From Roseomonas sp. HF4 (GTDB lineage Bacteria; Pseudomonadota; Alphaproteobacteria; Acetobacterales; Acetobacteraceae): 64,000 nt of DNA. A program made the translations under genes and the position numbers. Shown here piece after piece: positions 1-64,000 of the stretch. A model generated the notes under the pieces. That model saw nothing but the letters and a program-made list of their open reading frames with translations. It had not been told where the DNA came from and did not search any database. The stretch's first letter is position 1. The number at the start of each line of letters is the position of its first letter. The DNA lies in the NCBI RefSeq assembly GCF_005222755.1, contig NZ_STGD01000009.1, forward strand, positions 1 to 64,000, written 5' to 3'.

Positions 1-97
1 CAGCATCGGCCACCGTCTTGCCCTGGCCAACCAGAACCTCCGCCTGCCGCAGCTTCGCGACAATCTCCTCCGGCGTGTGCGCCTTCTTCCGTCCCAT
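1..97 (-). CDS. IS3-family transposase OrfA, N-terminal part (partial)
   Basis: Only the first 32 codons are in the window. The peptide starts MGRKKAHTPEEIVAKLRQAE and continues with VLVGQGKTVADA, which is the classic N-terminal helix-turn-helix of IS3-family OrfA proteins that bind the element ends. A good ribosome site (GGAGG) lies 6 to 10 bases upstream of the ATG on the minus strand. The protein would be made as OrfA, and as an OrfAB fusion after frameshifting; that part is family knowledge because the rest is off the edge. Confidence 0.75.
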   Translation of the reverse strand, partial: MGRKKAHTPEEIVAKLRQAEVLVGQGKTVADA

Positions 98-163
98 CCC
101 ACAACCTCCCATCGCTGCCACCGGACTACATCACCGGCGGACCGCTTCTAGGGGGGCAGGTCA
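1..163 (-). mobile_element. 5' end of an IS3-family insertion sequence
   Basis: The minus strand carries the start of an IS3-type transposase gene that runs off the window edge. About 55 bases upstream of its start is a G-run ending in the sequence that reads TGACCTGCCCCCC on the minus strand (positions 163 to 151). A TGA-beginning, C-rich end is the form expected for a terminal inverted repeat of this family, so I place the element boundary near 163. The other end lies outside the window and no target duplication could be checked. Confidence 0.6.
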
Positions 164-943
164 ACCGCCACTCCGAGCGGCCTAGCAGCCAGTGAGCTGC
201 CATCAGGGCACGCTCCTCTTCGTGACCTGCAATGCCAGCGGGGCCGTGGCGAGATCCACCGTCGAGGCGCTGACGTTCCGCGCGGTGACGCGCAGGCTGT
301 TGCTAGTTTCTCGATGAAGCAGCCGTTGCTGCGCCAGGCCCGTCACTTCGCATCCATGGATTGTCCCGGCGGTGAATTTCGCTGCGATGTGCGTTGTGCG
401 GCGCTAGCGTTCGGGCAGATGGGGACCCGGACCCGACAAGGCGGGGACCGCCGGAGGCGCTGCACGAGGGGTAAATCGAGGGCGGTGGTGGGGATGGCGG
501 CGAACCCGCTGGTGCCCACCAGGCCGGCCGGCATAGGGCCGGCCGCGTCATCAGCGATCGACCGTGCCCGCTGCCGTTCGGCGCGACGCGCCTGGAGCGC
601 CGGGCACCCCGTCGTGACAATGCGATTCCGTTACCACATCGCTGTGTCGTCGCGACTGATCAGCAGTTTACCGGCGTCAACCGAAGTCGCTCCTCGTCGT
701 ACGGCAGCAGCGGACTGGCCATCAGGACGAGATTGACGATGGCGATGACGAGAACAGTGAAGGTGATCATTGGCGACGGTCCGCTTTCCTGCGTCGAGCC
801 GCCGAGGCTTCGGGCAGCGGGACAGGGCGGAGCTTGGCTGCCACCGAGCCGCGCCGGCAGACGCGGCAACGGGCGCCGGGCGGCGCATCACGACGCACAT
901 ACGCGCATCACGACGCATCGCCCTTTTCCCTCGAGCTTGCCGG
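164..943. other. Intergenic stretch without a convincing gene
   Basis: This 780-base stretch separates the IS3 end from the XRE gene. Open frames exist on both strands, but their residue make-up (arginine, proline and alanine rich, no domain) is that of random GC-rich reading. The one piece worth noting is a 36-codon hydrophobic frame on the minus strand at 660 to 770. Confidence 0.6.
660..770 (-). CDS. Possible 36-residue membrane peptide
   Basis: A short frame begins with ATG and encodes MITFTVLVIAIVNLVLM, a clean single transmembrane helix, followed by a polar tail ending in NC. Its codons look more ordered than the surrounding noise, but the upstream ribosome site is poor and no family is recognised. 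It lies 170 bases beyond the stop of the minus-strand XRE gene and could be a stand-alone small membrane protein or chance. Confidence 0.25.
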   Translation of the reverse strand: MITFTVLVIAIVNLVLMASPLLPYDEERLRLTPVNC

Positions 944-1906
944 TCAGTTTTCTTTCGTCGGAAGCAGGTCGGCGAACAGCCCGCGGACGGCGGCCAGCGC
1001 CTCCATCTGGGGGGCGCGCGCGGGGTCGTTCCGGCGGGTCTCGCCCGTGGTCCAGGACTGCGCCGGTTCGTGCACGAGCCAAGTGTGCTTCGTCGCCGAA
1101 GTCTCCGGCATCCGGAACGCCGCATGAAGCGCCTCGGGCAGGCGAACGCCGGCGCCTCCCCTGGTGCAGGCCACTGCCCTCTCGCCTATCGCCGTGAAGG
1201 CGGCCTCGTCAGGAAGTCGACCAAGCCTGAAGGCGAGCACGCGGGCCGAGTACATGGTTGCGATCGCCGTACTCCTCCGGGCGGTCATCAATCCGTCGAG
1301 AAGGAGTGGCTCCTCATCCGGAACGCCCTCAAGCGCGAGAAAACCCGGCGTGCCGGTAACCTGCCCCTCCAGAACACCGTACAGCCAGCCGCCCAGTTCG
1401 AAGGCGGCGCCGCGCATATGCACCAAAGGACGATACACCCATTCAATCGGCAAGAATCCGGCGCCCTCAAGCCAACCGATGCGCATGGGCAGAAAGACGA
1501 TCCCGCCATTCAGAGTGGGACTCGGAAAGACCAGCATCCACAGAGCGGCGTATCGTTCCTCAGCAAAGGCGAGATTGGACGCCATCGTCTCCTTCGCGCG
1601 CGGCAAAATGGGGAAGTCGCCTGCGGCCCGTTCGAGCGTCGCGGTCCCCACGCCGAGGCGTTGCGCAAACTCGGTCGCTGTGCCGTCCCAGGTGAGGCGG
1701 TCGAAGCGGGGCAGGGATTTGGCCAAAACGGCGGTCAGCGCAGTCAGCGAATGATCGCTAGGCTGTAGTGCGCCGTTGAGCCAGCGTGACACGACCGACT
1801 TGTCCACCTCGATCGCCTGGGCGAGCTGTGCGCGAGAGAGATTGGCCCGGCCTAACGCCAGTCGCAGCTTCTCCGCAAAGGCCTCGATGGCCGGTCCACC
1901 GCGCAT
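944..1906 (-). CDS. XRE/Cro-type helix-turn-helix protein
   Basis: The 320-residue product begins with a helix-turn-helix of the Cro/C1 type at about residues 8 to 65, including SRAQLAQAIEVDKSVVSRWL, whose recognition helix is VDKSVVSRWLNG. Such domains bind operator DNA as dimers. The remaining 250 residues show no motif I know; they contain several tryptophans and hydrophobic stretches but no signal peptide. Long C-terminal regions of this kind often sense a ligand, but that is inference. It sits between the IS3 end and a decayed phage lysis cassette, so it may be a prophage regulator or an unrelated host gene. It is intact as far as can be seen. Confidence 0.75.
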   Translation of the reverse strand: MRGGPAIEAFAEKLRLALGRANLSRAQLAQAIEVDKSVVSRWLNGALQPSDHSLTALTAVLAKSLPRFDRLTWDGTATEFAQRLGVGTATLERAAGDFPILPRAKETMASNLAFAEERYAALWMLVFPSPTLNGGIVFLPMRIGWLEGAGFLPIEWVYRPLVHMRGAAFELGGWLYGVLEGQVTGTPGFLALEGVPDEEPLLLDGLMTARRSTAIATMYSARVLAFRLGRLPDEAAFTAIGERAVACTRGGAGVRLPEALHAAFRMPETSATKHTWLVHEPAQSWTTGETRRNDPARAPQMEALAAVRGLFADLLPTKEN

Positions 1907-2004
1907 GGGGCTCTCGCTCGCTTAAGGAACCATGAGGCAGAGCTACCCATTACGACAAGCGTAACAATGGGATGGTGCGCCGGGCACGGTCGACGCGATG
2001 ATGA

Positions 2005-2211
2005 TCAACCACAGATCGCCTTATTGAATGCCCGATCCGCCGCCATCGCATCCATCATGCGCGCGAGCGCCGGCGCGTTGGCGAGTTCGAGGACGGCCTG
2101 CCGCTGCAGCTCGGTGGGGAACTCTGTCACGCGCGGACAGGGCCGATCAGAAATCCCCGCTCCGCAGCCGCTCAGCAGCACCAGTACGCTCAGCCTCACG
2201 AGCCGCCGCAT
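2005..2211 (-). CDS. Rz1-like outer-membrane spanin lipoprotein
   Basis: The 68-residue peptide starts MRRLVRLSVLVLLSGCGAG: a short basic N-terminus, a hydrophobic core and a lipobox LSGC, so the mature protein would begin at the cysteine and be lipidated. Its start lies 65 bases inside the preceding spanin-like frame, in a different register, which is the usual nested Rz/Rz1 arrangement of phage lysis genes. Unlike many Rz1 proteins it is not proline rich. The role would be to link with the inner spanin and fuse the membranes at lysis. Assignment rests on lipobox, size and position, not on sequence identity. Confidence 0.5.
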   Translation of the reverse strand: MRRLVRLSVLVLLSGCGAGISDRPCPRVTEFPTELQRQAVLELANAPALARMMDAMAADRAFNKAICG

Positions 2212-2371
2212 CTCCCGCCCTCCTCATTGTCTGTTCTGCGCGCGCCGCCTCCGCGCGTTGGGCATCACGGCGTTCGCGCCGCCCGGCCAGATACGCGGCA
2301 CCGAGCGCGGCGACCGCCGCGCCGGCCAGTGCGACCCACCCCTGCACGCGGGCCCAGAGCGCCGCGATCAC
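2147..2371 (-). CDS. Rz-like inner-membrane spanin
   Basis: The 74-residue product has one transmembrane helix at about residues 11 to 30 (GWVALAGAAVAALGAAYLAG) followed by a charged, helical Arg/Ala/Glu segment, the layout of i-spanins. It begins with GTG overlapping the stop of the endolysin-like frame by four bases (GTGA), so the two were translationally coupled. The lipoprotein frame 2005 to 2211 starts within it. It is short compared with lambda Rz (about 150 residues). Confidence 0.5.
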   Translation of the reverse strand: MIAALWARVQGWVALAGAAVAALGAAYLAGRRERRDAQRAEAARAEQTMRRAGDAAAREAERTGAAERLRSGDF

Positions 2372-2949
2372 GCCACGCGCTCCCGGCGTAGCAAGACGGC
2401 AACGGCTATCACCGCAATGGCGAGCACCAATGCCACGCCGATCCAGACCGGCACGCCCGCCAACGCCTGCAGCGCGGGTGCCGCAGTGGCCGCCGCGGCG
2501 GCATATCCGCCGAGCTTCGCTGCTTCGGCGCCCTCCTTGGGTGGCGCGGCCGGCGCGACATGCCGCCTGGCGACGAACTCCCCGCGCGCCAAGAGCCCGG
2601 CCTCGGCGGCACGCCGGTTCACCAGCCCGGGCACCGTCACCAGCCGCCCGTTCTGCCGCTGCTTCACGTAGAGCCCCATGCGCCGGATCGCGCCGTCATA
2701 GTCGCCGCTGTTCAGCGTCGCCGCTATGTTGGCCAGCGGCTTCCCCGCCACCGTGCTGTGCCCCAGGTTGAACGCGAACGACACCAGCGCGCCGTGCTGC
2801 CCATCGGTCAGCGGCACGGTGACGCTGCGCCCGATCGCCGCCTCGACCGGCGCGAGATCCGCCAGCAGAAGGCGCTCTGCCTCGGCCTGCGTGATGCGCT
2901 GCCCCGGGCCGCACGGTGCGGGTACGGGCCGTGCTGGACAGAGGCGCAC
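2368..2949 (-). pseudogene. GH24 phage endolysin remnant lacking its catalytic N-terminus
   Basis: Residues 15 to 115 match the C-terminal lobe of T4-type (GH24) lysozymes: PGQRITQAEAERLLLADL, then DGQHGALVSFAFNLG and PGLVNRRAAEAGLL. The family needs an N-terminal Glu-8-Asp/Cys-5-Thr catalytic triad in an EGxRLxAY...TIGYGHT segment; here the frame begins just after that point with an unrelated 14 residues, so the catalytic segment is gone. The C-terminus ends in a hydrophobic helix (VWIGVALVLAIAVIAVAVLL) and a basic tail, a membrane anchor seen in some alphaproteobacterial phage lysozymes. The break lies near 2905. With the two spanin frames it forms a dead lysis cassette. Confidence 0.7.
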
Positions 2950-2959
2950 GCTGCTCCGT

Positions 2960-3244
2960 CTATCGGCTCGCCGGTGTGGTGACCACGAGATCGGTCACCT
3001 TGCCATGTCGATCGATGGTGCAGTTGAACTCGAGCCGGCTGGCGCCTAGGACCAGCACGCCGGGGAGTGCGGCGCCATCGCTGGAACGGCTGAAGCGGGG
3101 ATTTTCGAGCGCGTAGCCTCGGACGCCCTGTTGCCGGACCGTCCCAAGGCACTCACGTCGCGCCACGGCTTCTGACTGCGCAGCCGCAGGGTTCGCCTGC
3201 AGCGCCGTGGCCAACCCGCCGAGCACCAGGACGACTGTATGCAT
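2960..3244 (-). CDS. Small secreted protein of unknown function
   Basis: The 94-residue product starts MHTVVLVLGGLATALQANPAAAQ, a signal peptide with likely cleavage after AAAQ. The mature part of about 70 residues contains two cysteines (RECLG and FNCTI) that could form a disulphide in the periplasm. It ends 10 bases before the truncated endolysin frame on the same strand. No family is recognised. Confidence 0.5.
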   Translation of the reverse strand: MHTVVLVLGGLATALQANPAAAQSEAVARRECLGTVRQQGVRGYALENPRFSRSSDGAALPGVLVLGASRLEFNCTIDRHGKVTDLVVTTPASR

Positions 3245-3569
3245 GATGCCCTCCCGCCTTCGGGGAGTTTGCCGGATCCGCGCTGCTGCGCGCTACATTG
3301 ACCGCGTCCACCCTCGCTCGAACCTGACCGCGACGAAGAGTGCAGGACGTCCTGACCGTCATGGCGGTCCGCAGGGGGCAAGGCGGCAAGATCCACAGCA
3401 CAAGCCCGCTGGAGCGCGTCAACTGCGCGATCAAACGCCGCACCGACGTTGGACACCATCCAGCACGTGGCGGTGTTGCCCCGGCATGACCCGGGAACTG
3501 CCACGAACTTCTCCCCGTTTCGCGCGTTGATCCCTAGAGGCGCCGTCTGCGCCTCGGGAGAAGGACGCC
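3245..3569. other. Intergenic stretch between divergent genes
   Basis: This 325-base region lies between the minus-strand secreted protein and the plus-strand DUF6600-type gene, so both promoters should lie here. I see no confident -35/-10 pair, hairpin or RNA gene. A plausible ribosome site (GGGAGAAGGA) precedes the ATG at 3570. Confidence 0.5.
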
Positions 3570-4293
3570 ATGCACACCCTGAGGAAGCCTGGCACGCGCG
3601 CAGCAATTCTCGCGCTTCCGCTGCTTCTGCTGCTGCCCGCGGCGCTGCCGGCGCAGAGCCTGAAATCGGCACCGTCACCGCCGCAACAGACCGCTGGTGC
3701 CACGGTTTCCATGGCCGAGCCGATCGACCCGCCGACGCAGGTCGGTCGCGTCGCACGTACCGTAGGCCAAGTGTCCTACCGCGAGGCGGGCGAGGAGCAG
3801 TGGCAGCCGGCCACACGCAACCTGCCGGTGATCGAGGGCCATGCGGTCTACGCCGCCCCTGGCAGCCGCGCGCTGCTCGAGATCGGGCAGAGCCGCATCG
3901 CCCTGGAAGGCGGGACGGACCTGGAGTTCGCGACGATGAACGAGAGCGGCCTTTCGGCCACGCTGCCGATGGGCGCAGCCGCAGCGTGAAGGCGCCGCGC
4001 AGCAACGGCCGGCTACCGAGGATCAGCGCCAAGGTGCGGACCAGCAGCGTCGCGCCGCCGAACAGCAACAGCAGCGTCAGGCGGTGGAGCAGCAACGTCG
4101 TGCGGCCGAAGAGCAGCAGCGCCGAGGTGCAGAACAGCAGCGGCGCGCTGGTGAGCAGCAACAACGTGAAGGCGCCGCGCAGCAACGGCCGGCTACCGAG
4201 GATCAGCGCCAAGGTGCGGAACAGCAGCGTCGCGCCGCCGAACAGCAGCAGCGACAAACCGACCGGCGTCGCAACGGCCAGAGAAACGATTGA
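3570..4293 (+). pseudogene. DUF6600/FecR-type protein with a large internal deletion
   Basis: The first part (3570 to about 3980) encodes a signal peptide (RAAILALPLLLLLPAALPAQ) and then the start of a FecR-like domain: VGRVARTVGQVSYREAGEEQ, GHAVYAAPGSRALLEIG and RIALEGGTDLEF. Proteins of this type (DUF6600) normally continue for several hundred residues with a tryptophan- and glycine-rich central region and end in a Gln/Arg/Ala-rich helical tail. Here the FecR frame stops at 3987 to 3989, and the Gln/Arg tail begins at once in another register and runs to 4293. The middle is missing and the two ends are joined out of frame, so the gene is dead. Confidence 0.7.
3985..4247 (+). repeat. Tandem long repeat in a Gln/Arg-rich tail, 180-base offset
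   Basis: The segment 3985 to 4067 recurs at 4165 to 4247 with a single mismatch (C at 4041, A at 4221), an offset of exactly 60 codons. Between the copies are shorter CAGCAGCG-type repeats. Read in the tail frame the unit is REGAAQQRPATEDQRQGA followed by EQQRRAAEQQ. It arose by duplication inside a coiled-coil coding region and is not a CRISPR array. Confidence 0.85.
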
Positions 4294-4317
4294 CCCACGG
4301 CCGCCCATCCTGCCCCC

Positions 4318-4425
4318 GCCATCATCGCCGGAGGCGAAAAGCGCGTTCTTGCGGCTGAGGCAGATCGGGCGGATGGCGCGCTCGAAGGTGGTGATGTCGA
4401 GCTCGATCCGGCCGTGCTTGAGGAG
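4318..4425 (-). pseudogene. IS66-family transposase scrap (C-terminal motif)
   Basis: The minus strand encodes GRIELDITTFERAIRPICLS followed by RKNALFASGDDGG. This is the well-conserved IS66 TnpC segment around the last catalytic residue (family form: GRIELDNNTVERAIRPIALNRKNALFAGSDGG, written from family knowledge). Only about 35 codons remain and the flanking frame shows no similarity, so this is a relic. Confidence 0.7.
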
Positions 4426-4554
4426 CCGCAGCGCCTCGAGCTCGATCTGCCCGTCGAAGCGGATGATGCCGATCTGCGCGAAGGCGACCCCCGCGCCGGA
4501 CCGCGCCGTCTGCCGCCGGTTCAGCGAACTGTCCTGCATCACCGCGCCCGCCCG

Positions 4555-5787
4555 CTAGTTCTGCGCCGTCACCAGCCGCGATGCGGCTGCGTAGGCGGCG
4601 TCCGCATGACGACCATGTTCGACCGCAGCAGCTGGTCGACGATCTGCGCGGCGGCGAGCGGTACGACAAGGTCGTGCCCCGTCCGACGCGGCTTGCCCTC
4701 CGAATTGAAGCGCAGCGCGTAGCACAACATCTCGGCGACCTCCTGACGTGTCGCCGGTGACAGCGCGTCCAGATGGCCCGCCTGCAGGAGGCGGCCGGTC
4801 AGGCCCTCGGCATCCGGCATCACCGAGGCGACCGCCTCGTAGATCATGGTCCATGGCAGGGATGACCGCCACGCCGGCCTGCAGGTCGGCGACCAGGGGC
4901 CGGGAGATCACGCTGCGACTTTCCGCCCAGGTATTGCCGTCGAGGAAGATGTCGCGCGCTACTGCGCGGCCCTCCACCCCGCCGAAGACATACCAGCCGA
5001 ACTCGTCGCTCTGCGGCTGGAAAAAGGCGCTCCCGGCTAGCGCTGGACGGATCCGCGGCGGCCCGAAATCGGCGGCGAGGTTGCGGCCGACGCGCAGGAG
5101 CGCGCCCGCCGCGGCATAGGTCTGGAGGTTGCCCACGCTGCCGCTGACCGAGGGCAGCAGTTCGAGCCCCAGCGTCTCGTCCCCGGCCAGCGGCACGCGC
5201 CACTTGCGTTCAAGGATCAGCGCGACCGTCGGCTCGTCGGAAAGCTGGTGGTCCCAGCCATTAGACGGCGCCACGCCGATCACCGAATGCCAGCCGTTCT
5301 GCACGAACTTTCCACCGGCCGAGGGCCCGACGATGCCGGCCTGAATCTCGAGTACCGATAGGCTCATCGCCGTGACGCGGGACAGCGACAGCGCGCCGTA
5401 GAGATATCCCGCATAGGGCCTGTCGGTCGGGTCAGGATCGTAGAGCGCGGTGTCCTGCGGCGTGAAGATCGACTGGCCGAGGGCTAGGCCCCAGCGCAGC
5501 TCGCCCGGTCCCTGCAGGAAGTCGAGCTGCCTATTGAGCCAGGCGAGCGGCGCCGGCAGGTCGGCCGAAGGGGAGCGCCAAGCAATCTGAAGACCGTTCG
5601 TGTAGTAGCGGTCCGTTCCGCCCAGCACGTCGTTCTCTATACCGAAGCTCAGCGTGCCGGCTGCATCCGGCGGCGGCGGCATCGGTGCGCCCGGAGCCTG
5701 GGCTAAGGTCGGGCTTGCCGCGAGCGTGGCGCATGCGGCTAGCGCAGAAAGGGATCTCGAACACCGAGACGGCGAGCGGATCGTCAT
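4555..5787 (-). CDS. Lipid A deacylase LpxR family protein, C-terminus replaced
   Basis: A signal peptide (residues 1 to 29, ending SPTLAQ) is followed by the LpxR/DUF2219 outer-membrane barrel: GIENDVLGGTDRYYTNGLQI carries the Asn-Asp and Tyr-Thr-Asn-Gly signature of the family, then DPDPTDRPYAGYLYGALS, HSVIGVAPSNGWDHQL and FGWYVFGGVEGRAVARDIFL. LpxR removes the 3'-acyloxyacyl group of lipid A in the outer membrane. Similarity stops at about residue 312 (position 4850). The remaining 98 residues are Arg/Gly/Ala rich and unlike a barrel; the last strands and terminal aromatic residue are missing. The frame stays open to 4555 by chance, so a stable barrel is doubtful. Confidence 0.65.
   Translation of the reverse strand: MTIRSPSRCSRSLSALAACATLAASPTLAQAPGAPMPPPPDAAGTLSFGIENDVLGGTDRYYTNGLQIAWRSPSADLPAPLAWLNRQLDFLQGPGELRWGLALGQSIFTPQDTALYDPDPTDRPYAGYLYGALSLSRVTAMSLSVLEIQAGIVGPSAGGKFVQNGWHSVIGVAPSNGWDHQLSDEPTVALILERKWRVPLAGDETLGLELLPSVSGSVGNLQTYAAAGALLRVGRNLAADFGPPRIRPALAGSAFFQPQSDEFGWYVFGGVEGRAVARDIFLDGNTWAESRSVISRPLVADLQAGVAVIPAMDHDLRGGRLGDAGCRGPDRPPPAGGPSGRAVTGDTSGGRRDVVLRAALQFGGQAASDGARPCRTARRRADRRPAAAVEHGRHADAAYAAASRLVTAQN
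4569..4847 (-). CDS. Hypothetical protein, 92 residues, overlapping the LpxR 3' end
   Basis: This frame has a more natural residue mix than the LpxR frame it overlaps (MIYEAVASVMPDAEGLTGRL, then DALSPATRQEVAEMLCYALR). It looks like a helical protein and may be the true coding content of 4569 to 4847, brought next to lpxR by rearrangement. I do not recognise a family. It has no signal peptide or transmembrane segment. Confidence 0.4.
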   Translation of the reverse strand: MIYEAVASVMPDAEGLTGRLLQAGHLDALSPATRQEVAEMLCYALRFNSEGKPRRTGHDLVVPLAAAQIVDQLLRSNMVVMRTPPTQPHRGW

Positions 5788-6200
5788 GAAAGGCGTCGTC
5801 TCCGTTGCTCGGCGCGTCGTGCTCCGGCTGCCAGTTTAACATGTGGCGCTCAACTTTGGTTGCGTCGCTGGGGGTGCCGGCCAGCCCGGTTTGCGGCCAC
5901 GTGAGCTAGTGATCCCGCGCCGGCATCGACCGCCCCAAGCCGCGACTGGCGGCTACTGAGGCTCGGAAACTGCGGGCCAAGCCAGCGACCTCGCGAACTG
6001 GCCCGTTCAACGAGCCAACGACATCTCAAGACTTCCGCAAGGGCTTCTCCAAGCGCCGACGGTATCGGCTGCCTAGGGTTCAACCACGTCCAACGGAGCG
6101 GCACCCATCAGGCCATCCGCCTGACGCCCGAGGGACGAGCATACCGACTGTCACCCACCAGCAGGCGGGACCGCCGCCGACCAGATCATGGAGAAGCAAC
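5788..6200. other. Intergenic stretch between lpxR and osmC
   Basis: This 413-base stretch separates the divergent lpxR-like and osmC genes and should hold both promoters. A minus-strand piece near 5960 to 6035 reads RWLVER then a possible out-of-frame FAGLAR, faintly like the end of an IS5-type transposase, but too degraded to call. A GGAGAAGCAAC ribosome site precedes the osmC ATG. Confidence 0.4.
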
Positions 6201-6803
6201 ATGAACGCCGTCACCACCACCGCCGAAGCCCCCGCCCCCGCGACGAAGAAGGAGAAGCCGCCGCTCAACGGCGTGAACACGCCCGCGCTGCTCGCGACCA
6301 TCGGCGTCGTCGCCGACCAGCCGGCGCTCGCCAAGTTCCAGTTCCGCGCGCATGGGCAGTGGAAGTCCGGCACGCACATGCAGGGCACCATGCTTGGCTT
6401 CTTCGGCGCCGGCGGGGAGCACGCGCACAAGGCCGCCACCATGGCCGACAGCGATCACCCCGCGGTCCTGTGCGGCGAGGACCAGGGTCCGACGCCGGTC
6501 GAATGGATCCTGCACGGCCTCGCCGGCTGCCTCACCGCGGGCATCGCCAATATCGCCGCGGTGCGCGGCGTGACGCTGCATTCGGTCGAATCCTTCGTGG
6601 AAGGCGATGTCGACCTGCGCGGAATCCTCGGCCTGTCGGAGGATGTCCGCAACGGCTTCAGCGACGTGCGCGTGACCTTCAAGGTGAAGGGCGACGCGCC
6701 GGCCGAGACGCTGAAGGCCATCGTTGCGCAGGCCAAGGCCCGCTCCGCCGTCTTCGACGTCATGACGAACGGCGTGCCGGTCTCCATCGCCGTGGAGGCC
6801 TGA
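6201..6803 (+). CDS. OsmC family protein
   Basis: The 200-residue product contains the OsmC/Ohr fold: a substrate-exposed segment with HPAVLCGEDQGPTPVEWILH, then GLAGCLTAGIANIAAVRGV, where the cysteine in LAGC is the second redox cysteine of the family, and VESFVEGDVDLRGILGL. The first cysteine is in VLCGED. Family members reduce organic peroxides, but this branch with an N-terminal extension is often uncharacterised. It is cytoplasmic, with no signal peptide. The start has a good ribosome site (GGAGAAG). A 12-base-pair hairpin follows the stop. Confidence 0.85.
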   Translation: MNAVTTTAEAPAPATKKEKPPLNGVNTPALLATIGVVADQPALAKFQFRAHGQWKSGTHMQGTMLGFFGAGGEHAHKAATMADSDHPAVLCGEDQGPTPVEWILHGLAGCLTAGIANIAAVRGVTLHSVESFVEGDVDLRGILGLSEDVRNGFSDVRVTFKVKGDAPAETLKAIVAQAKARSAVFDVMTNGVPVSIAVEA

Positions 6804-6810
6804 CGCCAAA

Positions 6811-6840
6811 GGCCGGCGGCGCGCCTCAGCGCCGCCGGCC
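6811..6840 (+). terminator. Hairpin after osmC
   Basis: A perfect 12-base-pair stem (GGCCGGCGGCGC at 6811 to 6822 with its complement at 6829 to 6840) with a six-base loop begins eight bases after the osmC stop. It is followed by only a weak T content, so termination may be partial. Confidence 0.65.
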
Positions 6841-6863
6841 CCTCGTTCCCAGCGGAGGATCCC

Positions 6864-7889
6864 ATGCGGACCACCGACGCCATCATCATCGGCGCCGGCC
6901 AGGCGGGGCTTGCCATGAGCCATTGCCTCGCGGCGCGCGGCATCGACCACCTGGTGCTCGAGCGCGGTCGCGTTGCCGAACGCTGGCGCTCCGAACGCTG
7001 GGACAGCCTCCGCCTGCTGACCCCGAACTGGATGAGCCGCCTGCCAGGCTGGTCCTATCGCGGCGCCGACCCCGATGGGTTCATGACCATGTCCGAGGTG
7101 GTCACCTATCTCGAAGGCTACGCCGTCCGCGCGCCGGTGGTCACTGGCGTCGCGGTGCATGCACTGCATCGCGCGCCCACCGGCTATCGGCTGGAGACGA
7201 GTGCCGGCACCTTCGCAGCCCCCGCCGTGGTCATCGCCACCGGCCAGTGCGACGTGCCCCACATTCCGGCCATGGCGGCCGAGTTGCCGCGGAGGATCCA
7301 CCAGGTCACGCCCTCCGGCTACCGCAACCCATTCCTGCTGCCGGATGGTGGCGTACTGGTCGTCGGAGCCTCCGCCTCCGGCGTGCAGATCGCCGAGGAA
7401 ATCCATCGGTCCGGCCGCCAGGTCACGCTCGCCGTCGGGCGCCATACGCGCCTGCCGCGGCGCTGGCGCGGGCGCGACATCCTCGACTGGATGGACCGCG
7501 CCGGCATGCTCACCGAATCCGCCGAGCAGGTGCGCGACCTGTCCGCAGCGCGCACCCAGCCCTCGCTGCAGCTGGTCGGCCGGCCGGATCATGCGAGCCT
7601 CGACCTCGGCACGCTACGCGCCATCGGGGTGCGCATCGCGGGGCGCCTCGCCGGGATCGCGGGGGGCCGCGCGCTGCTGCGCGACGACCTGGCCGAGACC
7701 ACCGCCGGCGCGCAGCGCACGCTCGACCGGCTGCTGGACCGGATCGCCGCCGTGGCCGATGCCGAGGGCGCGCCGGACGACGCCCCGCCCCCGGCACTCG
7801 CGCCCTTCGCCCGCACGCCATCCGCGATCGACCTCGCGGCCGAAGGCATCCGCACCGTCATCTGGGCCACCGGCTTCAGGCGCGACTAA
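6864..7889 (+). pseudogene. FAD/NAD(P)-dependent flavoprotein monooxygenase, 3'-truncated
   Basis: Residues 6 to 30 hold the FAD-binding GxGxxG (IIGAGQAGLAMS), and residues 160 to 175 the NADPH site (VLVVGASASGVQIAEEI). Between them is the flavin-containing monooxygenase-like segment ERWRSERWDSLRLLTPNW and VIATGQCDVPHIP. The frame ends with VIWATGFRRD, which is the conserved ATG motif that is normally followed by 50 to 70 more residues completing the FAD domain. The stop falls immediately after, where the island begins, so the gene was cut by insertion or deletion. It probably oxidised a small organic substrate; which one cannot be read. Confidence 0.75.
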
Positions 7890-7953
7890 GGGCGATTAAC
7901 CGGACAACGCGTCGCATGCGTCGCTGGCGTCGCTGGCCTCGGCTCCAGGTCGG

Positions 7954-9639
7954 TCATGCGTCGGTCTCGTTCCAGGGTTTTGCCGCGGGTTCCGGCAGCA
8001 GGCGGATCCCCAGGTAGCCGCGGCCGCGGAACAGCGCGCAGTCCTTTGCTCGCCGAAAGCCTTGCCTCTCCAGCATCGCCCCGAGCCATTTCGCATTGTG
8101 CGGCTCGTCGGACCGTTCCTGCACGAAGGTGCGCCAGGAACCGAACAGCTTGCTGCTCATCTCGCCGAAGCCCGCGCCGATCTCGCAGCACTCCTCCACC
8201 CACTGGGTCAGCAGGTCCTGCTCGGCGAAGTACTCGGCCGTGGCATCAAGGACGGCCCTCGGGCGCAGGAGCCCGTCGCGCTGCCACGCGAGGCACCCAT
8301 CGATCATCCAGCGCAGGATGCCGGGCCACTCGCCGCGCAGCTTGTCAGAGAGTTGCGGATCAGGCGAAGCAGGCCGATGAACGAATGGGACGACGTTGAA
8401 TCGGCGTCGGGCAGCATCATCGACGTTCCGCAGCGCGGGTTTGTGGTTGCCGCTGATCGTCAGCTTGAAGTTCGGGACGTAGGTAAAGAAGTCCTGCCGC
8501 ATGAAGCGTGCTGTGACCGGATCACCGCCCGTCAGTGCCTTGATCCGGGCCTCTGCCCAGGCGCGACCCTCCTCGGTCTCGGTGGTCATCACCAATCTGG
8601 CCCCCGCCAGCATCGCTAGGTCGGTCGGGTGCTTTTCCCCCTTCGACGCCGTGAATGTGTCGAGGGCAGCGGTGACGGCATAGGCGCCCATGATTCCCGA
8701 TACCGTGACCAGGAGGACGCCTTTGCCGTTGCCGCCGGGGCCATAGACGAAGAGCAGGGCGTGCTCGCGGGTGATGCCGGTGAGGCAGTAGCCGAACCAG
8801 CGCTGTAGGAACCCGATCAGTGCCGGGTCACCGTTGGTCGCCTGCTCGAGGAAGGCCAACCAGGTCGGGCAGTCGGCGGTCGAGGCCGGCGCGACTGCGG
8901 TGATGCGGGTGATGTAGTCGGTGCCGGCGGCCGCGCGCATCATCCCCGTTCGCAGGTCGATGACGCCACCCGGTGTGCCGAGCAATTGCGGATCCGAATC
9001 CCAGATATCCGCGGTGACGGCGAGGGCTTCGTCGGCTTGGGCGAAGCGTTCGACCGCCGCGGCGAAGGACGCCTTGCCGGTGATGGCCTGCGTCTTGAAC
9101 TCTGCGCCGCGATTGAGGGATGCGACGAGCTGGCGCGCCCAGGTGAAGGCCCTACGGGTCCGATCGCGCACCCATCGGACGTCGTCCCATCGGTACCAGC
9201 AACCTGTGGTGTGGCAGTAGCGGAGGTCGTTGCCGTGCCGTTTGGCGAAGGCGAGCGCGACGCCATGCTCGGTCAGCTCGACCTGGCCCTCTGCGGAAGT
9301 GTCAGACCGGTCAGCCAGGAAGGCGGGGTCGGTGAGGTCGCCGACCGAGAGCCAGCCCTGCTCGATCATCAGCTTGAGGAAGGCGAGGTGGTCGTGCCCG
9401 GCGCAGTGGCCGTGCATGCAGTGCAGCACGAAGCGGCCAGACTCGGACGCCGAGGCGTTCATCGCGATGGTGGCGAAGTCGTCCGCGGCGGACGTGTGCG
9501 CGGCGGCATTCACGCAGCGGAGGTGGTGCTTGCGGTCGACCACCCTGTCGACGAAGCACCCCGGGCGGCGTGCCTGCAGGGCGGTGACGACCTCGAAGCG
9601 CCGGGCCTGGCTGCGCTCCCAGCGGCGGAGGTCGAACAC
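7954..9639 (-). pseudogene. P4-type phage/plasmid primase-helicase, 5'-truncated
   Basis: The 561-residue frame matches the C-terminal part of P4-family DNA primases: a D5-N-like region (about residues 130 to 270, with CPTWLAFLEQATNGDPALIG), then an SF3 helicase with Walker A GPGGNGKGV at about residue 310, TTETEEGRAWAE as the acidic motif and LTISGNHKPAL as motif C. The usual Ser/Thr after the Walker lysine is Gly here. The same frame stays open upstream to 9834 (ILDGTPCDIFALPAVAG) without any start codon, so the N-terminal primase-polymerase domain was lost where the sequence meets the opposite-strand helicase piece. Such proteins start replication of integrative elements and satellites. 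Confidence 0.8.
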
Positions 9640-9770
9640 CTCGCCGGTCCTGGGGTCGGTGACCTCGAGCCGATCGAAGGGGTGGGTCTCCTGCTTTCGG
9701 CGGCGCTCCCCACGCGACGCGCCCGCGACGGCCGGCAGCGCGAAGATGTCGCAGGGGGTGCCGTCGAGGA

Positions 9771-11039
9771 TTGCTGTCTCCGGAGGCGGACCTCCTCCCG
9801 CGCGACGTGCTAGGGCCGCGGTTCGACGATCTCAGCTCAGATATCCGCACCGACTTCCTGAACGACTTCCAGGGGCTCGCCGAGCGGCACAATCCGATCG
9901 TGCGTCGGGTTGTTCGGCGCACCAGGCCGATGCTCGAAGCGCGCGGGCTGCTGAAGCGCATTGGCGTGTTGACGCATCCGAAGCCTGAGGACGGCCTGCC
10001 AACCTCGCTGTTCAGCGGTGAGGGCCTGGAGATGAGCATTGCCTTCAGGGCGGCCTATGAGGCCGCTGAAGCCTTCAGCCGCCTTTACGCGCAGCGCTTT
10101 CCCGGCGCTGGCTTTCTAAAGACCATCCTTCTGCGCCGCATCGGTTCTTCGGCGCGCGCAGGGCTGGAGACAGCACGGCATCTGCTTGGTCGGCTGGACG
10201 GTCCGCTCGTCCCCGAAGACGAGACGAGCGATGAAGGCGTCCCCGACAATGCCCTGCCGCCCGATCCCCAGGAGATCGAATACCTACGCGACGTTGAGCG
10301 GAACCTGGCCGCCGTCGTGGCAGGCAGTGACACGGATCCGAAGGTTCAGGTGGTGCTGCACTATCTGCGTGAGCGGCGCTGGCTTGAGACGAACGGCGCC
10401 ATCATCTTCAGCCAGTACCGGACGACGGCGGAGTGGGTCCTGGAGGCCCTCTGTGCCGCGTTTCCGGACGAGCCGGTGGCGCTCTACGCCGGCGGCGCCG
10501 CGTCCTTCGTGCAGCGCGGTCAGGATCGCCGCACGGCTGCCCGCGAGCAGATCAAGCGACGCATCCAAGATGGGGAGATCAGGCTGGTCTGCGCCACGGA
10601 CGCTGCTTGCGAGGGGCTGAATCTACAGCGCCTCGGTGCGCAGGTGAACATCGACTTGCCGTGGAACCCATCGCGGCTGGAGCAGCGGAAGGGGCGCGTG
10701 CAGCGCATCGGCCAGGCGCGAGACGACATTCACGTGCTGAGCCTGCGCTATGCCGGCACCGTGGAGGATCAGGTCTACGCGGCGTTGTCCCAGCGCTTCG
10801 GCGACATCTTCTCGGTCCTTGGCCAGCTTCCGGATGCCTTCGAGGACGACTGGATCTCGGCCGTGCTCAAGGATCGCACGGCACTGCAGAACTTCTCACA
10901 GCGCGTCGAGACGGCGAAGCCACCGATGGAGCTGCGCTACTCTCTGGACATCGCCGACGATCAGGGCCTCGACTGGGAGTACGCAGAAAAGGTCCTCTCC
11001 TCGCGCGATATCGACGAGTGGATGCGGCAGGGATGGTGA
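9771..11039 (+). pseudogene. SNF2-type helicase, C-terminal half only
   Basis: The 422-residue frame carries the second RecA-like domain of a SNF2/RapA-type ATPase: IIFSQYRTTAEWVLEAL (motif IV), VCATDAACEGLNLQRLGAQV (motif V) and PWNPSRLEQRKGRVQRIGQA (motif VI with arginine fingers). The preceding 200 residues (NPIVRRVVRRTRPMLEARGL, LRRIGSSARAGLETARHLL) resemble the linker of large anti-phage or restriction-linked helicases. The N-terminal ATP-binding domain with Walker A and DExx box is absent; the frame starts at the junction with the primase remnant. It ends 50 bases before the HEPN gene, suggesting a former operon. It cannot be an active ATPase alone. Confidence 0.75.
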
Positions 11040-11088
11040 TTACAGCGATCGCCAGTCAGATTGCTCCTATCCTCGGAGCGTTCCGCCC

Positions 11089-11568
11089 ATGATGCCGCAT
11101 GTCCCCGTGCTCGACATGATGCGTCGGACGATGATCAACTTGGCCTTCGTTGAGCGCCATGCTGCCAAGGACGGGCCCTTTGAGGTCACGCAGCTGATCA
11201 ACTCCTTCCTCGGTGCCCTGGCGCATCCTTGGGAGACCCTGAAGGCCGACCTGCCGACCACATCGCTTGCGGATGCCGCGGCAGCAGGGTGGCCCGTCCC
11301 GGAACAGCAAGGAGGCCGCGGACCTCCGCCGGAGTCACTTGGTGACTTGCTGCGCTTGCTTCGCAACGGGATCGCCCATGGAAACCTTAGCTTTCTTCCC
11401 GATGGCCGCGGCCAGATCCAGGCAGTCCGCATCGAAAACTACGATCGGGGTCGACTGACTTGGCGCGGCGTGATCTCCGTACAGGATATGCGGGCGCTCT
11501 TGCATCGGTTCGTCGTGCTGGTGGAGGAGGTCGACCACGAAGCCCGCCAGCCAAAGCGCACGGCATAG
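11089..11568 (+). CDS. HEPN-type protein (probable RNase)
   Basis: The 159-residue product is mostly helical and carries RNGIAHGN at residues 92 to 99, which fits the Rx4-6H active-site motif of HEPN ribonucleases with Asn after Arg, the commonest form. It is preceded by a helix LGDLLRLLRNG and followed by a C-terminal helix (MRALLHRFVVLVEEV). HEPN proteins are metal-independent RNases used in toxin-antitoxin, abortive infection and CRISPR effectors. I chose the first ATG of MMPHVPVLDM because the frame upstream overlaps the helicase; a GGAG lies about 11 bases before it. No adjacent nucleotidyltransferase antitoxin is seen. It lies downstream of the half helicase and upstream of the 499-residue protein. 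Confidence 0.65.
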   Translation: MMPHVPVLDMMRRTMINLAFVERHAAKDGPFEVTQLINSFLGALAHPWETLKADLPTTSLADAAAAGWPVPEQQGGRGPPPESLGDLLRLLRNGIAHGNLSFLPDGRGQIQAVRIENYDRGRLTWRGVISVQDMRALLHRFVVLVEEVDHEARQPKRTA

Positions 11569-11612
11569 GCTTCGTCTGACTGTTCGCGTCGGGGCCTTGG
11601 GAGGGAGGGAAC

Positions 11613-13112
11613 ATGTCGATTGATGTCAGCGGGGTCGCCCGCATCCGGCATGCGGAAAATGGCACCGTTTACACAGTCGATCCCGACGAGTTGGACTGGG
11701 ACGAGGTTGGCAACGAGGAGCGCGGCATGGGTGCCGAGGTCACCCATGTGGCGGTAGTCGAGCATTCAGAGCTGGGGAACCTGAACTGGACCGTCTGGGA
11801 ATACCCAGTGGGCACTTACAATAATCAGCAGACGGATGTCGGTCGACATACGCTGCTGGAAAATTTCGAGTTCGGGGTGTCGGACCCGGACGTTGCCGCC
11901 TCAGACCGGGAGGCTCGCATCCAGGCGATGGTCGACTGGTTCTTCGAGAATTTTGAAGACCCCGCCCACCGCACACCCTACGAAACTGCCGAGGGCGGCT
12001 ACATCTGGATTTGGGGCGGGCCATATGACGCCGCCGACGAGATCGGCAGCAACTTCTCAGAAGAGGATCAGGAGCTTATCGATGAGGCCGTCGAGCGCGT
12101 GCAGCACGACGGGATATTCGACTGGGCGCCTACCGAGAAGCCCGGCGACTACGAACCTGAACGGGACGACCCCGAGGACGAACCCGGTGACGGGCAGCCT
12201 CCCGTGGAAGACGAGGAAGAACCGGACGGACGCGTCTCTAGCTTTGAGGACATCCTCGCCACCATTCCCCCCGAACCGTCAGGTCCGCTCTTCGACCGAA
12301 CGGATCAGGCACGGATCGATCTGGTCGATTGGGACGGCGCTGCGGCCCCTGACGGCGCTCTGCTATCGGCGCTGCGCGAGCAGACGGCCGAGCTGATCTT
12401 GCAGCTGGAGGGCACCAACGGACATCAGGCCCTTCTTCACGCCCTGATTCGATACTCCGACGCGGTCAACGCCGTGCCGGCGCCGATCCCGCGCCTCTAC
12501 ATCGAGGGTGTCTTCCTTGAGAACGCGGCCGCCCAGGGCGATCGGGAGATCGTGGCCGGCGACCGCCCACCCCTGCCCGGCAGTGTCCCGAGCGGCTTGG
12601 CGTCCCTGCACCATTTGCACGGGACACTAATTATGTCGACGCCGACCGGCTCAGCCATGGTCGAGGCGGCGGAGCGGTATCGTGCGACGCCCAAAGATCA
12701 GGATCGCCTGAACCAGTCGATCAAGGAAGTGGCGCAGGCCATCCGCGACACCCCAGTCGTCTTTGGTCCGGTCGCGCGGCAACTGGCGGAACAGGCAGCC
12801 TCCAACGTCGGCAAGGGCGAGCGGCCCGCGCGGTCGAACCACGCTGCATCCCTGCTCCTTAAGCGCATGCTGGCTGGGGCCGGTAAGGTCGTTAAATTTG
12901 CAGTGGTTGCGGGCCTCCTGACCGTCGTGGGCGACGGCTTGGCGGCGACCGGGGCAGGGGTGCAAGCGATGGCGGCCGTTACGGCCTTAGGCGAAGCCGC
13001 TTGGAGCTTCCTAGTAGGCCACGTCGACGCTCTGCGGACCTTCGCCGCCTTGGTGGGTTCTGACCTTGGTTGGCTGCGCCAGCTAACGGCTTGGCTGCTC
13101 AGTCGGCGATAG
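11613..13112 (+). CDS. Unrecognised 499-residue protein with hydrophobic C-terminus
   Basis: The N-terminal 180 residues hold a tryptophan- and acid-rich domain: a strand-rich part (VTHVAVVEHSELGNLNWTVW) and then WFFENFEDPAHRTPYETAEG followed by GYIWIWGGPYDA, a pattern I believe recurs in other uncharacterised proteins but cannot name. Residues 180 to 215 are an acidic Pro/Asp/Glu linker. The middle (230 to 420) is helical. Residues about 426 to 480 are hydrophobic (KFAVVAGLLTVVGDGLAATG, then AWSFLVGHV), enough for one or two membrane helices. A GGGAGGGA ribosome site precedes the ATG. It follows the HEPN gene by 44 bases on the same strand. A sensor-linker-membrane layout would fit a defence effector, which is inference. 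Confidence 0.6.
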   Translation: MSIDVSGVARIRHAENGTVYTVDPDELDWDEVGNEERGMGAEVTHVAVVEHSELGNLNWTVWEYPVGTYNNQQTDVGRHTLLENFEFGVSDPDVAASDREARIQAMVDWFFENFEDPAHRTPYETAEGGYIWIWGGPYDAADEIGSNFSEEDQELIDEAVERVQHDGIFDWAPTEKPGDYEPERDDPEDEPGDGQPPVEDEEEPDGRVSSFEDILATIPPEPSGPLFDRTDQARIDLVDWDGAAAPDGALLSALREQTAELILQLEGTNGHQALLHALIRYSDAVNAVPAPIPRLYIEGVFLENAAAQGDREIVAGDRPPLPGSVPSGLASLHHLHGTLIMSTPTGSAMVEAAERYRATPKDQDRLNQSIKEVAQAIRDTPVVFGPVARQLAEQAASNVGKGERPARSNHAASLLLKRMLAGAGKVVKFAVVAGLLTVVGDGLAATGAGVQAMAAVTALGEAAWSFLVGHVDALRTFAALVGSDLGWLRQLTAWLLSRR

Positions 13113-13723
<611 letters not shown>

Positions 13724-13943
13724 GCGCGCGGCCATCCTGCGACGGCCGAAAGAGAACCCCGGTCGAGGGGACCCGCCGTATAATCGCCCTTCCCGCGCCG
13801 CGCAACGCCCCCGACCGTTGACGCGCGCCCGCCGACGGCGCTATACGCCCGCCTCCCACGGTGGCACCTCGGTGCCGCCGACGGTTGTATTCGGGTGGAA
13901 GCCCGGAAACCTCCGCCAGTTTGAACGCGTTCCGGGGCGACCC

Positions 13944-14261
13944 ATGACCTATGCAGTGATCCGCACCGGCGGCAAGCAGTACCGCGTCACGCCTGACGCC
14001 GTGCTCACCGTCGAGAAGCTCGAAGCCGAGCCCGGGGCAACCGTGACCTTCCACGACGTGCTGCTTCTGGGCGGCGAAGCGGGCCTTACGGTCGGCGCGC
14101 CGACCGTGCCGGGCGCCTCCGTGACCGCAACGGTCGTCAAGCAGTCCCGCGGCGACAAGGTCCTCATCTTCAAGAAGCGCCGCCGCCAGAACAGCCGGCG
14201 CAAGAACGGCCATCGGCAGCACCAGACGGTGCTGAAGATCGCCTCCATCACCGCCGCCTGA
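13944..14261 (+). CDS. rplU: 50S ribosomal protein L21
   Basis: The 105-residue protein begins [20 protein letters not shown], the universal L21 N-terminus, and continues with [20 protein letters not shown] and the basic RNA-binding segment [20 protein letters not shown]. It binds 23S rRNA in the large subunit. The frame is open far upstream, but the start at 13944 is fixed by the family and has GGGGCGA before it. It heads the rplU-rpmA pair upstream of obgE, the usual bacterial order. The promoter should lie in the 220 bases between the tRNA gene and this start. Confidence 0.97.
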
Positions 14262-14280
14262 GCGGAGAAGGACACAAGCC

Positions 14281-14550
14281 ATGGCACACAAGAAGGCAGG
14301 CGGCTCGTCCCGCAACGGCCGCGACAGCGCGGGCAAGCGCCTCGGCGTGAAGCTCTTCGGCGGGCAGACCGTGAACGCAGGCTCCATCATCGTGACCCAG
14401 CGCGGCACGAAGATGATCCCGGGCGACAACGTCTATGCCGGCCGCCAGCACAGCCTGCATGCCAAGGTGGATGGCCGCGTCACCTTCCGCCGCCGTGCAG
14501 AAGGCCGCGTCCACGTGACGGTCGTGCCGGACGCGCAGGCCGCCGAGTAA
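14281..14550 (+). CDS. rpmA: 50S ribosomal protein L27
   Basis: The 89-residue protein starts [20 protein letters not shown], the conserved L27 tail that reaches the peptidyl-transferase centre, followed by [20 protein letters not shown] and [20 protein letters not shown]. The length is normal. It lies 19 bases after rplU with GGAGAAGGA as ribosome site, so both are co-transcribed. A strong terminator follows. Confidence 0.97.
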
Positions 14551-14577
14551 CGGATCGCCTGATCGCGATGCGTGGGC

Positions 14578-14600
14578 GGGGGCCGCGAGGCCCCCGTTTT
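14578..14600 (+). terminator. Rho-independent terminator after rpmA
   Basis: A perfect seven-base-pair stem GGGGGCC/GGCCCCC closed by the stable tetraloop GCGA is followed by GTTTT. It separates the ribosomal pair from obgE 21 bases further on. Confidence 0.9.
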
Positions 14601-14618
14601 CGTTCCAGGGCACCCTGA

Positions 14619-15626
<1,008 letters not shown>

Positions 15627-15660
15627 ACCTTCGCCGCGCGGCATGCTAGAGCCGCCGGCC

Positions 15661-16779
15661 ATGTCCGCATCTTCCCTCGCGCAGGCGAAGCGCATCGTCG
15701 TCAAGATCGGCTCCGCTCTCGTGGTGGACGAGGCGACGGCCGCGCCGCGCGCCGCCTGGCTCGCCTCGGTGGCGGCGGACATCGCGGCGCTGCGCGCCCG
15801 CGGCGCCGAAGTCGTCGTCGTCTCCTCGGGCGCGATTTCGCTCGCCCGCCGCGCCCTCGGCCTGACGCGCCGCGCCTTGCGGCTCGAGGAAAAGCAGGCA
15901 GCCGCAGCGGTCGGCCAGATCCGCCTGGCCGGCGCCTGGCAGGATGCGCTCGCCTCGCATGGCATGAACGCCGCGCAGCTGCTGCTGACGCTCGAGGATT
16001 CCGAGGACCGGCGCCGCTACCTCAATGCGCGCGCGACCGTCTCGACGCTGCTCGGGCTCGGCTGCGTGCCTGTCATCAACGAGAACGACACCGTGGCCAC
16101 CGCCGAGATCCGCTTCGGCGACAACGACCGCCTCGCCGCGCGCGTCGCCGAGATGATCAGCGCCGATGCGCTGGTGCTGCTGTCCGACATCGATGGCCTC
16201 TACACGGCCGACCCGCGCAAGGACCCCGCGGCCGTGCACATCCCGGTGGTCGAGCGGCTGACGGACGAGGTCATGGCCATGGGGGGCGAGCCGCCGCCCG
16301 GCTATTCCTCGGGCGGCATGCGCACGAAGCTCATCGCCGCGCGCATCGCGACCGGGGCGGGCTCGGCCATGGCGATCGCGCTCGGCAAGCGGGACAACCC
16401 GCTCACGGCCATGGCGGATGGCGCGCGCTGCACCTGGTTCCTGCCCGCGCCCGAGGGCCGCACCGCGCGCAAGCGCTGGATCGCCGGCAGCCTGGCTCCG
16501 CTCGGCGTGCTCACGGTCGATGCGGGCGCGGCTCGGGCGCTGGCGCGCGGGTCATCCCTGCTGCCGGCGGGCGTTCGCGCCGTCGTGGGCGACTTCGCGC
16601 GCGGCGACCCGCTGAGCGTGCGGGACGAAGCGGGACGCGAACTGGCGCGCGGCCTGTCGGCCTACGATGCCGACGCCGCGCGCCTGATCGCCGGCCATCG
16701 CAGCGAGGAACTCGAAGCGCTGCTCGGCTGGCGCGGGCGGGACGAGATCATCCACCGGGACGACCTCGTCCTGCTGTAG
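15661..16779 (+). CDS. proB: Glutamate 5-kinase
   Basis: ProB phosphorylates glutamate as the first step of proline synthesis. The 372-residue product has the amino-acid kinase domain at about 1 to 260 ([59 protein letters not shown]) and a C-terminal PUA domain ([20 protein letters not shown]). I chose ATG 15661 (MSASSLAQ) because it is six residues before the first conserved strand; an upstream in-frame ATG at 15643 also exists. ProA normally follows directly, but here three unrelated genes intervene. Confidence 0.95.
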
Positions 16780-16788
16780 GCCGACGCG

Positions 16789-17154
16789 TCAGCCGCGCGG
16801 CACGGGGATGTGGCGAACCGAGAGGTTCTCGCCCGAACCCTCGATCACCGCGATGTAGCGCGCCGGCTGGTGGGCCGGCGGCGTCAGGAGCTCGACCGAG
16901 AGGTTCTCGCCGCTGCCCGTCACGCGGGCGGGGGAGAGCGTGAGCGTCTCGCGCGGCGTGGTCGCGGAGACCGACTGGTTGTCGCCGCTGCCGACGACGA
17001 CCGAGCCGGATCCGATCAGCCATTCGTTCGCCTGGGCACCCGTATGGACCAGGGCGGCGAACGCCACGGCGGTGGCGATGCGGAGGATGATGCGGTTCCT
17101 TCCTGTGGTGTGCGGGGGGGCGGAAGCGTCCTGACCACCTCTTCGTTCGATCAC
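16789..17154 (-). CDS. Small secreted protein with three GSG(D/E)NxSV repeats
   Basis: The mature part contains three copies of a short motif, GSGDNQSV, GSGENLSV and GSGENLSV, spaced about 25 residues apart, each on a predicted strand. A signal peptide RIATAVAFAALVHTGAQA precedes it, with cleavage before NEW. The annotated start is a GTG giving a 121-residue product with an odd 20-residue leader. A perfect-looking ribosome site AGGAAGGA sits six bases before an ATC codon at 17091 that would start the signal peptide exactly. The stop is 10 bases from the proB stop on the opposite strand. No family is recognised. Confidence 0.5.
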   Translation of the reverse strand: MIERRGGQDASAPPHTTGRNRIILRIATAVAFAALVHTGAQANEWLIGSGSVVVGSGDNQSVSATTPRETLTLSPARVTGSGENLSVELLTPPAHQPARYIAVIEGSGENLSVRHIPVPRG

Positions 17155-17312
17155 GTGGGAAGGTGACGCGGCGGCCCCCAAGGGACTGCGCGAATGATGC
17201 CGATCGGGACCGCGAATGGCGCGCGGCCACACATCTTTGCGAGGCGCCCTTGCATGTGCGAGTTTCGCGCCGCCCGCGCCACCCGGCGCCAAACAGCCAT
17301 GAGGCCACGCAG

Positions 17313-18308
17313 ATGACCTTCACCCGGGACGGAAACCACCGCCTGCTCCGCCGATCGCTCCTCGTTGCCGCGGCGGCCGCGCCGCTCGCGCGCCCCGCAC
17401 TCGCGCAGGAGGGCTTCCCGAACCGCCCCGTGCGCCTCGTCGTCGGCTTCACGCCGGGCGGCGCCACCGACATCTCCGCCCGCGCCATGATGGGCAAGAT
17501 GAGCGAGGTCCTCGGCCAGCCCGTGGTGGTGGAGAACCGCCCCGGCGCCGGCAGCAACCTTGCCTCCGAGATCGTGGCGCGCAGCGCGCCGGACGGGCAC
17601 ACCATCCTGCTCGCCACGCTCGGCGCGCTGGTGATCAGCCCGATGATCATGCGCCTGCCGATCGACCCCGCGCGCGACCTGGTGCCGGTCTCGATCGCGG
17701 TCGACCTGTTCAACATCATGGTCACGCCGGCGGACCGGCCCTGGCGCAGCGCGGCGGATGTCATCGCCGCGGCGAAGTCGAAGCCGGGCGAGCTCTCCTG
17801 GGGCCACAGCGGCATCGGCAGCGCGCCGCAGCTCGCCGGGCTGCTGTTCGCGAAGATGGCGGGCATCGACACGATCGGCGTGTCCTATCGCGGCGGCGGG
17901 CTGGTCGTGACCGACCTCGTCTCGGGCCGCCTCGACTACGGCTTCCCGACCGCCCCCTCCGTCCTGCCGCAGGTGCGGGAAGGCCGCGTGCGCGCGCTGG
18001 CCGTGCCGACGGCGAACCGCTCGCGCCTGCTGCCCGACGTGCCGACCGTCGCCGAGAGCGGCCTGCCCGGCTACGACGTGCCGTCCTGGTACGCCATCGT
18101 CGCGCCTGCGGGCACGCCGCAGCCGGCGATCGCGAAGCTGAACCAGGCCGTGACGACGGCGCTGCGCGACCCGGGCGTCACCGAGATCCTGAACCGCAAC
18201 GGCCTGGAGCCGATGCCGACCACGCCCGAGGAGATGGCCCGCGCCTGGGCGGCCGAACGCGAGAAGTGGGGCCCGCTGATCCGCGAGAGCGGCATCCGCA
18301 TCGACTGA
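17313..18308 (+). CDS. Bug/TctC-type tripartite tricarboxylate receptor
   Basis: The 331-residue protein has a twin-arginine-like or Sec signal (LLRRSLLVAAAAAPLARPAL ending ALAQ) and the Bug fold: PNRPVRLVVGFTPGGATDIS, QPVVVENRPGAGSNLASEIV, GHSGIGSAPQLAG and LLPDVPTVAESGLPGYDV. Bug proteins are periplasmic receptors for carboxylates or amides feeding TctAB transporters; many are orphans, as here, with no tctAB genes in the window. The start at 17313 was chosen over upstream in-frame starts because it directly precedes the signal peptide. It interrupts the usual proB-proA adjacency together with the next gene. Confidence 0.92.
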   Translation: MTFTRDGNHRLLRRSLLVAAAAAPLARPALAQEGFPNRPVRLVVGFTPGGATDISARAMMGKMSEVLGQPVVVENRPGAGSNLASEIVARSAPDGHTILLATLGALVISPMIMRLPIDPARDLVPVSIAVDLFNIMVTPADRPWRSAADVIAAAKSKPGELSWGHSGIGSAPQLAGLLFAKMAGIDTIGVSYRGGGLVVTDLVSGRLDYGFPTAPSVLPQVREGRVRALAVPTANRSRLLPDVPTVAESGLPGYDVPSWYAIVAPAGTPQPAIAKLNQAVTTALRDPGVTEILNRNGLEPMPTTPEEMARAWAAEREKWGPLIRESGIRID

Positions 18309-18415
18309 TCCTCGCCCGTGCCGGCCCTGGGCCGGCACGGCGCGGCAGGCGCACCGGGTTGCCTCGGCCGGACACGCGGCGCAGCATCGTCACTCCTCCG
18401 GGAAGGAGCACGCCC

Positions 18416-19900
18416 ATGCGCCGCATCGCCGCCTTCGTCGCCGTCGCCCTGCTTGCCGCGCCGGCCGGCGCTCAGACGCTTCGCATCGGCATCGGCTCCG
18501 ATCCCAACGTGCTGGATCCCGCCGCGAGCGGATCCTTCGTCGAGCGCGTGGTCTTCTCGGCGCTCTGCGACAAGCTCGTGGATGTCGGTCCGGACCTGGC
18601 CTTCCGCCCGGAACTCGCGACACGATGGGCGTGGGCGCCGGACGGGCTTTCGCTGACGCTGTCGCTGCGCGCCGGCGTGCGGTTCCACGACGGCACGCCG
18701 CTCGATGCGGAAGCGGTGCGCGCCAACCTCGAACGCTACCGCTCGGCCCCCGAATCGCGCCGGCGGGGCGAACTCCGCCCGATCCGCGCGATCGAGACGC
18801 CGGACCCCGCGACCGTGGTGATCCGCCTCTCCGCGCCCTATGCGCCGCTGCTCTCGGTGCTGGCCGACCGCGCGGGCATGATGATGTCGCCGACGGCGCT
18901 CGCACGGCTTGGGGAGCGCATCCGCGAGGAGCCGGTCTGCTCCGGTCCCTTCCGCCTGACCCGCCGCGTGGCCCAGGACCGGATCGAGATGGAGCGCTTC
19001 CCCGGCTACTGGAACGCGGCCGAGATCCACGCCGAGCGCCTGGTGTTCCAGCCCATCCCGGACGGCACGGTGCGGCTGCTGAACCTGCGCGCGGGGCAGC
19101 TCGACATCATCGAGCGGCTGTCGCCCTCGGATGTCGCCGAGGCGCGGCGCGACGCACGGCTGCAGGTGGTGGATTCGACCGCGCTCGCCTACCAGACGAT
19201 GGCCATCAACACCGCGACCGGCGCGCTGCGCGACCCGCGCGTGCGGCAGGCGCTGGAACTCAGCATCGACCGCGCCGTGATCAACCAGGTGGCGCTGGAA
19301 GGGCTGTTCGTGCCGAACAACCAGCCCGAGGCGCCGGGCACGCCCTACCACTTCGCCGACCTGCCCGCGCCGCCGCGCGACCCCGCCCGTGCCCGCGCCC
19401 TGCTGCGGGAGGCCGGGCACGACCGCTTCGCCTTCACGCTCAAGGTCACGAACAGCCCGGTGGAGGGCCAGGTCGCGCAGATCATCCAGGCCATGGCGGC
19501 CGAGGGCGGCTTCGACATCCGGCTCGAGACGCTGGAGAGCAGCACGCTGGTCGCCGCCACCCGGCGCGGGGACTACGACGCCGCCATCGTCATCTGGTCC
19601 GGCCGCCCCGACCCGGACGGCAACATCGCCATCTGGCTGGCGAGCGACGGCTTCCTGAACTGGGGAAAATACGCGAACCCCGAGGTCGACGCCGCGCTGG
19701 CCGCCGCGCGCGCCAGCACCGACCCCGCGGCGCGGCGCGCCCAGTACCGGCTGGCGGCGCAACGCTGGCTGGCCGACCGGCCGCATCTCATCCTCTACAA
19801 CCATCGCTGGTTCTGGGGCCTGCGGGCCGGGGTGGAGGGGTTCCAGCCGAACGCGGACGGGATCATCCGGTTTGCGGGGCTGAAGGTCGGAGGGAGGTGA
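18416..19900 (+). CDS. ABC transporter substrate-binding protein, family 5
   Basis: The 494-residue product begins with a signal peptide (RRIAAFVAVALLAAPAGAQ) and follows the DppA/OppA type: LRIGIGSDPNVLDPAASGSF, RPELATRWAWAPDGLSLTLS LRAGVRFHDGTPLDAEAV, then VRQALELSIDRAVINQVALE and YRLAAQRWLADRPHLILYNH. Such proteins capture peptides, nickel or opines in the periplasm for an ABC importer. No permease or ATPase genes adjoin it, so it is an orphan here. GGAAGGAG precedes the ATG at 18416. It is followed by a large inverted repeat. Confidence 0.92.
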   Translation: MRRIAAFVAVALLAAPAGAQTLRIGIGSDPNVLDPAASGSFVERVVFSALCDKLVDVGPDLAFRPELATRWAWAPDGLSLTLSLRAGVRFHDGTPLDAEAVRANLERYRSAPESRRRGELRPIRAIETPDPATVVIRLSAPYAPLLSVLADRAGMMMSPTALARLGERIREEPVCSGPFRLTRRVAQDRIEMERFPGYWNAAEIHAERLVFQPIPDGTVRLLNLRAGQLDIIERLSPSDVAEARRDARLQVVDSTALAYQTMAINTATGALRDPRVRQALELSIDRAVINQVALEGLFVPNNQPEAPGTPYHFADLPAPPRDPARARALLREAGHDRFAFTLKVTNSPVEGQVAQIIQAMAAEGGFDIRLETLESSTLVAATRRGDYDAAIVIWSGRPDPDGNIAIWLASDGFLNWGKYANPEVDAALAAARASTDPAARRAQYRLAAQRWLADRPHLILYNHRWFWGLRAGVEGFQPNADGIIRFAGLKVGGR

Positions 19901-19904
19901 ACTC

Positions 19905-20030
19905 CCCCCGATCCCCCCTCCTTCTCTGAGACTCGGGCACTGGCCCACTGGCCGGTTCCCAAAGGCCAAAGAAAAGAAGGGAGGGGGAGCGGGGGAGGTT
20001 CTCCTTCCCCGCCCTTTTCTTTCGGACCCC
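19905..20030. repeat. Large imperfect inverted repeat between SBP and proA
   Basis: The arm at 19910 to 19935 (C-rich, ending CTCCTTCT) pairs with the arm at 19975 to 20000 (AGAAGGGAGGGGG and on) at roughly 21 of 26 positions, with an inner GGCC-rich segment. It begins 10 bases after the SBP stop and is followed by CCCTTTTCTTT. A similar pyrimidine/purine block recurs after rlmH at about 25005 to 25190. It may act as terminator or be a dispersed intergenic repeat. Confidence 0.5.
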
Positions 20031-20050
20031 CGCGGCATTAAGTCTGCGGC

Positions 20051-21316
20051 ATGAACGCCATCGCCCAGGACGCCGCCCGGCTTCTCGAAACCGCCGCTGA
20101 GGCCGCCCGTGCGGCCGCCGGCACCGTCGCGCGCGCCCCGACCCCGGTGAAGAACGCTGCCCTGATCGCCGCCGCCGCCGCGCTGCGCGTCCGGTCGGAT
20201 GCGCTGCTCGCCGCCAATGCCGCCGACCTCGACGCCGCCACCGGCCTGACCCCGGCCTACCGCGACCGCCTGACGCTGACCCCCGCGCGCATCGACGCGA
20301 TGGCGCAGGGCCTCGAGGATGTCGCCGCGCTGCCCGATCCGGTCGGCCGCGTGCTGGCGGAATGGACGCGGCCGAACGGGCTCGTCATCCGCCGCATCGC
20401 GCAGCCGCTCGGCGTCATCGGCATGATCTTCGAGAGCCGCCCGAACGTGACGGCCGATGCCGCCGCGCTCTGCCTCAAGTCCGGCAACGCGGTGATCCTG
20501 CGCGGCGGCTCCGAGAGCACGCGCAGCGCCGCCGCGATCCATGCCTGCCTGGCCGAGGGCCTGCGCGCCGCCGGCCTGCCGGAGGCCGCGGTGCAGGTCG
20601 CGGCCACCCCCGACCGCGCCTATGTCGGCGCCATGCTGCGCGCCTCTGGCCTGATCGACCTGATCGTGCCGCGCGGCGGCAAGGGGCTGGTCACGCGCGT
20701 GCTGGAGGACGCCCGCGTGCCCGTCCTCGCCCATGCCGAGGGCCTCTGCCACACCTATGTCCACGCCGCCGCCGACCCGGCCATGGCGCGGTCCATCGTG
20801 GCGAATGCCAAGATGCGCCGCACCGGCATCTGCGGCGCGACCGAGACGCTGCTCGTCGACGCCGCCATCGCGCCGGACCTGCTGCCGCTGCTGGTCGCGG
20901 ACCTGCGCGCGCTCGGCTGCGGGTTCCGCGCCGACCCGCGCGCGCGCGCCATCGTGGCGGACCTTCCGGCCGCTTCCGAGGCCGACTTCGCCACCGAATG
21001 GCTCGACGCCGTCCTCTCGGTGAAGGTGGTGAACGGGCTCGAGGACGCGCTCGCGCATATCCGCCGCTACGGGTCGGAGCATACCGAGGCGATCATCACG
21101 CAGGACGAGGCCGCGGCGCGCGCCTTCCTCGACGGCCTCGATTCCGCAGTCGGCATGTGGAATGCCTCGACGCAGTTCTGCGACGGGGGCGAGTTCGGCT
21201 TCGGCGCCGAGATCGGCATCGCGACCGGCCGGCTGCATGCGCGCGGGCCGGTTGGGCTCGAGCAGCTCTGCACCTATCGCTATAAGGTGCTCGGCACCGG
21301 GCAGACGCGGCCGTGA
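20051..21316 (+). CDS. proA: Gamma-glutamyl phosphate reductase
   Basis: ProA reduces glutamyl phosphate to glutamate semialdehyde in proline synthesis, downstream of ProB. The 421-residue protein shows IRRIAQPLGVIGMIFESRPN, NAVILRGGSESTRSAAAIHA, LIDLIVPRGGKGLV and the catalytic cysteine in RRTGICGATETLL, ending HARGPVGLEQLCTYRYKV. The length is normal. Its stop overlaps the start of the next gene by four bases (GTGA), so the following exported protein is coupled to it. Confidence 0.97.
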   Translation: MNAIAQDAARLLETAAEAARAAAGTVARAPTPVKNAALIAAAAALRVRSDALLAANAADLDAATGLTPAYRDRLTLTPARIDAMAQGLEDVAALPDPVGRVLAEWTRPNGLVIRRIAQPLGVIGMIFESRPNVTADAAALCLKSGNAVILRGGSESTRSAAAIHACLAEGLRAAGLPEAAVQVAATPDRAYVGAMLRASGLIDLIVPRGGKGLVTRVLEDARVPVLAHAEGLCHTYVHAAADPAMARSIVANAKMRRTGICGATETLLVDAAIAPDLLPLLVADLRALGCGFRADPRARAIVADLPAASEADFATEWLDAVLSVKVVNGLEDALAHIRRYGSEHTEAIITQDEAAARAFLDGLDSAVGMWNASTQFCDGGEFGFGAEIGIATGRLHARGPVGLEQLCTYRYKVLGTGQTRP

Positions 21317-22068
21317 GGCGCGCGGCGCTGGCGCTCTCGGGGTTGCTGGCGGCGGGGCCCGCCGCTGCCGCCTGCCCGGACGTGCCGGCCGTCGCGCGCT
21401 TCGCCATGGCGGTGCTGGAGCGCCGGGTGCCGCCGCCCTTCCCGGACCTGACCGAGGCCGATGCCCGCTGCGCGCAGGACCGCCTGGTCGCGACGCTCGC
21501 GCAGCCCTGGGGCGACGTGGTCGGCCATGCGCTGGCCGCCGAGGCGATGCCGCCGATGCAGGGCGCGCTGGTCTTCGCGACGCTGCGCGCCCGGACGGGC
21601 GCCGTCATCGAGGCCGGCTACGCCGCCCGGCCGGCGGTGGCGCCGGGCCTGCTGCTCCGCATGGGTGAGGACAGGCGGATCGCGGCGGCGCATCCCTACC
21701 TCGCGCTGCTCGACCTCGCGCTGGTGCCGGCGCCGGGCAGGGCGGCGCGCATCGCAGGCAATCTCGGGCTCAGGCTCGGCGTGGTCGGGCCGGAGACGGC
21801 GGTCGCGGACCCCGCGGCGCTCGCCGCCGAGGCGGTTCTGCAATCGGATGGCAGCGTGCTCGCGAGCCTGCCGGCGCTCGGCCTCGCGGCGCCGCCGGCG
21901 ACGCTGGTGGCCGAACTCGGCCGTGACCTCGCGGCGGCCGGCCGGCCGCTCCGGCCGGGCGAGCATGTCGCGCTGCTGGCCGCGCCTGTCCCGGTGCCGC
22001 CGCGCGCGGGGGAGACCTGGCGCCTCTCGGTCCCGGGGCTCGGCGCGGTCGGCGTCACCTTCCGCTGA
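21313..22068 (+). CDS. Exported hydratase-like paralogue lacking metal ligands
   Basis: The 251-residue product has a signal peptide (RRAALALSGLLAAGPAAA) and is a divergent relative of the next gene: both contain a CAQDRLVA motif near residue 55 and share the layout of 2-keto-4-pentenoate hydratases. Where the next protein has the acidic pair of the metal site (IIESDF) and a third acidic residue (YIELPD), this one has GLLLRMGED-type sequence and ALLDLA, so the metal-binding glutamates appear lost. It may be a periplasmic pseudoenzyme or binding protein. It is coupled to proA by GTGA. Confidence 0.6.
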   Translation: MRRAALALSGLLAAGPAAAACPDVPAVARFAMAVLERRVPPPFPDLTEADARCAQDRLVATLAQPWGDVVGHALAAEAMPPMQGALVFATLRARTGAVIEAGYAARPAVAPGLLLRMGEDRRIAAAHPYLALLDLALVPAPGRAARIAGNLGLRLGVVGPETAVADPAALAAEAVLQSDGSVLASLPALGLAAPPATLVAELGRDLAAAGRPLRPGEHVALLAAPVPVPPRAGETWRLSVPGLGAVGVTFR

Positions 22069-22200
22069 GCGACCGTTCGCGACGGCCGGCGCCGGGCGCC
22101 AGGCTGCGCCCGCAGGCGCGGTCGCGAACGATCCCCGAGAACCGCTTTCCCGCTCCGGGGCGGTGCCGGTAGCATCGCCACCCACGCGGAGGAACGACCC

Positions 22201-23052
22201 ATGCGCAGGATGCTGCTTGCCGCCCTGGCGGCGCTGCCCCTCACGGCGGAGGCCGCCTGCCCGGACGAGGCCGCGGTCCGCGCCCTGGCCGAGAACCTGC
22301 TCGAGAACCGGCCGAGCCCGGCACTAACGAGCATGGCCACCCTGGCCGACGGGCTCTGCGCGCAGGACCGGCTGGTCGCGATGCTCGTGCCGCACTGGGG
22401 GCCGCCGGTCGGCTACAAGGTCGGGCTGACCAGCGCGCCGGTGCAGGCCCGCTTCGGGGTGAACCAGCCGCTGCGCGGGGTGCTGCTGCGCAGCAGCGTC
22501 AGCCTTGCCGACGGCGCCGAGGTGCCGGCGCGCTTCGGCGCGGTGCCGATCATCGAGAGCGACTTCCTGGTGCGCGTGCGCGACGCCGGCATCAACCAGG
22601 CGGGGCGGGACCATGTCGCGATCCTGCGCCACCTCGACGCCGTCATGCCCTACATCGAATTGCCGGACCTCGTTCTCTCCGGCGGCTTCGACGGGCCGAA
22701 CCTGCTGGCGATCAACGTCGGCGCACGGCTCGGCGTGGTTGGTATGCCGGTTCCGGTCGAGGCAACGCAGGCCTTCGCCGACCGGCTGGCGAACATGACG
22801 GTGACGATGGTGGACGACCGCGGGCAGGAACGCGCGCGCGCGCCCGGCACCGCGGCGCTCGGCCACCCGCTGAATGTCGTGGCCTTCCTCATCGAGGATC
22901 TTGCGCGCGCCGGACGGCGGCTGGAGGCGGGGCAGGTGATCTCGGTCGCCGGCTATTCGCCGACGCTGCCGCTCGAGCCCGGGCGCACCTACACGGTGCG
23001 CTACGAGGGGCTCGCGGCGCAGCCGGTCAGCGTGAGCGTCCGCACGCGGTGA
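22201..23052 (+). CDS. Exported 2-keto-4-pentenoate hydratase-like protein
   Basis: The 283-residue product has a signal peptide (LLAALAALPLTAEA before ACPDE) and then the MhpD/fumarylacetoacetase-like fold: VGYKVGLTSAPVQARFGVNQ, GAVPIIESDFLVRV holding the acidic metal pair, VMPYIELPDLVLSG with the third acidic ligand, and GHPLNVVAFLIEDL near the end. Cytoplasmic relatives hydrate 2-hydroxypentadienoate in aromatic breakdown; an exported form has an unknown substrate. The gene starts after a 132-base gap with GCGGAGGAAC before ATG and overlaps nadD by GTGA. Confidence 0.75.
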   Translation: MRRMLLAALAALPLTAEAACPDEAAVRALAENLLENRPSPALTSMATLADGLCAQDRLVAMLVPHWGPPVGYKVGLTSAPVQARFGVNQPLRGVLLRSSVSLADGAEVPARFGAVPIIESDFLVRVRDAGINQAGRDHVAILRHLDAVMPYIELPDLVLSGGFDGPNLLAINVGARLGVVGMPVPVEATQAFADRLANMTVTMVDDRGQERARAPGTAALGHPLNVVAFLIEDLARAGRRLEAGQVISVAGYSPTLPLEPGRTYTVRYEGLAAQPVSVSVRTR

Positions 23053-23675
23053 CGCCGGGGCGCTTCGGCGACCGGCGGAGGGTGCGGGTCGGGTTGCTCG
23101 GCGGGTCGTTCAACCCGGCGCATGCGGGGCACCTGCATGTCGCGCGCATGGCGCGGCGGGCGCTCGGGCTCGACCAGGTCTGGCTGATGGTCTCGCCCGG
23201 CAATCCGCTCAAGCCGGCACGCGGCATGGCGCCGCTGGCGGAACGGCTGGCGTCGGCCCGACGGATCGCGGACGGGCGGCGCGTCATCGCGACCGACATC
23301 GAGCGCGCGCTCGGCACGCGCTACACGGCCGATACGCTGCGGCTGCTGCACGGGCGCTTTCCCCGCGTGCGCTTCACGCTCGTGATCGGCGCAGACAACC
23401 TCGTGCAGCTGCCGCGGTGGCAGGACTGGCGGCGGATCGCGCGGGGGACGGCGCTCGCGGTCCTGCCGCGGCCGGGTTGGACGCGCCGGGCGCTGGCCGG
23501 GCAGGCGGCGTGCGTGTTGCGTCCCCATCGGCGCGCGCCGGGGGCGCTCCTCGAGGAAGGATTTGCGCCGCACGCGCCTTGGTGCTTGGTTCCGGCGCGG
23601 GAGCACGCCGCATCCGCCACCGCCATCAGAAGGGCGCGGGCGGAGGACGACACGGGCGAGAGGAGGGGGCCATAG
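23049..23675 (+). CDS. nadD: Nicotinate-nucleotide adenylyltransferase
   Basis: NadD joins nicotinate mononucleotide and ATP in NAD synthesis. The 208-residue protein shows the nucleotidyltransferase signature GLLGGSFNPAHAGHLHVARM, then WLMVSPGNPLKP, TRYTADTLRLLHGRFP, FTLVIGADNLVQLPRW and the C-terminal SATAIRRARA (usual form SSTxIR). It starts with GTG overlapping the stop of the hydratase-like gene (GTGA) and ends in TAG that overlaps the presumed ATA start of rsfS. Confidence 0.93.
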   Translation: MTPGRFGDRRRVRVGLLGGSFNPAHAGHLHVARMARRALGLDQVWLMVSPGNPLKPARGMAPLAERLASARRIADGRRVIATDIERALGTRYTADTLRLLHGRFPRVRFTLVIGADNLVQLPRWQDWRRIARGTALAVLPRPGWTRRALAGQAACVLRPHRRAPGALLEEGFAPHAPWCLVPAREHAASATAIRRARAEDDTGERRGP

Positions 23676-24553
23676 CCCGCACGCCGAAGACCACCGAGAC
23701 GAAACCCGCCGCGACGAAGGCCGCGCCCGGGAAGCCGAAACGGGCTGCGCCGAAGGCGGCCGTGGCGGAGCCGCTGAAGGCGCCGGCCAGCAAGGCCGCG
23801 GCTGCCGGCGCGGCGAAGCCCGCGGCCAAGGCGCCGAAGGCCGCTGCGCGTCGGGGCGCGACCGCCAGGCCCGCGGCACCGGCAAAGCCCAGGGCCGCAG
23901 CCGCGCCGAAGGCGCCTGCGCCGGCCAAGGCTGCGGCGAAGGCCGGGACCAAGGCGCCGGCGAAGGCCAAGGCCCCGGCCACAGTGAAGTCCTCGGCCCC
24001 CAAGGCCCGCGCGGTGCCCAAGGCGGCTGTGCCGTCGGGTGCCAAGGCGCCTGCCAAGGCGCCTGCGAAGGCCGCGTCTCCGCCGAAGGCCAAGGCGCCG
24101 CCGAAGGCCAAGGCTGCGCACAGGGCGAAGGCGGCGGCCGCCAAGGCCCCCGCCGCGCCGCGCCCCGCGCGCGGCCGCAAGCGGGAAAAGCTCTCGCCCG
24201 ACCGCCTGTCCCAGCTCGTCGCCGCGGCGATGGCCTCGCTCGAGGACGACAAGGCCGAGAACATCGTGCTGCTGGATGTCACGGGCCGCGCCGACTACGC
24301 CGACCGCCTGATCATCGCGACCGGCCTGGTGGAGCGGCAGCTCCAGGCCATGGCGACGCATCTCGACGAGGCGCTCGGCAAGGCGGGGCTGCAGTTGCGG
24401 CGCGATTCGATCCAGGCCTCGCCGGACTGGGTGCTGATCGACGCCGGCGACCTCGTGATCCACTTGTTCCGGCCCGAGGCGCGCGAGCTGTATCGCATCG
24501 AGCGCATGTGGGGCCCGGACAGCCCGGGGGCCTCCGACGCCGCGCCCGGTTAG
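23672..24553 (+). CDS. rsfS: Ribosomal silencing factor RsfS with a 170-residue Lys/Ala/Pro tail
   Basis: Residues about 180 to 285 are a normal RsfS/DUF143 domain: [60 protein letters not shown] and YRIERMW. RsfS binds L14 and blocks subunit joining in starvation. Ahead of it is an unusual low-complexity segment rich in Lys, Ala and Pro, resembling histone H1 tails. There is no ATG, GTG or TTG between the end of nadD and the tail. I place the start at ATA (23672), seven bases after GGAGGGGG, overlapping the nadD stop as ATAG; starts inside nadD in this frame are the alternative. Confidence 0.85.
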
Positions 24554-25004
24554 GATCCTTGCGGTCGGGCGGATGAAGACGGGGCCTGAGGCGGCGCTCT
24601 ACGCGCACTACGCCGCGCGCCTGCGCCCGCCGCCCGAGGTGACCGAGGTGCCCGAGGCGCGCGGCTCGGCCGCGGAGATCCGCCGGCGGGAAGGCGCCGG
24701 CCTGCTGGCCGCATTGCCGCCCGACGCGCTGGCGGTGGCGCTCGACCTCGGCGGCGAGGCGCCGGACAGCGAAGGCTTCGCGGGCCTGCTCGCGCGCTGG
24801 GAGGCGTCCGGGCGCACGCCCTGCTTCCTGATCGGCGGCGCCGAGGGTCTCGACCCGGCGGTGACCGCCCGAGCCGGGCACCGCATGGCCCTGGGCCCCA
24901 TGACCTGGCCGCATTTCCTGGTGCGCGGGATGCTGGCCGAGCAACTCTACCGGGCGCAGGCGATCCGGCAGAACCATCCGTATCATCGCGCCTGGCGACC
25001 TTGA
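24549..25004 (+). CDS. rlmH: 23S rRNA pseudouridine-1915 N3-methyltransferase
   Basis: RlmH is a SPOUT methyltransferase acting on helix 69 of 23S rRNA. The frame shows [31 protein letters not shown] (the SAM-binding GG loop), [20 protein letters not shown] and the C-terminal NHPYHRAW. The first ATG (24573) would delete the conserved first strand RILAVGR. No ATG, GTG or TTG lies upstream in frame. The codon aligned with the usual Met is GTT at 24549, overlapping the rsfS stop; ATC at 24555 is another near-cognate choice. I use 24549 on homology. Confidence 0.88.
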
Positions 25005-25245
25005 GGCGGAGGGGGAGAGGGGAACTTCTCCTCCCCGGCCCCCCCAACCTTCTTTGGCACCCGGCGCCCGACCTGCGGGGACGGGTGCCAGGTGCCGAAG
25101 AAGGAAGGCTTGGGGTCCCGCGGCGTTGCGTCGCAACGGTCGTGGGGTCCCGAATCGGCGGAGCTTCTCCTCCCCACGATCTTCCCGCGCAACGCATGGA
25201 CCGCCGCACTGGACGCGCCGCCCCCCGCGCGGCGACACTCCCGCC
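25005..25245. repeat. Intergenic region with inverted repeats after rlmH
   Basis: Two features stand out. GGGGGAGAGGGGAACTTCTC followed by CTCCCC forms a hairpin just after the rlmH stop. A second inverted repeat pairs CCTTCTTTGGCACCC (25050 region) with GGGTGCCAGGTGCCGAAGAA about 30 bases on. The block TTCTCCTCCCC recurs at 25025 and 25165 and resembles the end of the repeat before proA. No gene is seen. Confidence 0.45.
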
Positions 25246-25923
25246 ATGATCCTGTTGGTCCTCGCCGCCCTCCTCTGGGTCTTCGTCCATGTCGGTGTCT
25301 CGGGCACGGCGCTGCGCGGGGCCGTCGTGGCGCGGCTGGGCGAGACCGGGTTCACCATCGCCTTCTCGGTCGCTTCGGTCGCCGCCATCGCGCTGCTGGT
25401 GCAGGCCTGGCAGGGCGCGGAGACCACGCCGCTGTGGTTCGCACCCGCCTGGCTGCGCTGGGTCCTGGCCGTGCTGATGCTGCCGGCCTTCGTGCTGTTC
25501 GCCTGCTCGCTGATCGGCAACCCGACCGCGATGGGGGGCGCGCGGCTGATCGCGGCCGGGCCGCGCGGCATCCAGCGCGTCACGCGCCACCCCATGCTCT
25601 GGTCCTTCGCGATCTGGGCGGCGGTTCACGTCGTCGGCAATGGCGACAGCGCGGCGATCGTGTTCTTCGGCGCCTTTCTCGTCACCGCGCTGGCCGGCAT
25701 GCCCTCGATCGACGCCAAGATGGCCAGGCGGCATGGGGATGGTTGGGCGGGCTTCGCGGCCGCCTCGTCCATCCTGCCCTTCGGCGCGATCCTGGCCGGG
25801 CGGAACCGGCTTGACCTGCGGGAGATCGGCTGGATCGCGCCCCTGGCCGGGCTCGTGCTCTGGGCCGGGTTCCTGCACGCGCACCGCCATGTCTTCGGCG
25901 TGCCGGCGCTGATCCTCGGCTGA
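25246..25923 (+). CDS. NnrU family membrane protein
   Basis: The 225-residue product has six or so transmembrane helices and the NnrU signature in the middle: NPTAMGGARLIAAGPRGIQR followed by VTRHPMLWSFAIWAAVHVVG. NnrU-type proteins are linked with nitrite/nitric oxide metabolism in some denitrifiers, and with carotenoid isomerisation in distant relatives; no denitrification genes are nearby, so the role is open. I chose ATG 25246 because it starts the first helix directly; the frame is open upstream. Confidence 0.85.
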   Translation: MILLVLAALLWVFVHVGVSGTALRGAVVARLGETGFTIAFSVASVAAIALLVQAWQGAETTPLWFAPAWLRWVLAVLMLPAFVLFACSLIGNPTAMGGARLIAAGPRGIQRVTRHPMLWSFAIWAAVHVVGNGDSAAIVFFGAFLVTALAGMPSIDAKMARRHGDGWAGFAAASSILPFGAILAGRNRLDLREIGWIAPLAGLVLWAGFLHAHRHVFGVPALILG

Positions 25924-25994
25924 ACGCCCGCCTGCCTTGAACCTGCCGCAGGGCGTGGCTACCTGCCCGCCCGCCAGGGGATCGGGGGATCATC

Positions 25995-26861
25995 GTGCCG
26001 GAGACGCTGCTGCCTGAGGACATGACGGGCACACTGCGTGCCCGCTGCGCCCGCTTCGTCGCCGCCGCGCCGTTCCAGCGCGCGGTGATCGCGCTGATCC
26101 TGGTGAACGCCGTGACGCTCGGGCTCGAGACCTCGGGCAGCGTCATGGCGGCGTGGGGCGGCCTTCTGACCGCGCTCGACACCGCGCTGCTCTGGGCCTT
26201 CACGGCTGAGCTCGCGCTGCGGATCTACGCCTTCCGCGGCCGCTTCTTCCGCGACCCCTGGGGCATCTTCGACCTCATCGTGGTCGGCATCGCCTGGATG
26301 CCGGCGACCGGGCCGCTCGCGGTGCTGCGCGCGCTCCGGGTGCTGCGCGTGCTGCGCATGGTCAGCGTCATCCCGTCGCTGCGGCACGTGGTGGAGGCGA
26401 TGCTGCACGCGCTGCCCGGCATGGGCTCGATCGTGCTGCTGATGGCGCTGATCTTCTACGTCTTCGCCGTGATGGCGACGAAGCTCTACGGCGACCTCTT
26501 GCCCGACCGCTTCGGCACGCTTGGATCGAGCCTCTACACGCTGTTCCAGATGATGACGCTGGAGAGCTGGTCCGAGGCGAATGTCCGCCCGATCCTGGAA
26601 CACCAGCCGCTCGCCTGGATGTTCTTCGTGCCCTTCATCCTGCTGGCCACCTTCGTCGTGCTGAACCTGTTCATCGGCGTGATCGTGGACAGCATCCAGA
26701 CGCTCCGCGCGGAACGCGAGAGCGCCGATGCGAAGGCGGCGCGGGAGGCCGGCGAGGCCGCGACCGCCGCCGCCCACGCGGACCAGGAGGCGGTGCTGCG
26801 GGAGATCCGGGCGCTGCGCGCCGACCTCGCGGCCTTGCGGGCGGAGCGGGCCGGGGGGTAA
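25995..26861 (+). CDS. BacNav/NaChBac-type voltage-gated sodium channel
   Basis: The 288-residue product is one six-helix channel subunit. S4 carries regularly spaced arginines (LRALRVLRVLRMVSVIPSLR), S1 to S3 precede it (residues 25 to 105), and the pore loop has FQMMTLESWSEANVR, where TLESWS is the sodium-selective filter of bacterial Nav channels. S6 (FVVLNLFIGVIVDSIQTLRA) runs into an Ala/Glu coiled coil that ends the protein and would hold the tetramer. It is in the inner membrane. The start is GTG at 25995 preceded by a GGGGGA; ATG nine codons on is possible. It lies 27 bases before gpmI. Confidence 0.92.
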   Translation: MPETLLPEDMTGTLRARCARFVAAAPFQRAVIALILVNAVTLGLETSGSVMAAWGGLLTALDTALLWAFTAELALRIYAFRGRFFRDPWGIFDLIVVGIAWMPATGPLAVLRALRVLRVLRMVSVIPSLRHVVEAMLHALPGMGSIVLLMALIFYVFAVMATKLYGDLLPDRFGTLGSSLYTLFQMMTLESWSEANVRPILEHQPLAWMFFVPFILLATFVVLNLFIGVIVDSIQTLRAERESADAKAAREAGEAATAAAHADQEAVLREIRALRADLAALRAERAGG

Positions 26862-26888
26862 GCCGCCCCCGAACATGAGGAAGCCGCC

Positions 26889-28427
26889 ATGTCCGCCAGC
26901 CGCCCGCGCCCCGTGATGCTCGTCATCCTCGACGGCTGGGGCCGGCGCGAGGACCCGGCGGACAACGCCGTGGCCGCCGCGCGCACGCCGGCCTTCGATG
27001 ATCTCTGGGCGTCCTGCCCGCATGCCTTGCTCCGCACCTCGGGCGCCGATGTCGGGCTGCCGGACGGGCAGATGGGCAATTCGGAGGTCGGGCACCTCAA
27101 CATCGGCGCCGGCCGCGTGGTGATGCAGGACCTGCCCCGGATCGGCGCCGCCATCGCGGATGGCTCGATCGCGCGGCTGCCGGCGCTCACGGGCCTGATC
27201 GACGCGCTCCGGGCCTCGGGCGGGACCTGCCACCTGATGGGGCTGCTCTCGCCGGGCGGCGTGCATTCGCACCAGGACCACGCCGTGGCGCTGGCGCGCA
27301 TCCTGTCCGATGCCGGCGTGCCGGTCGCGATCCATGCCTTCACCGACGGGCGGGACACCGCGCCCACGGCAGCGCCCGACTTCCTGGCGAAGTTCGAGGC
27401 CGGCATCGCCGGCCTGCCCGGGGTGGCGGTCGCGACCGTGATCGGCCGCTACTTCGCGATGGACCGCGACAACCGCTGGGAGCGCGTGCAGGCGGCCTAC
27501 GACGCCATGTCGCGCGGCGAGGGCGCGCGCGCCGCGGCGGCCGCGGCCGCCGTCGCCGCCGCGCATGCCGCCGGCAAGACCGACGAGTTCGTCCCCGCCA
27601 CCGTCATCGACGGCTTCGCGGGCATGAAGGACGGCGACGGGCTGCTCTGCTTCAACTTCCGCGCCGACCGGGTGCGGCAGATCCTGACCGCCTTCCTCGA
27701 CCCCGGCTTCGACGGCTTCGCCCGCGCGCGGACCATCCGCTTCGCCGCCGCCGCCGGCATGACCGAATACAGTGCGGCGCTGAACGCGCACCTGGCGACG
27801 CTCTTCGCGCTGCAATCCATGGCCGGCATCCTGGGCGAGGTCGTCGCGGAGGCGGGGCTGAAGCAGCTGCGCATGGCGGAGACCGAGAAGTACCCGCACG
27901 TCACCTACTTCCTGAACGGCGGCGAGGAGACGCCCTTCCCGGGTGAGGACCGCATCATGGTCGCCTCCCCCAAGGTCGCGACCTACGACCTGCAGCCCGA
28001 GATGTCGGCGCCCGAGCTGACGGAAAAAGCCGTCGCCGCCATCGCGTCCGGCACCTACGACCTGATCGTGCTGAACTACGCCAATGCCGACATGGTGGGC
28101 CATAGCGGCATCCTCGACGCCGCCCGCCGCGCGGTGGAGGCGGTGGATGCCGGGCTCGGCCGCATCGTGGCCGCGATCCGCGCGGCCGGCGGCGCGCTGC
28201 TGGTCACCGCCGACCACGGCAATGCCGAGATGATGAAGGACCCCGCCACCGGCGGCCCGCACACCGCCCATACGACCAACCCGGTGCCGGCGATCCTGCT
28301 CGGCGGCCCGGCGGGGGCGGCGCTGGCCGATGGGCGGCTGGGAGACGTCGCGCCGACGCTGCTGGCGCTGCTCCGTGTGCCGCAGCCGGCGGCGATGACG
28401 GGCCGTTCCATGCTCCGCCCGGAATGA
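26889..28427 (+). CDS. gpmI: Cofactor-independent phosphoglycerate mutase
   Basis: The enzyme interconverts 3- and 2-phosphoglycerate using two manganese ions. The 512-residue protein shows VMLVILDGWGRREDPADNAV, the phosphoserine region QMGNSEVGHLNIGAGRV, LLSPGGVHSHQDH, FTDGRDTAP, ADRVRQIL, LNYANADMVGHSG and VTADHGNAEMM, all family hallmarks, at normal length. It has the place in the series rsfS-rlmH-gpmI-envC expected in the class, apart from inserted genes on both sides. Confidence 0.97.
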   Translation: MSASRPRPVMLVILDGWGRREDPADNAVAAARTPAFDDLWASCPHALLRTSGADVGLPDGQMGNSEVGHLNIGAGRVVMQDLPRIGAAIADGSIARLPALTGLIDALRASGGTCHLMGLLSPGGVHSHQDHAVALARILSDAGVPVAIHAFTDGRDTAPTAAPDFLAKFEAGIAGLPGVAVATVIGRYFAMDRDNRWERVQAAYDAMSRGEGARAAAAAAAVAAAHAAGKTDEFVPATVIDGFAGMKDGDGLLCFNFRADRVRQILTAFLDPGFDGFARARTIRFAAAAGMTEYSAALNAHLATLFALQSMAGILGEVVAEAGLKQLRMAETEKYPHVTYFLNGGEETPFPGEDRIMVASPKVATYDLQPEMSAPELTEKAVAAIASGTYDLIVLNYANADMVGHSGILDAARRAVEAVDAGLGRIVAAIRAAGGALLVTADHGNAEMMKDPATGGPHTAHTTNPVPAILLGGPAGAALADGRLGDVAPTLLALLRVPQPAAMTGRSMLRPE

Positions 28428-28554
28428 CCGGGCGGCGCCGGGGGCTATCGCGCCGGCGCGCCACGCCTTAGCCTTGGGACTTCGACACAACCGACCGGCC
28501 CGGCCGCGGGCCGCATGCCCCGACCCAACGGGGCCATCGGGGATGGGAAGCAGC

Positions 28555-29424
28555 ATGACAGACATCCGATACCTGGCACCCCGCACGCTGGAGGAAGCCG
28601 TCGGCGCCTTCGCCGCCGCAGCCGGCGCGGCGCGGATCCTCGCCGGCGGCACCGACCTGCTGGTGCAGATGCGCAACGGCGCGGTGAAGCCGGGCACGAT
28701 CATCGACATCAAGAAGATCGGCGCGATGACGGCGGTGGACGACCTCGGCGGCGGCGCCTTCCGCATCGGCGCCGCGGTGCCGGGCGTCGTGCTGGCCGAG
28801 CATCCGACCTTCGGGAAGGCATGGCCCGGCGTGCTGGAGGCGATCAACCTGATCGGCTCGAAGCAGGTGCAGGGCCGGGCCTCGCCGGGCGGCAACCTCT
28901 GCAATGGATCCCCGGCCGGGGACAGCGTTCCCGCCATGGTCGCCGCCGGCGCCGTCGTCACGGTCCAGGGGCCCGGCGGGCGGCGCGAGATGCCGGTCGA
29001 GGCCGTGCCCGCCGGGCCGGGCCGCACCAACCTGGCGCCGGGCGAGATCGTGGTGTCCTTCACCCTGCCGGCGCGGTCGAAGGGGTCGGGGGATGCCTAT
29101 CTCCGCATGATCCCGCGCACCGAGATGGACATCGCGGTCGTCGGCCTCGGCATCAGCCTGACGCTGGAGGGCGGCATCGTGAAGGCCGCGCGCGTCGGCC
29201 TCGGCGCCGTGGCGCCGACCGTGCTGCTGGTCGAGGACGCGGCGAAGGCGCTGATCGGCTCGCGCCTCGACGACGCGGCGCTGGAAGCCGCTGCCGCCGC
29301 CTGCCGCGCGGCCTGCAAGCCCATCAACGACAAGCGCGGCACCATCGTCTACCGCACCAAGGTGGCGGGTGTGCTGCTGAAGCGCGCCGCTGCCATCGCC
29401 GCCCAGCGCGCCGGGGGGAACTGA
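28555..29424 (+). CDS. Molybdenum hydroxylase FAD subunit (CoxM type)
   Basis: The 289-residue protein is the FAD-binding medium subunit of a xanthine dehydrogenase-family enzyme: IRYLAPRTLEEAVGAFAAAA, ARILAGGTDLLVQMRNG and GGNLCNGSPAGDSVPAMVAA, the two FAD-pyrophosphate motifs, then EMDIAVVGLGISL. It passes electrons from the iron-sulphur subunit to the acceptor. Start ATG 28555 (MTDIRYL) fits the family; an ATG four codons upstream is also in frame. It is the first of three closely packed genes (gaps of 4 bases and a TGATG overlap) in the order medium, small, large. Confidence 0.92.
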   Translation: MTDIRYLAPRTLEEAVGAFAAAAGAARILAGGTDLLVQMRNGAVKPGTIIDIKKIGAMTAVDDLGGGAFRIGAAVPGVVLAEHPTFGKAWPGVLEAINLIGSKQVQGRASPGGNLCNGSPAGDSVPAMVAAGAVVTVQGPGGRREMPVEAVPAGPGRTNLAPGEIVVSFTLPARSKGSGDAYLRMIPRTEMDIAVVGLGISLTLEGGIVKAARVGLGAVAPTVLLVEDAAKALIGSRLDDAALEAAAAACRAACKPINDKRGTIVYRTKVAGVLLKRAAAIAAQRAGGN

Positions 29425-29428
29425 GCCC

Positions 29429-29908
29429 ATGACCAAGATGCACGTCACGACCACGATCAACGGGGAGCCGGTCGAGTTCCTCAGCGACCCCGCCGCCTCG
29501 ATGCTCGATGCGCTGCGCGGGCCGCTCGGCCTGACCGGCACCAAGGAAGGCTGCGGCACGGGCGATTGCGGCGCCTGCTCCATCACCGTGGACGGCCGGC
29601 TGGTCTGCGCCTGCCTGATGCTCGCGGTGGAAGCCGAGGGCGCCGAGATCGGCACCATCGAGGGCATGGCCCAGGGCGACCACCTGCACCCGCTGCAGCA
29701 GAAGTTCCTCGAGATGGCGGCGCTGCAATGCGGCATCTGCACGCCGGGCGTGCTGATCGCGGCGAAGTCGCTGCTCGAGAAGAACCCCGATCCGACGGAG
29801 GAGGACGTGCGCTTCGGCCTGGCCGGCAACCTCTGCCGCTGCACCGGCTACGACAAGATCGTCCGCGCCGTGCTCGAGACCGCCGCCGAGATGAGGAGCG
29901 CCGCCTGA
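29429..29908 (+). CDS. Molybdenum hydroxylase 2Fe-2S subunit (CoxS type)
   Basis: The 159-residue product binds two 2Fe-2S clusters: the plant-ferredoxin type cluster by cysteines in KEGCGTGDCGACSITVDG and LVCACLML, and the second by LQCGICTPG and NLCRCTGY. It carries electrons from the molybdenum centre to FAD. The length and order are normal. Its stop overlaps the start of the large subunit gene (TGATG). Confidence 0.95.
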   Translation: MTKMHVTTTINGEPVEFLSDPAASMLDALRGPLGLTGTKEGCGTGDCGACSITVDGRLVCACLMLAVEAEGAEIGTIEGMAQGDHLHPLQQKFLEMAALQCGICTPGVLIAAKSLLEKNPDPTEEDVRFGLAGNLCRCTGYDKIVRAVLETAAEMRSAA

Positions 29909-32163
29909 TGAACGACATGTCGAACAAGTGGATCGGCGCCCGCACGATCCGTCCCGACGGCGCCGACAAGGTGACCGGCCGGGCGCAGTACAGCTCCGAC
30001 TACAACATGCCGGGCATGGTCTGGGGCAAGGTGCTGCGCAGCCCGCACGCCCATGCCCGCATCCGTGGCATCGACACCAGCAAGGCCGAGGCGCTGCCCG
30101 GCGTGAAGGCGGTGGTCACGGCGAAGGACATCGTCGAGTTCCCGCTCGACAAGTCCGTCATGCTCGGCATCCAGGACATGCGCTGGATGTGCCGCAACGT
30201 GATGGCGCGGGAGAAGGCGCTGTTCCACGGCCACCCCATCGCCGCCGTCGCCGCGATCAACGAGGAAGTGGCCGCGCAGGCCTGTGCCCTGATCGAGGTG
30301 GACTACGAGGTCCTGCCCCACGTCATCGAAATCGAGGACGCGATCAGGCCCGACGCGCCGATCCTGCACGAATGGAACCAGTTCGAGGGCAAGCCGTCGA
30401 ACATCGCCGGCACCATGGTGCTGAAGGCCGGCGACATCGAGAAGGGCTTCGCCGAGGCCGACCTCGTCGTCGAGCGCACCTTCACGACCCGCCCGGTGCA
30501 CCAGGGCCACATCGAGCCGCAATCCTGCACCGTCTCCTACGCGGCGGACGGGCGCGTGACGATCTGGTCCTCCTCCCAGGGCCAGTTCATGGTGCGCGCC
30601 ATGACCTCGCTGCTCACGGGCATCCCGCAGAGCAACATCCGCGCGATCCCGGCCGAGATCGGCGGCGGCTTCGGCGCCAAGACGATCATCTACCTCGAGC
30701 CCGTCGCGGTCATGCTGTCCAAGAAGTCGGGCCGCCCGGTGAAGATGGTGATGACGCGCGAGGAGGTGCAGCGCGCGACCGGCCCGGCGCCGGGCTCGCG
30801 CATGACCGTCAAGATCGGCGCCAAGAAGGACGGCACGCTGGTCGCCGCACAGGGCACCTTCTACCTGCAGGCGGGCGCGCTGCCGGGGTCTCCGCTGCGC
30901 GGGCCGGTCGGCTGTTCCTTCGCGGCCTACGCCATCCCGAACGTGCTCTCGGTCGGCTACGACGTGGTGTCGAACCGCTCCAAGGTCGCGGCCTATCGCG
31001 CGCCAGGCGCGCCGCACGGCGCCTTCGCGGCCGAATGCGTGCTGGACGAGATCGCCGAGGCCCTCGGCCTCGACCCGCTGGACATGCGGCTGAAGAACAG
31101 TGCCAAGCCGGGCGACAAGGCGATCTACGGCCCGGTCTTCGGCGCCGTGACCTTCAAGGAGACGGTGGAGGCCATCAAGCACCACCCGCACTACAAGGCG
31201 CCGCTCGACAAGAACCCGGCACCCGGCGTCAAGCGCGGCCGCGGCGTGGCCTCGGGCTTCTGGTACAATGCCGGCGGCGAATCCTCCGTCCAGGTGAACA
31301 TCACCGAGGACGGCAACGTGCTCGTCACCACGGGTCACCCCGATGTCGGGGGCAGCCGCGCCTCCATCGCGAATGTCGTCGCCGAGCTGCTCGGCATCGA
31401 CCATGCCCGCGTGAACGTCATGATCGGCGACACGCAGACGATCGGCTTCTCGAACCTGACGGGCGGCAGCCGCGTCACCTTCGCGTCCGCCATGGTCGCG
31501 ACCGCCTCCACCGAGAAGGTGATCGGCCAGCTCAAGGAGCGCGCGGCGAAGATCTGGAACATCGACGCCGAGGCCGTGAAGTGGGACGACGGCATGGCGC
31601 TGCCGGCCGGCGACAATGCCGGCAAGTTCCCGCCATTGTCGCTCAAGGAACTCGCCGCCAAGGCGAACGAGATGGGCGGCCCGATCGGCACGCAGGTGCA
31701 GCTCAACACCACCGGCGCCGACCCCGGCTTCGCGACCCATTGCGTGGACGTGGAGGTCGATGTCGAGCTCGGCATCATCCGGGTCATCCGCTACACGGCG
31801 GCACAGGATGTCGGCCGTGCGCTGCATCCGGGCTATGTCGAGGGCCAGATCCAGGGCGGCGTGGTGCAGGGGATCGGCTGGGCGCTGTCGGAGGAATACC
31901 TCTACGACGCCAAGGGCCGCGTCGATAACGCCTCCTTCCTCGACTACCGCATGCCGGTCTGCTCCGACGTGCCGATGATCGAGGCGCTGGTCATCGAGAT
32001 CCCGAACCCCAAGCACCCGCAGGGCGTGCGCGGGGTGGGGGAGGCGCCGATCGTGCCGCCGCTCGCCGCCATCGCGAATGCGGTGCACGATGCGCTCGGC
32101 ACGCGGTTCTACGCGCTGCCGATGTCGCCGCCGAAGGTGACGGCGCGGCTCGAGGAAGCCTGA
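29908..32163 (+). CDS. Molybdenum hydroxylase large subunit (xanthine dehydrogenase family)
   Basis: The 751-residue protein binds molybdopterin cytosine dinucleotide and the substrate: GADKVTGRAQYSSDYNMPGM, EIGGGFGAKTIIYLEPVA, VGGSRASIANVVAELLG, AAQDVGRALHPGYVEGQIQG and, near the end, VRGVGEAPIVPPLAAIANAV with the catalytic glutamate in GVGEAP. The active-site loop reads AYRAPGAP, not the AYxCSFR of form I CO dehydrogenase nor the AYRGAGR of form II, so CO is unlikely and an aromatic or N-heterocyclic substrate is more probable. A 10-base-pair hairpin follows the stop. Confidence 0.9.
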   Translation: MNDMSNKWIGARTIRPDGADKVTGRAQYSSDYNMPGMVWGKVLRSPHAHARIRGIDTSKAEALPGVKAVVTAKDIVEFPLDKSVMLGIQDMRWMCRNVMAREKALFHGHPIAAVAAINEEVAAQACALIEVDYEVLPHVIEIEDAIRPDAPILHEWNQFEGKPSNIAGTMVLKAGDIEKGFAEADLVVERTFTTRPVHQGHIEPQSCTVSYAADGRVTIWSSSQGQFMVRAMTSLLTGIPQSNIRAIPAEIGGGFGAKTIIYLEPVAVMLSKKSGRPVKMVMTREEVQRATGPAPGSRMTVKIGAKKDGTLVAAQGTFYLQAGALPGSPLRGPVGCSFAAYAIPNVLSVGYDVVSNRSKVAAYRAPGAPHGAFAAECVLDEIAEALGLDPLDMRLKNSAKPGDKAIYGPVFGAVTFKETVEAIKHHPHYKAPLDKNPAPGVKRGRGVASGFWYNAGGESSVQVNITEDGNVLVTTGHPDVGGSRASIANVVAELLGIDHARVNVMIGDTQTIGFSNLTGGSRVTFASAMVATASTEKVIGQLKERAAKIWNIDAEAVKWDDGMALPAGDNAGKFPPLSLKELAAKANEMGGPIGTQVQLNTTGADPGFATHCVDVEVDVELGIIRVIRYTAAQDVGRALHPGYVEGQIQGGVVQGIGWALSEEYLYDAKGRVDNASFLDYRMPVCSDVPMIEALVIEIPNPKHPQGVRGVGEAPIVPPLAAIANAVHDALGTRFYALPMSPPKVTARLEEA

Positions 32164-32170
32164 CGCGCCG

Positions 32171-32194
32171 CCGGGAGGGCGCAGGCCCTCCCGG
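32171..32194 (+). terminator. Hairpin after the molybdenum hydroxylase genes
   Basis: A perfect 10-base-pair stem CCGGGAGGGC with complement GCCCTCCCGG and loop GCAG lies seven bases after the stop. No T run follows, so termination may depend on context. Confidence 0.7.
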
Positions 32195-32315
32195 GCGCAA
32201 CCTGCGTCGATGCCAGGCCGCGCGGGGGCATCGCCCCCCTCGTTCCGCCCATCCGCCGCGCCTGCTAAAGCCATCCGGCGCGCGGGCATCCCGTCCGGAG
32301 TCGGCGCAGCCGGGG

Positions 32316-33578
32316 GTGGCGATCGCGAGGCTGGCGACATTTCGGCATTCGAGGCGGCCTTCACCGGTGCGGGTTCTCTCCGCGGCCGGGTGCGCGATAT
32401 TGCTCGGCCTGCTGGCCGCGCCGCCCGCCGCCGCCCAGCCGACGCAGGAGGCGGTCCGCGACGCCCGCCGCACGGCCGAGGCCGAGCGCGCCGCCGCCGC
32501 CGAGGCCGAGCGCCTGGCCGAGGAGGCCGCCAGCCTGGAGCGCGGTCTGGCGCGCCAGCGGGTCGCCATGGCCGAACGTGTCCGCCGCGCGGAACAGGTG
32601 CTGGAAGCGGCGCAGGACCGCGAGCAGCAGGCGCTCGCCGCCGCCGCCGCCGCGCGCGCGGAGGCCGAGCGCCGCGCCGCGACCCTGGCGCCGATCATGC
32701 CGGCGATGCGGCGCCTGTCGCTCTGGCCGGCCGAGACGCTGCTCGCCGTGCCGCTGCCACCCGAACAGGCGCTGCGCGGGGTGCTCGTGCTGCAGGGCCT
32801 GGCGAACCGGATCCGGCGCGACATCGAGGCGCTGCACGCGGCCGAGGAGGAAGCCGCCCGGCGCGCGCGCGTCGCCGCCGCCGAGGCCGCGCTGGTCGCC
32901 GCGGCGCGGGAGGAGGCGCTCTCCGCCGCCCGGGCGCTCGACGACGAGATCGCCGCCACCCGCCAGCGCGAGAGCGAGGCGCGCGAGGCCGGCCGCGATG
33001 CCGCGCGCCGCGCCCAGGAAGCGCTGGCCCGCGCCGCCGACATCGCCCAGATGCTCGACCGGCTGGAGCGCGAGCGCGCGCGGGAAGCCGCCGCCGAGGC
33101 CGCACGCGAGAGGGCCGCGCGGCGCGCCGGCCGGCCGATTCCGACCCCGCCCCCGGCGCCGGAGCCCGCCGCCCTGGCCGGTGCGCCGGGCGGCGCGCGC
33201 GTCGCGCCGGTGACGGGCCGGCTGGTCCGCACCTTCGGGGCCTCGGCGGAAGGCGGCCCGGCGCGCGGGCAGACCATCTCGGCCCCGGCGGGCGCACGGG
33301 TGGTCAGCCCGTGCACGGGGCGTGCCGTGTTCAGCGGTCCTTTCCGAAGTTATGGCCTCCTGCTGATTGTCGAATGCACGGACGGGCACCATGTCGTGCT
33401 GGCCGGTCTTGGGCGGCTGGATGCCGATTCGGGAAGGCGGCTCCTGGCCGGGGAACCGGTGGGCGTGATGGGGCGCGGGGAAGGGGAGCGCGGGCGCCTC
33501 TACCTTGAGTTGCGGCGGGACGGGCAGCCGCTCGATCCGCGGCCCTGGCTCGGCCAGGCGGCGGATGGCGCGGGCTAG
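32316..33578 (+). CDS. envC: Murein hydrolase activator EnvC (degenerate LytM)
   Basis: The 420-residue protein has a signal peptide (VLSAAGCAILLGLLAAPPAAAQ), a long Ala/Arg/Glu coiled coil (about 45 to 275), a Pro-rich linker and a C-terminal LytM/M23 domain: GQTISAPAGARVVSPCTGRA, GPFRSYGLLLIVECTDGHHV and LYLELRRDGQPLDPRPWL. The zinc-binding His/Asp of true M23 peptidases are not in place, so it should be a non-enzymatic activator of amidases at the division septum. It begins with GTG. It sits upstream of ctpA as in many alphaproteobacteria. Confidence 0.85.
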   Translation: MAIARLATFRHSRRPSPVRVLSAAGCAILLGLLAAPPAAAQPTQEAVRDARRTAEAERAAAAEAERLAEEAASLERGLARQRVAMAERVRRAEQVLEAAQDREQQALAAAAAARAEAERRAATLAPIMPAMRRLSLWPAETLLAVPLPPEQALRGVLVLQGLANRIRRDIEALHAAEEEAARRARVAAAEAALVAAAREEALSAARALDDEIAATRQRESEAREAGRDAARRAQEALARAADIAQMLDRLERERAREAAAEAARERAARRAGRPIPTPPPAPEPAALAGAPGGARVAPVTGRLVRTFGASAEGGPARGQTISAPAGARVVSPCTGRAVFSGPFRSYGLLLIVECTDGHHVVLAGLGRLDADSGRRLLAGEPVGVMGRGEGERGRLYLELRRDGQPLDPRPWLGQAADGAG

Positions 33579-33754
33579 GACGGCGGGCGGCACGGCCCAT
33601 CCGTTCCTGCGGCACCCGGCCGGCGGGCGCGCTTGCCGGTAACGCCTCTGTTTCATGTCGGTTTCGGGCTGCACGCCCGGGGGCGATGCGCTCTAGGATG
33701 GCAGCGGACGGCCGGCGGCACCGCCATCGGCCGATGCGGAAGGAAGGAATGGGT

Positions 33755-35146
33755 ATGCGGCGCAAAGGCGTGACCTTCGCGGCGGTGGGCGCGGCCTTCG
33801 CGGCAGGCGTGGTGGCCGGACCCTTCGTGGCGGCGTGGGCGCAGGAAGGCAGCCGGGCGGAGACCTATCGGCTGCTGAACCTGTTCGGCGACGTGTTCGA
33901 GCGCATCCGGGCCGAATACGTCGAGCCCGTGAACGACCGCGACGCGATCGAGAACGCGATCCAGGGCATGCTGACCGGGCTCGACCCGCATTCCTCCTAC
34001 ATGAACCCGCGGATGTACCGCGACATGCAGGTGCAGACGCGCGGCGAGTTCGGCGGCCTCGGCATCGAGGTCACGCAGGAAGGCGGCTACATCAAGGTCA
34101 TCTCCCCGATCGACGAGACGCCCGCGGCGCGCGCCGGCGTGCGGCCGGGCGACCTGATCACGCACCTCAACGGCAATTCCGTGCAGGGCCTGTCACTGCA
34201 GGAAGCGGTCGAGCAGATGCGCGGCGAACGCGGCACCGCCATCCGCATCACGATCCGCCGCGAGGGCGCCGAACGGCCGATCGAGCTGTCCATCACGCGC
34301 GACGTCATCCGCCCGCAGGTGGTGCGCTTCCGCGTCGAGGGCGGCGACATCGGCTACATCCGCCTCACCTCCTTCAACGAGCAGACCGAGGCCGGGCTGC
34401 GTCGCGCGATGCAGCAGATCCGCAGCCAGGCTGGCACCAACCTGCGCGGGCTGATCCTCGACCTGCGCAACAACCCTGGCGGGCTGCTCGACCAGTCGGT
34501 GCAGGTCTCCGACGACTTCCTCGACCAGGGGGAGATCGTGAGCACCCGCGCCCGGCGGCAGGAGGACGCGCAGCGCTGGAACGCGCGCGCCGGCGACATC
34601 GCCCAGGGCCTGCCCATGGTGGTGCTGATCAATGGCGGCTCGGCCTCGGCCAGCGAGATCGTGGCCGGCGCGCTGCAGGACCATCGCCGCGCCATCGTCA
34701 TGGGCGTGAAGTCCTTCGGGAAGGGCAGCGTGCAGACGGTCATGCCCATCCCGGGCAACGGCGCCATCCGCCTGACCACGGCGCGCTACTACACGCCGTC
34801 GGGCCGCTCCATCCAGGCGACCGGCATCGAGCCCGACATCGAGGTGCTGGCCACGCGCGAGGAACCCGGCCAGCAGGCCGCGGCGCGGCGCGACCGGGAA
34901 GCCAACCTCCGCCGTGCGCTGCGCAACGACAATGGCGGCGGCCAGCAGCAGGCCGCGCCGCCGCCCCCGCCGCCGCCCCTGAACCTGCCGGCGGGCCTTG
35001 TCGAACGCGTGCAGCGCATGCCGGCCGAGGGCGCAGCCGCCTTCGACCCGACCAAGCCCGAGACCGACCACCAGCTGCAGCAGGCGCTGTCGCTGCTGCG
35101 CGGCATCGCCGCGGCGCCGACGCCCCAGCGCCGCGCGGCGCGCTGA
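33755..35146 (+). CDS. ctpA: Carboxy-terminal processing protease, S41 family
   Basis: The 463-residue product has a signal or anchor segment (VTFAAVGAAFAAGVVAGPFV), an N-terminal helical part, a PDZ domain (about 95 to 175: GGYIKVISPIDETPAARAGV, RPGDLITHLNG) and the S41 catalytic core with Ser in NGGSASASEIVAGAL and Lys in GVKSFGKGSVQT. A Pro-rich stretch and short tail follow. CtpA trims periplasmic proteins and peptidoglycan hydrolase partners. I chose ATG 33755, six bases after AGGAAGGA; in-frame ATGs at 33734 and 33749 are alternatives. Confidence 0.93.
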   Translation: MRRKGVTFAAVGAAFAAGVVAGPFVAAWAQEGSRAETYRLLNLFGDVFERIRAEYVEPVNDRDAIENAIQGMLTGLDPHSSYMNPRMYRDMQVQTRGEFGGLGIEVTQEGGYIKVISPIDETPAARAGVRPGDLITHLNGNSVQGLSLQEAVEQMRGERGTAIRITIRREGAERPIELSITRDVIRPQVVRFRVEGGDIGYIRLTSFNEQTEAGLRRAMQQIRSQAGTNLRGLILDLRNNPGGLLDQSVQVSDDFLDQGEIVSTRARRQEDAQRWNARAGDIAQGLPMVVLINGGSASASEIVAGALQDHRRAIVMGVKSFGKGSVQTVMPIPGNGAIRLTTARYYTPSGRSIQATGIEPDIEVLATREEPGQQAAARRDREANLRRALRNDNGGGQQQAAPPPPPPPLNLPAGLVERVQRMPAEGAAAFDPTKPETDHQLQQALSLLRGIAAAPTPQRRAAR

Positions 35147-35166
35147 CCGCGCGCGGCGGGCGGGCC

Positions 35167-36405
35167 ATGCGCGTGCCCGGCTGGCGGGCGCTCGGCCTGT
35201 TCTGGGCGGTGGTTCTCGCCGGGGCCGGCGGCACCGCCGTCTGGCTGCATCGGATGGGGCCGCCCGGCGCTGCGACGCTGGCCGCGGCAACGCCGCCGTT
35301 GCCGGACCCGGCCCTGGCGGCCGGGGCGGGGCCGGGGGCATCGGTGCCCGGCGGTCCGCCTGGGATACCGGTGCCTGCCGAGCCTGCCCGCGACGCGAAC
35401 GCAACACCATCCGCGCCGACGCTGGACCCGCCCGCGGCGGCGCCCGTTGCGGCCCCGCCGCCCCCCGCGGCGCCGGCGCCAGTCGTCGCCGCGGCCCCCC
35501 CGCCGGCCGCGCCCGAACCGCCGCCGCTGCCCACCCCCGCCGCCCCACGTCGCGAAGCAGCCCGCCGGATCCCCCCGCCCGACCCCGCCCTGCTCGAGAC
35601 CACGCGCCATGGCATGGTGCCGCGCCTCGGTCCGGAGGGCCGCACATCGATCCGCGCCTACGGCCGGGACTTCGACCGCCGTGACAGCCGCCCGCGCGTC
35701 GCCGTCGTGGTGGCCGACATCGGCCTCAGCGCGACGCAGACCGAGGAAGCGATCCGTCGCCTGCCGCCGCAGGTCGCCCTGGCCCTGTCCCCCTATGCGG
35801 CGCGTCCCGCCCAGGCGGCCGAGCGCGCGCGGGAACGCGGCATGGAGACGCTGATCTCGATCCCGATGGAGCCCGCCGGCTATCCGCTCAACGACCCCGG
35901 CGACCGCGCTCTGCTGACCGGGCGGCCGATGGCCGAGAACCTCGACCTGCTCGACTGGGCGCTGTCCCGCGCGCAGGGCTACGTCGGCGCGATCGGCGCA
36001 GTGGGTGGCATGCGCGGCGAACGCTTCGCGGCGCTGGAGGGCAGCATCGGCCCGGTGCAGGAGGTGCTGCTCGGCCGCGGGCTGCTCTACCTCGACCCGC
36101 GCCCCGGCGCGCCGCCGCCGGCCCGTGCCTGGGGCCGCAGCGTCGATGTCCTCCTTGACGAACCGGCCGGGACGGGGGGCGAGATCGACCGCCGCCTGGC
36201 CGAGCTCGAACGGATCGCGCGCGACCGCGGCGGCGCGCTCGGCCTTGCCGGCGCGGCGTCCCCCGTGGTGGTGGAACGCCTCGCCGCCTGGGCCGCGGGG
36301 CTCGATGACCGCGGCCTCGTGCTGGCACCCGTGTCGGCGATGATCCGTCGGCCCGAGGGCGTCGCGCCCGAGGCCGCGCCGATCCGCCCGGCCGTCGCGC
36401 GATGA
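35167..36405 (+). CDS. Divergent polysaccharide deacetylase family protein (YibQ type)
   Basis: The 412-residue protein has a membrane anchor (LGLFWAVVLAGAGGTAVWL), a 110-residue Pro/Ala-rich spacer across the periplasm and a C-terminal divergent polysaccharide deacetylase domain: RVAVVVADIGLSATQTEEAI, LPPQVALALSPYA, METLISIPMEPAGYPLNDPG and VGAIGAVGGMRGERF. Standard members have more complete metal-binding residues (usual form DDxG); here the first motif is ADIG, so activity is uncertain. It overlaps rppH by ATGA and follows ctpA closely. Confidence 0.85.
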   Translation: MRVPGWRALGLFWAVVLAGAGGTAVWLHRMGPPGAATLAAATPPLPDPALAAGAGPGASVPGGPPGIPVPAEPARDANATPSAPTLDPPAAAPVAAPPPPAAPAPVVAAAPPPAAPEPPPLPTPAAPRREAARRIPPPDPALLETTRHGMVPRLGPEGRTSIRAYGRDFDRRDSRPRVAVVVADIGLSATQTEEAIRRLPPQVALALSPYAARPAQAAERARERGMETLISIPMEPAGYPLNDPGDRALLTGRPMAENLDLLDWALSRAQGYVGAIGAVGGMRGERFAALEGSIGPVQEVLLGRGLLYLDPRPGAPPPARAWGRSVDVLLDEPAGTGGEIDRRLAELERIARDRGGALGLAGAASPVVVERLAAWAAGLDDRGLVLAPVSAMIRRPEGVAPEAAPIRPAVAR

Positions 36406-36884
36406 CCGGCCTGCCCTATCGCGCCAATGTCGGCGCCGTGCTGTTCAACCCGGGCGGGCTCGTGCTCGTGGCCCGTCGCGCCGACCTGCCCAACGCCGAG
36501 GGCGCGCCCGGCGGCTGGCAGTTGCCGCAGGGCGGCATGGACGAGGGCGAGGACCCGGCCGTCGCCGTCTTCCGCGAACTGGAGGAGGAGATCGGCACCG
36601 CGCGCGCCGAGATCCTGGCCGAGCATCCGCGCTGGCTGACCTACGACCTGCCCGGGCACCTGGTGGGCAAGGCGCTCGGCGGGAAGTATCGCGGGCAGCG
36701 GCAGAAATGGTTCGCGCTGCGCTTCACCGGCGCCGACCGCGACATCCGCCTCGACCTCGACCCGCATCCGGAATTCGACGCCTGGCGCTGGGCGCCGCTC
36801 GGCGACCTGCCCGGTCTCGCCGTCGCATTCAAGCGCGCGATCTACGAGGACCTCGCCCGCGAATTCGCGCGCTTCGCGGGGTAG
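36402..36884 (+). CDS. rppH: RNA pyrophosphohydrolase
   Basis: RppH removes pyrophosphate from RNA 5' ends and so starts decay. The 160-residue protein begins LPYRANVGAVLFNPGGLVLV and has the full Nudix box GGMDEGEDPAVAVFRELEEE IG, preceded by the RppH signature WQLPQGG and followed by GQRQKWFALRF. It is coupled to the preceding gene by ATGA and closes the conserved cluster. Confidence 0.95.
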   Translation: MTGLPYRANVGAVLFNPGGLVLVARRADLPNAEGAPGGWQLPQGGMDEGEDPAVAVFRELEEEIGTARAEILAEHPRWLTYDLPGHLVGKALGGKYRGQRQKWFALRFTGADRDIRLDLDPHPEFDAWRWAPLGDLPGLAVAFKRAIYEDLAREFARFAG

Positions 36885-36889
36885 CACCG

Positions 36890-37420
36890 ATGCGCCCCCT
36901 GGCGATGGGACGGGTCTACCAGCTGATCGAGCCGGGGCCGGTCGTGTTGCTCGCGACGTCCCGGCGCGGCCGGCCGAACGTCATGACGATGTCCTGGCAC
37001 ATGATGGTGGAGTTCACGCCGCCCCGCCTCGCCTGCGTCGTCAGCGACCGCAACCATTCCTTCGCGGCGCTGCGCGCGACGCGCGAATGCGTCGTGGCCG
37101 TCCCGCCGGCGGCGATGGCGCGCAAGGTCGTCGCCATCGGCAACTGCTCGGGCCGCGACACCGACAAGTTCGCGCGCTTCGGCCTTTCGACGCGGCCGGC
37201 GCGGGAGGTGGCGCCGCCGCTGATCGAGGATTGCTTCGCCAACCTCGAATGCCGCGTGGTGGATACGCGGCTCGTGAACGCGCATGGCCTGTTCGTGCTC
37301 GAGGTGCTGCGCGCCTGGATCGACCCCGCGCGGCGGGACGCGAAGACGCTGCACCACCAGGGCTGGGGGCGCTTCGCCGTGGACGGGCGGGTGCTGCGGC
37401 TCGCGTCCGGCAAGGCTTGA
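36890..37420 (+). CDS. Flavin reductase-like FMN-binding protein
   Basis: The 176-residue product has the split-barrel FMN domain of flavin reductases: PVVLLATSRRGRPNVMTMSW, HMMVEFTPPRLACVVSDRNH and HSFAALRATRECVVAVP. Such proteins reduce FMN with NAD(P)H, often for partner monooxygenases; LLM-type monooxygenases that need FMNH2 are encoded at 38.9 and 43.9 kb, which is a possible but unproven link. It starts six bases after rppH. Its stop TGA opens a hairpin repeat. Confidence 0.85.
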   Translation: MRPLAMGRVYQLIEPGPVVLLATSRRGRPNVMTMSWHMMVEFTPPRLACVVSDRNHSFAALRATRECVVAVPPAAMARKVVAIGNCSGRDTDKFARFGLSTRPAREVAPPLIEDCFANLECRVVDTRLVNAHGLFVLEVLRAWIDPARRDAKTLHHQGWGRFAVDGRVLRLASGKA

Positions 37421-37517
37421 TATCCGACGGCCGAAGGATTCACCGTCGGCCGCCTGGTATGATGCCCGGCGCTTGAGGGGCACGAAGGTAAGACCTTCGT
37501 GCAATTGGTATGACGGG
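37418..37517. repeat. Two hairpins between convergent genes, stop-linked repeat
   Basis: Hairpin one pairs CGGCCGA (37428 to 37434) with TCGGCCG (37446 to 37452). Hairpin two is perfect: GCACGAAGG (37480 to 37488), loop TAAGA, CCTTCGTGC (37494 to 37502). Each lies just past the stop of the gene on its own side. The first, beginning at the TGA, matches a copy at 42753 to 42789 (minus strand) in 32 of 36 bases. They probably end transcription of both genes. Confidence 0.75.
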
Positions 37518-38468
37518 TCAGCGCCGCCAGGGGCTGGTGCGCCAGATCTCCCCATAGGCGCGCGCCTGGTCCTCGACGAAGCGCGTCATCGCCGCGCGGT
37601 CCATGTGCCGCACGACCAGGAAGTCGCGTTCCGCCAGCGCGCGGAACTCCGGGTCGGCCGCCGTGCGGCGCACCGCCTCCTCCCATCGTGCCAGGATCGG
37701 GGCGGGTGTCGCGGCCGGCAGGGCGAAGCCGCGGGCGGACCCGGCGGCGACATCCACGCCCTGCTCGATGCCGGTCGGCAGGTCCGGTGCCTTGTCCCAG
37801 CGCTCGCGTTCCATGATGGCGATGACGCGGTGCGCGCCCTGGATGTGGCCGCGCACCGTCAGGCTGACGGTCGAGATGGAGCCCGCGACATGGCCGCCAT
37901 GGACCAGTTGCAGCGCCTGGCCCGCGCCCTGCGTCGGCACCCAGGTGAAGCGCACGCCGGCGGCGCGCTCGATCGCCATCAGCGCGAGATGCGGCGCGCT
38001 GCCGACGCCGGCGCCGGCGAAGTTGATCTCCTCGGGCCTGGCGCGCGCCGCTTCCACCAGGTCGCGCAGCGACCGGTAGGGCGTGCCGTTGCCGACGAAG
38101 ACCGTATAGGGCTCGTCCGTCAGCAGGCCGACATAGGCGAAGCTCTCGACGCGGTAGCGCGGCGTGTTGTCATGGAGCGCCGTGACCAGCGCGGGGAAGG
38201 AGACGACGGCCGCGCTCCGCCCGTCCGGCGCCGCCGCGGCGACCTCGTTCAGCATCAGCATCCCGCCGGCGCCGGGCTTGTTGACCACGATGATCTGCGC
38301 GCCGCCGCCGAGATGCTTCTCGAGGAAGGGGGCCGCCATGCGCGCGGCGAGGTCGATGTTCCCGCCCGGCGCGAAGCCCACGTAGAGCTGGATGGGCCGG
38401 TCCTGGGCGCGGGCGCCCAAGGCTGGCAGGGCGAGCGCCCCGGTCAGAAGGATGCGGCGACGGGTCAT
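37518..38468 (-). CDS. Bug/TctC-type tripartite tricarboxylate receptor
   Basis: The 316-residue protein has a short twin-arginine-like signal (MTRRRILLTGALALPALGAR) and the Bug fold: DRPIQLYVGFAPGGNIDLAA, QIIVVNKPGAGGMLMLNEVA and FAGAGVGSAPHLALM. The usual pocket glycine-rich loop is GGxxDxxAR; here it is GGNIDLAAR, so a ligand is still expected. It is an orphan receptor with no TctAB genes nearby. GGAGGGC precedes the start. Confidence 0.9.
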   Translation of the reverse strand: MTRRRILLTGALALPALGARAQDRPIQLYVGFAPGGNIDLAARMAAPFLEKHLGGGAQIIVVNKPGAGGMLMLNEVAAAAPDGRSAAVVSFPALVTALHDNTPRYRVESFAYVGLLTDEPYTVFVGNGTPYRSLRDLVEAARARPEEINFAGAGVGSAPHLALMAIERAAGVRFTWVPTQGAGQALQLVHGGHVAGSISTVSLTVRGHIQGAHRVIAIMERERWDKAPDLPTGIEQGVDVAAGSARGFALPAATPAPILARWEEAVRRTAADPEFRALAERDFLVVRHMDRAAMTRFVEDQARAYGEIWRTSPWRR

Positions 38469-38552
38469 GGGCGTGCCCTCCTGGCGGATCGGGAAGCCTG
38501 CCCCGGCAGGCCGGCACAGCGCAAGGTGACGGGGTGCGCGCCGCGCGGGCGC

Positions 38553-38825
38553 TCAGCGCCAGGCGGATCCCTGCTGCTGGACGACGTGGACCGCCTCATG
38601 CGCCGCGAGTGCCTGTCCGCCGGCGCTGTTGGGGCCATGGCGCCCGATGACGAACACGTCGTTGCCGGTGACATAGGCCTGCGCCGAGGTGCCGGCCCTG
38701 CCGGCGCCGGCGGGGCGGACGCCAGAGAGATCCGCCGCTCCGAAGGCCTGCGCCATGCGGGTCGTCACGACCGCCTCCAGTTTCCGGGAAGGCTGGCCGT
38801 TGATCAGCGTAACGCTGCCTGACAT
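38553..38825 (-). CDS. Mini DUF4157 (eCIS core-like) protein
   Basis: The 90-residue product is nearly only the core of the DUF4157 domain: AQAYVTGNDVFVIGRHGPNS followed by GGQALAAHEAVHVVQQQ, with HEAVH resembling an HExxH zinc motif. Full proteins with this domain are often large and lie in or near extracellular contractile injection systems or toxins, but no such genes are here. It starts at ATG 38825 after a GGAGCCC and stands alone between a Bug receptor and an LLM monooxygenase. Confidence 0.65.
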   Translation of the reverse strand: MSGSVTLINGQPSRKLEAVVTTRMAQAFGAADLSGVRPAGAGRAGTSAQAYVTGNDVFVIGRHGPNSAGGQALAAHEAVHVVQQQGSAWR

Positions 38826-38987
38826 CGCACAGGGCTCCTGTCGCCTGCCGGCGGGATGCTTTCACGATTCTGTCAACGTGAGACGCCCCGCCCCCGCGGC
38901 GGAGGCGGGCATGGGAGGCCGCCGCGGGCAGTTGCGCTGCCCCCGACAGGCGGGCAGGCTAGCGTCGCCTACCGCGGAGACTGCCGG

Positions 38988-40055
38988 ATGCTGCGCTTCA
39001 GCAACTTCCTGTTCCCCGAAAGCCGCGACCCAGAGCGCGACGCCGACGTCATCGCCGACTGCGTGGCCGAGGCGAAGCTCTGCGACGAGCTCGGTGTCGA
39101 GGTGATCTGGCTGGCCGAGCACCATTTCGACGGCAATTGCGCCTATGTGGACCCGGTCACCTTCGCGGCCGCGATCCTGGCGGCGACGACGCGCATCAAG
39201 GTGGGCTTCGCGGTCGCGCAGGTCTCGCTCCATCACCCGATGCGGCTTGCGGAGCAGATGTCGCTGCTCGACAACCTCGGGCGCGGGCGCGTCATCGTCG
39301 GCCTCGGCCGCGGCACCGCCTACAACGTTTACGAATACCAGGGCTACGGCATCCCGCACGAGGAGGCGCTCGAGCGCTACGAGGAAGCCGAGGGCATCAT
39401 GCTCAAGGCCTGGACCAGCCCGGAGGGCTTCCGGCACGAGGGTCGCTTCTGGCAGCTCAACGTGCCGCGGCTGCGGCCGACCCCCTTCACGAAGCCCCAT
39501 CCCTACCTGATCCGCGCGGCGTCGTCGGAGGACGGCGCGCTGCACCTGGCGCGGCGCGGCCTGCCCTTCCTGATGAACGTGCAGTCGAACGAGGTCACGG
39601 CGAAGCGCCTCGCGGCCTATCGCGCGACCATGGCCGAAGCGGGCTTCGACGCCCACCACGTCGCCCGCTGCCTGGACGAGAGCTGGGTCTGGCGCAACGT
39701 CGTGGTGGCCGAGACGGACGAGGAGGCTCGCCGCATCGGCCTGCCCGCCTTCGAGGCGATGCAGGAGCACCGCAAGAAGCTGCGCGAGCGCATCTACGCC
39801 GAGCAGGGCATCATCATGAAGAAGGAAGCCGTGCCGCCGGCGCGGGTGAACCCGGATCTCGCGCTCATCGCCGGCTCCCCGGCCACGGTCGCCGCCCGGC
39901 TCGCGGAGGTGGAGGCGACAGGCGTCGGCGGCGTGATCTGTTCCTTCCGCCTCGGCCCCATGCCGGCGCCGGTGGCGGCGCGGTCGATCCGGCTGTTCAT
40001 GGAGGAGGTGGCGCCGCGCTTCGCCCCGGCGGCGGTGCCGGCCGCGGCGGAGTAG
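38988..40055 (+). CDS. LLM class flavin-dependent oxidoreductase
   Basis: The 355-residue protein is a luciferase-like monooxygenase: EVIWLAEHHFDGNCAYVDPV (the EHHF substrate/flavin motif), TRIKVGFAVAQVSLHHPMRL, RVIVGLGRGTAYNVYEYQGY and the C-terminal IAGSPATVAARLAEVEATGV. It uses FMNH2 and oxygen supplied by a reductase. The substrate is unknown. The start ATG 38988 directly opens the first strand. Confidence 0.9.
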   Translation: MLRFSNFLFPESRDPERDADVIADCVAEAKLCDELGVEVIWLAEHHFDGNCAYVDPVTFAAAILAATTRIKVGFAVAQVSLHHPMRLAEQMSLLDNLGRGRVIVGLGRGTAYNVYEYQGYGIPHEEALERYEEAEGIMLKAWTSPEGFRHEGRFWQLNVPRLRPTPFTKPHPYLIRAASSEDGALHLARRGLPFLMNVQSNEVTAKRLAAYRATMAEAGFDAHHVARCLDESWVWRNVVVAETDEEARRIGLPAFEAMQEHRKKLRERIYAEQGIIMKKEAVPPARVNPDLALIAGSPATVAARLAEVEATGVGGVICSFRLGPMPAPVAARSIRLFMEEVAPRFAPAAVPAAAE

Positions 40056-40185
40056 CGTTGCCGACAGCCGCCGGCACGCCCGGCGGGCCGGATCGGCCTC
40101 GCTTGCATCGCAAGGGCTGCCGCGGCGTCCCGTGGCGCCTGCTCGACCGAGGGGCGTGGTTGCGCCGGCGTCTCCGCCGCGCGGA

Positions 40186-42222
40186 TCAGCCCTGGCCCGG
40201 GCGGATGCGGGCGAGCGGCACCGCGATGTCGCAGACCAGGCCTTCATCCGGCCAGCGCCGCTCGATGCTGCCACCGAGTTGCCCCGCGATCGTCGCCTCG
40301 ATGACGCGCGAGCCCACGCCCCGGTGCTTGGGCAGCCCCGGCGCCGGCCCGCCCCGCTCGGTCCAGCGGATGCGGAGCAGCCCCGCGGCCTCCTCGACAT
40401 GCCACTGCACCTCGAGCCGCCCATCGGGCCGTCTCAGCGCGCCATGCTTGGCGGCGTTGGTCGCCAGCTCGTGGAACACCATGGCGAGCGGCTGCACCGT
40501 CTCGGCTTGAAGGCGGAGCGCCGGCCCCGAGAGGACGAAGCGGCCACGGCCGTCCTCGGCGGTGTCATCGGCCGCGCCGAAGGGCGCCAGCTCCTCGCGC
40601 AGGACCGTCATCAGCGGCGCGCCCGTCCAGCGCTCGGCCGCGAGCAGGGCCTGCGCCCGTGCCAGCGCGGCGATGCGGCCCTCGACCAGCCGCGCATAGG
40701 TCGCCGGATCCGTCGCGCGCGTCAGCCGCAGGATGGCCTGCACGATGGCCAGCGTGTTGCGCGCGCGGTGATTGACCTCCCGCATCAGCAGGTCGCGCCG
40801 CTCCTCGGCCTCGCGGCGCTCGGTGATGTCGCGCAGCGTGCCGGCGATGCGCAGCGGCCGGCCGGTCGCGGCATCGCTCCGGACCACCGCCGCGCTGCTC
40901 TCGAGCCAGCGCCAGGCGCCGTCCTCGCGCCGGAAGCGGTATTCCTCCCGGTAGGCGGGCGCTCGGCCGGACACCGTGCGGTCCCAGGCCTCCAGCACGC
41001 GGACGCGCTCGTCCGGGTGGATGCGCGCGCCCCATTCCTCGACGGCGGTCACCCTGCGGTCGGGCGTGAGGCCGAAGATCGACAGGGCACGCGGCGACCA
41101 GGTGGTCAGGCCGGTGCCGAGGTCGGTCTCCCAGGTGCCGAAGCGGCCGGCGGCGACGGCGAGGCGCAGCCGCTCCTCCCCCTCCCGCAGGGAGGCGGTG
41201 CGGTCCGCCACGCGCTGCTCGAGCCCGTCCATCGCGGTCTCGAGCGCCTGCTGCTTGCCGCGCACGAGCCAGGCGAGGCCGCCCAGCACCAGGATCGCCG
41301 GCAGGCCGATCGCCAGCATGGGCAGGACGGCGGCCTGCCAGCGCGCGACCACCTCCGCCCGCGGCCGGGCCGCCGTGATGCTGATGGAGGGATGCCCTTC
41401 CAGCCGGCGGAAGCGCAGGATGACCGGCTGGCCGTCACGCGGTGTCTCGCCGTCCAGGCGGCCGGAGGAAGCGCCGGCGGCGAGGGCCGCGATCAGCGGC
41501 TGTTCCGGCCCGAGGCGGGGGGCGGGCCGTTGCAACGGCGGGTATCGTGCCATGACGGTCCCGTCGGTGCGGATCAGCGCGGCCGAATCCCCGTCATTGC
41601 CGAGCACGCGCCGCAGCGCCTGGCCCGTGCGCGCGCTGTCGAGCAGGATCGCGACCACGCCCCGTTGATCGCCACGCGAGGCCGCCACGGCGAAGACGGG
41701 CGGCGCATCGATGCCCGGCCGGAACGCGCCGCCGAGCAGGATGCCCTGCCCGGCCGGCGCGAGGTCCGTGCCGGCGAGATCCGGCGCCGCGCCGCTTCCG
41801 CCGGCGCCGAGGTCGGCATGCACCAGCGCACGCCCGTCCTGGCCGGTCACGACGACGCCGGCCACCAGGGGCAGGTCGGCCACGAAGCGGAGCAAGCCGT
41901 CGCGCAGCGGCCCCGCGGCATCGCCGAGGCTGGCATCGTCCTCCCCCGCAAGGGTGTCGGCGATCCGTGCAGCGAGGCGCCCGTGGCCCTCGACCACGCG
42001 CAGCGCGAATTCCGACGCGGCCTCGACGGCGACGGCGAGTTCGCGGTCCGCCTCCTTCCAGGCCGCATGCCACGCGCCCATGCAGGCGGCGCCGAGGATC
42101 ATGGCGGGCAGCAGGATTGCGCCGACGAGCAGGGCCGACAGCCGCCAGCCGGCCTGCGGCCGCACGGCGTCGTCGGTCGTCAGCGGCAGGAGGTCGGTAA
42201 CGCTCGGGGCCTGCTGGTCCAT
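40186..42222 (-). CDS. HWE-family sensor histidine kinase with PAS domain
   Basis: The 678-residue protein has an N-terminal membrane helix (LSALLVGAILLPAMILGAAC), a periplasmic dCache-like sensor (about 50 to 290), a second helix (LPMLAIGLPAILVLGGLAWL), a PAS/PAC domain (about 365 to 480, WRWLESSAAVV) and an HWE kinase core: H-box LLMREVNHRARNTLAIVQAI, N-box VFHELATNAAKHGAL and the WTERGG element that names the family. No response regulator gene adjoins it, which is common for HWE kinases. Confidence 0.93.
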   Translation of the reverse strand: MDQQAPSVTDLLPLTTDDAVRPQAGWRLSALLVGAILLPAMILGAACMGAWHAAWKEADRELAVAVEAASEFALRVVEGHGRLAARIADTLAGEDDASLGDAAGPLRDGLLRFVADLPLVAGVVVTGQDGRALVHADLGAGGSGAAPDLAGTDLAPAGQGILLGGAFRPGIDAPPVFAVAASRGDQRGVVAILLDSARTGQALRRVLGNDGDSAALIRTDGTVMARYPPLQRPAPRLGPEQPLIAALAAGASSGRLDGETPRDGQPVILRFRRLEGHPSISITAARPRAEVVARWQAAVLPMLAIGLPAILVLGGLAWLVRGKQQALETAMDGLEQRVADRTASLREGEERLRLAVAAGRFGTWETDLGTGLTTWSPRALSIFGLTPDRRVTAVEEWGARIHPDERVRVLEAWDRTVSGRAPAYREEYRFRREDGAWRWLESSAAVVRSDAATGRPLRIAGTLRDITERREAEERRDLLMREVNHRARNTLAIVQAILRLTRATDPATYARLVEGRIAALARAQALLAAERWTGAPLMTVLREELAPFGAADDTAEDGRGRFVLSGPALRLQAETVQPLAMVFHELATNAAKHGALRRPDGRLEVQWHVEEAAGLLRIRWTERGGPAPGLPKHRGVGSRVIEATIAGQLGGSIERRWPDEGLVCDIAVPLARIRPGQG

Positions 42223-42786
42223 GGTCGACGCGGAGGAATGAGCACACTCCTATCCGGGCGGCCCCAGCCCTTGTCCAGAGCCATCGGAGGGCGCCGAAGG
42301 CGTCGCGCCGCCGCGATCCGGGGCCGTCATGGCCGAGCGGGCGGCTTTGGGCGCGCCGCGCGCCGATCGGCACGGCGATCACAACTCCGTGCGGCGGTCC
42401 GCGCGGGGTCTCGGGACGGAGCGAAGGTGCGGAACGGCGCGCAGCAACTTGGGCGCCGGCGGGCGTGAAGGCCTGCCCGGCAGGCGGGCAACGCGCGGTC
42501 CCGCGCATCCCCGCCGGCCGTCCCTCGGCGCCGACCGGCAGCGCCCCGGCGCGGTCGCGGGAACATGCGATCGCTGAGCGGCCTGATGCCAGGCGAGCGA
42601 TGGTCGGATACGGCCGGCACCACGGCCGGACGCTTCAGCGCGCAGGGTTGACGGACGCCCATCGAAGCAAGCCCCGATGGGGCCCGGTGTCGCGGCTGCG
42701 CGCGACATCAATGCCATGCCAGCCTCCGCGCGACCGCCTCACGCCCAAGGCGTGCGGCCGAAGGTGAAGCCTTCGGCCGTCGGGCA
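42223..42786. other. Long intergenic region between kinase and oxidoreductase genes
   Basis: This 564-base region lies upstream of the minus-strand kinase gene and downstream of the minus-strand oxidoreductase gene. I see no gene with sensible composition. It contains the hairpin repeat at 42750 to 42789 and presumably the kinase promoter near 42230 to 42330. An imperfect palindrome GCCTGCCCGGCAGGC occurs at 42471 to 42485. Confidence 0.5.
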
Positions 42787-42789
42787 TCA
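42750..42789 (-). repeat. Stop-linked hairpin repeat, second copy
   Basis: A perfect 10-base-pair stem, CGGCCGAAGG (42755 to 42764), loop TGAAG, CCTTCGGCCG (42770 to 42779), begins a few bases past the oxidoreductase stop on the minus strand. Read from that TGA it matches the copy at 37418 in 32 of 36 bases. It likely serves as terminator and may be a genome-wide repeat. Confidence 0.8.
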
Positions 42790-43806
42790 GTCGACCCGGA
42801 CCACCAGCTTGCCGAAATTGGCGCCCTTCAGCAGGCCGATGAAGGCGGACGGCGCCTGGCGAAGCCCGTCCACCACGTCCTCCCGCCACCGCATGCGGCC
42901 TTCGCGGATCCAGCCTTCCATCTGCGCGCGGAAGGTGCCGTAGCGCGCCCAGCCGGTGTCCGAGACGATGAAGCCCTGGATGCGCAGCCGCTTGCGCACG
43001 ACGGGGCCGAGGTTCGGGCCCGGCGGCGCCCCGGCGGCGTCCGCGCCCGGGGCCTCGTTGTATTGCGCGATCATGCCGCACATCACCATGCGGCCGAAAT
43101 CGTTGAGGCGCGGGAAGACCGCCGCCTGCACCTTGCCGCCGACATTCTCCCAATAGACGTCGATGCCGGCCGGCGCCGCGGCGTCGAGCTGCGCGTCGAG
43201 GTCGCCGTGATGGTCGAGGCAGGCATCGAAGCCGAGTTCCTTGACCACGAAGTCGCACTTCTTCGCGCCACCCGCGACGCCGACCACGCGGCAGCCGCGG
43301 ATCTTCGCGATCTGCCCCGCGACCTGGCCGACGGCGCCGGACGCCGCCGAGACGACCACGGTCTCGCCCGCCTTGGGCTGGCCGATGTCCTCGAGCCCGG
43401 TCCAGGCGGTCAGGCCCGGCATGCCGAGCACGCCGAGGCTGGCCGAGAGCGGCGGGTCCGTGGCCGGGACCTTGAACAGCCGTTCCGGCCCGACGATCGA
43501 GAAGCGCTGCCAGCCGAAGCCGCCCAGCACCGTGTCACCGGGCGCGAAGCCAGGATGGCGGGAGGCGACGACCTCGCCCGCCGTCTGGCCTTCCATCACG
43601 GCGCCCAGCGCCACCGGCTTGGCGTAGGATTTCACGTCCGCCATGCGGCCGCGCATGTAGGGGTCGAGCGAGAGGAAGCGCGCGCGTACGAGCACCTGGC
43701 CTTCGCCCGGTTCGGGCAACGGCGTCTCGACGATCGCGAAATCCTCGGGCACCGGGGCGCCGACCGGGCGCCGGGCGAGGAGGATCTGCAGGTTGGTCTC
43801 GGCCAT
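42787..43806 (-). CDS. NADP-dependent oxidoreductase, zinc-free MDR family
   Basis: The 339-residue protein belongs to the prostaglandin/alkenal reductase branch of medium-chain dehydrogenases: PDFAIVETPLPEPGEGQVLV (written MDR start), RARFLSLDPYMRGRMAD, GFGWQRFSIV, LGMPGLTAWTGLEDIGQPKA and the NADP site SAASGAVGQVAGQIAKIRGC. It reduces the C=C bond of alpha,beta-unsaturated carbonyls. No zinc ligands are present. GGAGAC precedes the start. Confidence 0.92.
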   Translation of the reverse strand: MAETNLQILLARRPVGAPVPEDFAIVETPLPEPGEGQVLVRARFLSLDPYMRGRMADVKSYAKPVALGAVMEGQTAGEVVASRHPGFAPGDTVLGGFGWQRFSIVGPERLFKVPATDPPLSASLGVLGMPGLTAWTGLEDIGQPKAGETVVVSAASGAVGQVAGQIAKIRGCRVVGVAGGAKKCDFVVKELGFDACLDHHGDLDAQLDAAAPAGIDVYWENVGGKVQAAVFPRLNDFGRMVMCGMIAQYNEAPGADAAGAPPGPNLGPVVRKRLRIQGFIVSDTGWARYGTFRAQMEGWIREGRMRWREDVVDGLRQAPSAFIGLLKGANFGKLVVRVD

Positions 43807-43934
43807 GGAGGGTCTCCGTTGGGGGGGCAGGATGCCATGGGTGGCCGGGCGAGACGAGCCGGGCGCGGATGGACGCGCATGACGCCGCTGATAGGCTGCC
43901 GGCCGGGACGGAACGGCGGGAAGGACGGCACGGC

Positions 43935-45263
43935 ATGGCGCAGGCGGGGCGAGGGCCCATTCACCTCAACCTGTTCATCCATGCGCGCGGGCATCACGAG
44001 GCGGCATGGCGGCATCCGGACGCGTCCCCGCTGCCGCTGACCGACATCCGCTACTACGCCGAGATGGCGCGGCGCGCCGAGGCGGGGCTGTTCGATTCGA
44101 TCTTCCTCGCGGACCAGCTGGCGCTGCCGGCCGATGTCGCGCATGCGCCGCGCATGTGGCTGGAGCCCGTGACGGTGTTGGCCGCGCTGGCGGGCGCGAC
44201 CAGCCGCATCGGGCTGATCGCGACCTGCTCCACCACCTATACCGAGCCCTACAACCTGGCGCGGCAATACGCCTCGCTGGATCACATCAGCGGCGGGCGG
44301 GTGGGCTGGAACATCGTCACGTCGTGGCTGGCGACGGCGGCGGCGAATTACGGCGGTGCGGGGCAGCTCAGCCATGCCGAGCGCTACGAGCGCGCCGAGG
44401 AATACATGCAGGTGGTGCGCGGCCTTTGGGATTCCTGGGCCGACGACGCGGTGGTGGATGACCGCGCAGGCGGGCTCTATGCGCGGGTGGATCGGATCCG
44501 CCCGGTGCGGCACCGGGGGCCGCACTACCAGGTGGCCGGCGCGCTGAATCTGCCGCGCAGCCCGCAGGGCAGGCCGGTCTTCGTGCAGGCGGGATCGTCC
44601 GAGACCGGCAAGCGCTTCGCCGCCCGCCATGCGGAAGCGGTGTTCACCGCGCAAATGGAAAAGGCGACGGCGCAGGCCTTCTACGCGGAACTGAAGGCGC
44701 TGGCGGCGGCCGAGGGCCGCGATCCGTCGCAGGTGCTGGTGCTGCCGGGGCTGAGCCCCGTCATCGGCGCGACCGAGGCGGAGGCGGAGCGGCTGTCGCG
44801 GGAGTTGAACGACCTGAGCGACCCCGAGGTGGGGCGGTCGCGGCTGTCGGGGCGCTTCGGCGGGCATGATTTCTCGTACCTGCCGCTCGACCGGCCGCTG
44901 TCGCCCGAGGATTTCCCCGACCCGGGCACGGTCGAGGCGGCGCGCAGCCGGACCGAGGTGATCATCGGCCTGGTGCGGCGGGAGAAGCCCACGCTGCGGC
45001 AATTGCTGGGCTACCTGGCCGGCGCACGCGGCCACTACGTGACGACGGGCACGCCCGAGCGCATCGCCGACCTGATCGAGGAATGGGTGCGCGACGGCGC
45101 GGCCGACGGCTTCAACCTGATGCCGCCGGTGCTGCCGTCGATGCTCGACGTGTTCGTGGCCGAGGTGGTGCCGCTGCTGCAGCAGCGCGGCCTGTTCCGC
45201 ACGGGCTACGAGGCGGAGACGCTGCGCGGGCATTACGGGCTGGCGCGGCCGCCGGGGTTTTGA
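43935..45263 (+). CDS. NtaA/DmoA-family FMN-dependent monooxygenase
   Basis: The 442-residue product matches the nitrilotriacetate/dibenzothiophene-type LLM family: LFIHARGHHEAAWRHPDASP, FDSIFLADQLALP, TTYTEPYNLARQYASLDHIS, GGRVGWNIVTSW and QGRPVFVQAGSSETGKRFAA. It needs FMNH2 from a reductase; a candidate lies at 36890. The substrate is unknown; family members act on sulphonates, sulphides, chelators and aromatics. It is divergent from the MDR oxidoreductase gene. Confidence 0.92.
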   Translation: MAQAGRGPIHLNLFIHARGHHEAAWRHPDASPLPLTDIRYYAEMARRAEAGLFDSIFLADQLALPADVAHAPRMWLEPVTVLAALAGATSRIGLIATCSTTYTEPYNLARQYASLDHISGGRVGWNIVTSWLATAAANYGGAGQLSHAERYERAEEYMQVVRGLWDSWADDAVVDDRAGGLYARVDRIRPVRHRGPHYQVAGALNLPRSPQGRPVFVQAGSSETGKRFAARHAEAVFTAQMEKATAQAFYAELKALAAAEGRDPSQVLVLPGLSPVIGATEAEAERLSRELNDLSDPEVGRSRLSGRFGGHDFSYLPLDRPLSPEDFPDPGTVEAARSRTEVIIGLVRREKPTLRQLLGYLAGARGHYVTTGTPERIADLIEEWVRDGAADGFNLMPPVLPSMLDVFVAEVVPLLQQRGLFRTGYEAETLRGHYGLARPPGF

Positions 45264-45334
45264 TGGCTGGCGGATGCAGGTGCGGGGGGCGAAGTTTCCT
45301 TCTCCCCTCCGCTGTCATCCGAGCGGGCTTCGCC

Positions 45335-45526
45335 TCAGCGGCGCGCCTTGCCCTTTGCGATCTCGCGCTCGATCGCGACGCGCTCGGTCGCGCCGGAACG
45401 GCGGATGATCTCGCGCACGATGGCGGGCGAGACGCGGTGCCGCTTGGCCAGGTAGGCGATCTCGTCCTCGATCGAGGCCTCCGGCTTCGGGGCGTCGATC
45501 TGGGCGGCGGGCTGCGGCTGCGCCAT
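45335..45526 (-). CDS. DUF3606-like small protein
   Basis: The 63-residue product has the helical pattern IEDEIAYLAKRHRVSPAIVR then EIIRRSGATERVAIEREIAK, resembling DUF3606 (W/Y-x-x-K-R-x-x-V-S...L). Its role is unknown. A ribosome site (AGGAGCCGCCC) precedes the ATG. It groups with two other small basic-tailed genes on the same strand. Confidence 0.65.
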   Translation of the reverse strand: MAQPQPAAQIDAPKPEASIEDEIAYLAKRHRVSPAIVREIIRRSGATERVAIEREIAKGKARR

Positions 45527-45615
45527 GGGCGGCTCCTGTCACGCGGCCGCGCGCCATGCGCGCCCGCGATGTCGATGGGCTTGGTCGGGCCGCCCGGTCC
45601 CGGGCGGGTGGCGCG

Positions 45616-46071
45616 CTACTTCCGGCGCGCCTTGCGGGCGGCGTAGCGGGCGTCGCGCAACGCCTTCTGCTCGGCGGCCAGCGCGAGGGCGCGTGCCTTC
45701 TTCTCGGCGTCGAGCATCGCCGCGCGTTCTTCCTGCTCCATCGCCGCTTCGGCTGCCTCGCGGGCGGCCTCGGCGTCGCGGAGCGCCTGCGCGGCGGCCT
45801 CGCGCTCGGCCTCGGCCCGGCGGGCGGCTTCCTCGGCGGCCAGGCGGGCGGCCTCGGCGGCCTCGGCCGCTGCCTTGGCGGCACGCTCGGCCTCGCGTTC
45901 GGCGCGCCGCTGCTCCCGTGCATCGGCCACCGCGCGCTGGGCGGCGAGCCGCTCCTGCACCACGGGGTCGTCGGGGCGGGGCTGGGCGCGGAAGCGCTCC
46001 ATCATCGCCTTCCGGGCGGCTTCCGCGGCTTCGCGGCGGGAGTTGAAGTCGTCGCGCTTCAAACCTTGCAT
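45616..46071 (-). CDS. DUF6481 family coiled-coil protein
   Basis: The 151-residue product starts MQGLKRDDFNSRREAAEAAR and is one long Ala/Glu/Arg helix ending AEQKALRDARYAARKARRK, the pattern of DUF6481 proteins. It has no signal or membrane segment. Such genes often sit near cold-shock genes in alphaproteobacteria, as here (csp gene at 46365), which hints at RNA-related or stress expression but does not show it. Confidence 0.75.
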   Translation of the reverse strand: MQGLKRDDFNSRREAAEAARKAMMERFRAQPRPDDPVVQERLAAQRAVADAREQRRAEREAERAAKAAAEAAEAARLAAEEAARRAEAEREAAAQALRDAEAAREAAEAAMEQEERAAMLDAEKKARALALAAEQKALRDARYAARKARRK

Positions 46072-46120
46072 CGTGACTTTCTGCTGTCCTGTGTCGTGGG
46101 TCGGCGAAGATTTCGCCCCG

Positions 46121-46267
46121 TCATCCGAGGATGTCCAGGACGATCTGCCGGATTTCGGCGGGCGAGAGGCCCGTCTGGGGGCGCGGTGCCTCGGAGGGCA
46201 GGGCGCCGGATGAAGCGCGTGCCGGCGCGTCGCGCCGGCAGCGGAGGTCGGTATCGATGTGTGTCAT
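46121..46267 (-). CDS. Possible small protein, 48 residues
   Basis: A short frame starting MTHIDTDLRCRRDAPARASS ends in an ordered helix LSPAEIRQIVLDILG. The end looks like a real conserved tail whereas the middle is low complexity. The frame may start 54 bases earlier. It lies between the DUF6481 and cold shock genes on the same strand. Unknown function. Confidence 0.4.
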   Translation of the reverse strand: MTHIDTDLRCRRDAPARASSGALPSEAPRPQTGLSPAEIRQIVLDILG

Positions 46268-46328
46268 TCTCGTTCTTGCTTGGCGCCGCCACCCCATGCG
46301 GGATGGCGCCGCGTTCGTCATGGCGCCC

Positions 46329-46350
46329 GGCCGGCGGGGTCCCGCCGGCC
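46329..46350 (-). terminator. Hairpin downstream of the cold shock gene
   Basis: GGCCGGCGGG (46329 to 46338) and CCCGCCGGCC (46341 to 46350) form a strong stem 15 bases beyond the csp stop. A second stem, GCCGGGC/GCCCGGC, spans the stop codon itself. No T run is present. Confidence 0.55.
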
Positions 46351-46364
46351 AGGGCCGGGCGAAA

Positions 46365-46571
46365 TCAGGCCCGGCGCAGGTTGGTCGCGGACATCTTGCC
46401 CTGCTGACCCTTCTGGAGGTCGAACTCGAGCTTGTCGCCTTCCTGCGGCGTGCCGATGCCCGAGCGCTCGACGTCGGAGATGTGGACGAAGACGTCCTTG
46501 CTGCCGTCCTCGGGCTGGATGAAGCCGTAGCCCTTGGTCGCGTTGAACCACTTGATGGTGCCGGTGGACAT
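46365..46571 (-). CDS. Cold shock protein, CspA family
   Basis: The 68-residue product is a single OB-fold: MSTGTIKWFNATKGYGFIQP with RNP1 KGYGFI, then KDVFVHISDVERSG with RNP2 DVFVHI. It binds single-stranded RNA and DNA and melts structures. I start at ATG 46571 as in the family; the frame is open 19 codons further. The 280 bases upstream to the divergent ligase gene would hold the promoter and a leader of the kind that often controls csp genes after transcription. Confidence 0.95.
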   Translation of the reverse strand: MSTGTIKWFNATKGYGFIQPEDGSKDVFVHISDVERSGIGTPQEGDKLEFDLQKGQQGKMSATNLRRA

Positions 46572-46851
46572 GGTGGGATTCCGATTAAACATGGAGCTCC
46601 CGCCGCACGGTGCCGTGCGTCGGATCAATCTTCTGTAGGGAGCGGGCGGCGGGCTCGGCGCTCATTGACGAGCAGGGAGAGCGCGGCCGGACCGAACAAA
46701 GCTGACGCGGGGGATATAGGACACCCGACCGTGAAAGGGAAGGAATTCTTCTCCGGCCCTGCCTTCACCCTGCCGCGCTCCGGCGAAAGGGTATGGATTC
46801 CGTGCCCCCGCGTGCCGAAATTCGCAGCGTAGGGCAAAGCGGAGATAGGCC

Positions 46852-49500
46852 ATGGACATGCCGCCCGGCATCGGGGTCGAGTGCTGGACCCCCGCGCGGC
46901 TGATCGCGGCCCTCGCCGCGCGCGGCGACGCGCCCGCCGTCTTCACCATGCAGGACGGTTCGGCGGTGCCCTGGCCGGCCGCCGCCCTTGCGCGCGAAGC
47001 GCACCTGCTGGCGAGCGGCCTGCTCGCCGCCGGCATGGCGCGCGGGGAGCCCGTCGCGCTCCATGCGCCCAATTCGCCGCACTGGATCGTCGTGCGCCTT
47101 GCCATCGCGGCCGCCGGCGCGCTGCCGCTCGCGATCGACGACCTGACCGAGACGGCCGTCGCGGAGCGCATCGCGACCGCGGCGGGCTGCCGCTGGGTCT
47201 TCGCTTCGGCCGCGCATGCGGCAGGGCTGGCGGCGCAGGAGGGACGGCGCGTCGTTCTGGTCGACGAACCGCAGGCCACGGCCGGCTGGCACGCGCTGCG
47301 CGCATCGGAACCCGGGCCCCTGCCGCCGCTCGCGCCGGATGAGGAGGCGCTGGTTGTGGCCACCTCCGGCACCACCGGCGCGCCCAAGCTGTTCGCGCTC
47401 ACGCACGCGATGCTGCACGCGAACCTGACGGGCGTGCTGGCGCAGGGCCTGGTTGGCCCGTCCGACCGCATGATGCTGCCGCTGCCGCTCCATCACGTCT
47501 ATCCGCTGCTGATCGGGCTGATGACGCCGATCGCCTGTGGCGCCGCCATCGTGCTGCCCGAAGGCGTGACCGGCCCGCAGATCGTGCAGGCGCTCAAGGG
47601 CGGCCGCGCGACCGTGATGATCGGCGTGCCGCGGCTCTATGTCGCGCTGCTGGACGGGCTGCGCGCCAAGGTCGCGGCGCGCGGGCGCGTCGCCGCCACG
47701 GTCTTCGCAGGGCTGCTCGAACTGGCGACCAGCCTGCGCAAGGGCGGGGTCGATGTCGGGCGCCGCCTCTTCGCCGGCCTGCACGCGCAGATGGCCCCCG
47801 ACCTTCGGCTGATGGTCTCCGGTGGCGCGAAGCTGGACGCCGAGGCGACCTGGACGCTGGAGGCGCTCGGCTGGCAGGTCGCAAGCGGCTACGGCCTGGC
47901 CGAGACGGCCTCCCTGTTCACGGGCAATACGCCGGCCGCGCAGCGCGTGGGCTCCGAGGGACGCCCGGTCGCGGCCGGCACGGAGGTCCGCGTCGACGAG
48001 CCGGACGCGCTCGGCGTGGGCGAGATCCTGCTGCGCGGCCCCAACGTATTCACGGGCTACCGCGACAACCCCGAGGCGAATGCGGGCGCCTTCACCTCCG
48101 ATGGCTGGTTCCGCACCGGCGACCTCGGGCGCCTCGACACCGACGGCTTCCTCTACGTCACCGGGCGCAGCAAGGAACTGATCGTCCTCGGCGGCGGCAA
48201 GAACGTGATGCCGGAGGAGGTGGAGGCGGCCTATGGCGCCAGCCCCGCGATCCGGGAGGTCGCGGTGCTGGAGCGCGCCGGCGCGCTGGTCGCGATCGTG
48301 CTGCCCGACCTCGCCGCGGTGCAGGCGAGCGGGAGTCTCCGCGTCGAGGACGTGGTGCGCATCGCGCTGCAGGAAGCGGCGAAGGGGCTGCCGTCCTACC
48401 AGCGCCTGTCGGGCTTCGTCCTGGCGCGGGAGGCCCTGCCGCGCACGCGCCTAGGCAAGGTGCAGCGCTTCCGCCTGCCGGCGCTCTACGACGACCTGCT
48501 GGCCGGGCGCGGCGCCGTGGCTGCCCCGCCGCTGACGGAGGAGGAGGCCGCGCTGCTGGCCCGCCCCGGGGCGGCGGAGGTCTGGGCCATCCTGAAGGCG
48601 CGTTACGCCGGCAAGCCGCTCTCGCCCGCTGCGAGCCCGGCGCTCGACCTCGGCATCGACAGCCTGGAATGGATCTCGCTGGCGCTCGAGATCGAGCAGC
48701 GCACCGGCCTGCGCCTGACCGAGGAGGAGATGGCCGGCATGGCGAGCGTGCGCGCGCTGCTCGAGCGCGCCGCCGGCGGGCCGGGCGAGGCGCCGCCCGC
48801 CCGTGGCCCGGCCGACCTCGCCGCCGAGGTCGCCGCCGCCACCACGCCGCCGGGCGTGCTGCTCTGGCCGGTGCGCGCCGCGGGCTGGGCGCTGGCGCGT
48901 GGCATCGGGCGCGCGATGTTCAGCCTCAGCGCCACCGGCGCCGGGCGGGTGCCGCGCCAGGGGCCGGTCGTGATCGTCTCCAACCATGTGAGCGACCTCG
49001 ACCCCGGCATGCTCGCGGCGGCGCTGCCCTTCGGCGCGGCCCGGCGGCTCTGGTGGGCGGGGGCGGCCGAGCGGCTGTTCGTCAATCGCGCCGCGCGCGG
49101 CTTCGCACGCACCTTCCAGGTGTTCCCGGTGGATGAGCGCGCCCCGGCGCAGGCCATCGCGATGGCGCGCGCCGTGCTGGCGCGCGGCGAGGCCCTCGCC
49201 TGGTTCCCGGAATCCTGGCGTTCACCCGATGGGCGGCTGCAACGCTTCCTGCCCGGCATCGGCCTGGTCCTGGAGGGCATGCCGGAGGTGACCGTGGTGC
49301 CTGCGCACATCGCCGGCGCCTTCGAGGCGATGCCGCGCGACGCGCGTTTCCCGCGCCGCCACCCGGTGCGGGTGACCTTCGGCGAACCGGTCCGCGTCGC
49401 CGAGATCTCGACGGAGGGCGAGGGTTCGCGCCGGCGCGCCGAAGCCATCGCCGCCGCCCTGCAGGCGCGCGTCGCCGGGCTGGCGGCCGGGACCAGCTGA
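46852..49500 (+). CDS. Acyl-AMP ligase / acyl carrier / PlsC acyltransferase fusion
   Basis: The 882-residue product joins three units. Residues 1 to about 545 are an AMP-forming ligase: VATSGTTGAPKLFALTHAML (P-loop), SGYGLAETASLFTGN, FRTGDLGRLDTDGFLYVTGR. Residues about 570 to 645 are a carrier domain with DLGIDSLEWISLALE, the Ser being the phosphopantetheine site. Residues about 690 to 880 are a lysophospholipid acyltransferase with VSNHVSDLDP (NHx4D) and LAWFPESWRSPDGRL. It could activate a fatty acid, load it on its own carrier and transfer it to a lipid or surface molecule. GGAGATAGGCC precedes the ATG. It leads an envelope gene group. Confidence 0.9.
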   Translation: MDMPPGIGVECWTPARLIAALAARGDAPAVFTMQDGSAVPWPAAALAREAHLLASGLLAAGMARGEPVALHAPNSPHWIVVRLAIAAAGALPLAIDDLTETAVAERIATAAGCRWVFASAAHAAGLAAQEGRRVVLVDEPQATAGWHALRASEPGPLPPLAPDEEALVVATSGTTGAPKLFALTHAMLHANLTGVLAQGLVGPSDRMMLPLPLHHVYPLLIGLMTPIACGAAIVLPEGVTGPQIVQALKGGRATVMIGVPRLYVALLDGLRAKVAARGRVAATVFAGLLELATSLRKGGVDVGRRLFAGLHAQMAPDLRLMVSGGAKLDAEATWTLEALGWQVASGYGLAETASLFTGNTPAAQRVGSEGRPVAAGTEVRVDEPDALGVGEILLRGPNVFTGYRDNPEANAGAFTSDGWFRTGDLGRLDTDGFLYVTGRSKELIVLGGGKNVMPEEVEAAYGASPAIREVAVLERAGALVAIVLPDLAAVQASGSLRVEDVVRIALQEAAKGLPSYQRLSGFVLAREALPRTRLGKVQRFRLPALYDDLLAGRGAVAAPPLTEEEAALLARPGAAEVWAILKARYAGKPLSPAASPALDLGIDSLEWISLALEIEQRTGLRLTEEEMAGMASVRALLERAAGGPGEAPPARGPADLAAEVAAATTPPGVLLWPVRAAGWALARGIGRAMFSLSATGAGRVPRQGPVVIVSNHVSDLDPGMLAAALPFGAARRLWWAGAAERLFVNRAARGFARTFQVFPVDERAPAQAIAMARAVLARGEALAWFPESWRSPDGRLQRFLPGIGLVLEGMPEVTVVPAHIAGAFEAMPRDARFPRRHPVRVTFGEPVRVAEISTEGEGSRRRAEAIAAALQARVAGLAAGTS

Positions 49501-49572
49501 CGCCGCGCGGTGCTTCGCGTCCCGGCCGGTCTGGTGTAGGCAGCGCCCTCCACAACGGGACCGGCCCCGCGC

Positions 49573-51396
49573 ATGCGTCGGCGCACGAAGATCCTCCTCG
49601 GCCTGGTCGGCGCCATCGTGCTGCTGGGCGGCGGCGCGGTGCTGACGCTGCCGCAGGTCGAACTCGGCCCCTTCGCCGCGGCGCGGGCCTCGGCGGCGCT
49701 CGGGCGCGAGGTGACGATCGGCAGCCTGCGCGTGCGGCCCGGCTTTCCCACCCGCGTCGCGCTGCGCGACGCGCGCGTCGCGAACATCGAGGGCGGCAGC
49801 CATCCGGTGATGGCACGGCTCGGGCGGCTCGATGCCACCATCGCCCCGCTGCCGCTGCTGTGGGGGAACGTCGCGCTCGCGGAGGTCGCCGCCGAGGGCT
49901 TCGCCCTGCTGCTGGAACGCGCGCCGGGGCGGGTCGCGAACTGGCGGTTCGCCGGGGCTCCGCCGGCCGCGCCCGCCGGCCCGCCGCCAATGCCCGCGGC
50001 GTTGCGGGTCACCGACGCCGAAATCGTCTTCCGCACCACCGGCGGGTCGGAGCTCCGTACCCGGATCGACACCGCGAGCCTCGCGGCCGCGCCCGCCGAC
50101 CGCCCCGCGTCCCTCGCGGCCGCGGGCAGCTACAACGGCGTCGCGGTGGCGATCGAGGCCGCGCTGTTCAGCCGCGACGCGCTGCGCGCTGGTGGCGCGC
50201 TGCCGGTGACGCTGCGCGCCACCGCCGAGGATACCGCGCTGTTGTTCGAGGGCACCGCGACCGACCCGCTGAATGCGGACGGGCTCGACGGGCGCATCAC
50301 CTTCGCCGCCTCGACGCCGCGCGCGGTCCTTGCCATGGCGGGCGTCGCGGAGGGGCCGACGGTGCCGCTGGAATTCACCGGCCGGGCGAGCCGCGACGGC
50401 GATCTCTGGCGCCTGACCGAGGCGACGGGGACGCTGGATGGCGTGGCGTTCCGGGCTGCGCTGCTGGAACTGGCGGAAGGCGGCGCGGGCCGGCCCGACG
50501 CGGTCAGGGTGCGGCTCGACCTCGACCGGCTCGACCTCGACCCGCTGCTGGCAGGACGCGCGGAGGCGGCCGGGCCGCCGTTCCGCGTGCCGGAGGCACC
50601 CGACCCTCAGATCAACGCCGAGATCACCGCCACCGCCTTCGGGCATGCGCGGCTGAGCGGCCGCGATGCGCGCATGACGGCCGAACTCGCCCCGGGGCGC
50701 ATCACGGCCTCGGCGGCGTTCGAGCCGACGTCCGGCGGGCGCGTCGAGGTCGAAGCCGAGATGCTGCCGCAGGGCGAGGGCGCCACGGCCTCGGTCGGGG
50801 TCCGGATGCGCGATGCCGACCTCGATGCGCTGCGCTCGGCGCTCGGCGTGCACGCGATCCCGCTCGAGGGCCCGATCGACGTCGACGCGCAGGTCGCCGC
50901 CGAGGGCGCCACGCTCGCCGCCGCGCTCGAGGGCGCGCGAATCTCGGCCGTCGCGGCCATGACCGGCGGCACCATCGCGCGCGAGGTGATCGAGATGGCC
51001 TCGACCGACCTGCGCGCGCTGCTGCGGACCTCCCGCGGGCGGACGCGGATCTCCTGCCTGCTGGCCGCGGTCGACATCCGGGGCGGGCAGGGGGAGGCGG
51101 CGCCGCTGCGCATCCGCGCCGGCGCCGGCACCATCGCCGGGTTCGCGACCTTCGACCTGAACCGCCGGCGGGTCGACCTCTTGATCGGCAGCGAGCGGGC
51201 GACGACGGATTTCCTCGCGCTCGATATCCCGGTTCGGGTCAGCGGCTCCTTCGCCGACCCGGACATCGCCCCGGCGCGCTGGTCCCGCGAGGGACGGGAG
51301 CGACTGCAGCGGGGCGCCCTCGCGCCCCTGCCGCCCGACCTCATGGATCTCGCGCGGCAGAGCCCCTGCCACGTCGGGCGCAGCCTCAGGCGCTGA
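49573..51396 (+). CDS. AsmA family protein
   Basis: The 607-residue product has an N-terminal membrane anchor (ILLGLVGAIVLLGGGAVLTL) and the AsmA beginning: GREVTIGSLRVRPGFPTRVA, then repeated beta-strand segments. The C-terminal part (VDVDAQVAAEGATLAAALEG and GAGTIAGFATFDLNRRRVDL, ending SGSFADPDIAP) is the conserved AsmA-like end. Members bridge the periplasm and help lipid traffic to the outer membrane. It lies between an acyltransferase fusion and an MBOAT gene, consistent with envelope lipid work. Confidence 0.9.
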   Translation: MRRRTKILLGLVGAIVLLGGGAVLTLPQVELGPFAAARASAALGREVTIGSLRVRPGFPTRVALRDARVANIEGGSHPVMARLGRLDATIAPLPLLWGNVALAEVAAEGFALLLERAPGRVANWRFAGAPPAAPAGPPPMPAALRVTDAEIVFRTTGGSELRTRIDTASLAAAPADRPASLAAAGSYNGVAVAIEAALFSRDALRAGGALPVTLRATAEDTALLFEGTATDPLNADGLDGRITFAASTPRAVLAMAGVAEGPTVPLEFTGRASRDGDLWRLTEATGTLDGVAFRAALLELAEGGAGRPDAVRVRLDLDRLDLDPLLAGRAEAAGPPFRVPEAPDPQINAEITATAFGHARLSGRDARMTAELAPGRITASAAFEPTSGGRVEVEAEMLPQGEGATASVGVRMRDADLDALRSALGVHAIPLEGPIDVDAQVAAEGATLAAALEGARISAVAAMTGGTIAREVIEMASTDLRALLRTSRGRTRISCLLAAVDIRGGQGEAAPLRIRAGAGTIAGFATFDLNRRRVDLLIGSERATTDFLALDIPVRVSGSFADPDIAPARWSREGRERLQRGALAPLPPDLMDLARQSPCHVGRSLRR

Positions 51397-51399
51397 AGG

Positions 51400-52785
51400 G
51401 TGCTGTTCAATTCCCAGGCGCTGGTCCTCGGGCTGCTGCCGCTTGCGCTGGCGGGCTGGTACCTCGCGCCCACGCGCGGCGCGCGGCAGGCGTGGGTGAT
51501 CCTTGCCTCGCTGGCCTTCTACGCCTTCTGGGACATCCGCTTCGTGCCGCTGCTGGTCGGGCTGACGCTCGCCAACTGGCTGGTCGCGCGCGCCCATGCG
51601 GGCCGGCCCTCGGGACCCTGGGCCAGCCTCGGCATCGCGATGAACCTCGGCGTGCTGGCCTGGGTGAAATACGCCAACTTCATCGCCGACAACGTCGCCT
51701 GGGCGCTGGGCGGGCGGCATGACGGATGGAGCATCATCCTGCCGCTCGGCGTGTCCTTCTACGTGTTCCAGAAGGTGTCCTACCTGGTCGACCTGAAGCG
51801 CGGGCAGGCCAAGGTCTACACGCTGTCCGACTTCTTCCTGTTCGTGTGCTTCTTCCCGCAGCTCGTGGCGGGCCCGCTGGTCCGCCACAACGAGGTGATC
51901 TGGCAGTTCGCGCAGCCGCCGCGCCGACCGGAGACGGCCGAGACCCTCGCGCGCGGCTTCGTGCTCTTCACCATCGGGCTCGTGAAGAAGGTGGGCGTCG
52001 CGGATACGGTCGCACCCGTGGCGGATGCAGCCTTCGGGCGCGCGGCGGCGGCGGGGCAGGCGCTGGCATCGTCCGACGCCTGGCTCGGCACGCTCGCCTA
52101 TACGCTGCAGATCTATTTCGACTTCTCGGGCTATTCGGACATGGCGCTCGGGCTCGCGCTCATGTTCGGGCTGCGGCTGCCGGCCAATTTCGACGCGCCC
52201 TACCGCAGCGCCTCGATCCGGGAGTTCTGGCGGCGCTGGCACATGACGCTGTCGCGCTTCCTGCGCGACTACCTCTATGTGCCGCTCGGCGGGAACAGGT
52301 CCGGCGCGGCGCGGCAGGCCGTGAACGTCGTCCTGACCATGCTGCTGGCGGGGCTCTGGCACGGCGCGGCCTGGACCTTCGTGGCCTGGGGCGGGCTGCA
52401 CGGCCTGGCGCTGGCGGTGAACGCCGCCTGGCACAGGGCGGGGCTGCGCATGCCATGGGTGCTCGGCTGGGCGCTGACCATGCTGTTCGTCATGGCGGGC
52501 TGGGTGCTGTTCCGCGCGCCGGACTTCGCGACCGCGGCCCGGATGTTCGAGGCGATGGCCACGCTGCCGCTGGCGCGCGGCGCGGTCGCGATGGACACGA
52601 CGCAGACGGTCGCGCTGCTCGGCGGCTGCGCGGCGGCGCTGCTGGGCCCGGCGTCGCAGGTCTTCGCCCTCGACCGCCTGCGCCCCCATCCCTGGGTCGG
52701 CGCCGCGGTCGGTGTCGTACTGTTCCTGATGCTGCTGCTGGTCGGCGGGCGGGTGCCCAATGAATTCATCTACTTCCAGTTCTGA
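51400..52785 (+). CDS. MBOAT family O-acyltransferase (AlgI/DltB-like)
   Basis: The 461-residue product has about 11 membrane helices and the MBOAT signatures: LPLGVSFYVFQKVSYLVDLK, FFPQLVAGPLVRH, QIYFDFSGYSDMALGLALMF, FWRRWHMTLSRFLRDYLYVP LGGNR and the active-site histidine in AGLWHGAAWTFVAWGG. It moves acyl groups across the membrane to an exported polysaccharide. It starts with GTG four bases after the AsmA stop and overlaps the next gene by 26 bases. Confidence 0.94.
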   Translation: MLFNSQALVLGLLPLALAGWYLAPTRGARQAWVILASLAFYAFWDIRFVPLLVGLTLANWLVARAHAGRPSGPWASLGIAMNLGVLAWVKYANFIADNVAWALGGRHDGWSIILPLGVSFYVFQKVSYLVDLKRGQAKVYTLSDFFLFVCFFPQLVAGPLVRHNEVIWQFAQPPRRPETAETLARGFVLFTIGLVKKVGVADTVAPVADAAFGRAAAAGQALASSDAWLGTLAYTLQIYFDFSGYSDMALGLALMFGLRLPANFDAPYRSASIREFWRRWHMTLSRFLRDYLYVPLGGNRSGAARQAVNVVLTMLLAGLWHGAAWTFVAWGGLHGLALAVNAAWHRAGLRMPWVLGWALTMLFVMAGWVLFRAPDFATAARMFEAMATLPLARGAVAMDTTQTVALLGGCAAALLGPASQVFALDRLRPHPWVGAAVGVVLFLMLLLVGGRVPNEFIYFQF

Positions 52786-53806
52786 GCCCGCGGCGCCCTG
52801 GGCGCGCTTCCTGGCGCGGCTGCTGGCCTTCGCGGCGGCGCCGCTCGTCTTCACCTACGCCTTCATCGCGCTGGTCGACCCCTGGGGGATGTTGCCGCTC
52901 TCGCCGCCCCTGCCGCGCGAGACGGTCACGACCAACCAGCGCTTCGCCTACCCGATGCTGGCGCGCGACCCCCGCTTCGATTCTGTCGTCATCGGCACCT
53001 CGACCAGCCGCCTGCTGCGCCCGGATCTGCTGGGGGAGGTATTCGGCGGCCGCTTCGCCAATCTCTCGATCAACGCGGGCACGGCGTGGGAGCAGATGCG
53101 CATGCTCGAGCTGTTCGCGCGCGACCGGGCGGAGGTCCGGCACGTGCTGGTCGGGCTCGACGTGGTGTGGTGCGAGAGCGGGCCGCTCCGCCGCCTGACG
53201 CCGCGGCCATTTCCGGAGTGGATGTACGGGCGCAACCTCTGGCGCGGCTATGCCGAGATCCTGAACCCCTTCGCGGCCGAGGAAGCCGGCAAGCAGGCGC
53301 TGGCCATGCTGGGCTTCGGCCGGTCGCGCTACGGGCGGGACGGCTATGCCGACTTCCTGCCGAACGACGCGTCGTATGATGCTGCGCGCGCGGCCGCCAA
53401 CCTCGTGCGGTCGCCGCCGACACCCGCCCCGGAGGGCACGCCCGCCTTCGATTTCCCGCAGCACGCTCTGCTGGCCGAGCGGCTCGCTTCCCTGCCGCGC
53501 GATACCGCGGTGCTGCTGTTCCTGGTGCCCTACCACCAGTCCCACCTGCCGGCGCCGGGCTCGATGGACGCGCTGCACTGGGCCGCCTGCCGGCGCTCGC
53601 TGGAGGCGGTGGCGCGCGGCCGCCCCGGCGCCGTGCTCGCCGACTTCATGATCCCGAGCCCCATCACGCGCGAGGCGACGCACTACTGGGACCACCAGCA
53701 TTACCGCGTCGGCATCGCCGACCGGCTGGCGCGGCGGCTGGGCGAGGCGGCGGCGGGCCGGGCCTCGGAGGATGCGGTGCTGATCGTGCCGCCCGAGCGG
53801 CATTGA
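52760..53806 (+). CDS. SGNH-like periplasmic partner of the MBOAT acyltransferase
   Basis: The 348-residue product has one N-terminal membrane helix (LLAFAAAPLVFTYAFIALVD) and a periplasmic domain with FDSVVIGTSTSRLLRPDLL (SGNH block I, with the serine in GTSTS), NLSINAGTAWEQMRMLELFA, LVGLDVVW and DHQHYRVGIADRLARRL near the end, where Asp and His would complete a catalytic dyad. AlgJ/AlgX-like and DltD-like proteins of this kind receive the acyl group from MBOAT and pass it to polymer. The 26-base overlap supports co-expression. Confidence 0.8.
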   Translation: MNSSTSSSEPAAPWARFLARLLAFAAAPLVFTYAFIALVDPWGMLPLSPPLPRETVTTNQRFAYPMLARDPRFDSVVIGTSTSRLLRPDLLGEVFGGRFANLSINAGTAWEQMRMLELFARDRAEVRHVLVGLDVVWCESGPLRRLTPRPFPEWMYGRNLWRGYAEILNPFAAEEAGKQALAMLGFGRSRYGRDGYADFLPNDASYDAARAAANLVRSPPTPAPEGTPAFDFPQHALLAERLASLPRDTAVLLFLVPYHQSHLPAPGSMDALHWAACRRSLEAVARGRPGAVLADFMIPSPITREATHYWDHQHYRVGIADRLARRLGEAAAGRASEDAVLIVPPERH

Positions 53807-53858
53807 TCGCGCGCGCCGGGCGTCGCAGGCTGGCCCCGCATATCGAGGAGGCCCCGCC

Positions 53859-54470
53859 ATGACCGACACGATCACCTTCCCCGGCACCGTCGAGTGGTCG
53901 GGGGAAAATCCCGGCATCTCGCTCAAGCAAGACCCGTCCGGGCCCTTCACGACGCTTGCCTCCTTCTTCCGCGTCGTGCTGTCCCCGCATGGGCGTGGGC
54001 ATGCGCTGGTGCTGATGCTCTCCCCGTCCGAGGAGGCGCCGCCGGCCGAGCGCGCGAATGTGTGCTTCACGGACAACGAGGCGCTCGCGCGCTGGCTGGT
54101 GGCTGACTACGTGTCCCATTTCGGGGCATGGCGCGGGCTGCCGGGGCTGAAGGGGCTGCAGTACCGGCCGCTGGACAGTGTGGCGGCGGGCGGCGACGCC
54201 ATCACCAGTTATTCCGAGACGGTGCGCGCCGGCGACACGACCGTGACGCTCGCCTGGACCGGCCTCGGCAAGCCGTTCTGCTTCGCGCTGACGCCCGCGA
54301 CCTCGGCCACCGGGGCGCATCACATGCCGAGCCTGTTCGTCGGCTGCGAGAGCGCGACGGTCACGGTGGATGGCCGCGTGCGGCCCGGTGCGCCGATCCC
54401 GCGCGACATCGCGGGGCAGCGCATCTCGACCGCCATGCTGGCCTTCTCGGAGACCTGGATCCGCGCCTGA
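53859..54470 (+). CDS. Hypothetical protein, 203 residues
   Basis: The product has no signal peptide or transmembrane segment and looks strand rich: MTDTITFPGTVEWSGENPGI, FRVVLSPHGRGHALVLMLSP and TTVTLAWTGLGKPFCFALTP. It contains several aromatic residues and two cysteines. GAGGAGGCC precedes the ATG. I do not recognise a family. It follows the acyltransferase pair by 52 bases and precedes a DUF3429 gene. Confidence 0.7.
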   Translation: MTDTITFPGTVEWSGENPGISLKQDPSGPFTTLASFFRVVLSPHGRGHALVLMLSPSEEAPPAERANVCFTDNEALARWLVADYVSHFGAWRGLPGLKGLQYRPLDSVAAGGDAITSYSETVRAGDTTVTLAWTGLGKPFCFALTPATSATGAHHMPSLFVGCESATVTVDGRVRPGAPIPRDIAGQRISTAMLAFSETWIRA

Positions 54471-54519
54471 CCGCTTGGCAGCCGCCGCCGCCACGGCGCA
54501 GAACGGGCGGGGAGGCCGC

Positions 54520-54987
54520 ATGAGCACCGATTCGACCGTTCCACGCCCGGCGCTGCTGCTCGGCCTGGCCGGGCTGCTGCCCAGCCTCGCGATGCTGGCC
54601 GTGATGCTGGCGCTGCCCGATTGGCGCGACGCCGCGGCGCGCATCGGCCTCGGCTACGGGGCGGTGATCGCGAGCTTCGTGGGCGGCGCCTGGTGGGGCC
54701 TGGTCGCTGTCCGCCCGGATGCCGGGGCGCGGTCGCGGCTGCTGGCGCTGTCGGTGCTGCCCTCGCTCATTGCGTGGCCGGCGCTGCTGCTGCCGCCGGC
54801 CGCTGGGCTCCTGCTGCTGGCAATGCTCTTCGCCGCGCTGCTGCCGACCGATGCGCGGCTGCGGCGGGAAGGGATCGCGCCCGCCTGGTGGATGGGGCTG
54901 CGCCGGCCGCTGTCGCTCGGGATGGCGCTGATGCACGGCGCCGCGGCGGCGCTGCTCGTGCTCAGTGCGACGCGGCCGCCGGGCTGA
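54520..54987 (+). CDS. DUF3429 family membrane protein
   Basis: The 155-residue product has about five helices with the DUF3429 pattern LGYGAVIASFVGGAWWGLVA, LSVLPSLIAWPALLLPPAAG and LRREGIAPAWWMGLRRPLS. Function unknown. I chose ATG 54520, seven bases after GGGGAGG; the frame is open upstream into the previous gene. Its last 26 bases overlap the 3' end of the opposite-strand HdeD-like gene. Confidence 0.85.
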   Translation: MSTDSTVPRPALLLGLAGLLPSLAMLAVMLALPDWRDAAARIGLGYGAVIASFVGGAWWGLVAVRPDAGARSRLLALSVLPSLIAWPALLLPPAAGLLLLAMLFAALLPTDARLRREGIAPAWWMGLRRPLSLGMALMHGAAAALLVLSATRPPG

Positions 54988-55540
54988 GGCGCTTCAGCCG
55001 GAACCCGAGCGCGACGAGCAGAACGCCCATCGCGATCGCCTCCAGCGCCACGATCCAGACCACCGCGATCAGCCCGGGGCCCGGCCGGGCGAGCAGCAGC
55101 GCGCCGAAGGCCAGCGTCACGATGCCGAGCAGCCCGAGCAGCACATCCGCCGCGCGGAACGCGAAGATGATGCGCGAGAGGCCGGTCGCGACAGCGAAGG
55201 CGCCCGCCATCAGCACCAGCAGGAACAGCGAGAGCCCCGGCGCCAGCAGCAGCGCGAGCGCCGCGCCAAGGGAGAGGAGGCCGTCGAGCCAGCTCCAGGC
55301 GCCATGCCCTTCGCCGCGCCCGGCGGTCGCCTGCCAGATGGTCGCGGCGCCGTCCACCGCCAGCCAGGCGGCGAGGAAGGCGAGCAGCGTGACGAGCCCG
55401 AGCCCCGGAAACAGCAGTGCGAGCACGCCGAACACGATGGCCGCCGCGCCGCGCAGCAGGAAGGCCCACCAGTGCCGTGCCATGCCGCGCAGCAGGGCGA
55501 CCTTGTCGTGACCCGGCAGGCCGTGCGGCTGATCGGTCAT
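54962..55540 (-). CDS. HdeD family membrane protein
   Basis: The 192-residue product has six helices in three hairpins, including WWAFLLRGAAAIVFGVLALL, WSWLDGLLSLGAALALLLAP and LSRIIFAFRAADVLLGLLGI, the HdeD/DUF308 pattern linked with acid resistance in enterics. Its exact role here is unknown. Start ATG 55540 (MTDQPHGL) was chosen over an upstream in-frame start because of its family-like short N-terminus. Its 3' end overlaps the DUF3429 gene tail to tail. Confidence 0.85.
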   Translation of the reverse strand: MTDQPHGLPGHDKVALLRGMARHWWAFLLRGAAAIVFGVLALLFPGLGLVTLLAFLAAWLAVDGAATIWQATAGRGEGHGAWSWLDGLLSLGAALALLLAPGLSLFLLVLMAGAFAVATGLSRIIFAFRAADVLLGLLGIVTLAFGALLLARPGPGLIAVVWIVALEAIAMGVLLVALGFRLKRLSPAAASH

Positions 55541-55610
55541 GGCGACGCGTCTCCCAGATCGCCCGGGCAGGCTAGGGCAACGGGGCATTCTGGTGAAGGA
55601 TCGCGGGCGG

Positions 55611-55686
55611 TGGTGGAGCTGAGGGGAATCGAACCCCTGACCTCCTCATTGCGAACGAGGCGCTCTCCCATCTGAGCTACAGCCCC
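55611..55686 (-). tRNA. tRNA-Ala(CGC)
   Basis: The minus strand gives a 76-base class I tRNA: acceptor GGGGCTG, D arm with AGCTCAGATGGGAGAGC, anticodon loop TTCGCAA with anticodon CGC, T arm GGGGTTCGATTCCCC, and encoded CCA. It reads the alanine codon GCG, common in this genome. Confidence 0.96.
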
Positions 55687-55810
55687 GCCGCGCGAGGCGC
55701 GGTGAGTGCCCCAGCGCGTGGGGGAAGTCAAGGCGCCTTCGGGGCCGGCGCGGCCGCCTTGTCCGCCCCCGACCGCGCCACTAGGTTCCCCCCACTTCGC
55801 AGGAGGGCCC

Positions 55811-56116
55811 ATGCGCGCGCTGTTCTGGCTGCTGGATACCGCGATCAGCCTCTATGTTTGGGCGCTGATCATCTCGGCCGTGCTCTCGTTGCTCCTGGCC
55901 TTCAACGTGCTCGACACGCGCAACCGCTTCGTCTGGACGCTGGCGGATTTCTTCTACCGCGTTACGGAGCCGGCGCTGCGGCCGATCCGCCGGCGGCTGC
56001 CCAACCTCGGCGGCGTCGACCTGTCGCCGCTGGTGCTGATCCTGTTGCTCTCGGCGCTGCGCATCCTGCTGGCCGAGATCCAGGTCTCCCTGATGCGCAG
56101 CGGCTTCGGACTGTGA
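55811..56116 (+). CDS. YggT family membrane protein
   Basis: The 101-residue product has two hydrophobic regions and the YggT signature [30 protein letters not shown]. YggT proteins are inner-membrane proteins linked with osmotic protection or division/photosystem biogenesis. AGGAGG precedes the ATG. It overlaps the DUF167 gene by TGATG, and both lead into folD. Confidence 0.92.
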
Positions 56117-56433
56117 TGGCCACGGCCGCGCCGGCCTTCTGGCGGGCGGCGCCCGGCGCGGTGCTGGTGCGGGTAAGGGTTCAGCCGAAATCCCGCCGCC
56201 CCGGACTGGCCGGCCTGCGCGCCTCGGCCGACGGGCCGCGGCTGTCGCTCGCGGTCGCCGAGGCGCCGGAGGACGGGCGAGCGAACCGCGCCGCCTGCGC
56301 CGCGCTGGCCGGCGCCCTGGCCGTGGCGCCCTCGGCGGTGGAGGTCGCGCAGGGCGCGTCCTCCCGCGAGAAGACGCTGCGCGTGGCGGGCGACCCCGCG
56401 GCGCTGGCGGCGCGGCTCGAGGCGCTGGCATGA
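56116..56433 (+). CDS. DUF167 (YggU) family protein
   Basis: The 105-residue product shows [40 protein letters not shown] and [16 protein letters not shown], all DUF167 hallmarks (GxANxA and GxxSRxK). The function is unsettled. The gene starts within the yggT stop (TGATG) and overlaps folD by ATGA, an arrangement common in the class. Confidence 0.92.
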
Positions 56434-57278
56434 CCGCCCGCATCCTGGACGGCCGCGCGATCGCGGCCGGGCTCCGCGCGCGGCTCGCCGAGCGCGTGGC
56501 CGCGCTGCCCTTCCGCCCGGGGCTGCGCGTCGTGCGGGTGGGGGAGGACCCTGCCTCCGGCGTCTATGTCCGCAACAAGGACAAGGCGGCGCGGGAGGCC
56601 GGCTTCGACAGCTCGACCATCCACCTGCCCGCCGATACGACCGAGGCGGCGCTGCTCGCGACCATCGCCGTGCTGAACGCGGACCCGGCGGTGGACGGCA
56701 TCCTGGTGCAACTACCCCTGCCGCCGCAGATCCGCGTCGAGGCCGCCATCGCCGCGGTCGACCCGGCCAAGGACGTGGACGGCTTCCATCCGCTCAATGC
56801 CGGGCGCCTGGCCGCCGGGCAGCCGGGCCTCGTGCCCTGCACGCCGCGGGGCGTCATGCACATCCTGGCCGAGGCGGGGGTGGCGCTGGCCGGCGCGCGC
56901 GCCGTCGTGCTCGGCCGGTCGCAGATCGTGGGGCGTCCGATGGCGCAATTGCTGCTGGCCGCCGACTGCACCGTGACCATCGCCCATTCCCGCACACGCG
57001 ACCTGCCGGCGGAATGCCGCCGCGCCGAGATCCTGGTCGCCGCCGTCGGCCGGCCCGCGATGGTGCGCGGCGACTGGATCGCGCCCGGCGCGGTGGTGGT
57101 CGATGTCGGCATCAACCGCGGCGCCGACGGCCGGCTGGTCGGCGATGTCGCCTTCGCCGAGGCCTTGCCGGTCGCCGGCGCCATCACCCCCGTGCCGGGC
57201 GGCGTCGGGCCCATGACCATCGCCTGCCTCCTCGAGAACACGCTGGACGCGGCGATCGCGCGGCGGGGGGCGGCATGA
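56430..57278 (+). CDS. folD: Methylene-THF dehydrogenase/cyclohydrolase
   Basis: FolD interconverts methylene-, methenyl- and formyl-tetrahydrofolate. The 282-residue protein shows [20 protein letters not shown] (with the catalytic Lys), [49 protein letters not shown] for NADP binding and [19 protein letters not shown]. It is coupled to the neighbours by ATGA on both sides. Confidence 0.97.
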
Positions 57279-57514
57279 TCCTCTGGCGCATCCTGCAGGC
57301 GGTCGGCGTGGCGGGCATCCTCGCCTGCGGGCATCTCGCCTGGCAGGCGAGCCCTTGGGGCGGGGACGGGTGGAACCGGGCGCGGCTGCTCTATGCCGGC
57401 GCCGGGGCGATCCCGGCGCTCGCGCTGATCGGGATCGCCGCGCTCGGCGTCGCGCTGCGCCGCCAGGCGGCCGAGATCGCGGAGATCAAGGCGCTGCTGC
57501 GGCAGGGGCGATAG
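57275..57514 (+). CDS. Small two-helix membrane protein
   Basis: The 79-residue product has two hydrophobic helices ([18 protein letters not shown] and [19 protein letters not shown]) and a charged helical tail ending [12 protein letters not shown]. It starts with ATG overlapping the folD stop (ATGA). Small proteins of this type follow folD in related genomes as far as I recall; the function is unknown. Confidence 0.7.
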
Positions 57515-57563
57515 GGCCGCGCCCGGCCTCCCGCCGCCGCGCGAAGTGCCGTAAAGCGCGCCG

Positions 57564-58232
57564 ATGAGGATTCTCGCGATCGAGGGCGCGCTCGCCCGCT
57601 GCTCCGCGGCCGTGCTGGCCGGGGGCGCGGTCGTCGCCGCCGAGGCCGCCGAGGCGGCACGCGGCCATCCGGCGCTGCTGCCCGCCATGGCGGCCGCCGT
57701 GCTGGCGCGCGCCGGGCTCGCGGCGACGGCGCTGGACGCGGTCGCGGTCGGCGTCGGCCCCGGCGGCTTCACGGGCCTGCGCGCCGCGATCGCGTTGGCC
57801 GAGGGCATCGCCCGGGGCGCCGGCGTCCCCCTGATCGGCGCGACCACGGGGGAGGTGCTCGCCCAGCCGCTGCCCGAGGCCGACCGCGCCGCGCGGCCGG
57901 TCTGGGCGGTCGTGGACAACCGCCGCGGGCGGATGGTGCTCGAGGCCTTCGCGCCCGGCGCCGCGACGCCCGCCGCGCCCCTCGTCGCGCTGCTCGACGA
58001 CCTGCCGCCAGTGGCGGGGTCGCTGCTGCTGTTGGGCGATGCCGCCGAAGCGGTGGCCGCGGCGCTCCTTGCGCGCGGCGACCTGGCCGAGGCGCGGCCC
58101 GGCCTGCCGCTGGCCGAGGACCTGGCGCGGCTCGCCGCGCGCCGGCTGGCAGGGCACCTGCCGCCGCGCGGCGGCGCGCCGCTCTACGCCGAGCCGCCGG
58201 CGGTCCGGCCCCCGGCGGGGCTGCCGGCCTGA
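57564..58232 (+). CDS. tsaB: tRNA threonylcarbamoyladenosine protein TsaB
   Basis: TsaB forms the TsaBD complex that makes t6A37 in tRNAs reading ANN codons. The 222-residue protein shows MRILAIEGALARCSAAVLAG, HPALLPAMAAAVLARAG and AVGVGPGGFTGLRAAIALAE GIA, the typical N-terminal ASKHA lobe, then a short C-terminal lobe. The usual early ALDTS is AIEGA here. Its stop TGA overlaps the presumed CTG start of rimI (CTGA). Confidence 0.93.
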   Translation: MRILAIEGALARCSAAVLAGGAVVAAEAAEAARGHPALLPAMAAAVLARAGLAATALDAVAVGVGPGGFTGLRAAIALAEGIARGAGVPLIGATTGEVLAQPLPEADRAARPVWAVVDNRRGRMVLEAFAPGAATPAAPLVALLDDLPPVAGSLLLLGDAAEAVAAALLARGDLAEARPGLPLAEDLARLAARRLAGHLPPRGGAPLYAEPPAVRPPAGLPA

Positions 58233-58687
58233 CGCCGCCCCGGATCCTGCCGGCCGGGCCGGAGGCCGCGCCTCTCCTTGCCGCGCTGCATGAGGCGGCC
58301 TTCCCGCGCGCGGAGCGCTGGGGCGCCCAGGCGATCGCCCTGATGCTGGCGCTGCCCGGCCATTTCGCGCTGCTGGCGGTGTCGGATGACGACCCGCTCG
58401 GCTTCGCCATGGGCCGGGTTGCGGCGGCGGAGGCGGAGGTCCTGACGATCGCCGTGCGCCCGGCTTCGCGACGAGTGGGCGCCGGGGCGGCGCTGCTCGG
58501 CGCCCTGATGGCCGAGGCGGCGCGGCGGGGGGCGGCGGAGGTCTTCCTGGAGGTCGCCGAAGGCAATGTCGCCGCCCGCGCCCTTTATACCCGCAGCGGC
58601 ATGACCGAGGTCGGGCGCCGCCGGCGCTACTACCCGGACGGCGCGGATGCGTTGGTGTTGCGGGCCGGCCTCGGCGGCCGATCGTGA
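58229..58687 (+). CDS. rimI: Ribosomal-protein/GNAT acetyltransferase RimI
   Basis: The frame encodes a GNAT enzyme: AALHEAAFPRAERWGAQAIA, ALLAVSDDDPLGFAMGRVAA, EVLTIAVRPASRRVGAGAAL (acetyl-CoA loop) and GNVAARALYTRSGMTEVGRR RRYY. RimI acetylates the N-terminus of S18 and other proteins. The first ATG (58343) would cut off the first strand and helix of the fold. No ATG, GTG or TTG exists upstream; the frame is open to CTG at 58229, which overlaps the tsaB stop as CTGA and gives the expected length. I therefore take CTG as start. Confidence 0.87.
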   Translation: MTPPRILPAGPEAAPLLAALHEAAFPRAERWGAQAIALMLALPGHFALLAVSDDDPLGFAMGRVAAAEAEVLTIAVRPASRRVGAGAALLGALMAEAARRGAAEVFLEVAEGNVAARALYTRSGMTEVGRRRRYYPDGADALVLRAGLGGRS

Positions 58688-58718
58688 AAACTTGGCGCCG
58701 GCCCTCGGGCGCGCGCCT

Positions 58719-59009
58719 TCAACCCTTCCGGCGGATCAGGAGGCGCGTCCGGCCGTCGGCGCCGTCTTCCTGCGACAGCACGGCGTGGCCCTGCCCGGCG
58801 GCGGTGCGGGGGACGTTGCGGCGCGGCTCGTCGCCTTGCAGCAGCACCTCGAGCACGGCGCCGGGCGCCAGCCGGTCGAGCGCGAGCCGGACACGAACGA
58901 AGGTCATCGGGCAAGTCTCGGAGGTGATGTCGAGCTGCGCATCCGCCGGCAATTCTTCGTCCCGGCCCATTTCTGTCATACTTTTCATCGAATTCATCCC
59001 TTGCAACAT
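58719..59009 (-). CDS. TusA-like sulfurtransferase
   Basis: The 96-residue product has the TusA/SirA fold: AQLDITSETCPMTFVRVRLA with the active Cys in the CPxT/CPxP motif, LDRLAPGAVLEVLLQGDEPR and a C-terminal strand TRLLIRRKG. TusA proteins carry persulphide sulphur for tRNA thiolation or cofactor synthesis. Five in-frame ATGs lie in the first 15 codons, so the exact start is unsure; the one at 59009 is the longest. It is divergent from the MucR gene. Confidence 0.8.
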   Translation of the reverse strand: MLQGMNSMKSMTEMGRDEELPADAQLDITSETCPMTFVRVRLALDRLAPGAVLEVLLQGDEPRRNVPRTAAGQGHAVLSQEDGADGRTRLLIRRKG

Positions 59010-59071
59010 TGCGAGCCTGTGACTCCCGTTCTAGAAGACGCTATCGAAGACGACTGAAGGGGGCTGACGTC

Positions 59072-59500
59072 GTGGCAGAAATCAATCCAAAGACCGAACT
59101 TCTGGGCCTGACGGCGCAGATCGTCTCGGCGCATGTATCTCACAACCCGGTTCCAGCGTCGGAACTTCCCGGTCTGATCAGCGAGGTCTTCCGCACCTTG
59201 ACCGGTGTCGGCAGCGCCCCGGCGCCCGAGCCGGAGCGTCCTCAGCCCGCCGTGCCGATCAAGAAGTCCATAACGCCGGGCTACCTGATCTGCCTCGAGG
59301 ACGGGAAGAAGCTCAAGATGCTGAAGCGGCATCTCAAGACAGCCTACAACCTTTCGCCCGAGCAGTATCGCGAGCGTTGGGGCCTGCCCGCCGACTACCC
59401 GATGGTGGCGCCGGACTATGCGAAGCATCGTTCGTCGCTCGCGAAGAAGATCGGCCTCGGCACCACGCCGCGCGTGCGCGGCAAGGGCAAGGGCGCCTGA
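59072..59500 (+). CDS. MucR family transcriptional regulator
   Basis: The 142-residue protein matches Ros/MucR regulators: LTAQIVSAHVSHNPVPASEL, then ITPGYLICLEDGKKLKMLKR and HLKTAYNLSPEQYRERWGLP, ending SSLAKKIGLG. The Ros finger ligands are C-x2-D ... H ... H; the Cys, Asp and first His are here (CLED, RHL) but the second His position is filled by Ala/Tyr (HLKTAYN), as in zinc-free relatives. Such proteins silence AT-rich genes and control surface, symbiosis and cell-cycle functions. It starts with GTG after AAGGGGG. Confidence 0.92.
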   Translation: MAEINPKTELLGLTAQIVSAHVSHNPVPASELPGLISEVFRTLTGVGSAPAPEPERPQPAVPIKKSITPGYLICLEDGKKLKMLKRHLKTAYNLSPEQYRERWGLPADYPMVAPDYAKHRSSLAKKIGLGTTPRVRGKGKGA

Positions 59501-59745
59501 GAGACCATCCGGGAATGCGTCGACTGACGCATTCCCTGGTCCCGTGCGGGCCGCCGCCGTTCCCCGGCCAGCCATCCGGGCTTCCGTCGTCGGGCGACCG
59601 GGCGGGAATTCGCGCCGGCGCCGGGCGCATCGAACAGCCGCCCGCGCCCGCCGCGCCGCGGGAGTGGCCGGCCGGCCCGTCCCGCACTAAGGTCCCGGGC
59701 CGCGCCGACGCCGGTGCGCCCCGTTCCGAAGGTTTCGTCCGCGTC

Positions 59746-60243
59746 ATGGAGTCCCGACCCCGTCCGCGTGCCCCGGCACAAGACCAGCCGGCATCCCGGA
59801 TCGAGAGGCTCTGCATCGAGCGCGGCCTCAAGATGACCGGCCAGCGCCGGCTTATCGCGCGCGTTCTGAGCGAGGCCGAGGACCACCCGGATGTCGAGGA
59901 CGTCTATCGCCGGGCGCTCGCGCTCGACAGCAAGGTCTCGATCGCGACCGTCTACCGCACCGTCCGGCTGCTCGAGGAGAACGGCATCCTCGAGCGGCGC
60001 GACTTCGGCGGCGGCCGCGCGCGCTACGACCCGGCCGACCGCGGCCACCACCACCACCTGATTGACGTCGACAGCGGCCGCGTCATCGAATTCGCCGACG
60101 AGGAATTCGAGGCGCTCGCCCGTGCCCTCGCGCGGCGGCTCGGCTTCACGCTGGTAGGCCAGCGGCTCGAACTGTTCGGCCGGAAGGAGGAGGCGGAGCC
60201 CGACCGCGCCGCGCCGCGCCGCCGGCCGGGGAAGGAACCATGA
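59746..60243 (+). CDS. fur: Fur family transcriptional regulator
   Basis: The 165-residue protein has the winged helix (GLKMTGQRRLIARVLSEAED HPDVEDVYRRAL, SIATVYRTVRLLEENGILER) and a metal-binding part with ADRGHHHHLIDVDSGRVIEF and GFTLVGQRLELFG. The four-His run followed by LIDVDSG is typical of Fur/Irr-type iron regulators; the C-terminal CxxC zinc site is absent. Whether it acts as Fur or Irr cannot be settled here. It overlaps olsB by ATGA. Confidence 0.9.
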   Translation: MESRPRPRAPAQDQPASRIERLCIERGLKMTGQRRLIARVLSEAEDHPDVEDVYRRALALDSKVSIATVYRTVRLLEENGILERRDFGGGRARYDPADRGHHHHLIDVDSGRVIEFADEEFEALARALARRLGFTLVGQRLELFGRKEEAEPDRAAPRRRPGKEP

Positions 60244-61043
60244 CCGCGGAGGATCCCGGCTTCGGGGAACTGCGGTCCGGGCGGCTCGGCGTGCGGCTCG
60301 CCGTGGATGCGGCCGAGATCGACGCCGTCCAGGCGCTGCGCTACCGCGTCTTCTACGAGGAGATGGGCGCGCACCCCGACGCCGCGACGGCGGCGACGCG
60401 CCGCGACCGCGACGATTTCGACGCGGTGGCGGACCACCTTCTCGTGGTCGACCACGACCGGGGCGAAGGCGCGGATTCGGTCGTCGGCACCTACCGGCTG
60501 ATCCGCCGGCCCGCCGCCGCGCGGCTCGGCCGCTGGTATTCGGCGGCCGAATACGACATCTCGAAAATCATCGCCTTCGAGGGCGAGGTGCTGGAACTCG
60601 GCCGGTCCTGCGTCGATGCCGAATACCGGACGCGCGGCACGCTGCAACTGCTCTGGGGCGGGATCGCGGCCTATGTGTTCAAGCACCGGATCGCGCTGCT
60701 GTTCGGCTGCGCCTCCCTGCCCGGCACCGACCTCGGCGCGCTGGCGGACCAGCTCACCTACCTCGCGGCCCATCACATGGCGCCGGAGGCGATCCGTCCG
60801 CGCGCCCTGCCGGACCGCTACGTCGACATGATGCTGAAGGACCCCGCGACGATCGACGCGAAGCGGACCCTGGCCGGGCTGCCGCCGCTGGTGAAGGGGT
60901 ATCTGCGCCTCGGCGGCTTCGTGGGCGACGGGGCGGTGCTCGACCACCAGTTCAACACCACCGACATCGCGGTGCTGGTGAAGACCGACCTGATCACCGA
61001 CAGCTACTATCGCCACTACGAGCGCAAGATTCGCGAGGCATAG
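60240..61043 (+). CDS. olsB: Ornithine-acyl-ACP N-acyltransferase OlsB type
   Basis: The 267-residue protein belongs to the OlsB/hemolysin-like acyltransferases: RLAVDAAEIDAVQALRYRVF YEEMG, VGTYRLIRRPAAARLGRWYS, EYDISKIIAFEGEVLELGRS and LFGCASLPGTDL. OlsB makes lyso-ornithine lipid; the second enzyme OlsA is not evident in the window. It is coupled to fur by ATGA, so iron control is possible. The length is normal. Confidence 0.9.
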   Translation: MTAEDPGFGELRSGRLGVRLAVDAAEIDAVQALRYRVFYEEMGAHPDAATAATRRDRDDFDAVADHLLVVDHDRGEGADSVVGTYRLIRRPAAARLGRWYSAAEYDISKIIAFEGEVLELGRSCVDAEYRTRGTLQLLWGGIAAYVFKHRIALLFGCASLPGTDLGALADQLTYLAAHHMAPEAIRPRALPDRYVDMMLKDPATIDAKRTLAGLPPLVKGYLRLGGFVGDGAVLDHQFNTTDIAVLVKTDLITDSYYRHYERKIREA

Positions 61044-61127
61044 GCGCGCGGCCGGCGGTCGATCACCGCCAGCGCAGCGCCGATCAGCGCGATGGCGGGC
61101 AGGTGCCGCGGCGCCGGCGCCGTTCCT

Positions 61128-62582
61128 TCACTCGTAGGGCGGCACCGTTCCTTCCCGCGGCGTGATCGGCAGCATCCGGTCGAGCCCCGTCATGCGTTCG
61201 AACAGCGCCGCCACCTGCAGCGCGCGCGCATCCTGGCGCGGCGGCGCCACCACCTGCAGCCCGACCGGCCGGCCGTAGCGGTCGAAGCCGCAGGGCACCG
61301 CGACCGCCGGGCAGCCGGCCAGCGTTGCGAAGGCGTTGATCAGCGACCCGCCCATGTAGTTCTCGAGCACCTTGCCGCCGATCTTCTCCGGCGCGCGGAG
61401 CATCACGTCGAAGGCCGGGCTCGAGGCGCCCGGCGTGATGAGCACGTCGCACTGCGCGAAGATGTCGCGCATGGCGCGGAAGAAGCGCGCGCGCTCATGC
61501 TCCGCCCAGGCGAGGCGGGACGGCGTCTCGGTCAGGCCGCGCTCGGTCTGCCAGACGATGTCGGGCTTGAGCTTGTCGCGCTGCGTCGCCAGCAGGCTCT
61601 CGCGGTCCACCACGAAATGCTGGCTGCGCAGCACGAGGAAGGCCTCCATCAGGTCGCCGATGGGCGGGTGGGTTTCCTCGATGATGCAGCCCAGGGATTC
61701 GAAGCGGCGGACCTCCTTCGCACAGATCTCCGCCATCTCGCGGTCCATCGCCATGGCGCCGCCGAAATCGGTGGTGAAGGCGATGCGGACGGGCCGCTCG
61801 GCCTCGGCGGCGGCGACGGCGTCGACGTAGGGGCGCGCCGGCGCGTCGTAGGTCAGCGGGTCGTGCAGGTCCCAGCCCGCCATGGCGTCGAGGAACAGCG
61901 CCAGGTCCGGGATGTTGCGCGCCATCGGCCCCTGGACCGACAGGGTGGACCAGAGGTCCTCCTCCGTCCCGCGCGTCACGCGGCCGGGGGAAGGGCGCAG
62001 CCCCACGACCGAGCAGTAGGTCGCCGGCCGACGGAGCGAGCCGCCATGGTCCGAGCCATGCGCGAGCCAGACCTCCCCCGTGGCCAGCGCCACCGCGCCG
62101 CCGCCGGTCGACCCGCCGCAGGTGAGCGACGTGTTCCACGGGTTGCGCGTGCGGCCGAAGACCTCGTTGAAGGTCGATCCGCCGGCGCCGAATTCCGGCG
62201 TGTTGGACTTGGCGACGACGATGCCGCCCTTGCGCTCGATGCGCTCGACGATCGGGTGGCTCCAGGCGGGCACGTGGTCGGCGAAGATCGGGCTGCCGTA
62301 GGTGGTGCGCACGCCGGCGACGTCCGTCAGGTCCTTGATCGCGACGGGGAGGCCGGCGAGCCAGCCGGCCTCGCCCTCGGCGTCGCGGCGCTCGCCGCGC
62401 AGCAGAGCCTTCGCGTGGTCGCGCGCCCGGTCGAGGCAGAGGGTCGGCAGCGCGTTGACCGCGGGCTCCACTGCCGCGATCCGCGCAGCGGCGGCCTCGA
62501 TCAGGTCGAGCGGCGTGATCTCGCCGGTGCAGAGCCGGGCCACCGCCTCCGTCGCCGTGAGGCGGATGAGGTCCTCGGGCAT
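61128..62582 (-). CDS. Amidase (amidase signature family)
   Basis: The 484-residue protein contains the AS-family core: LAGLPVAIKDLTDVAGVRTT with the catalytic Lys, TCGGSTGGGAVALATGEVWL and AHGSDHGGSLRRPATYCSVV with the nucleophile Ser in DHGGS. The middle motif has Ser-Thr where Ser-Ser is usual. The substrate is not predictable. I chose ATG 62582 (MPEDLIRL); the frame opens 19 codons more. It lies seven bases after the DUF6494 gene on the same strand, so they form a unit. Confidence 0.92.
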   Translation of the reverse strand: MPEDLIRLTATEAVARLCTGEITPLDLIEAAAARIAAVEPAVNALPTLCLDRARDHAKALLRGERRDAEGEAGWLAGLPVAIKDLTDVAGVRTTYGSPIFADHVPAWSHPIVERIERKGGIVVAKSNTPEFGAGGSTFNEVFGRTRNPWNTSLTCGGSTGGGAVALATGEVWLAHGSDHGGSLRRPATYCSVVGLRPSPGRVTRGTEEDLWSTLSVQGPMARNIPDLALFLDAMAGWDLHDPLTYDAPARPYVDAVAAAEAERPVRIAFTTDFGGAMAMDREMAEICAKEVRRFESLGCIIEETHPPIGDLMEAFLVLRSQHFVVDRESLLATQRDKLKPDIVWQTERGLTETPSRLAWAEHERARFFRAMRDIFAQCDVLITPGASSPAFDVMLRAPEKIGGKVLENYMGGSLINAFATLAGCPAVAVPCGFDRYGRPVGLQVVAPPRQDARALQVAALFERMTGLDRMLPITPREGTVPPYE

Positions 62583-62589
62583 GGGGCGG

Positions 62590-62784
62590 TCAGTCCAGCC
62601 GGATTTCGGCTTCGACGACATGCTGCAGCCCCGGCGCATCCGGGGAGGTCAGCGCCATGTGCAGCCGCAGCACCTTGCCCTTCACCGAGCCTTCGCGCGC
62701 GACGCGCTCGATCTCGCGCTGCGAGGTGACGCCGACCTCCTTGAGGAACTTGCGTAGTTCCATGTTGAAACGGTCCTCGTCCAT
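62590..62784 (-). CDS. DUF6494 family protein
   Basis: The 64-residue product starts MDEDRFNMELRKFLKEVGVT SQREIERVAREG and ends GLQHVVEAEIRLD, the typical pattern of DUF6494, a small domain often encoded beside amidases or hydantoinase-like genes. Function unknown. GGAGGAGACATGCC precedes the ATG. Confidence 0.85.
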   Translation of the reverse strand: MDEDRFNMELRKFLKEVGVTSQREIERVAREGSVKGKVLRLHMALTSPDAPGLQHVVEAEIRLD

Positions 62785-62934
62785 GGCATGTCTCCTCCGC
62801 GGCGGTGCCGGTTCCCGGCGGGCCCGGCGCGAGGATAGAGCGTTTTTCGCATGACCGGCACCGGCCCGCGGGCCGGTGCCGATTCCGCCGCTGAGGAAAA
62901 CACCCTAGCCTGCACCGGCAAGGAGCATCGCGCC

Positions 62935-63567
62935 ATGTACAACCCGCCCGCCTTCCGCGAGGACCGGCCCGAGGTGCTGCACGGCATCATGCGCGCCGCG
63001 CGGCTCGCGCTGCTGGTCAGCGCCGCGCCGGACGGCGGCGCGCCGGAAGCCACGCACCTGCCGCTGGTGCTGGAGGCGGCCGAGGGCCCCCACGGCACGC
63101 TCTACGGTCATGTCGCGAAGGCCAACCCGCACTGGCGGGGCCTGGCCGCGGCCGGCGTCGCGCGCGCCATTTTCCCGGGGCCGGAGGCCTATGTCTCGCC
63201 CTCGCTCTATGCGTCGAAGCAGGAGCACGGGCGCGTCGTGCCGACGTGGAACTACGTGGCGGTGCACGCGATCGGCGCGGTCGAGGTTATCGAGGACGGT
63301 GAACGGCTGCACGCCCTGGTCTCCCGCCTGACCGAGCGGCACGAATCGCCGCGCGCCGCGCCCTGGGCCGTGACCGACGCGCCCGCGGCCTTCGTGGCCG
63401 GGCAGTTGAAGGGCATCGTCGGCGTCGTGCTGCGGATCGGGACGCTGATCGGCAAGCGCAAGCTCAGCCAGAACCGGAGCGAGGCAGACCGGGCCGGGGT
63501 GGTCGCGGGCCTCGCCGCGAGCGAGGACCCGGCCGACCGCGCCGTGGCGGACGAGATGTCGCGCTGA
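62935..63567 (+). CDS. PaiB family FMN-binding protein
   Basis: The 210-residue product shows MYNPPAFREDRPEVLHGIMR, ATHLPLVLEAAEGPHGTLYG HVAKANPHWR, YVSPSLYASKQEHGRVVPTW and a C-terminal GVVLRIGTLIGKRKLSQNRS, all typical of PaiB proteins (FMN-binding split barrel, named as negative transcriptional regulators in Bacillus). Start ATG 62935 fits the family; AAGGAG lies 8 bases ahead. Confidence 0.92.
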   Translation: MYNPPAFREDRPEVLHGIMRAARLALLVSAAPDGGAPEATHLPLVLEAAEGPHGTLYGHVAKANPHWRGLAAAGVARAIFPGPEAYVSPSLYASKQEHGRVVPTWNYVAVHAIGAVEVIEDGERLHALVSRLTERHESPRAAPWAVTDAPAAFVAGQLKGIVGVVLRIGTLIGKRKLSQNRSEADRAGVVAGLAASEDPADRAVADEMSR

Positions 63568-63602
63568 GCGCGCCGCGCCGGCTGTGCCGGGCGCGGCCGG
63601 CA

Positions 63603-64000
63603 TCAGTCGATCCGCGCGCCGCTCGCGCGCACGATCCGCCGGTGCAGCGCGATCTCATCCGCCAGGAAGGCCGCGGCGCGCGCGCGCGTGCCGCCCAGCG
63701 GCGCCATGCCGGCGGCCTGCAGCCGCGCCGCCGCGGCAGGGTCGGCGATCACCTCGTTCGCCAGCGCGTTCAGCCGCGCGAGCACCGGCTCCGGCGTGCC
63801 CTTGGGCGCCATCACCATGAACCAGGTGCCGAAGGCGAGGCCCTGCAGGCCGGCTTCCGCGGCCGTCGGCACCTCGGGCAGCTGCGGCACGCGGGCATCG
63901 GCCAGCACCGCGACCGGCACGACGCTGCCCGACTGCACCTGCGGCAGCGCGCCGGTCACGAGGTTGAACATCGCCTGGATGCGCCCGGAAAGCAGGTCGG
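63603..64000 (-). CDS. Bug/TctC-type receptor, C-terminal part (partial)
   Basis: The frame enters from the right edge and shows DLLSGRIQAMFNLVTGALPQ, RVPQLPEVPTAAEAGLQGLA and FGTWFMVMAPKGTPEPVLAR, the C-terminal lobe of a Bug receptor. About 132 codons are seen; the signal peptide and first lobe are outside the window. It would be the third orphan receptor of this kind in the window. Confidence 0.9.
   Translation of the reverse strand, partial: DLLSGRIQAMFNLVTGALPQVQSGSVVPVAVLADARVPQLPEVPTAAEAGLQGLAFGTWFMVMAPKGTPEPVLARLNALANEVIADPAAAARLQAAGMAPLGGTRARAAAFLADEIALHRRIVRASGARID

Follow-up and report, generated by a model that had tools for sequence, protein, structure and literature searches.

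The window, a stretch of 64,000 nucleotides from Roseomonas sp. HF4 (contig NZ_STGD01000009.1), contains three co-directional plus-strand open reading frames, a helicase remnant, a HEPN gene and the gene of a 499-residue protein (P0003), separated by gaps of 49 and 44 bases and lying between a primase and a serine tRNA gene (Table 1). The initial annotation had described three plus-strand genes in series on an island at a tRNA, and so they were found.

Table 1. Features of the locus, with positions in the window.
Feature	Positions	Strand	Basis or character
P4-type (D5_N/DUF5906) primase	7954-9639	-	TIGR01613, 280 bits
Deletion/recombination junction, primase-side DNA to helicase remnant	9783		Drop in identity to L047
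PLD/HKD SNF2-type helicase, C-terminal half, 418 codons, pseudogene remnant	9783-11039	+	NF042964, PADLOC PLD_Helicase, L047
HEPN protein (P0002), pEK499_p136 family	11089-11568	+	PF18736 and RNxxxH motif
P0003, modular protein of 499 residues	11613-13112	+	Module A, module B, acidic linker, C-terminal domain (CTD)
Module A of P0003, residues 1-90, about 90 residues, beta-rich	11613-11882	+	Predicted strands, low-confidence model
Module B of P0003, residues 99-176, HEPN/RES-NTD1-like	11907-12140	+	PF18870 below cut-off, phrog_17908
CTD of P0003, residues 215-498 (about 285)	12255-13109	+	Helical, hydrophobic C-terminal helices; candidate membrane effector
tRNA-Ser(cga)	13634-13723	-	Probable island insertion site

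The helicase remnant and the HEPN gene

The helicase had been read as the broken C-terminal half of a longer protein, which is what the profiles return: only the end of NF042964 is matched (E 2.6e-132 over its last 397 positions, profile positions 499-895), and its 443 bits, where 1100 are required for the whole family, mark the product as a fragment. PADLOC PLD_Helicase is matched with E 2.9e-103. The remnant is 94.4% identical in nucleotides to the intact 915-codon helicase gene of L047, a locus of an Acetobacteraceae relative (dN/dS 0.06), and is devoid of the PLD/HKD nuclease domain and the first motor lobe, both of which are missing in the window. Its start had been placed at 9771. The frame is indeed open from there (9771-11039), the TTG at 9771 being merely its first start codon, but the helicase homology starts only at 9783, where identity to L047 begins, the value per 10-base step dropping from 80-90% to 10% across this position. 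The reading frame of the primase is open upstream to 9831, i.e., across the junction. DUF499 and DUF3780 are absent upstream at the locus, primase DNA lying directly upstream of the remnant instead, and the DUF1156 protein of L047 found no match in the genome to which the window belongs (E ≤ 1e-5, in a search run without a positive control).

The HEPN gene starts with ATGATG at 11089-11094 and not at the start of the longer open reading frame. Its product, P0002, matches PF18736 with 44.4 bits (Pfam cut-off 26.6) and has the RNxxxH motif in the form RNGIAH at residues 91-96, as annotated before; it is probably an RNase, which had been assumed as well. It is an ordinary member of the pEK499_p136 family, and the helicase and HEPN parts, taken alone, are ordinary.

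The intact relative and the BR operon

The relative has the full operon. The content of L047/L052 is DUF2924, a serine recombinase, DUF499, DUF3780, DUF1156, the 915-codon helicase and a P0003 homologue adjoining tRNA-Ser. In L047 the four core genes, encoding a DUF499 ATPase, a standalone DUF3780 protein, a DUF1156 N6-methyltransferase and the helicase with PLDc_2 (E 2.3e-11), follow one another in order, and the P0003 homologue is next downstream of the helicase. Judged by sequence, the remnant in the window is the fourth gene of this DUF499-DUF3780-DUF1156-helicase system, called Type-2 BR. In all 12 plasmid helicase loci opened, of 68 matching records, a DUF1156 methylase gene precedes the helicase, in 9 of them as its immediate neighbour. 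These four genes are said to have been reported as anti-phage by Gao and co-workers in 2020. The genes had been annotated as defence related, and this is supported; the helicase comes from a described anti-phage system resembling restriction-modification (RM).

Homology to L047 extends into the 3' part of tRNA-Ser(cga), to 13665; the L047 counterpart of this tRNA is tRNA-Ser(gga). Of the HEPN gene L047 has the first seven codons only (20 of 21 bases), inside the 94% alignment. Because these codons are kept, the HEPN gene is probably ancestral, and so, as far as the alignment tells, is the order helicase-HEPN-499 in the window and L047. Set against L047, the locus would have lost DUF499, DUF3780, DUF1156 and the nuclease/motor part of the helicase by a deletion that has its junction at 9783. 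At this locus a known anti-phage system is mostly deleted, with two accessory genes, those of HEPN and P0003, intact.

The modular protein P0003

For the 499-residue protein the open reading frame, the acidic linker (15 of the 31 residues 176-206 are D or E) and the hydrophobic end were found as annotated; the description as unrecognised did not stand, because module B resembles HEPN/RES-NTD1 (PF18870, residues 104-166, 20.7 bits for the whole protein and 24.4 for the fragment, curated cut-off 27.4) and matches phrog_17908 (residues 101-173, E 1.3e-17), whose function is given as unknown in PHROG. Full-length homologues occur in L047 (96% amino acid identity) and in L002/L048 (40%). Compared with L047 there are 44 substitutions, a dN/dS of 0.24 and no stops, from which the gene looks coding; P0003 is under purifying selection, and in module B there is no replacement in 86 codons.

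Module B has the motif WFxENFEDP...PYxSxEGGYxYIxGGPYDA and is 46-53% identical to five other aligned copies. The protein in L006, which shares it at 47% identity, also reaches just 20.7 bits for PF18870, and its HEPN domain scores above its own curated cut-off. In 26 viral loci the partner of module B is of the HEPN type with RNxxxH (12), a GHNxPP-type tail (9), of the PIN_8 type (2; in L071 by Pfam, L072 being counted by the same open reading frame and score) or unclassified (3). Of 44 plasmid records matching P0003 four were opened, and of 27 matching module B none further. In L003 and L009 a HEPN-like region adjoins module A directly. Modules A and B are thus elsewhere fused to what are by sequence HEPN- or PIN-type RNases, and their defence role rests on association.

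The CTD matches no Pfam family at E ≤ 1 and no PHROG at E ≤ 0.01, and no fold match found by Foldseek clears E 0.001. The best VIA Z is 9.6, a value that unrelated helical bundles also reach; since this match covers residues 40-153, the hydrophobic part is barely probed by it. The AF2 model (pLDDT 83, pTM 0.83) has long helices that coincide with the hydrophobic windows of P0003, the best of which, over 19 residues, has a hydropathy of 1.87 (residues 426-444), a second hydrophobic helix reaching 1.36. Elsewhere the CTD is joined to Mrr_N (one genome, G639), Ala-rich repeats (one), A+B modules (three) and leucine-rich repeats (LRR; four by Pfam and two further by repeat motif). Scanned with Pfam, the G639 protein and four LRR forms show neither a nuclease nor an NTPase domain. 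A scan of species genomes gave 4 confirmed loci among 40 stretches, which is a lower bound because one exact peptide pattern was used. The exchange of partners on both sides, of A/B with RNases and of the CTD with other modules, fits, as judged from the sequences, a recognition module joined to an effector.

Interpretation and relation to known systems

We propose that the locus is the remnant of a Type-2 BR island, i.e., of a DUF499-centred, BREX-related, RM-like and mobile island that would have sat at a serine tRNA gene and of which the locus would be the downstream end. The deletion at 9783 would have removed the BR core genes, HEPN and P0003 surviving intact. Once triggered, the HEPN protein would cut RNA. 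P0003 would be a single-protein sensor-effector: its modules A and B would detect infection, or a breakdown of the main system, whereupon the CTD, a helical domain, would engage the inner membrane via its hydrophobic C-terminal helices, so that growth stops. The outcome would be abortive infection, with P0003 as a membrane-acting back-up effector of the BR system. Taken as a whole, island end included, this explanation strikes us as an even call.

The strongest competitor is that helicase, HEPN and P0003 were captured singly at a tRNA hotspot and have no joint function, P0003 and HEPN being stand-alone defence or selfish genes, a view that is credible if somewhat short of probable. It is favoured by the 12 plasmid helicase loci opened, none of which has a homologue of HEPN or the 499-residue protein within 6 kb, and by the HEPN loci L012 and L081, the two further ones examined, which have no match to helicase or P0003. 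Furthermore, in the flanks examined, CTD genes outside the lineage are single and stand beside genes such as rpoD, rarA/mgsA and those of superoxide dismutase (SOD) or succinate dehydrogenase, with no evident defence islands around them; within 3 to 18 kb of DNA each they have no helicase or HEPN match, and PADLOC on 10 chosen neighbours of CTD genes gave one match, RecA. The G+C content at third positions also falls from 0.81 in the helicase to 0.74-0.75 in HEPN and P0003. Against single capture stand the tight tandem in one direction, the retention of P0003 directly behind the intact BR operon in L047, and a Phaeobacter plasmid on which a type ISP R-M/ATPase pair is followed, as last gene, by that of a comparable A+B protein. 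The linkage of BR and P0003 is one lineage-specific association, seen in two sister loci, the window and L047. As helicase and 499-residue gene are adjacent in L047, the objection that the homologues never co-occur, named beforehand as the test of a module, does not refute one.

Rather unlikely, in our estimate, is a soluble, helical CTD that serves as a scaffold or for oligomerisation, P0003 acting via partner proteins. The hydrophobicity is uneven across homologues (strongest window ≥ 1.6 in 8 of 12 CTD sequences, in the others 1.49, 1.49, 1.13 and 0.99), and the helical-bundle look-alikes include several sensor domains; on the other side, the long helices of the model sit at the hydrophobic windows, and modules A and B elsewhere have RNase-type domains (HEPN, PIN) as immediate partners, which marks the partner's slot as the effector position. 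The three-part unit of the initial annotation, with the helicase as sensor, HEPN as RNase and the 499-residue protein as the part acting on the membrane, agrees with the probably ancestral gene order but is very improbable as a novel system, because the 12 plasmid helicase loci opened go without the other two, the trio occurs in no further locus among the P0003, CTD and HEPN loci examined, L047 lost HEPN and kept the rest, and the supposed sensor is a core gene of a four-gene RM-like system whose HKD-helicase is treated as effector in the excerpted text of PMC12839542.

In bacterial defence proteins the part that recognises is often retained while the part that kills is exchanged. P0003 connects two such exchange networks, that of A/B with RNase-type domains and that of the CTD with Mrr_N, LRR and repeat modules. 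Under the reading of P0003 as sensor-effector we suggest, tentatively and with more doubt than confidence, that the CTD is an undescribed membrane-acting immunity effector domain that combines interchangeably with at least four recognition modules, that the LRR forms are minimal one-gene receptors without NTPase, and that P0003 is the fifth, back-up gene of the BR operon. As a membrane effector, should it be one, the CTD would be a new addition to the exchangeable defence effectors, and the LRR-CTD proteins would parallel, in simple bacterial form, the immune receptors built on LRRs. P0003 also hints that back-ups other than nucleases may be recruited by BREX-related systems.

Among the closest known systems is Type-2 BR: by sequence the helicase remnant belongs to it, and all four core genes are present in order in L047, whereas the window remnant has neither its N-terminal half nor the three other core genes alongside. 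The excerpts of PMC12839542 catalogue nucleases and describe standalone HEPN RNases that back up BREX/BR loci as effectors; a P0003-like fifth gene does not figure in the list of nuclease effectors given there. P0002 is like other pEK499_p136 HEPNs, which according to the part of Anantharaman et al. (2013; PMC3710099) available occur in R-M and Pgl operons: the match to PF18736 is near whole-length, the architecture has nothing unusual, and the position here is accessory. With HEPN/RES-NTD1 proteins (PF18870; PMC3710099) P0003 has module B in common, there with a HEPN-type (12 of 26) or PIN_8-type (2 of 26) partner; instead of a HEPN or RES effector it has the helical, hydrophobic CTD with no recognised enzyme. 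The same part of PMC3710099 mentions HEPN/RES-NTD1 fusions to "two other novel domains", among which a P0003-type fusion may already have been noted. Finally, the CTD is fused in G639 to the N-terminal wHTH of Mrr (type IV restriction), where it stands in the place of the nuclease, and in several genomes to the repeats of bacterial LRR proteins.

The locus and its helicase remnant

Three co-directional open reading frames are flanked by a P4-type primase gene on one side and a tRNA-Ser(cga) gene on the other. The helicase stop codon and the ATG of the HEPN gene (P0002) are separated by 49 bases, the HEPN stop codon and the ATG of the third gene (P0003) by 44 bases, and GGAG- or GGGAGG-like sequences lie 5′ of the start codons of genes two and three. 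Since each frame has a family match or strongly conserved homologues, the three are not due to chance. We read the helicase as the remnant of a described defence island, the HEPN gene as an ordinary one and P0003 as a modular protein whose unnamed C-terminal domain (CTD, residues 215-498) is exchanged between recognition modules; the whole account, including P0003 as sensor and candidate membrane-acting effector, we hold to be evenly poised between right and wrong.

Features of the locus, with family matches
Feature	Position	Strand	Match
ORF like phage endolysin/lysozyme by eye; possible prophage remnant left of the island	2368-2949	minus	
P4-type primase	7954-9639	minus	D5_N, E 1.5e-28; TIGR01613, 280 bits
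Helicase remnant	9783-11039	plus	NF042964, E 2.6e-132, profile positions 499-895 of 895; PADLOC PLD_Helicase, E 2.9e-103
P0002, HEPN protein	11089-11568	plus	pEK499_p136 HEPN
P0003, 499-residue protein	11613-13112	plus	
tRNA-Ser(cga)	13634-13723		

The first frame encodes the final 418 residues of the NF042964 helicase, gene four of the DUF499-DUF3780-DUF1156-helicase system, which PMC12839542 names Type-2 BR (BREX-related). The HKD-helicase is described there as the effector of the system, which speaks against the role of sensor given to it in the initial annotation. The Type-2 BR helicase is rare in the Alphaproteobacteria: of 289 genomes, the window's own included, none exceeded the family cut-off, and the sole NF042964 signal was the window's own fragment. 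In 12 plasmid records examined out of 68 matching the helicase, DUF1156 is annotated upstream of it every time, directly adjoining in 9 and with other genes in between in L018, L022 and L023; DUF3780 is present in 9, the remaining three stretches starting just before or inside DUF1156.

The Sinorhizobium fredii plasmid pSF45436e (L017, 4367-7164) has its helicase annotated in two pieces that overlap (SNF2-related and helicase-related); here too the copy is broken or split. On a Desulfosarcina plasmid (L023, 7206-8162) a TIR-domain protein, a possible accessory effector, occupies the same slot directly behind the BR helicase.

An intact relative and the HEPN gene

One scan of a species-genome collection with the C-terminal alignment yielded four loci. 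One of them, L047, comes from an Acetobacteraceae MAG and shares 94.4% identity with the window over 9783-11109 and 95.3% over 11595-13665. Together with its upstream stretch L052 it carries, in this order, DUF2924, a serine recombinase, a short ORF, DUF499, DUF3780, DUF1156, a 915-codon helicase with PLDc_2, directly after it the P0003 homologue, and tRNA-Ser(gga). The helicase-P0003 interval retains ATGATGCCGCATGTACCCGTG, the first seven HEPN codons of the window (20 of 21 bases), and this remnant then joins the P0003 leader; the rest of the L047 genome, a possibly incomplete MAG, gave no HEPN match. From the codon remnant, the helicase-HEPN-P0003 trio was probably ancestral and the HEPN gene deleted in L047.

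In the window it was, as judged from the alignment, the opposite end of the island that was deleted; identity with L047 ends at 9783, and a search of the window's genome (run without a positive control) gave no match to DUF1156. The two loci adjoin different serine tRNA genes, and their homology reaches into the 3′ part of each gene, a pattern suggestive of a mobile island that uses tRNA-Ser 3′ ends; the island's other end was looked for and not found.

P0002 is a pEK499_p136 HEPN protein with the RNGIAH motif. The family gives a signal in 2 of 289 genomes of the class, its own included; the second locus (L081) matches P0002 weakly (E 1.6e-4). A relative on a viral contig (L012) is 35% identical. 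Neither locus matches the helicase or P0003. The association of the three proteins stands for the probably ancestral trio shared with L047 and does not extend to these two HEPN loci. A single system of helicase sensor, HEPN RNase effector and membrane protein, as first proposed, is unlikely; the genes did travel together in the lineage of the window and L047. According to PMC3710099, pEK499_p136-type HEPNs occur in R-M and Pgl operons, and according to PMC12839542 standalone HEPNs are back-up effectors of BREX/BR loci.

The C-terminal domain of P0003 and its carriers

P0003 differs from its L047 homologue by 25 synonymous and 19 replacement changes (dN/dS 0.24) without stops; identity is 97% over the gene and 91% (ungapped) over the non-coding DNA that follows it. 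The helicase half has a dN/dS of 0.06, also without stops. On these small numbers P0003 looks coding and constrained. Module A (residues 1-90) has 3 synonymous and 7 replacement changes (dN/dS 0.68), module B (99-176) 2 and 0, and the CTD 16 and 10 (dN/dS 0.22); change, in counts as small, is fastest in module A, as a recognition part might show.

Pfam scans of P0003 and eight carriers left the CTD unmatched at E<=1, as did PHROG searches with P0003 and G639 at E<=0.01. Profile search found it behind Mrr_N in G639 (PF14338, 54.8 bits, cut-off 29.5), behind leucine-rich repeats (LRR) in G727, G813, G713 and G872, behind Ala-rich repeats in G906 and at a contig edge in G915. L049 and L050 also count as LRR-CTD forms, on the strength of a simple repeat pattern that occurs 8 and 10 times in them and 0 times in L002; this makes 12 carriers, counting the window, L047 and G010 (L002/L048). 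Carriers outside the profile have per-genome E values from 1.4e-19 (G727) to 4.2e-7 (G872). A search with P0003 as single sequence recovered G727, G813, G915, L049 and L050 weakly (E 9e-6 to 6e-4) and missed G713, G906 and G872, so that the membership of these carriers depends on the profile. Counting the own or centre genome each time, the CTD occurs in 4 of 200 genomes of the order and in 4 of 199 of G639's order; across the phylum, a narrower profile built earlier picked it up in 2 of 398.

The Mrr_N, LRR and Ala-rich forms with flanks examined are single genes, with neighbours such as rpoD, rarA/mgsA, SOD, a succinate-dehydrogenase-type iron-sulphur subunit and squalene/phytoene synthase, and PADLOC on 10 picked neighbours hit only RecA, a cross-match. 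Such contexts favour self-sufficient single genes over enrichment in defence islands.

The LRR-CTD genes of L040-L042, L044, L049 and L050, each alone among housekeeping genes in Roseomonas-like genomes and others, have a third-position G+C of 0.55-0.62 as against mostly 0.65-0.85 in their neighbours.

Modules A and B and their partners

Module A is beta-rich in a low-confidence structure model and in L003 and L009 is fused straight to a HEPN-like region, so called from an RHDCVHRNG motif read by eye, with no Pfam hit. In G010 (L002) the P0003 homologue is preceded, at a distance of 4 bases, by an S24 peptidase gene (13-744), whose product is UmuD/LexA-like by eye, a possible SOS or repressor link.

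Module B resembles HEPN/RES-NTD1 below the cut-off (20.7 versus 27.4 bits), and matches phrog_17908 (function unknown, E 1.3e-17); five other copies share 46-53% identity with it. Among 26 viral loci with module B, 12 have a HEPN-type RNxxxH C-terminus and 9 another kind of tail, marked by a GHNxPP-type motif; in 2 (L071, L072) a PIN_8-type part, shown by Pfam for L071, precedes module B, which forms the C-terminal end of this PIN_8 RNase-type protein; 3 are without class. The GHNxPP-type tail, a second non-RNase partner of module B, has a mostly weakly hydrophobic C-terminal helix and no Pfam match in those scanned (L007, L004/L029, L053, L075). Its carriers (L053-L057, L068, L069, L075, L077, L007, L029) are phage or prophage contigs, Phaeobacter plasmids and genome G206.

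On a viral contig (L068, 2311-4777) the A+B+GHNxPP gene comes right after an ORF resembling a tyrosine integrase by eye, as mobile cargo. The conjugative Phaeobacter plasmid pGal_E78 (L007, 1-5125) has in series a type ISP R-M enzyme, a HATPase-type protein (sub-threshold HSDR_N match) and an A+B+GHNxPP protein.

The A+B+GHNxPP protein is the last gene of this pGal_E78 series, a position behind type ISP R-M that parallels that of P0003 behind BR.
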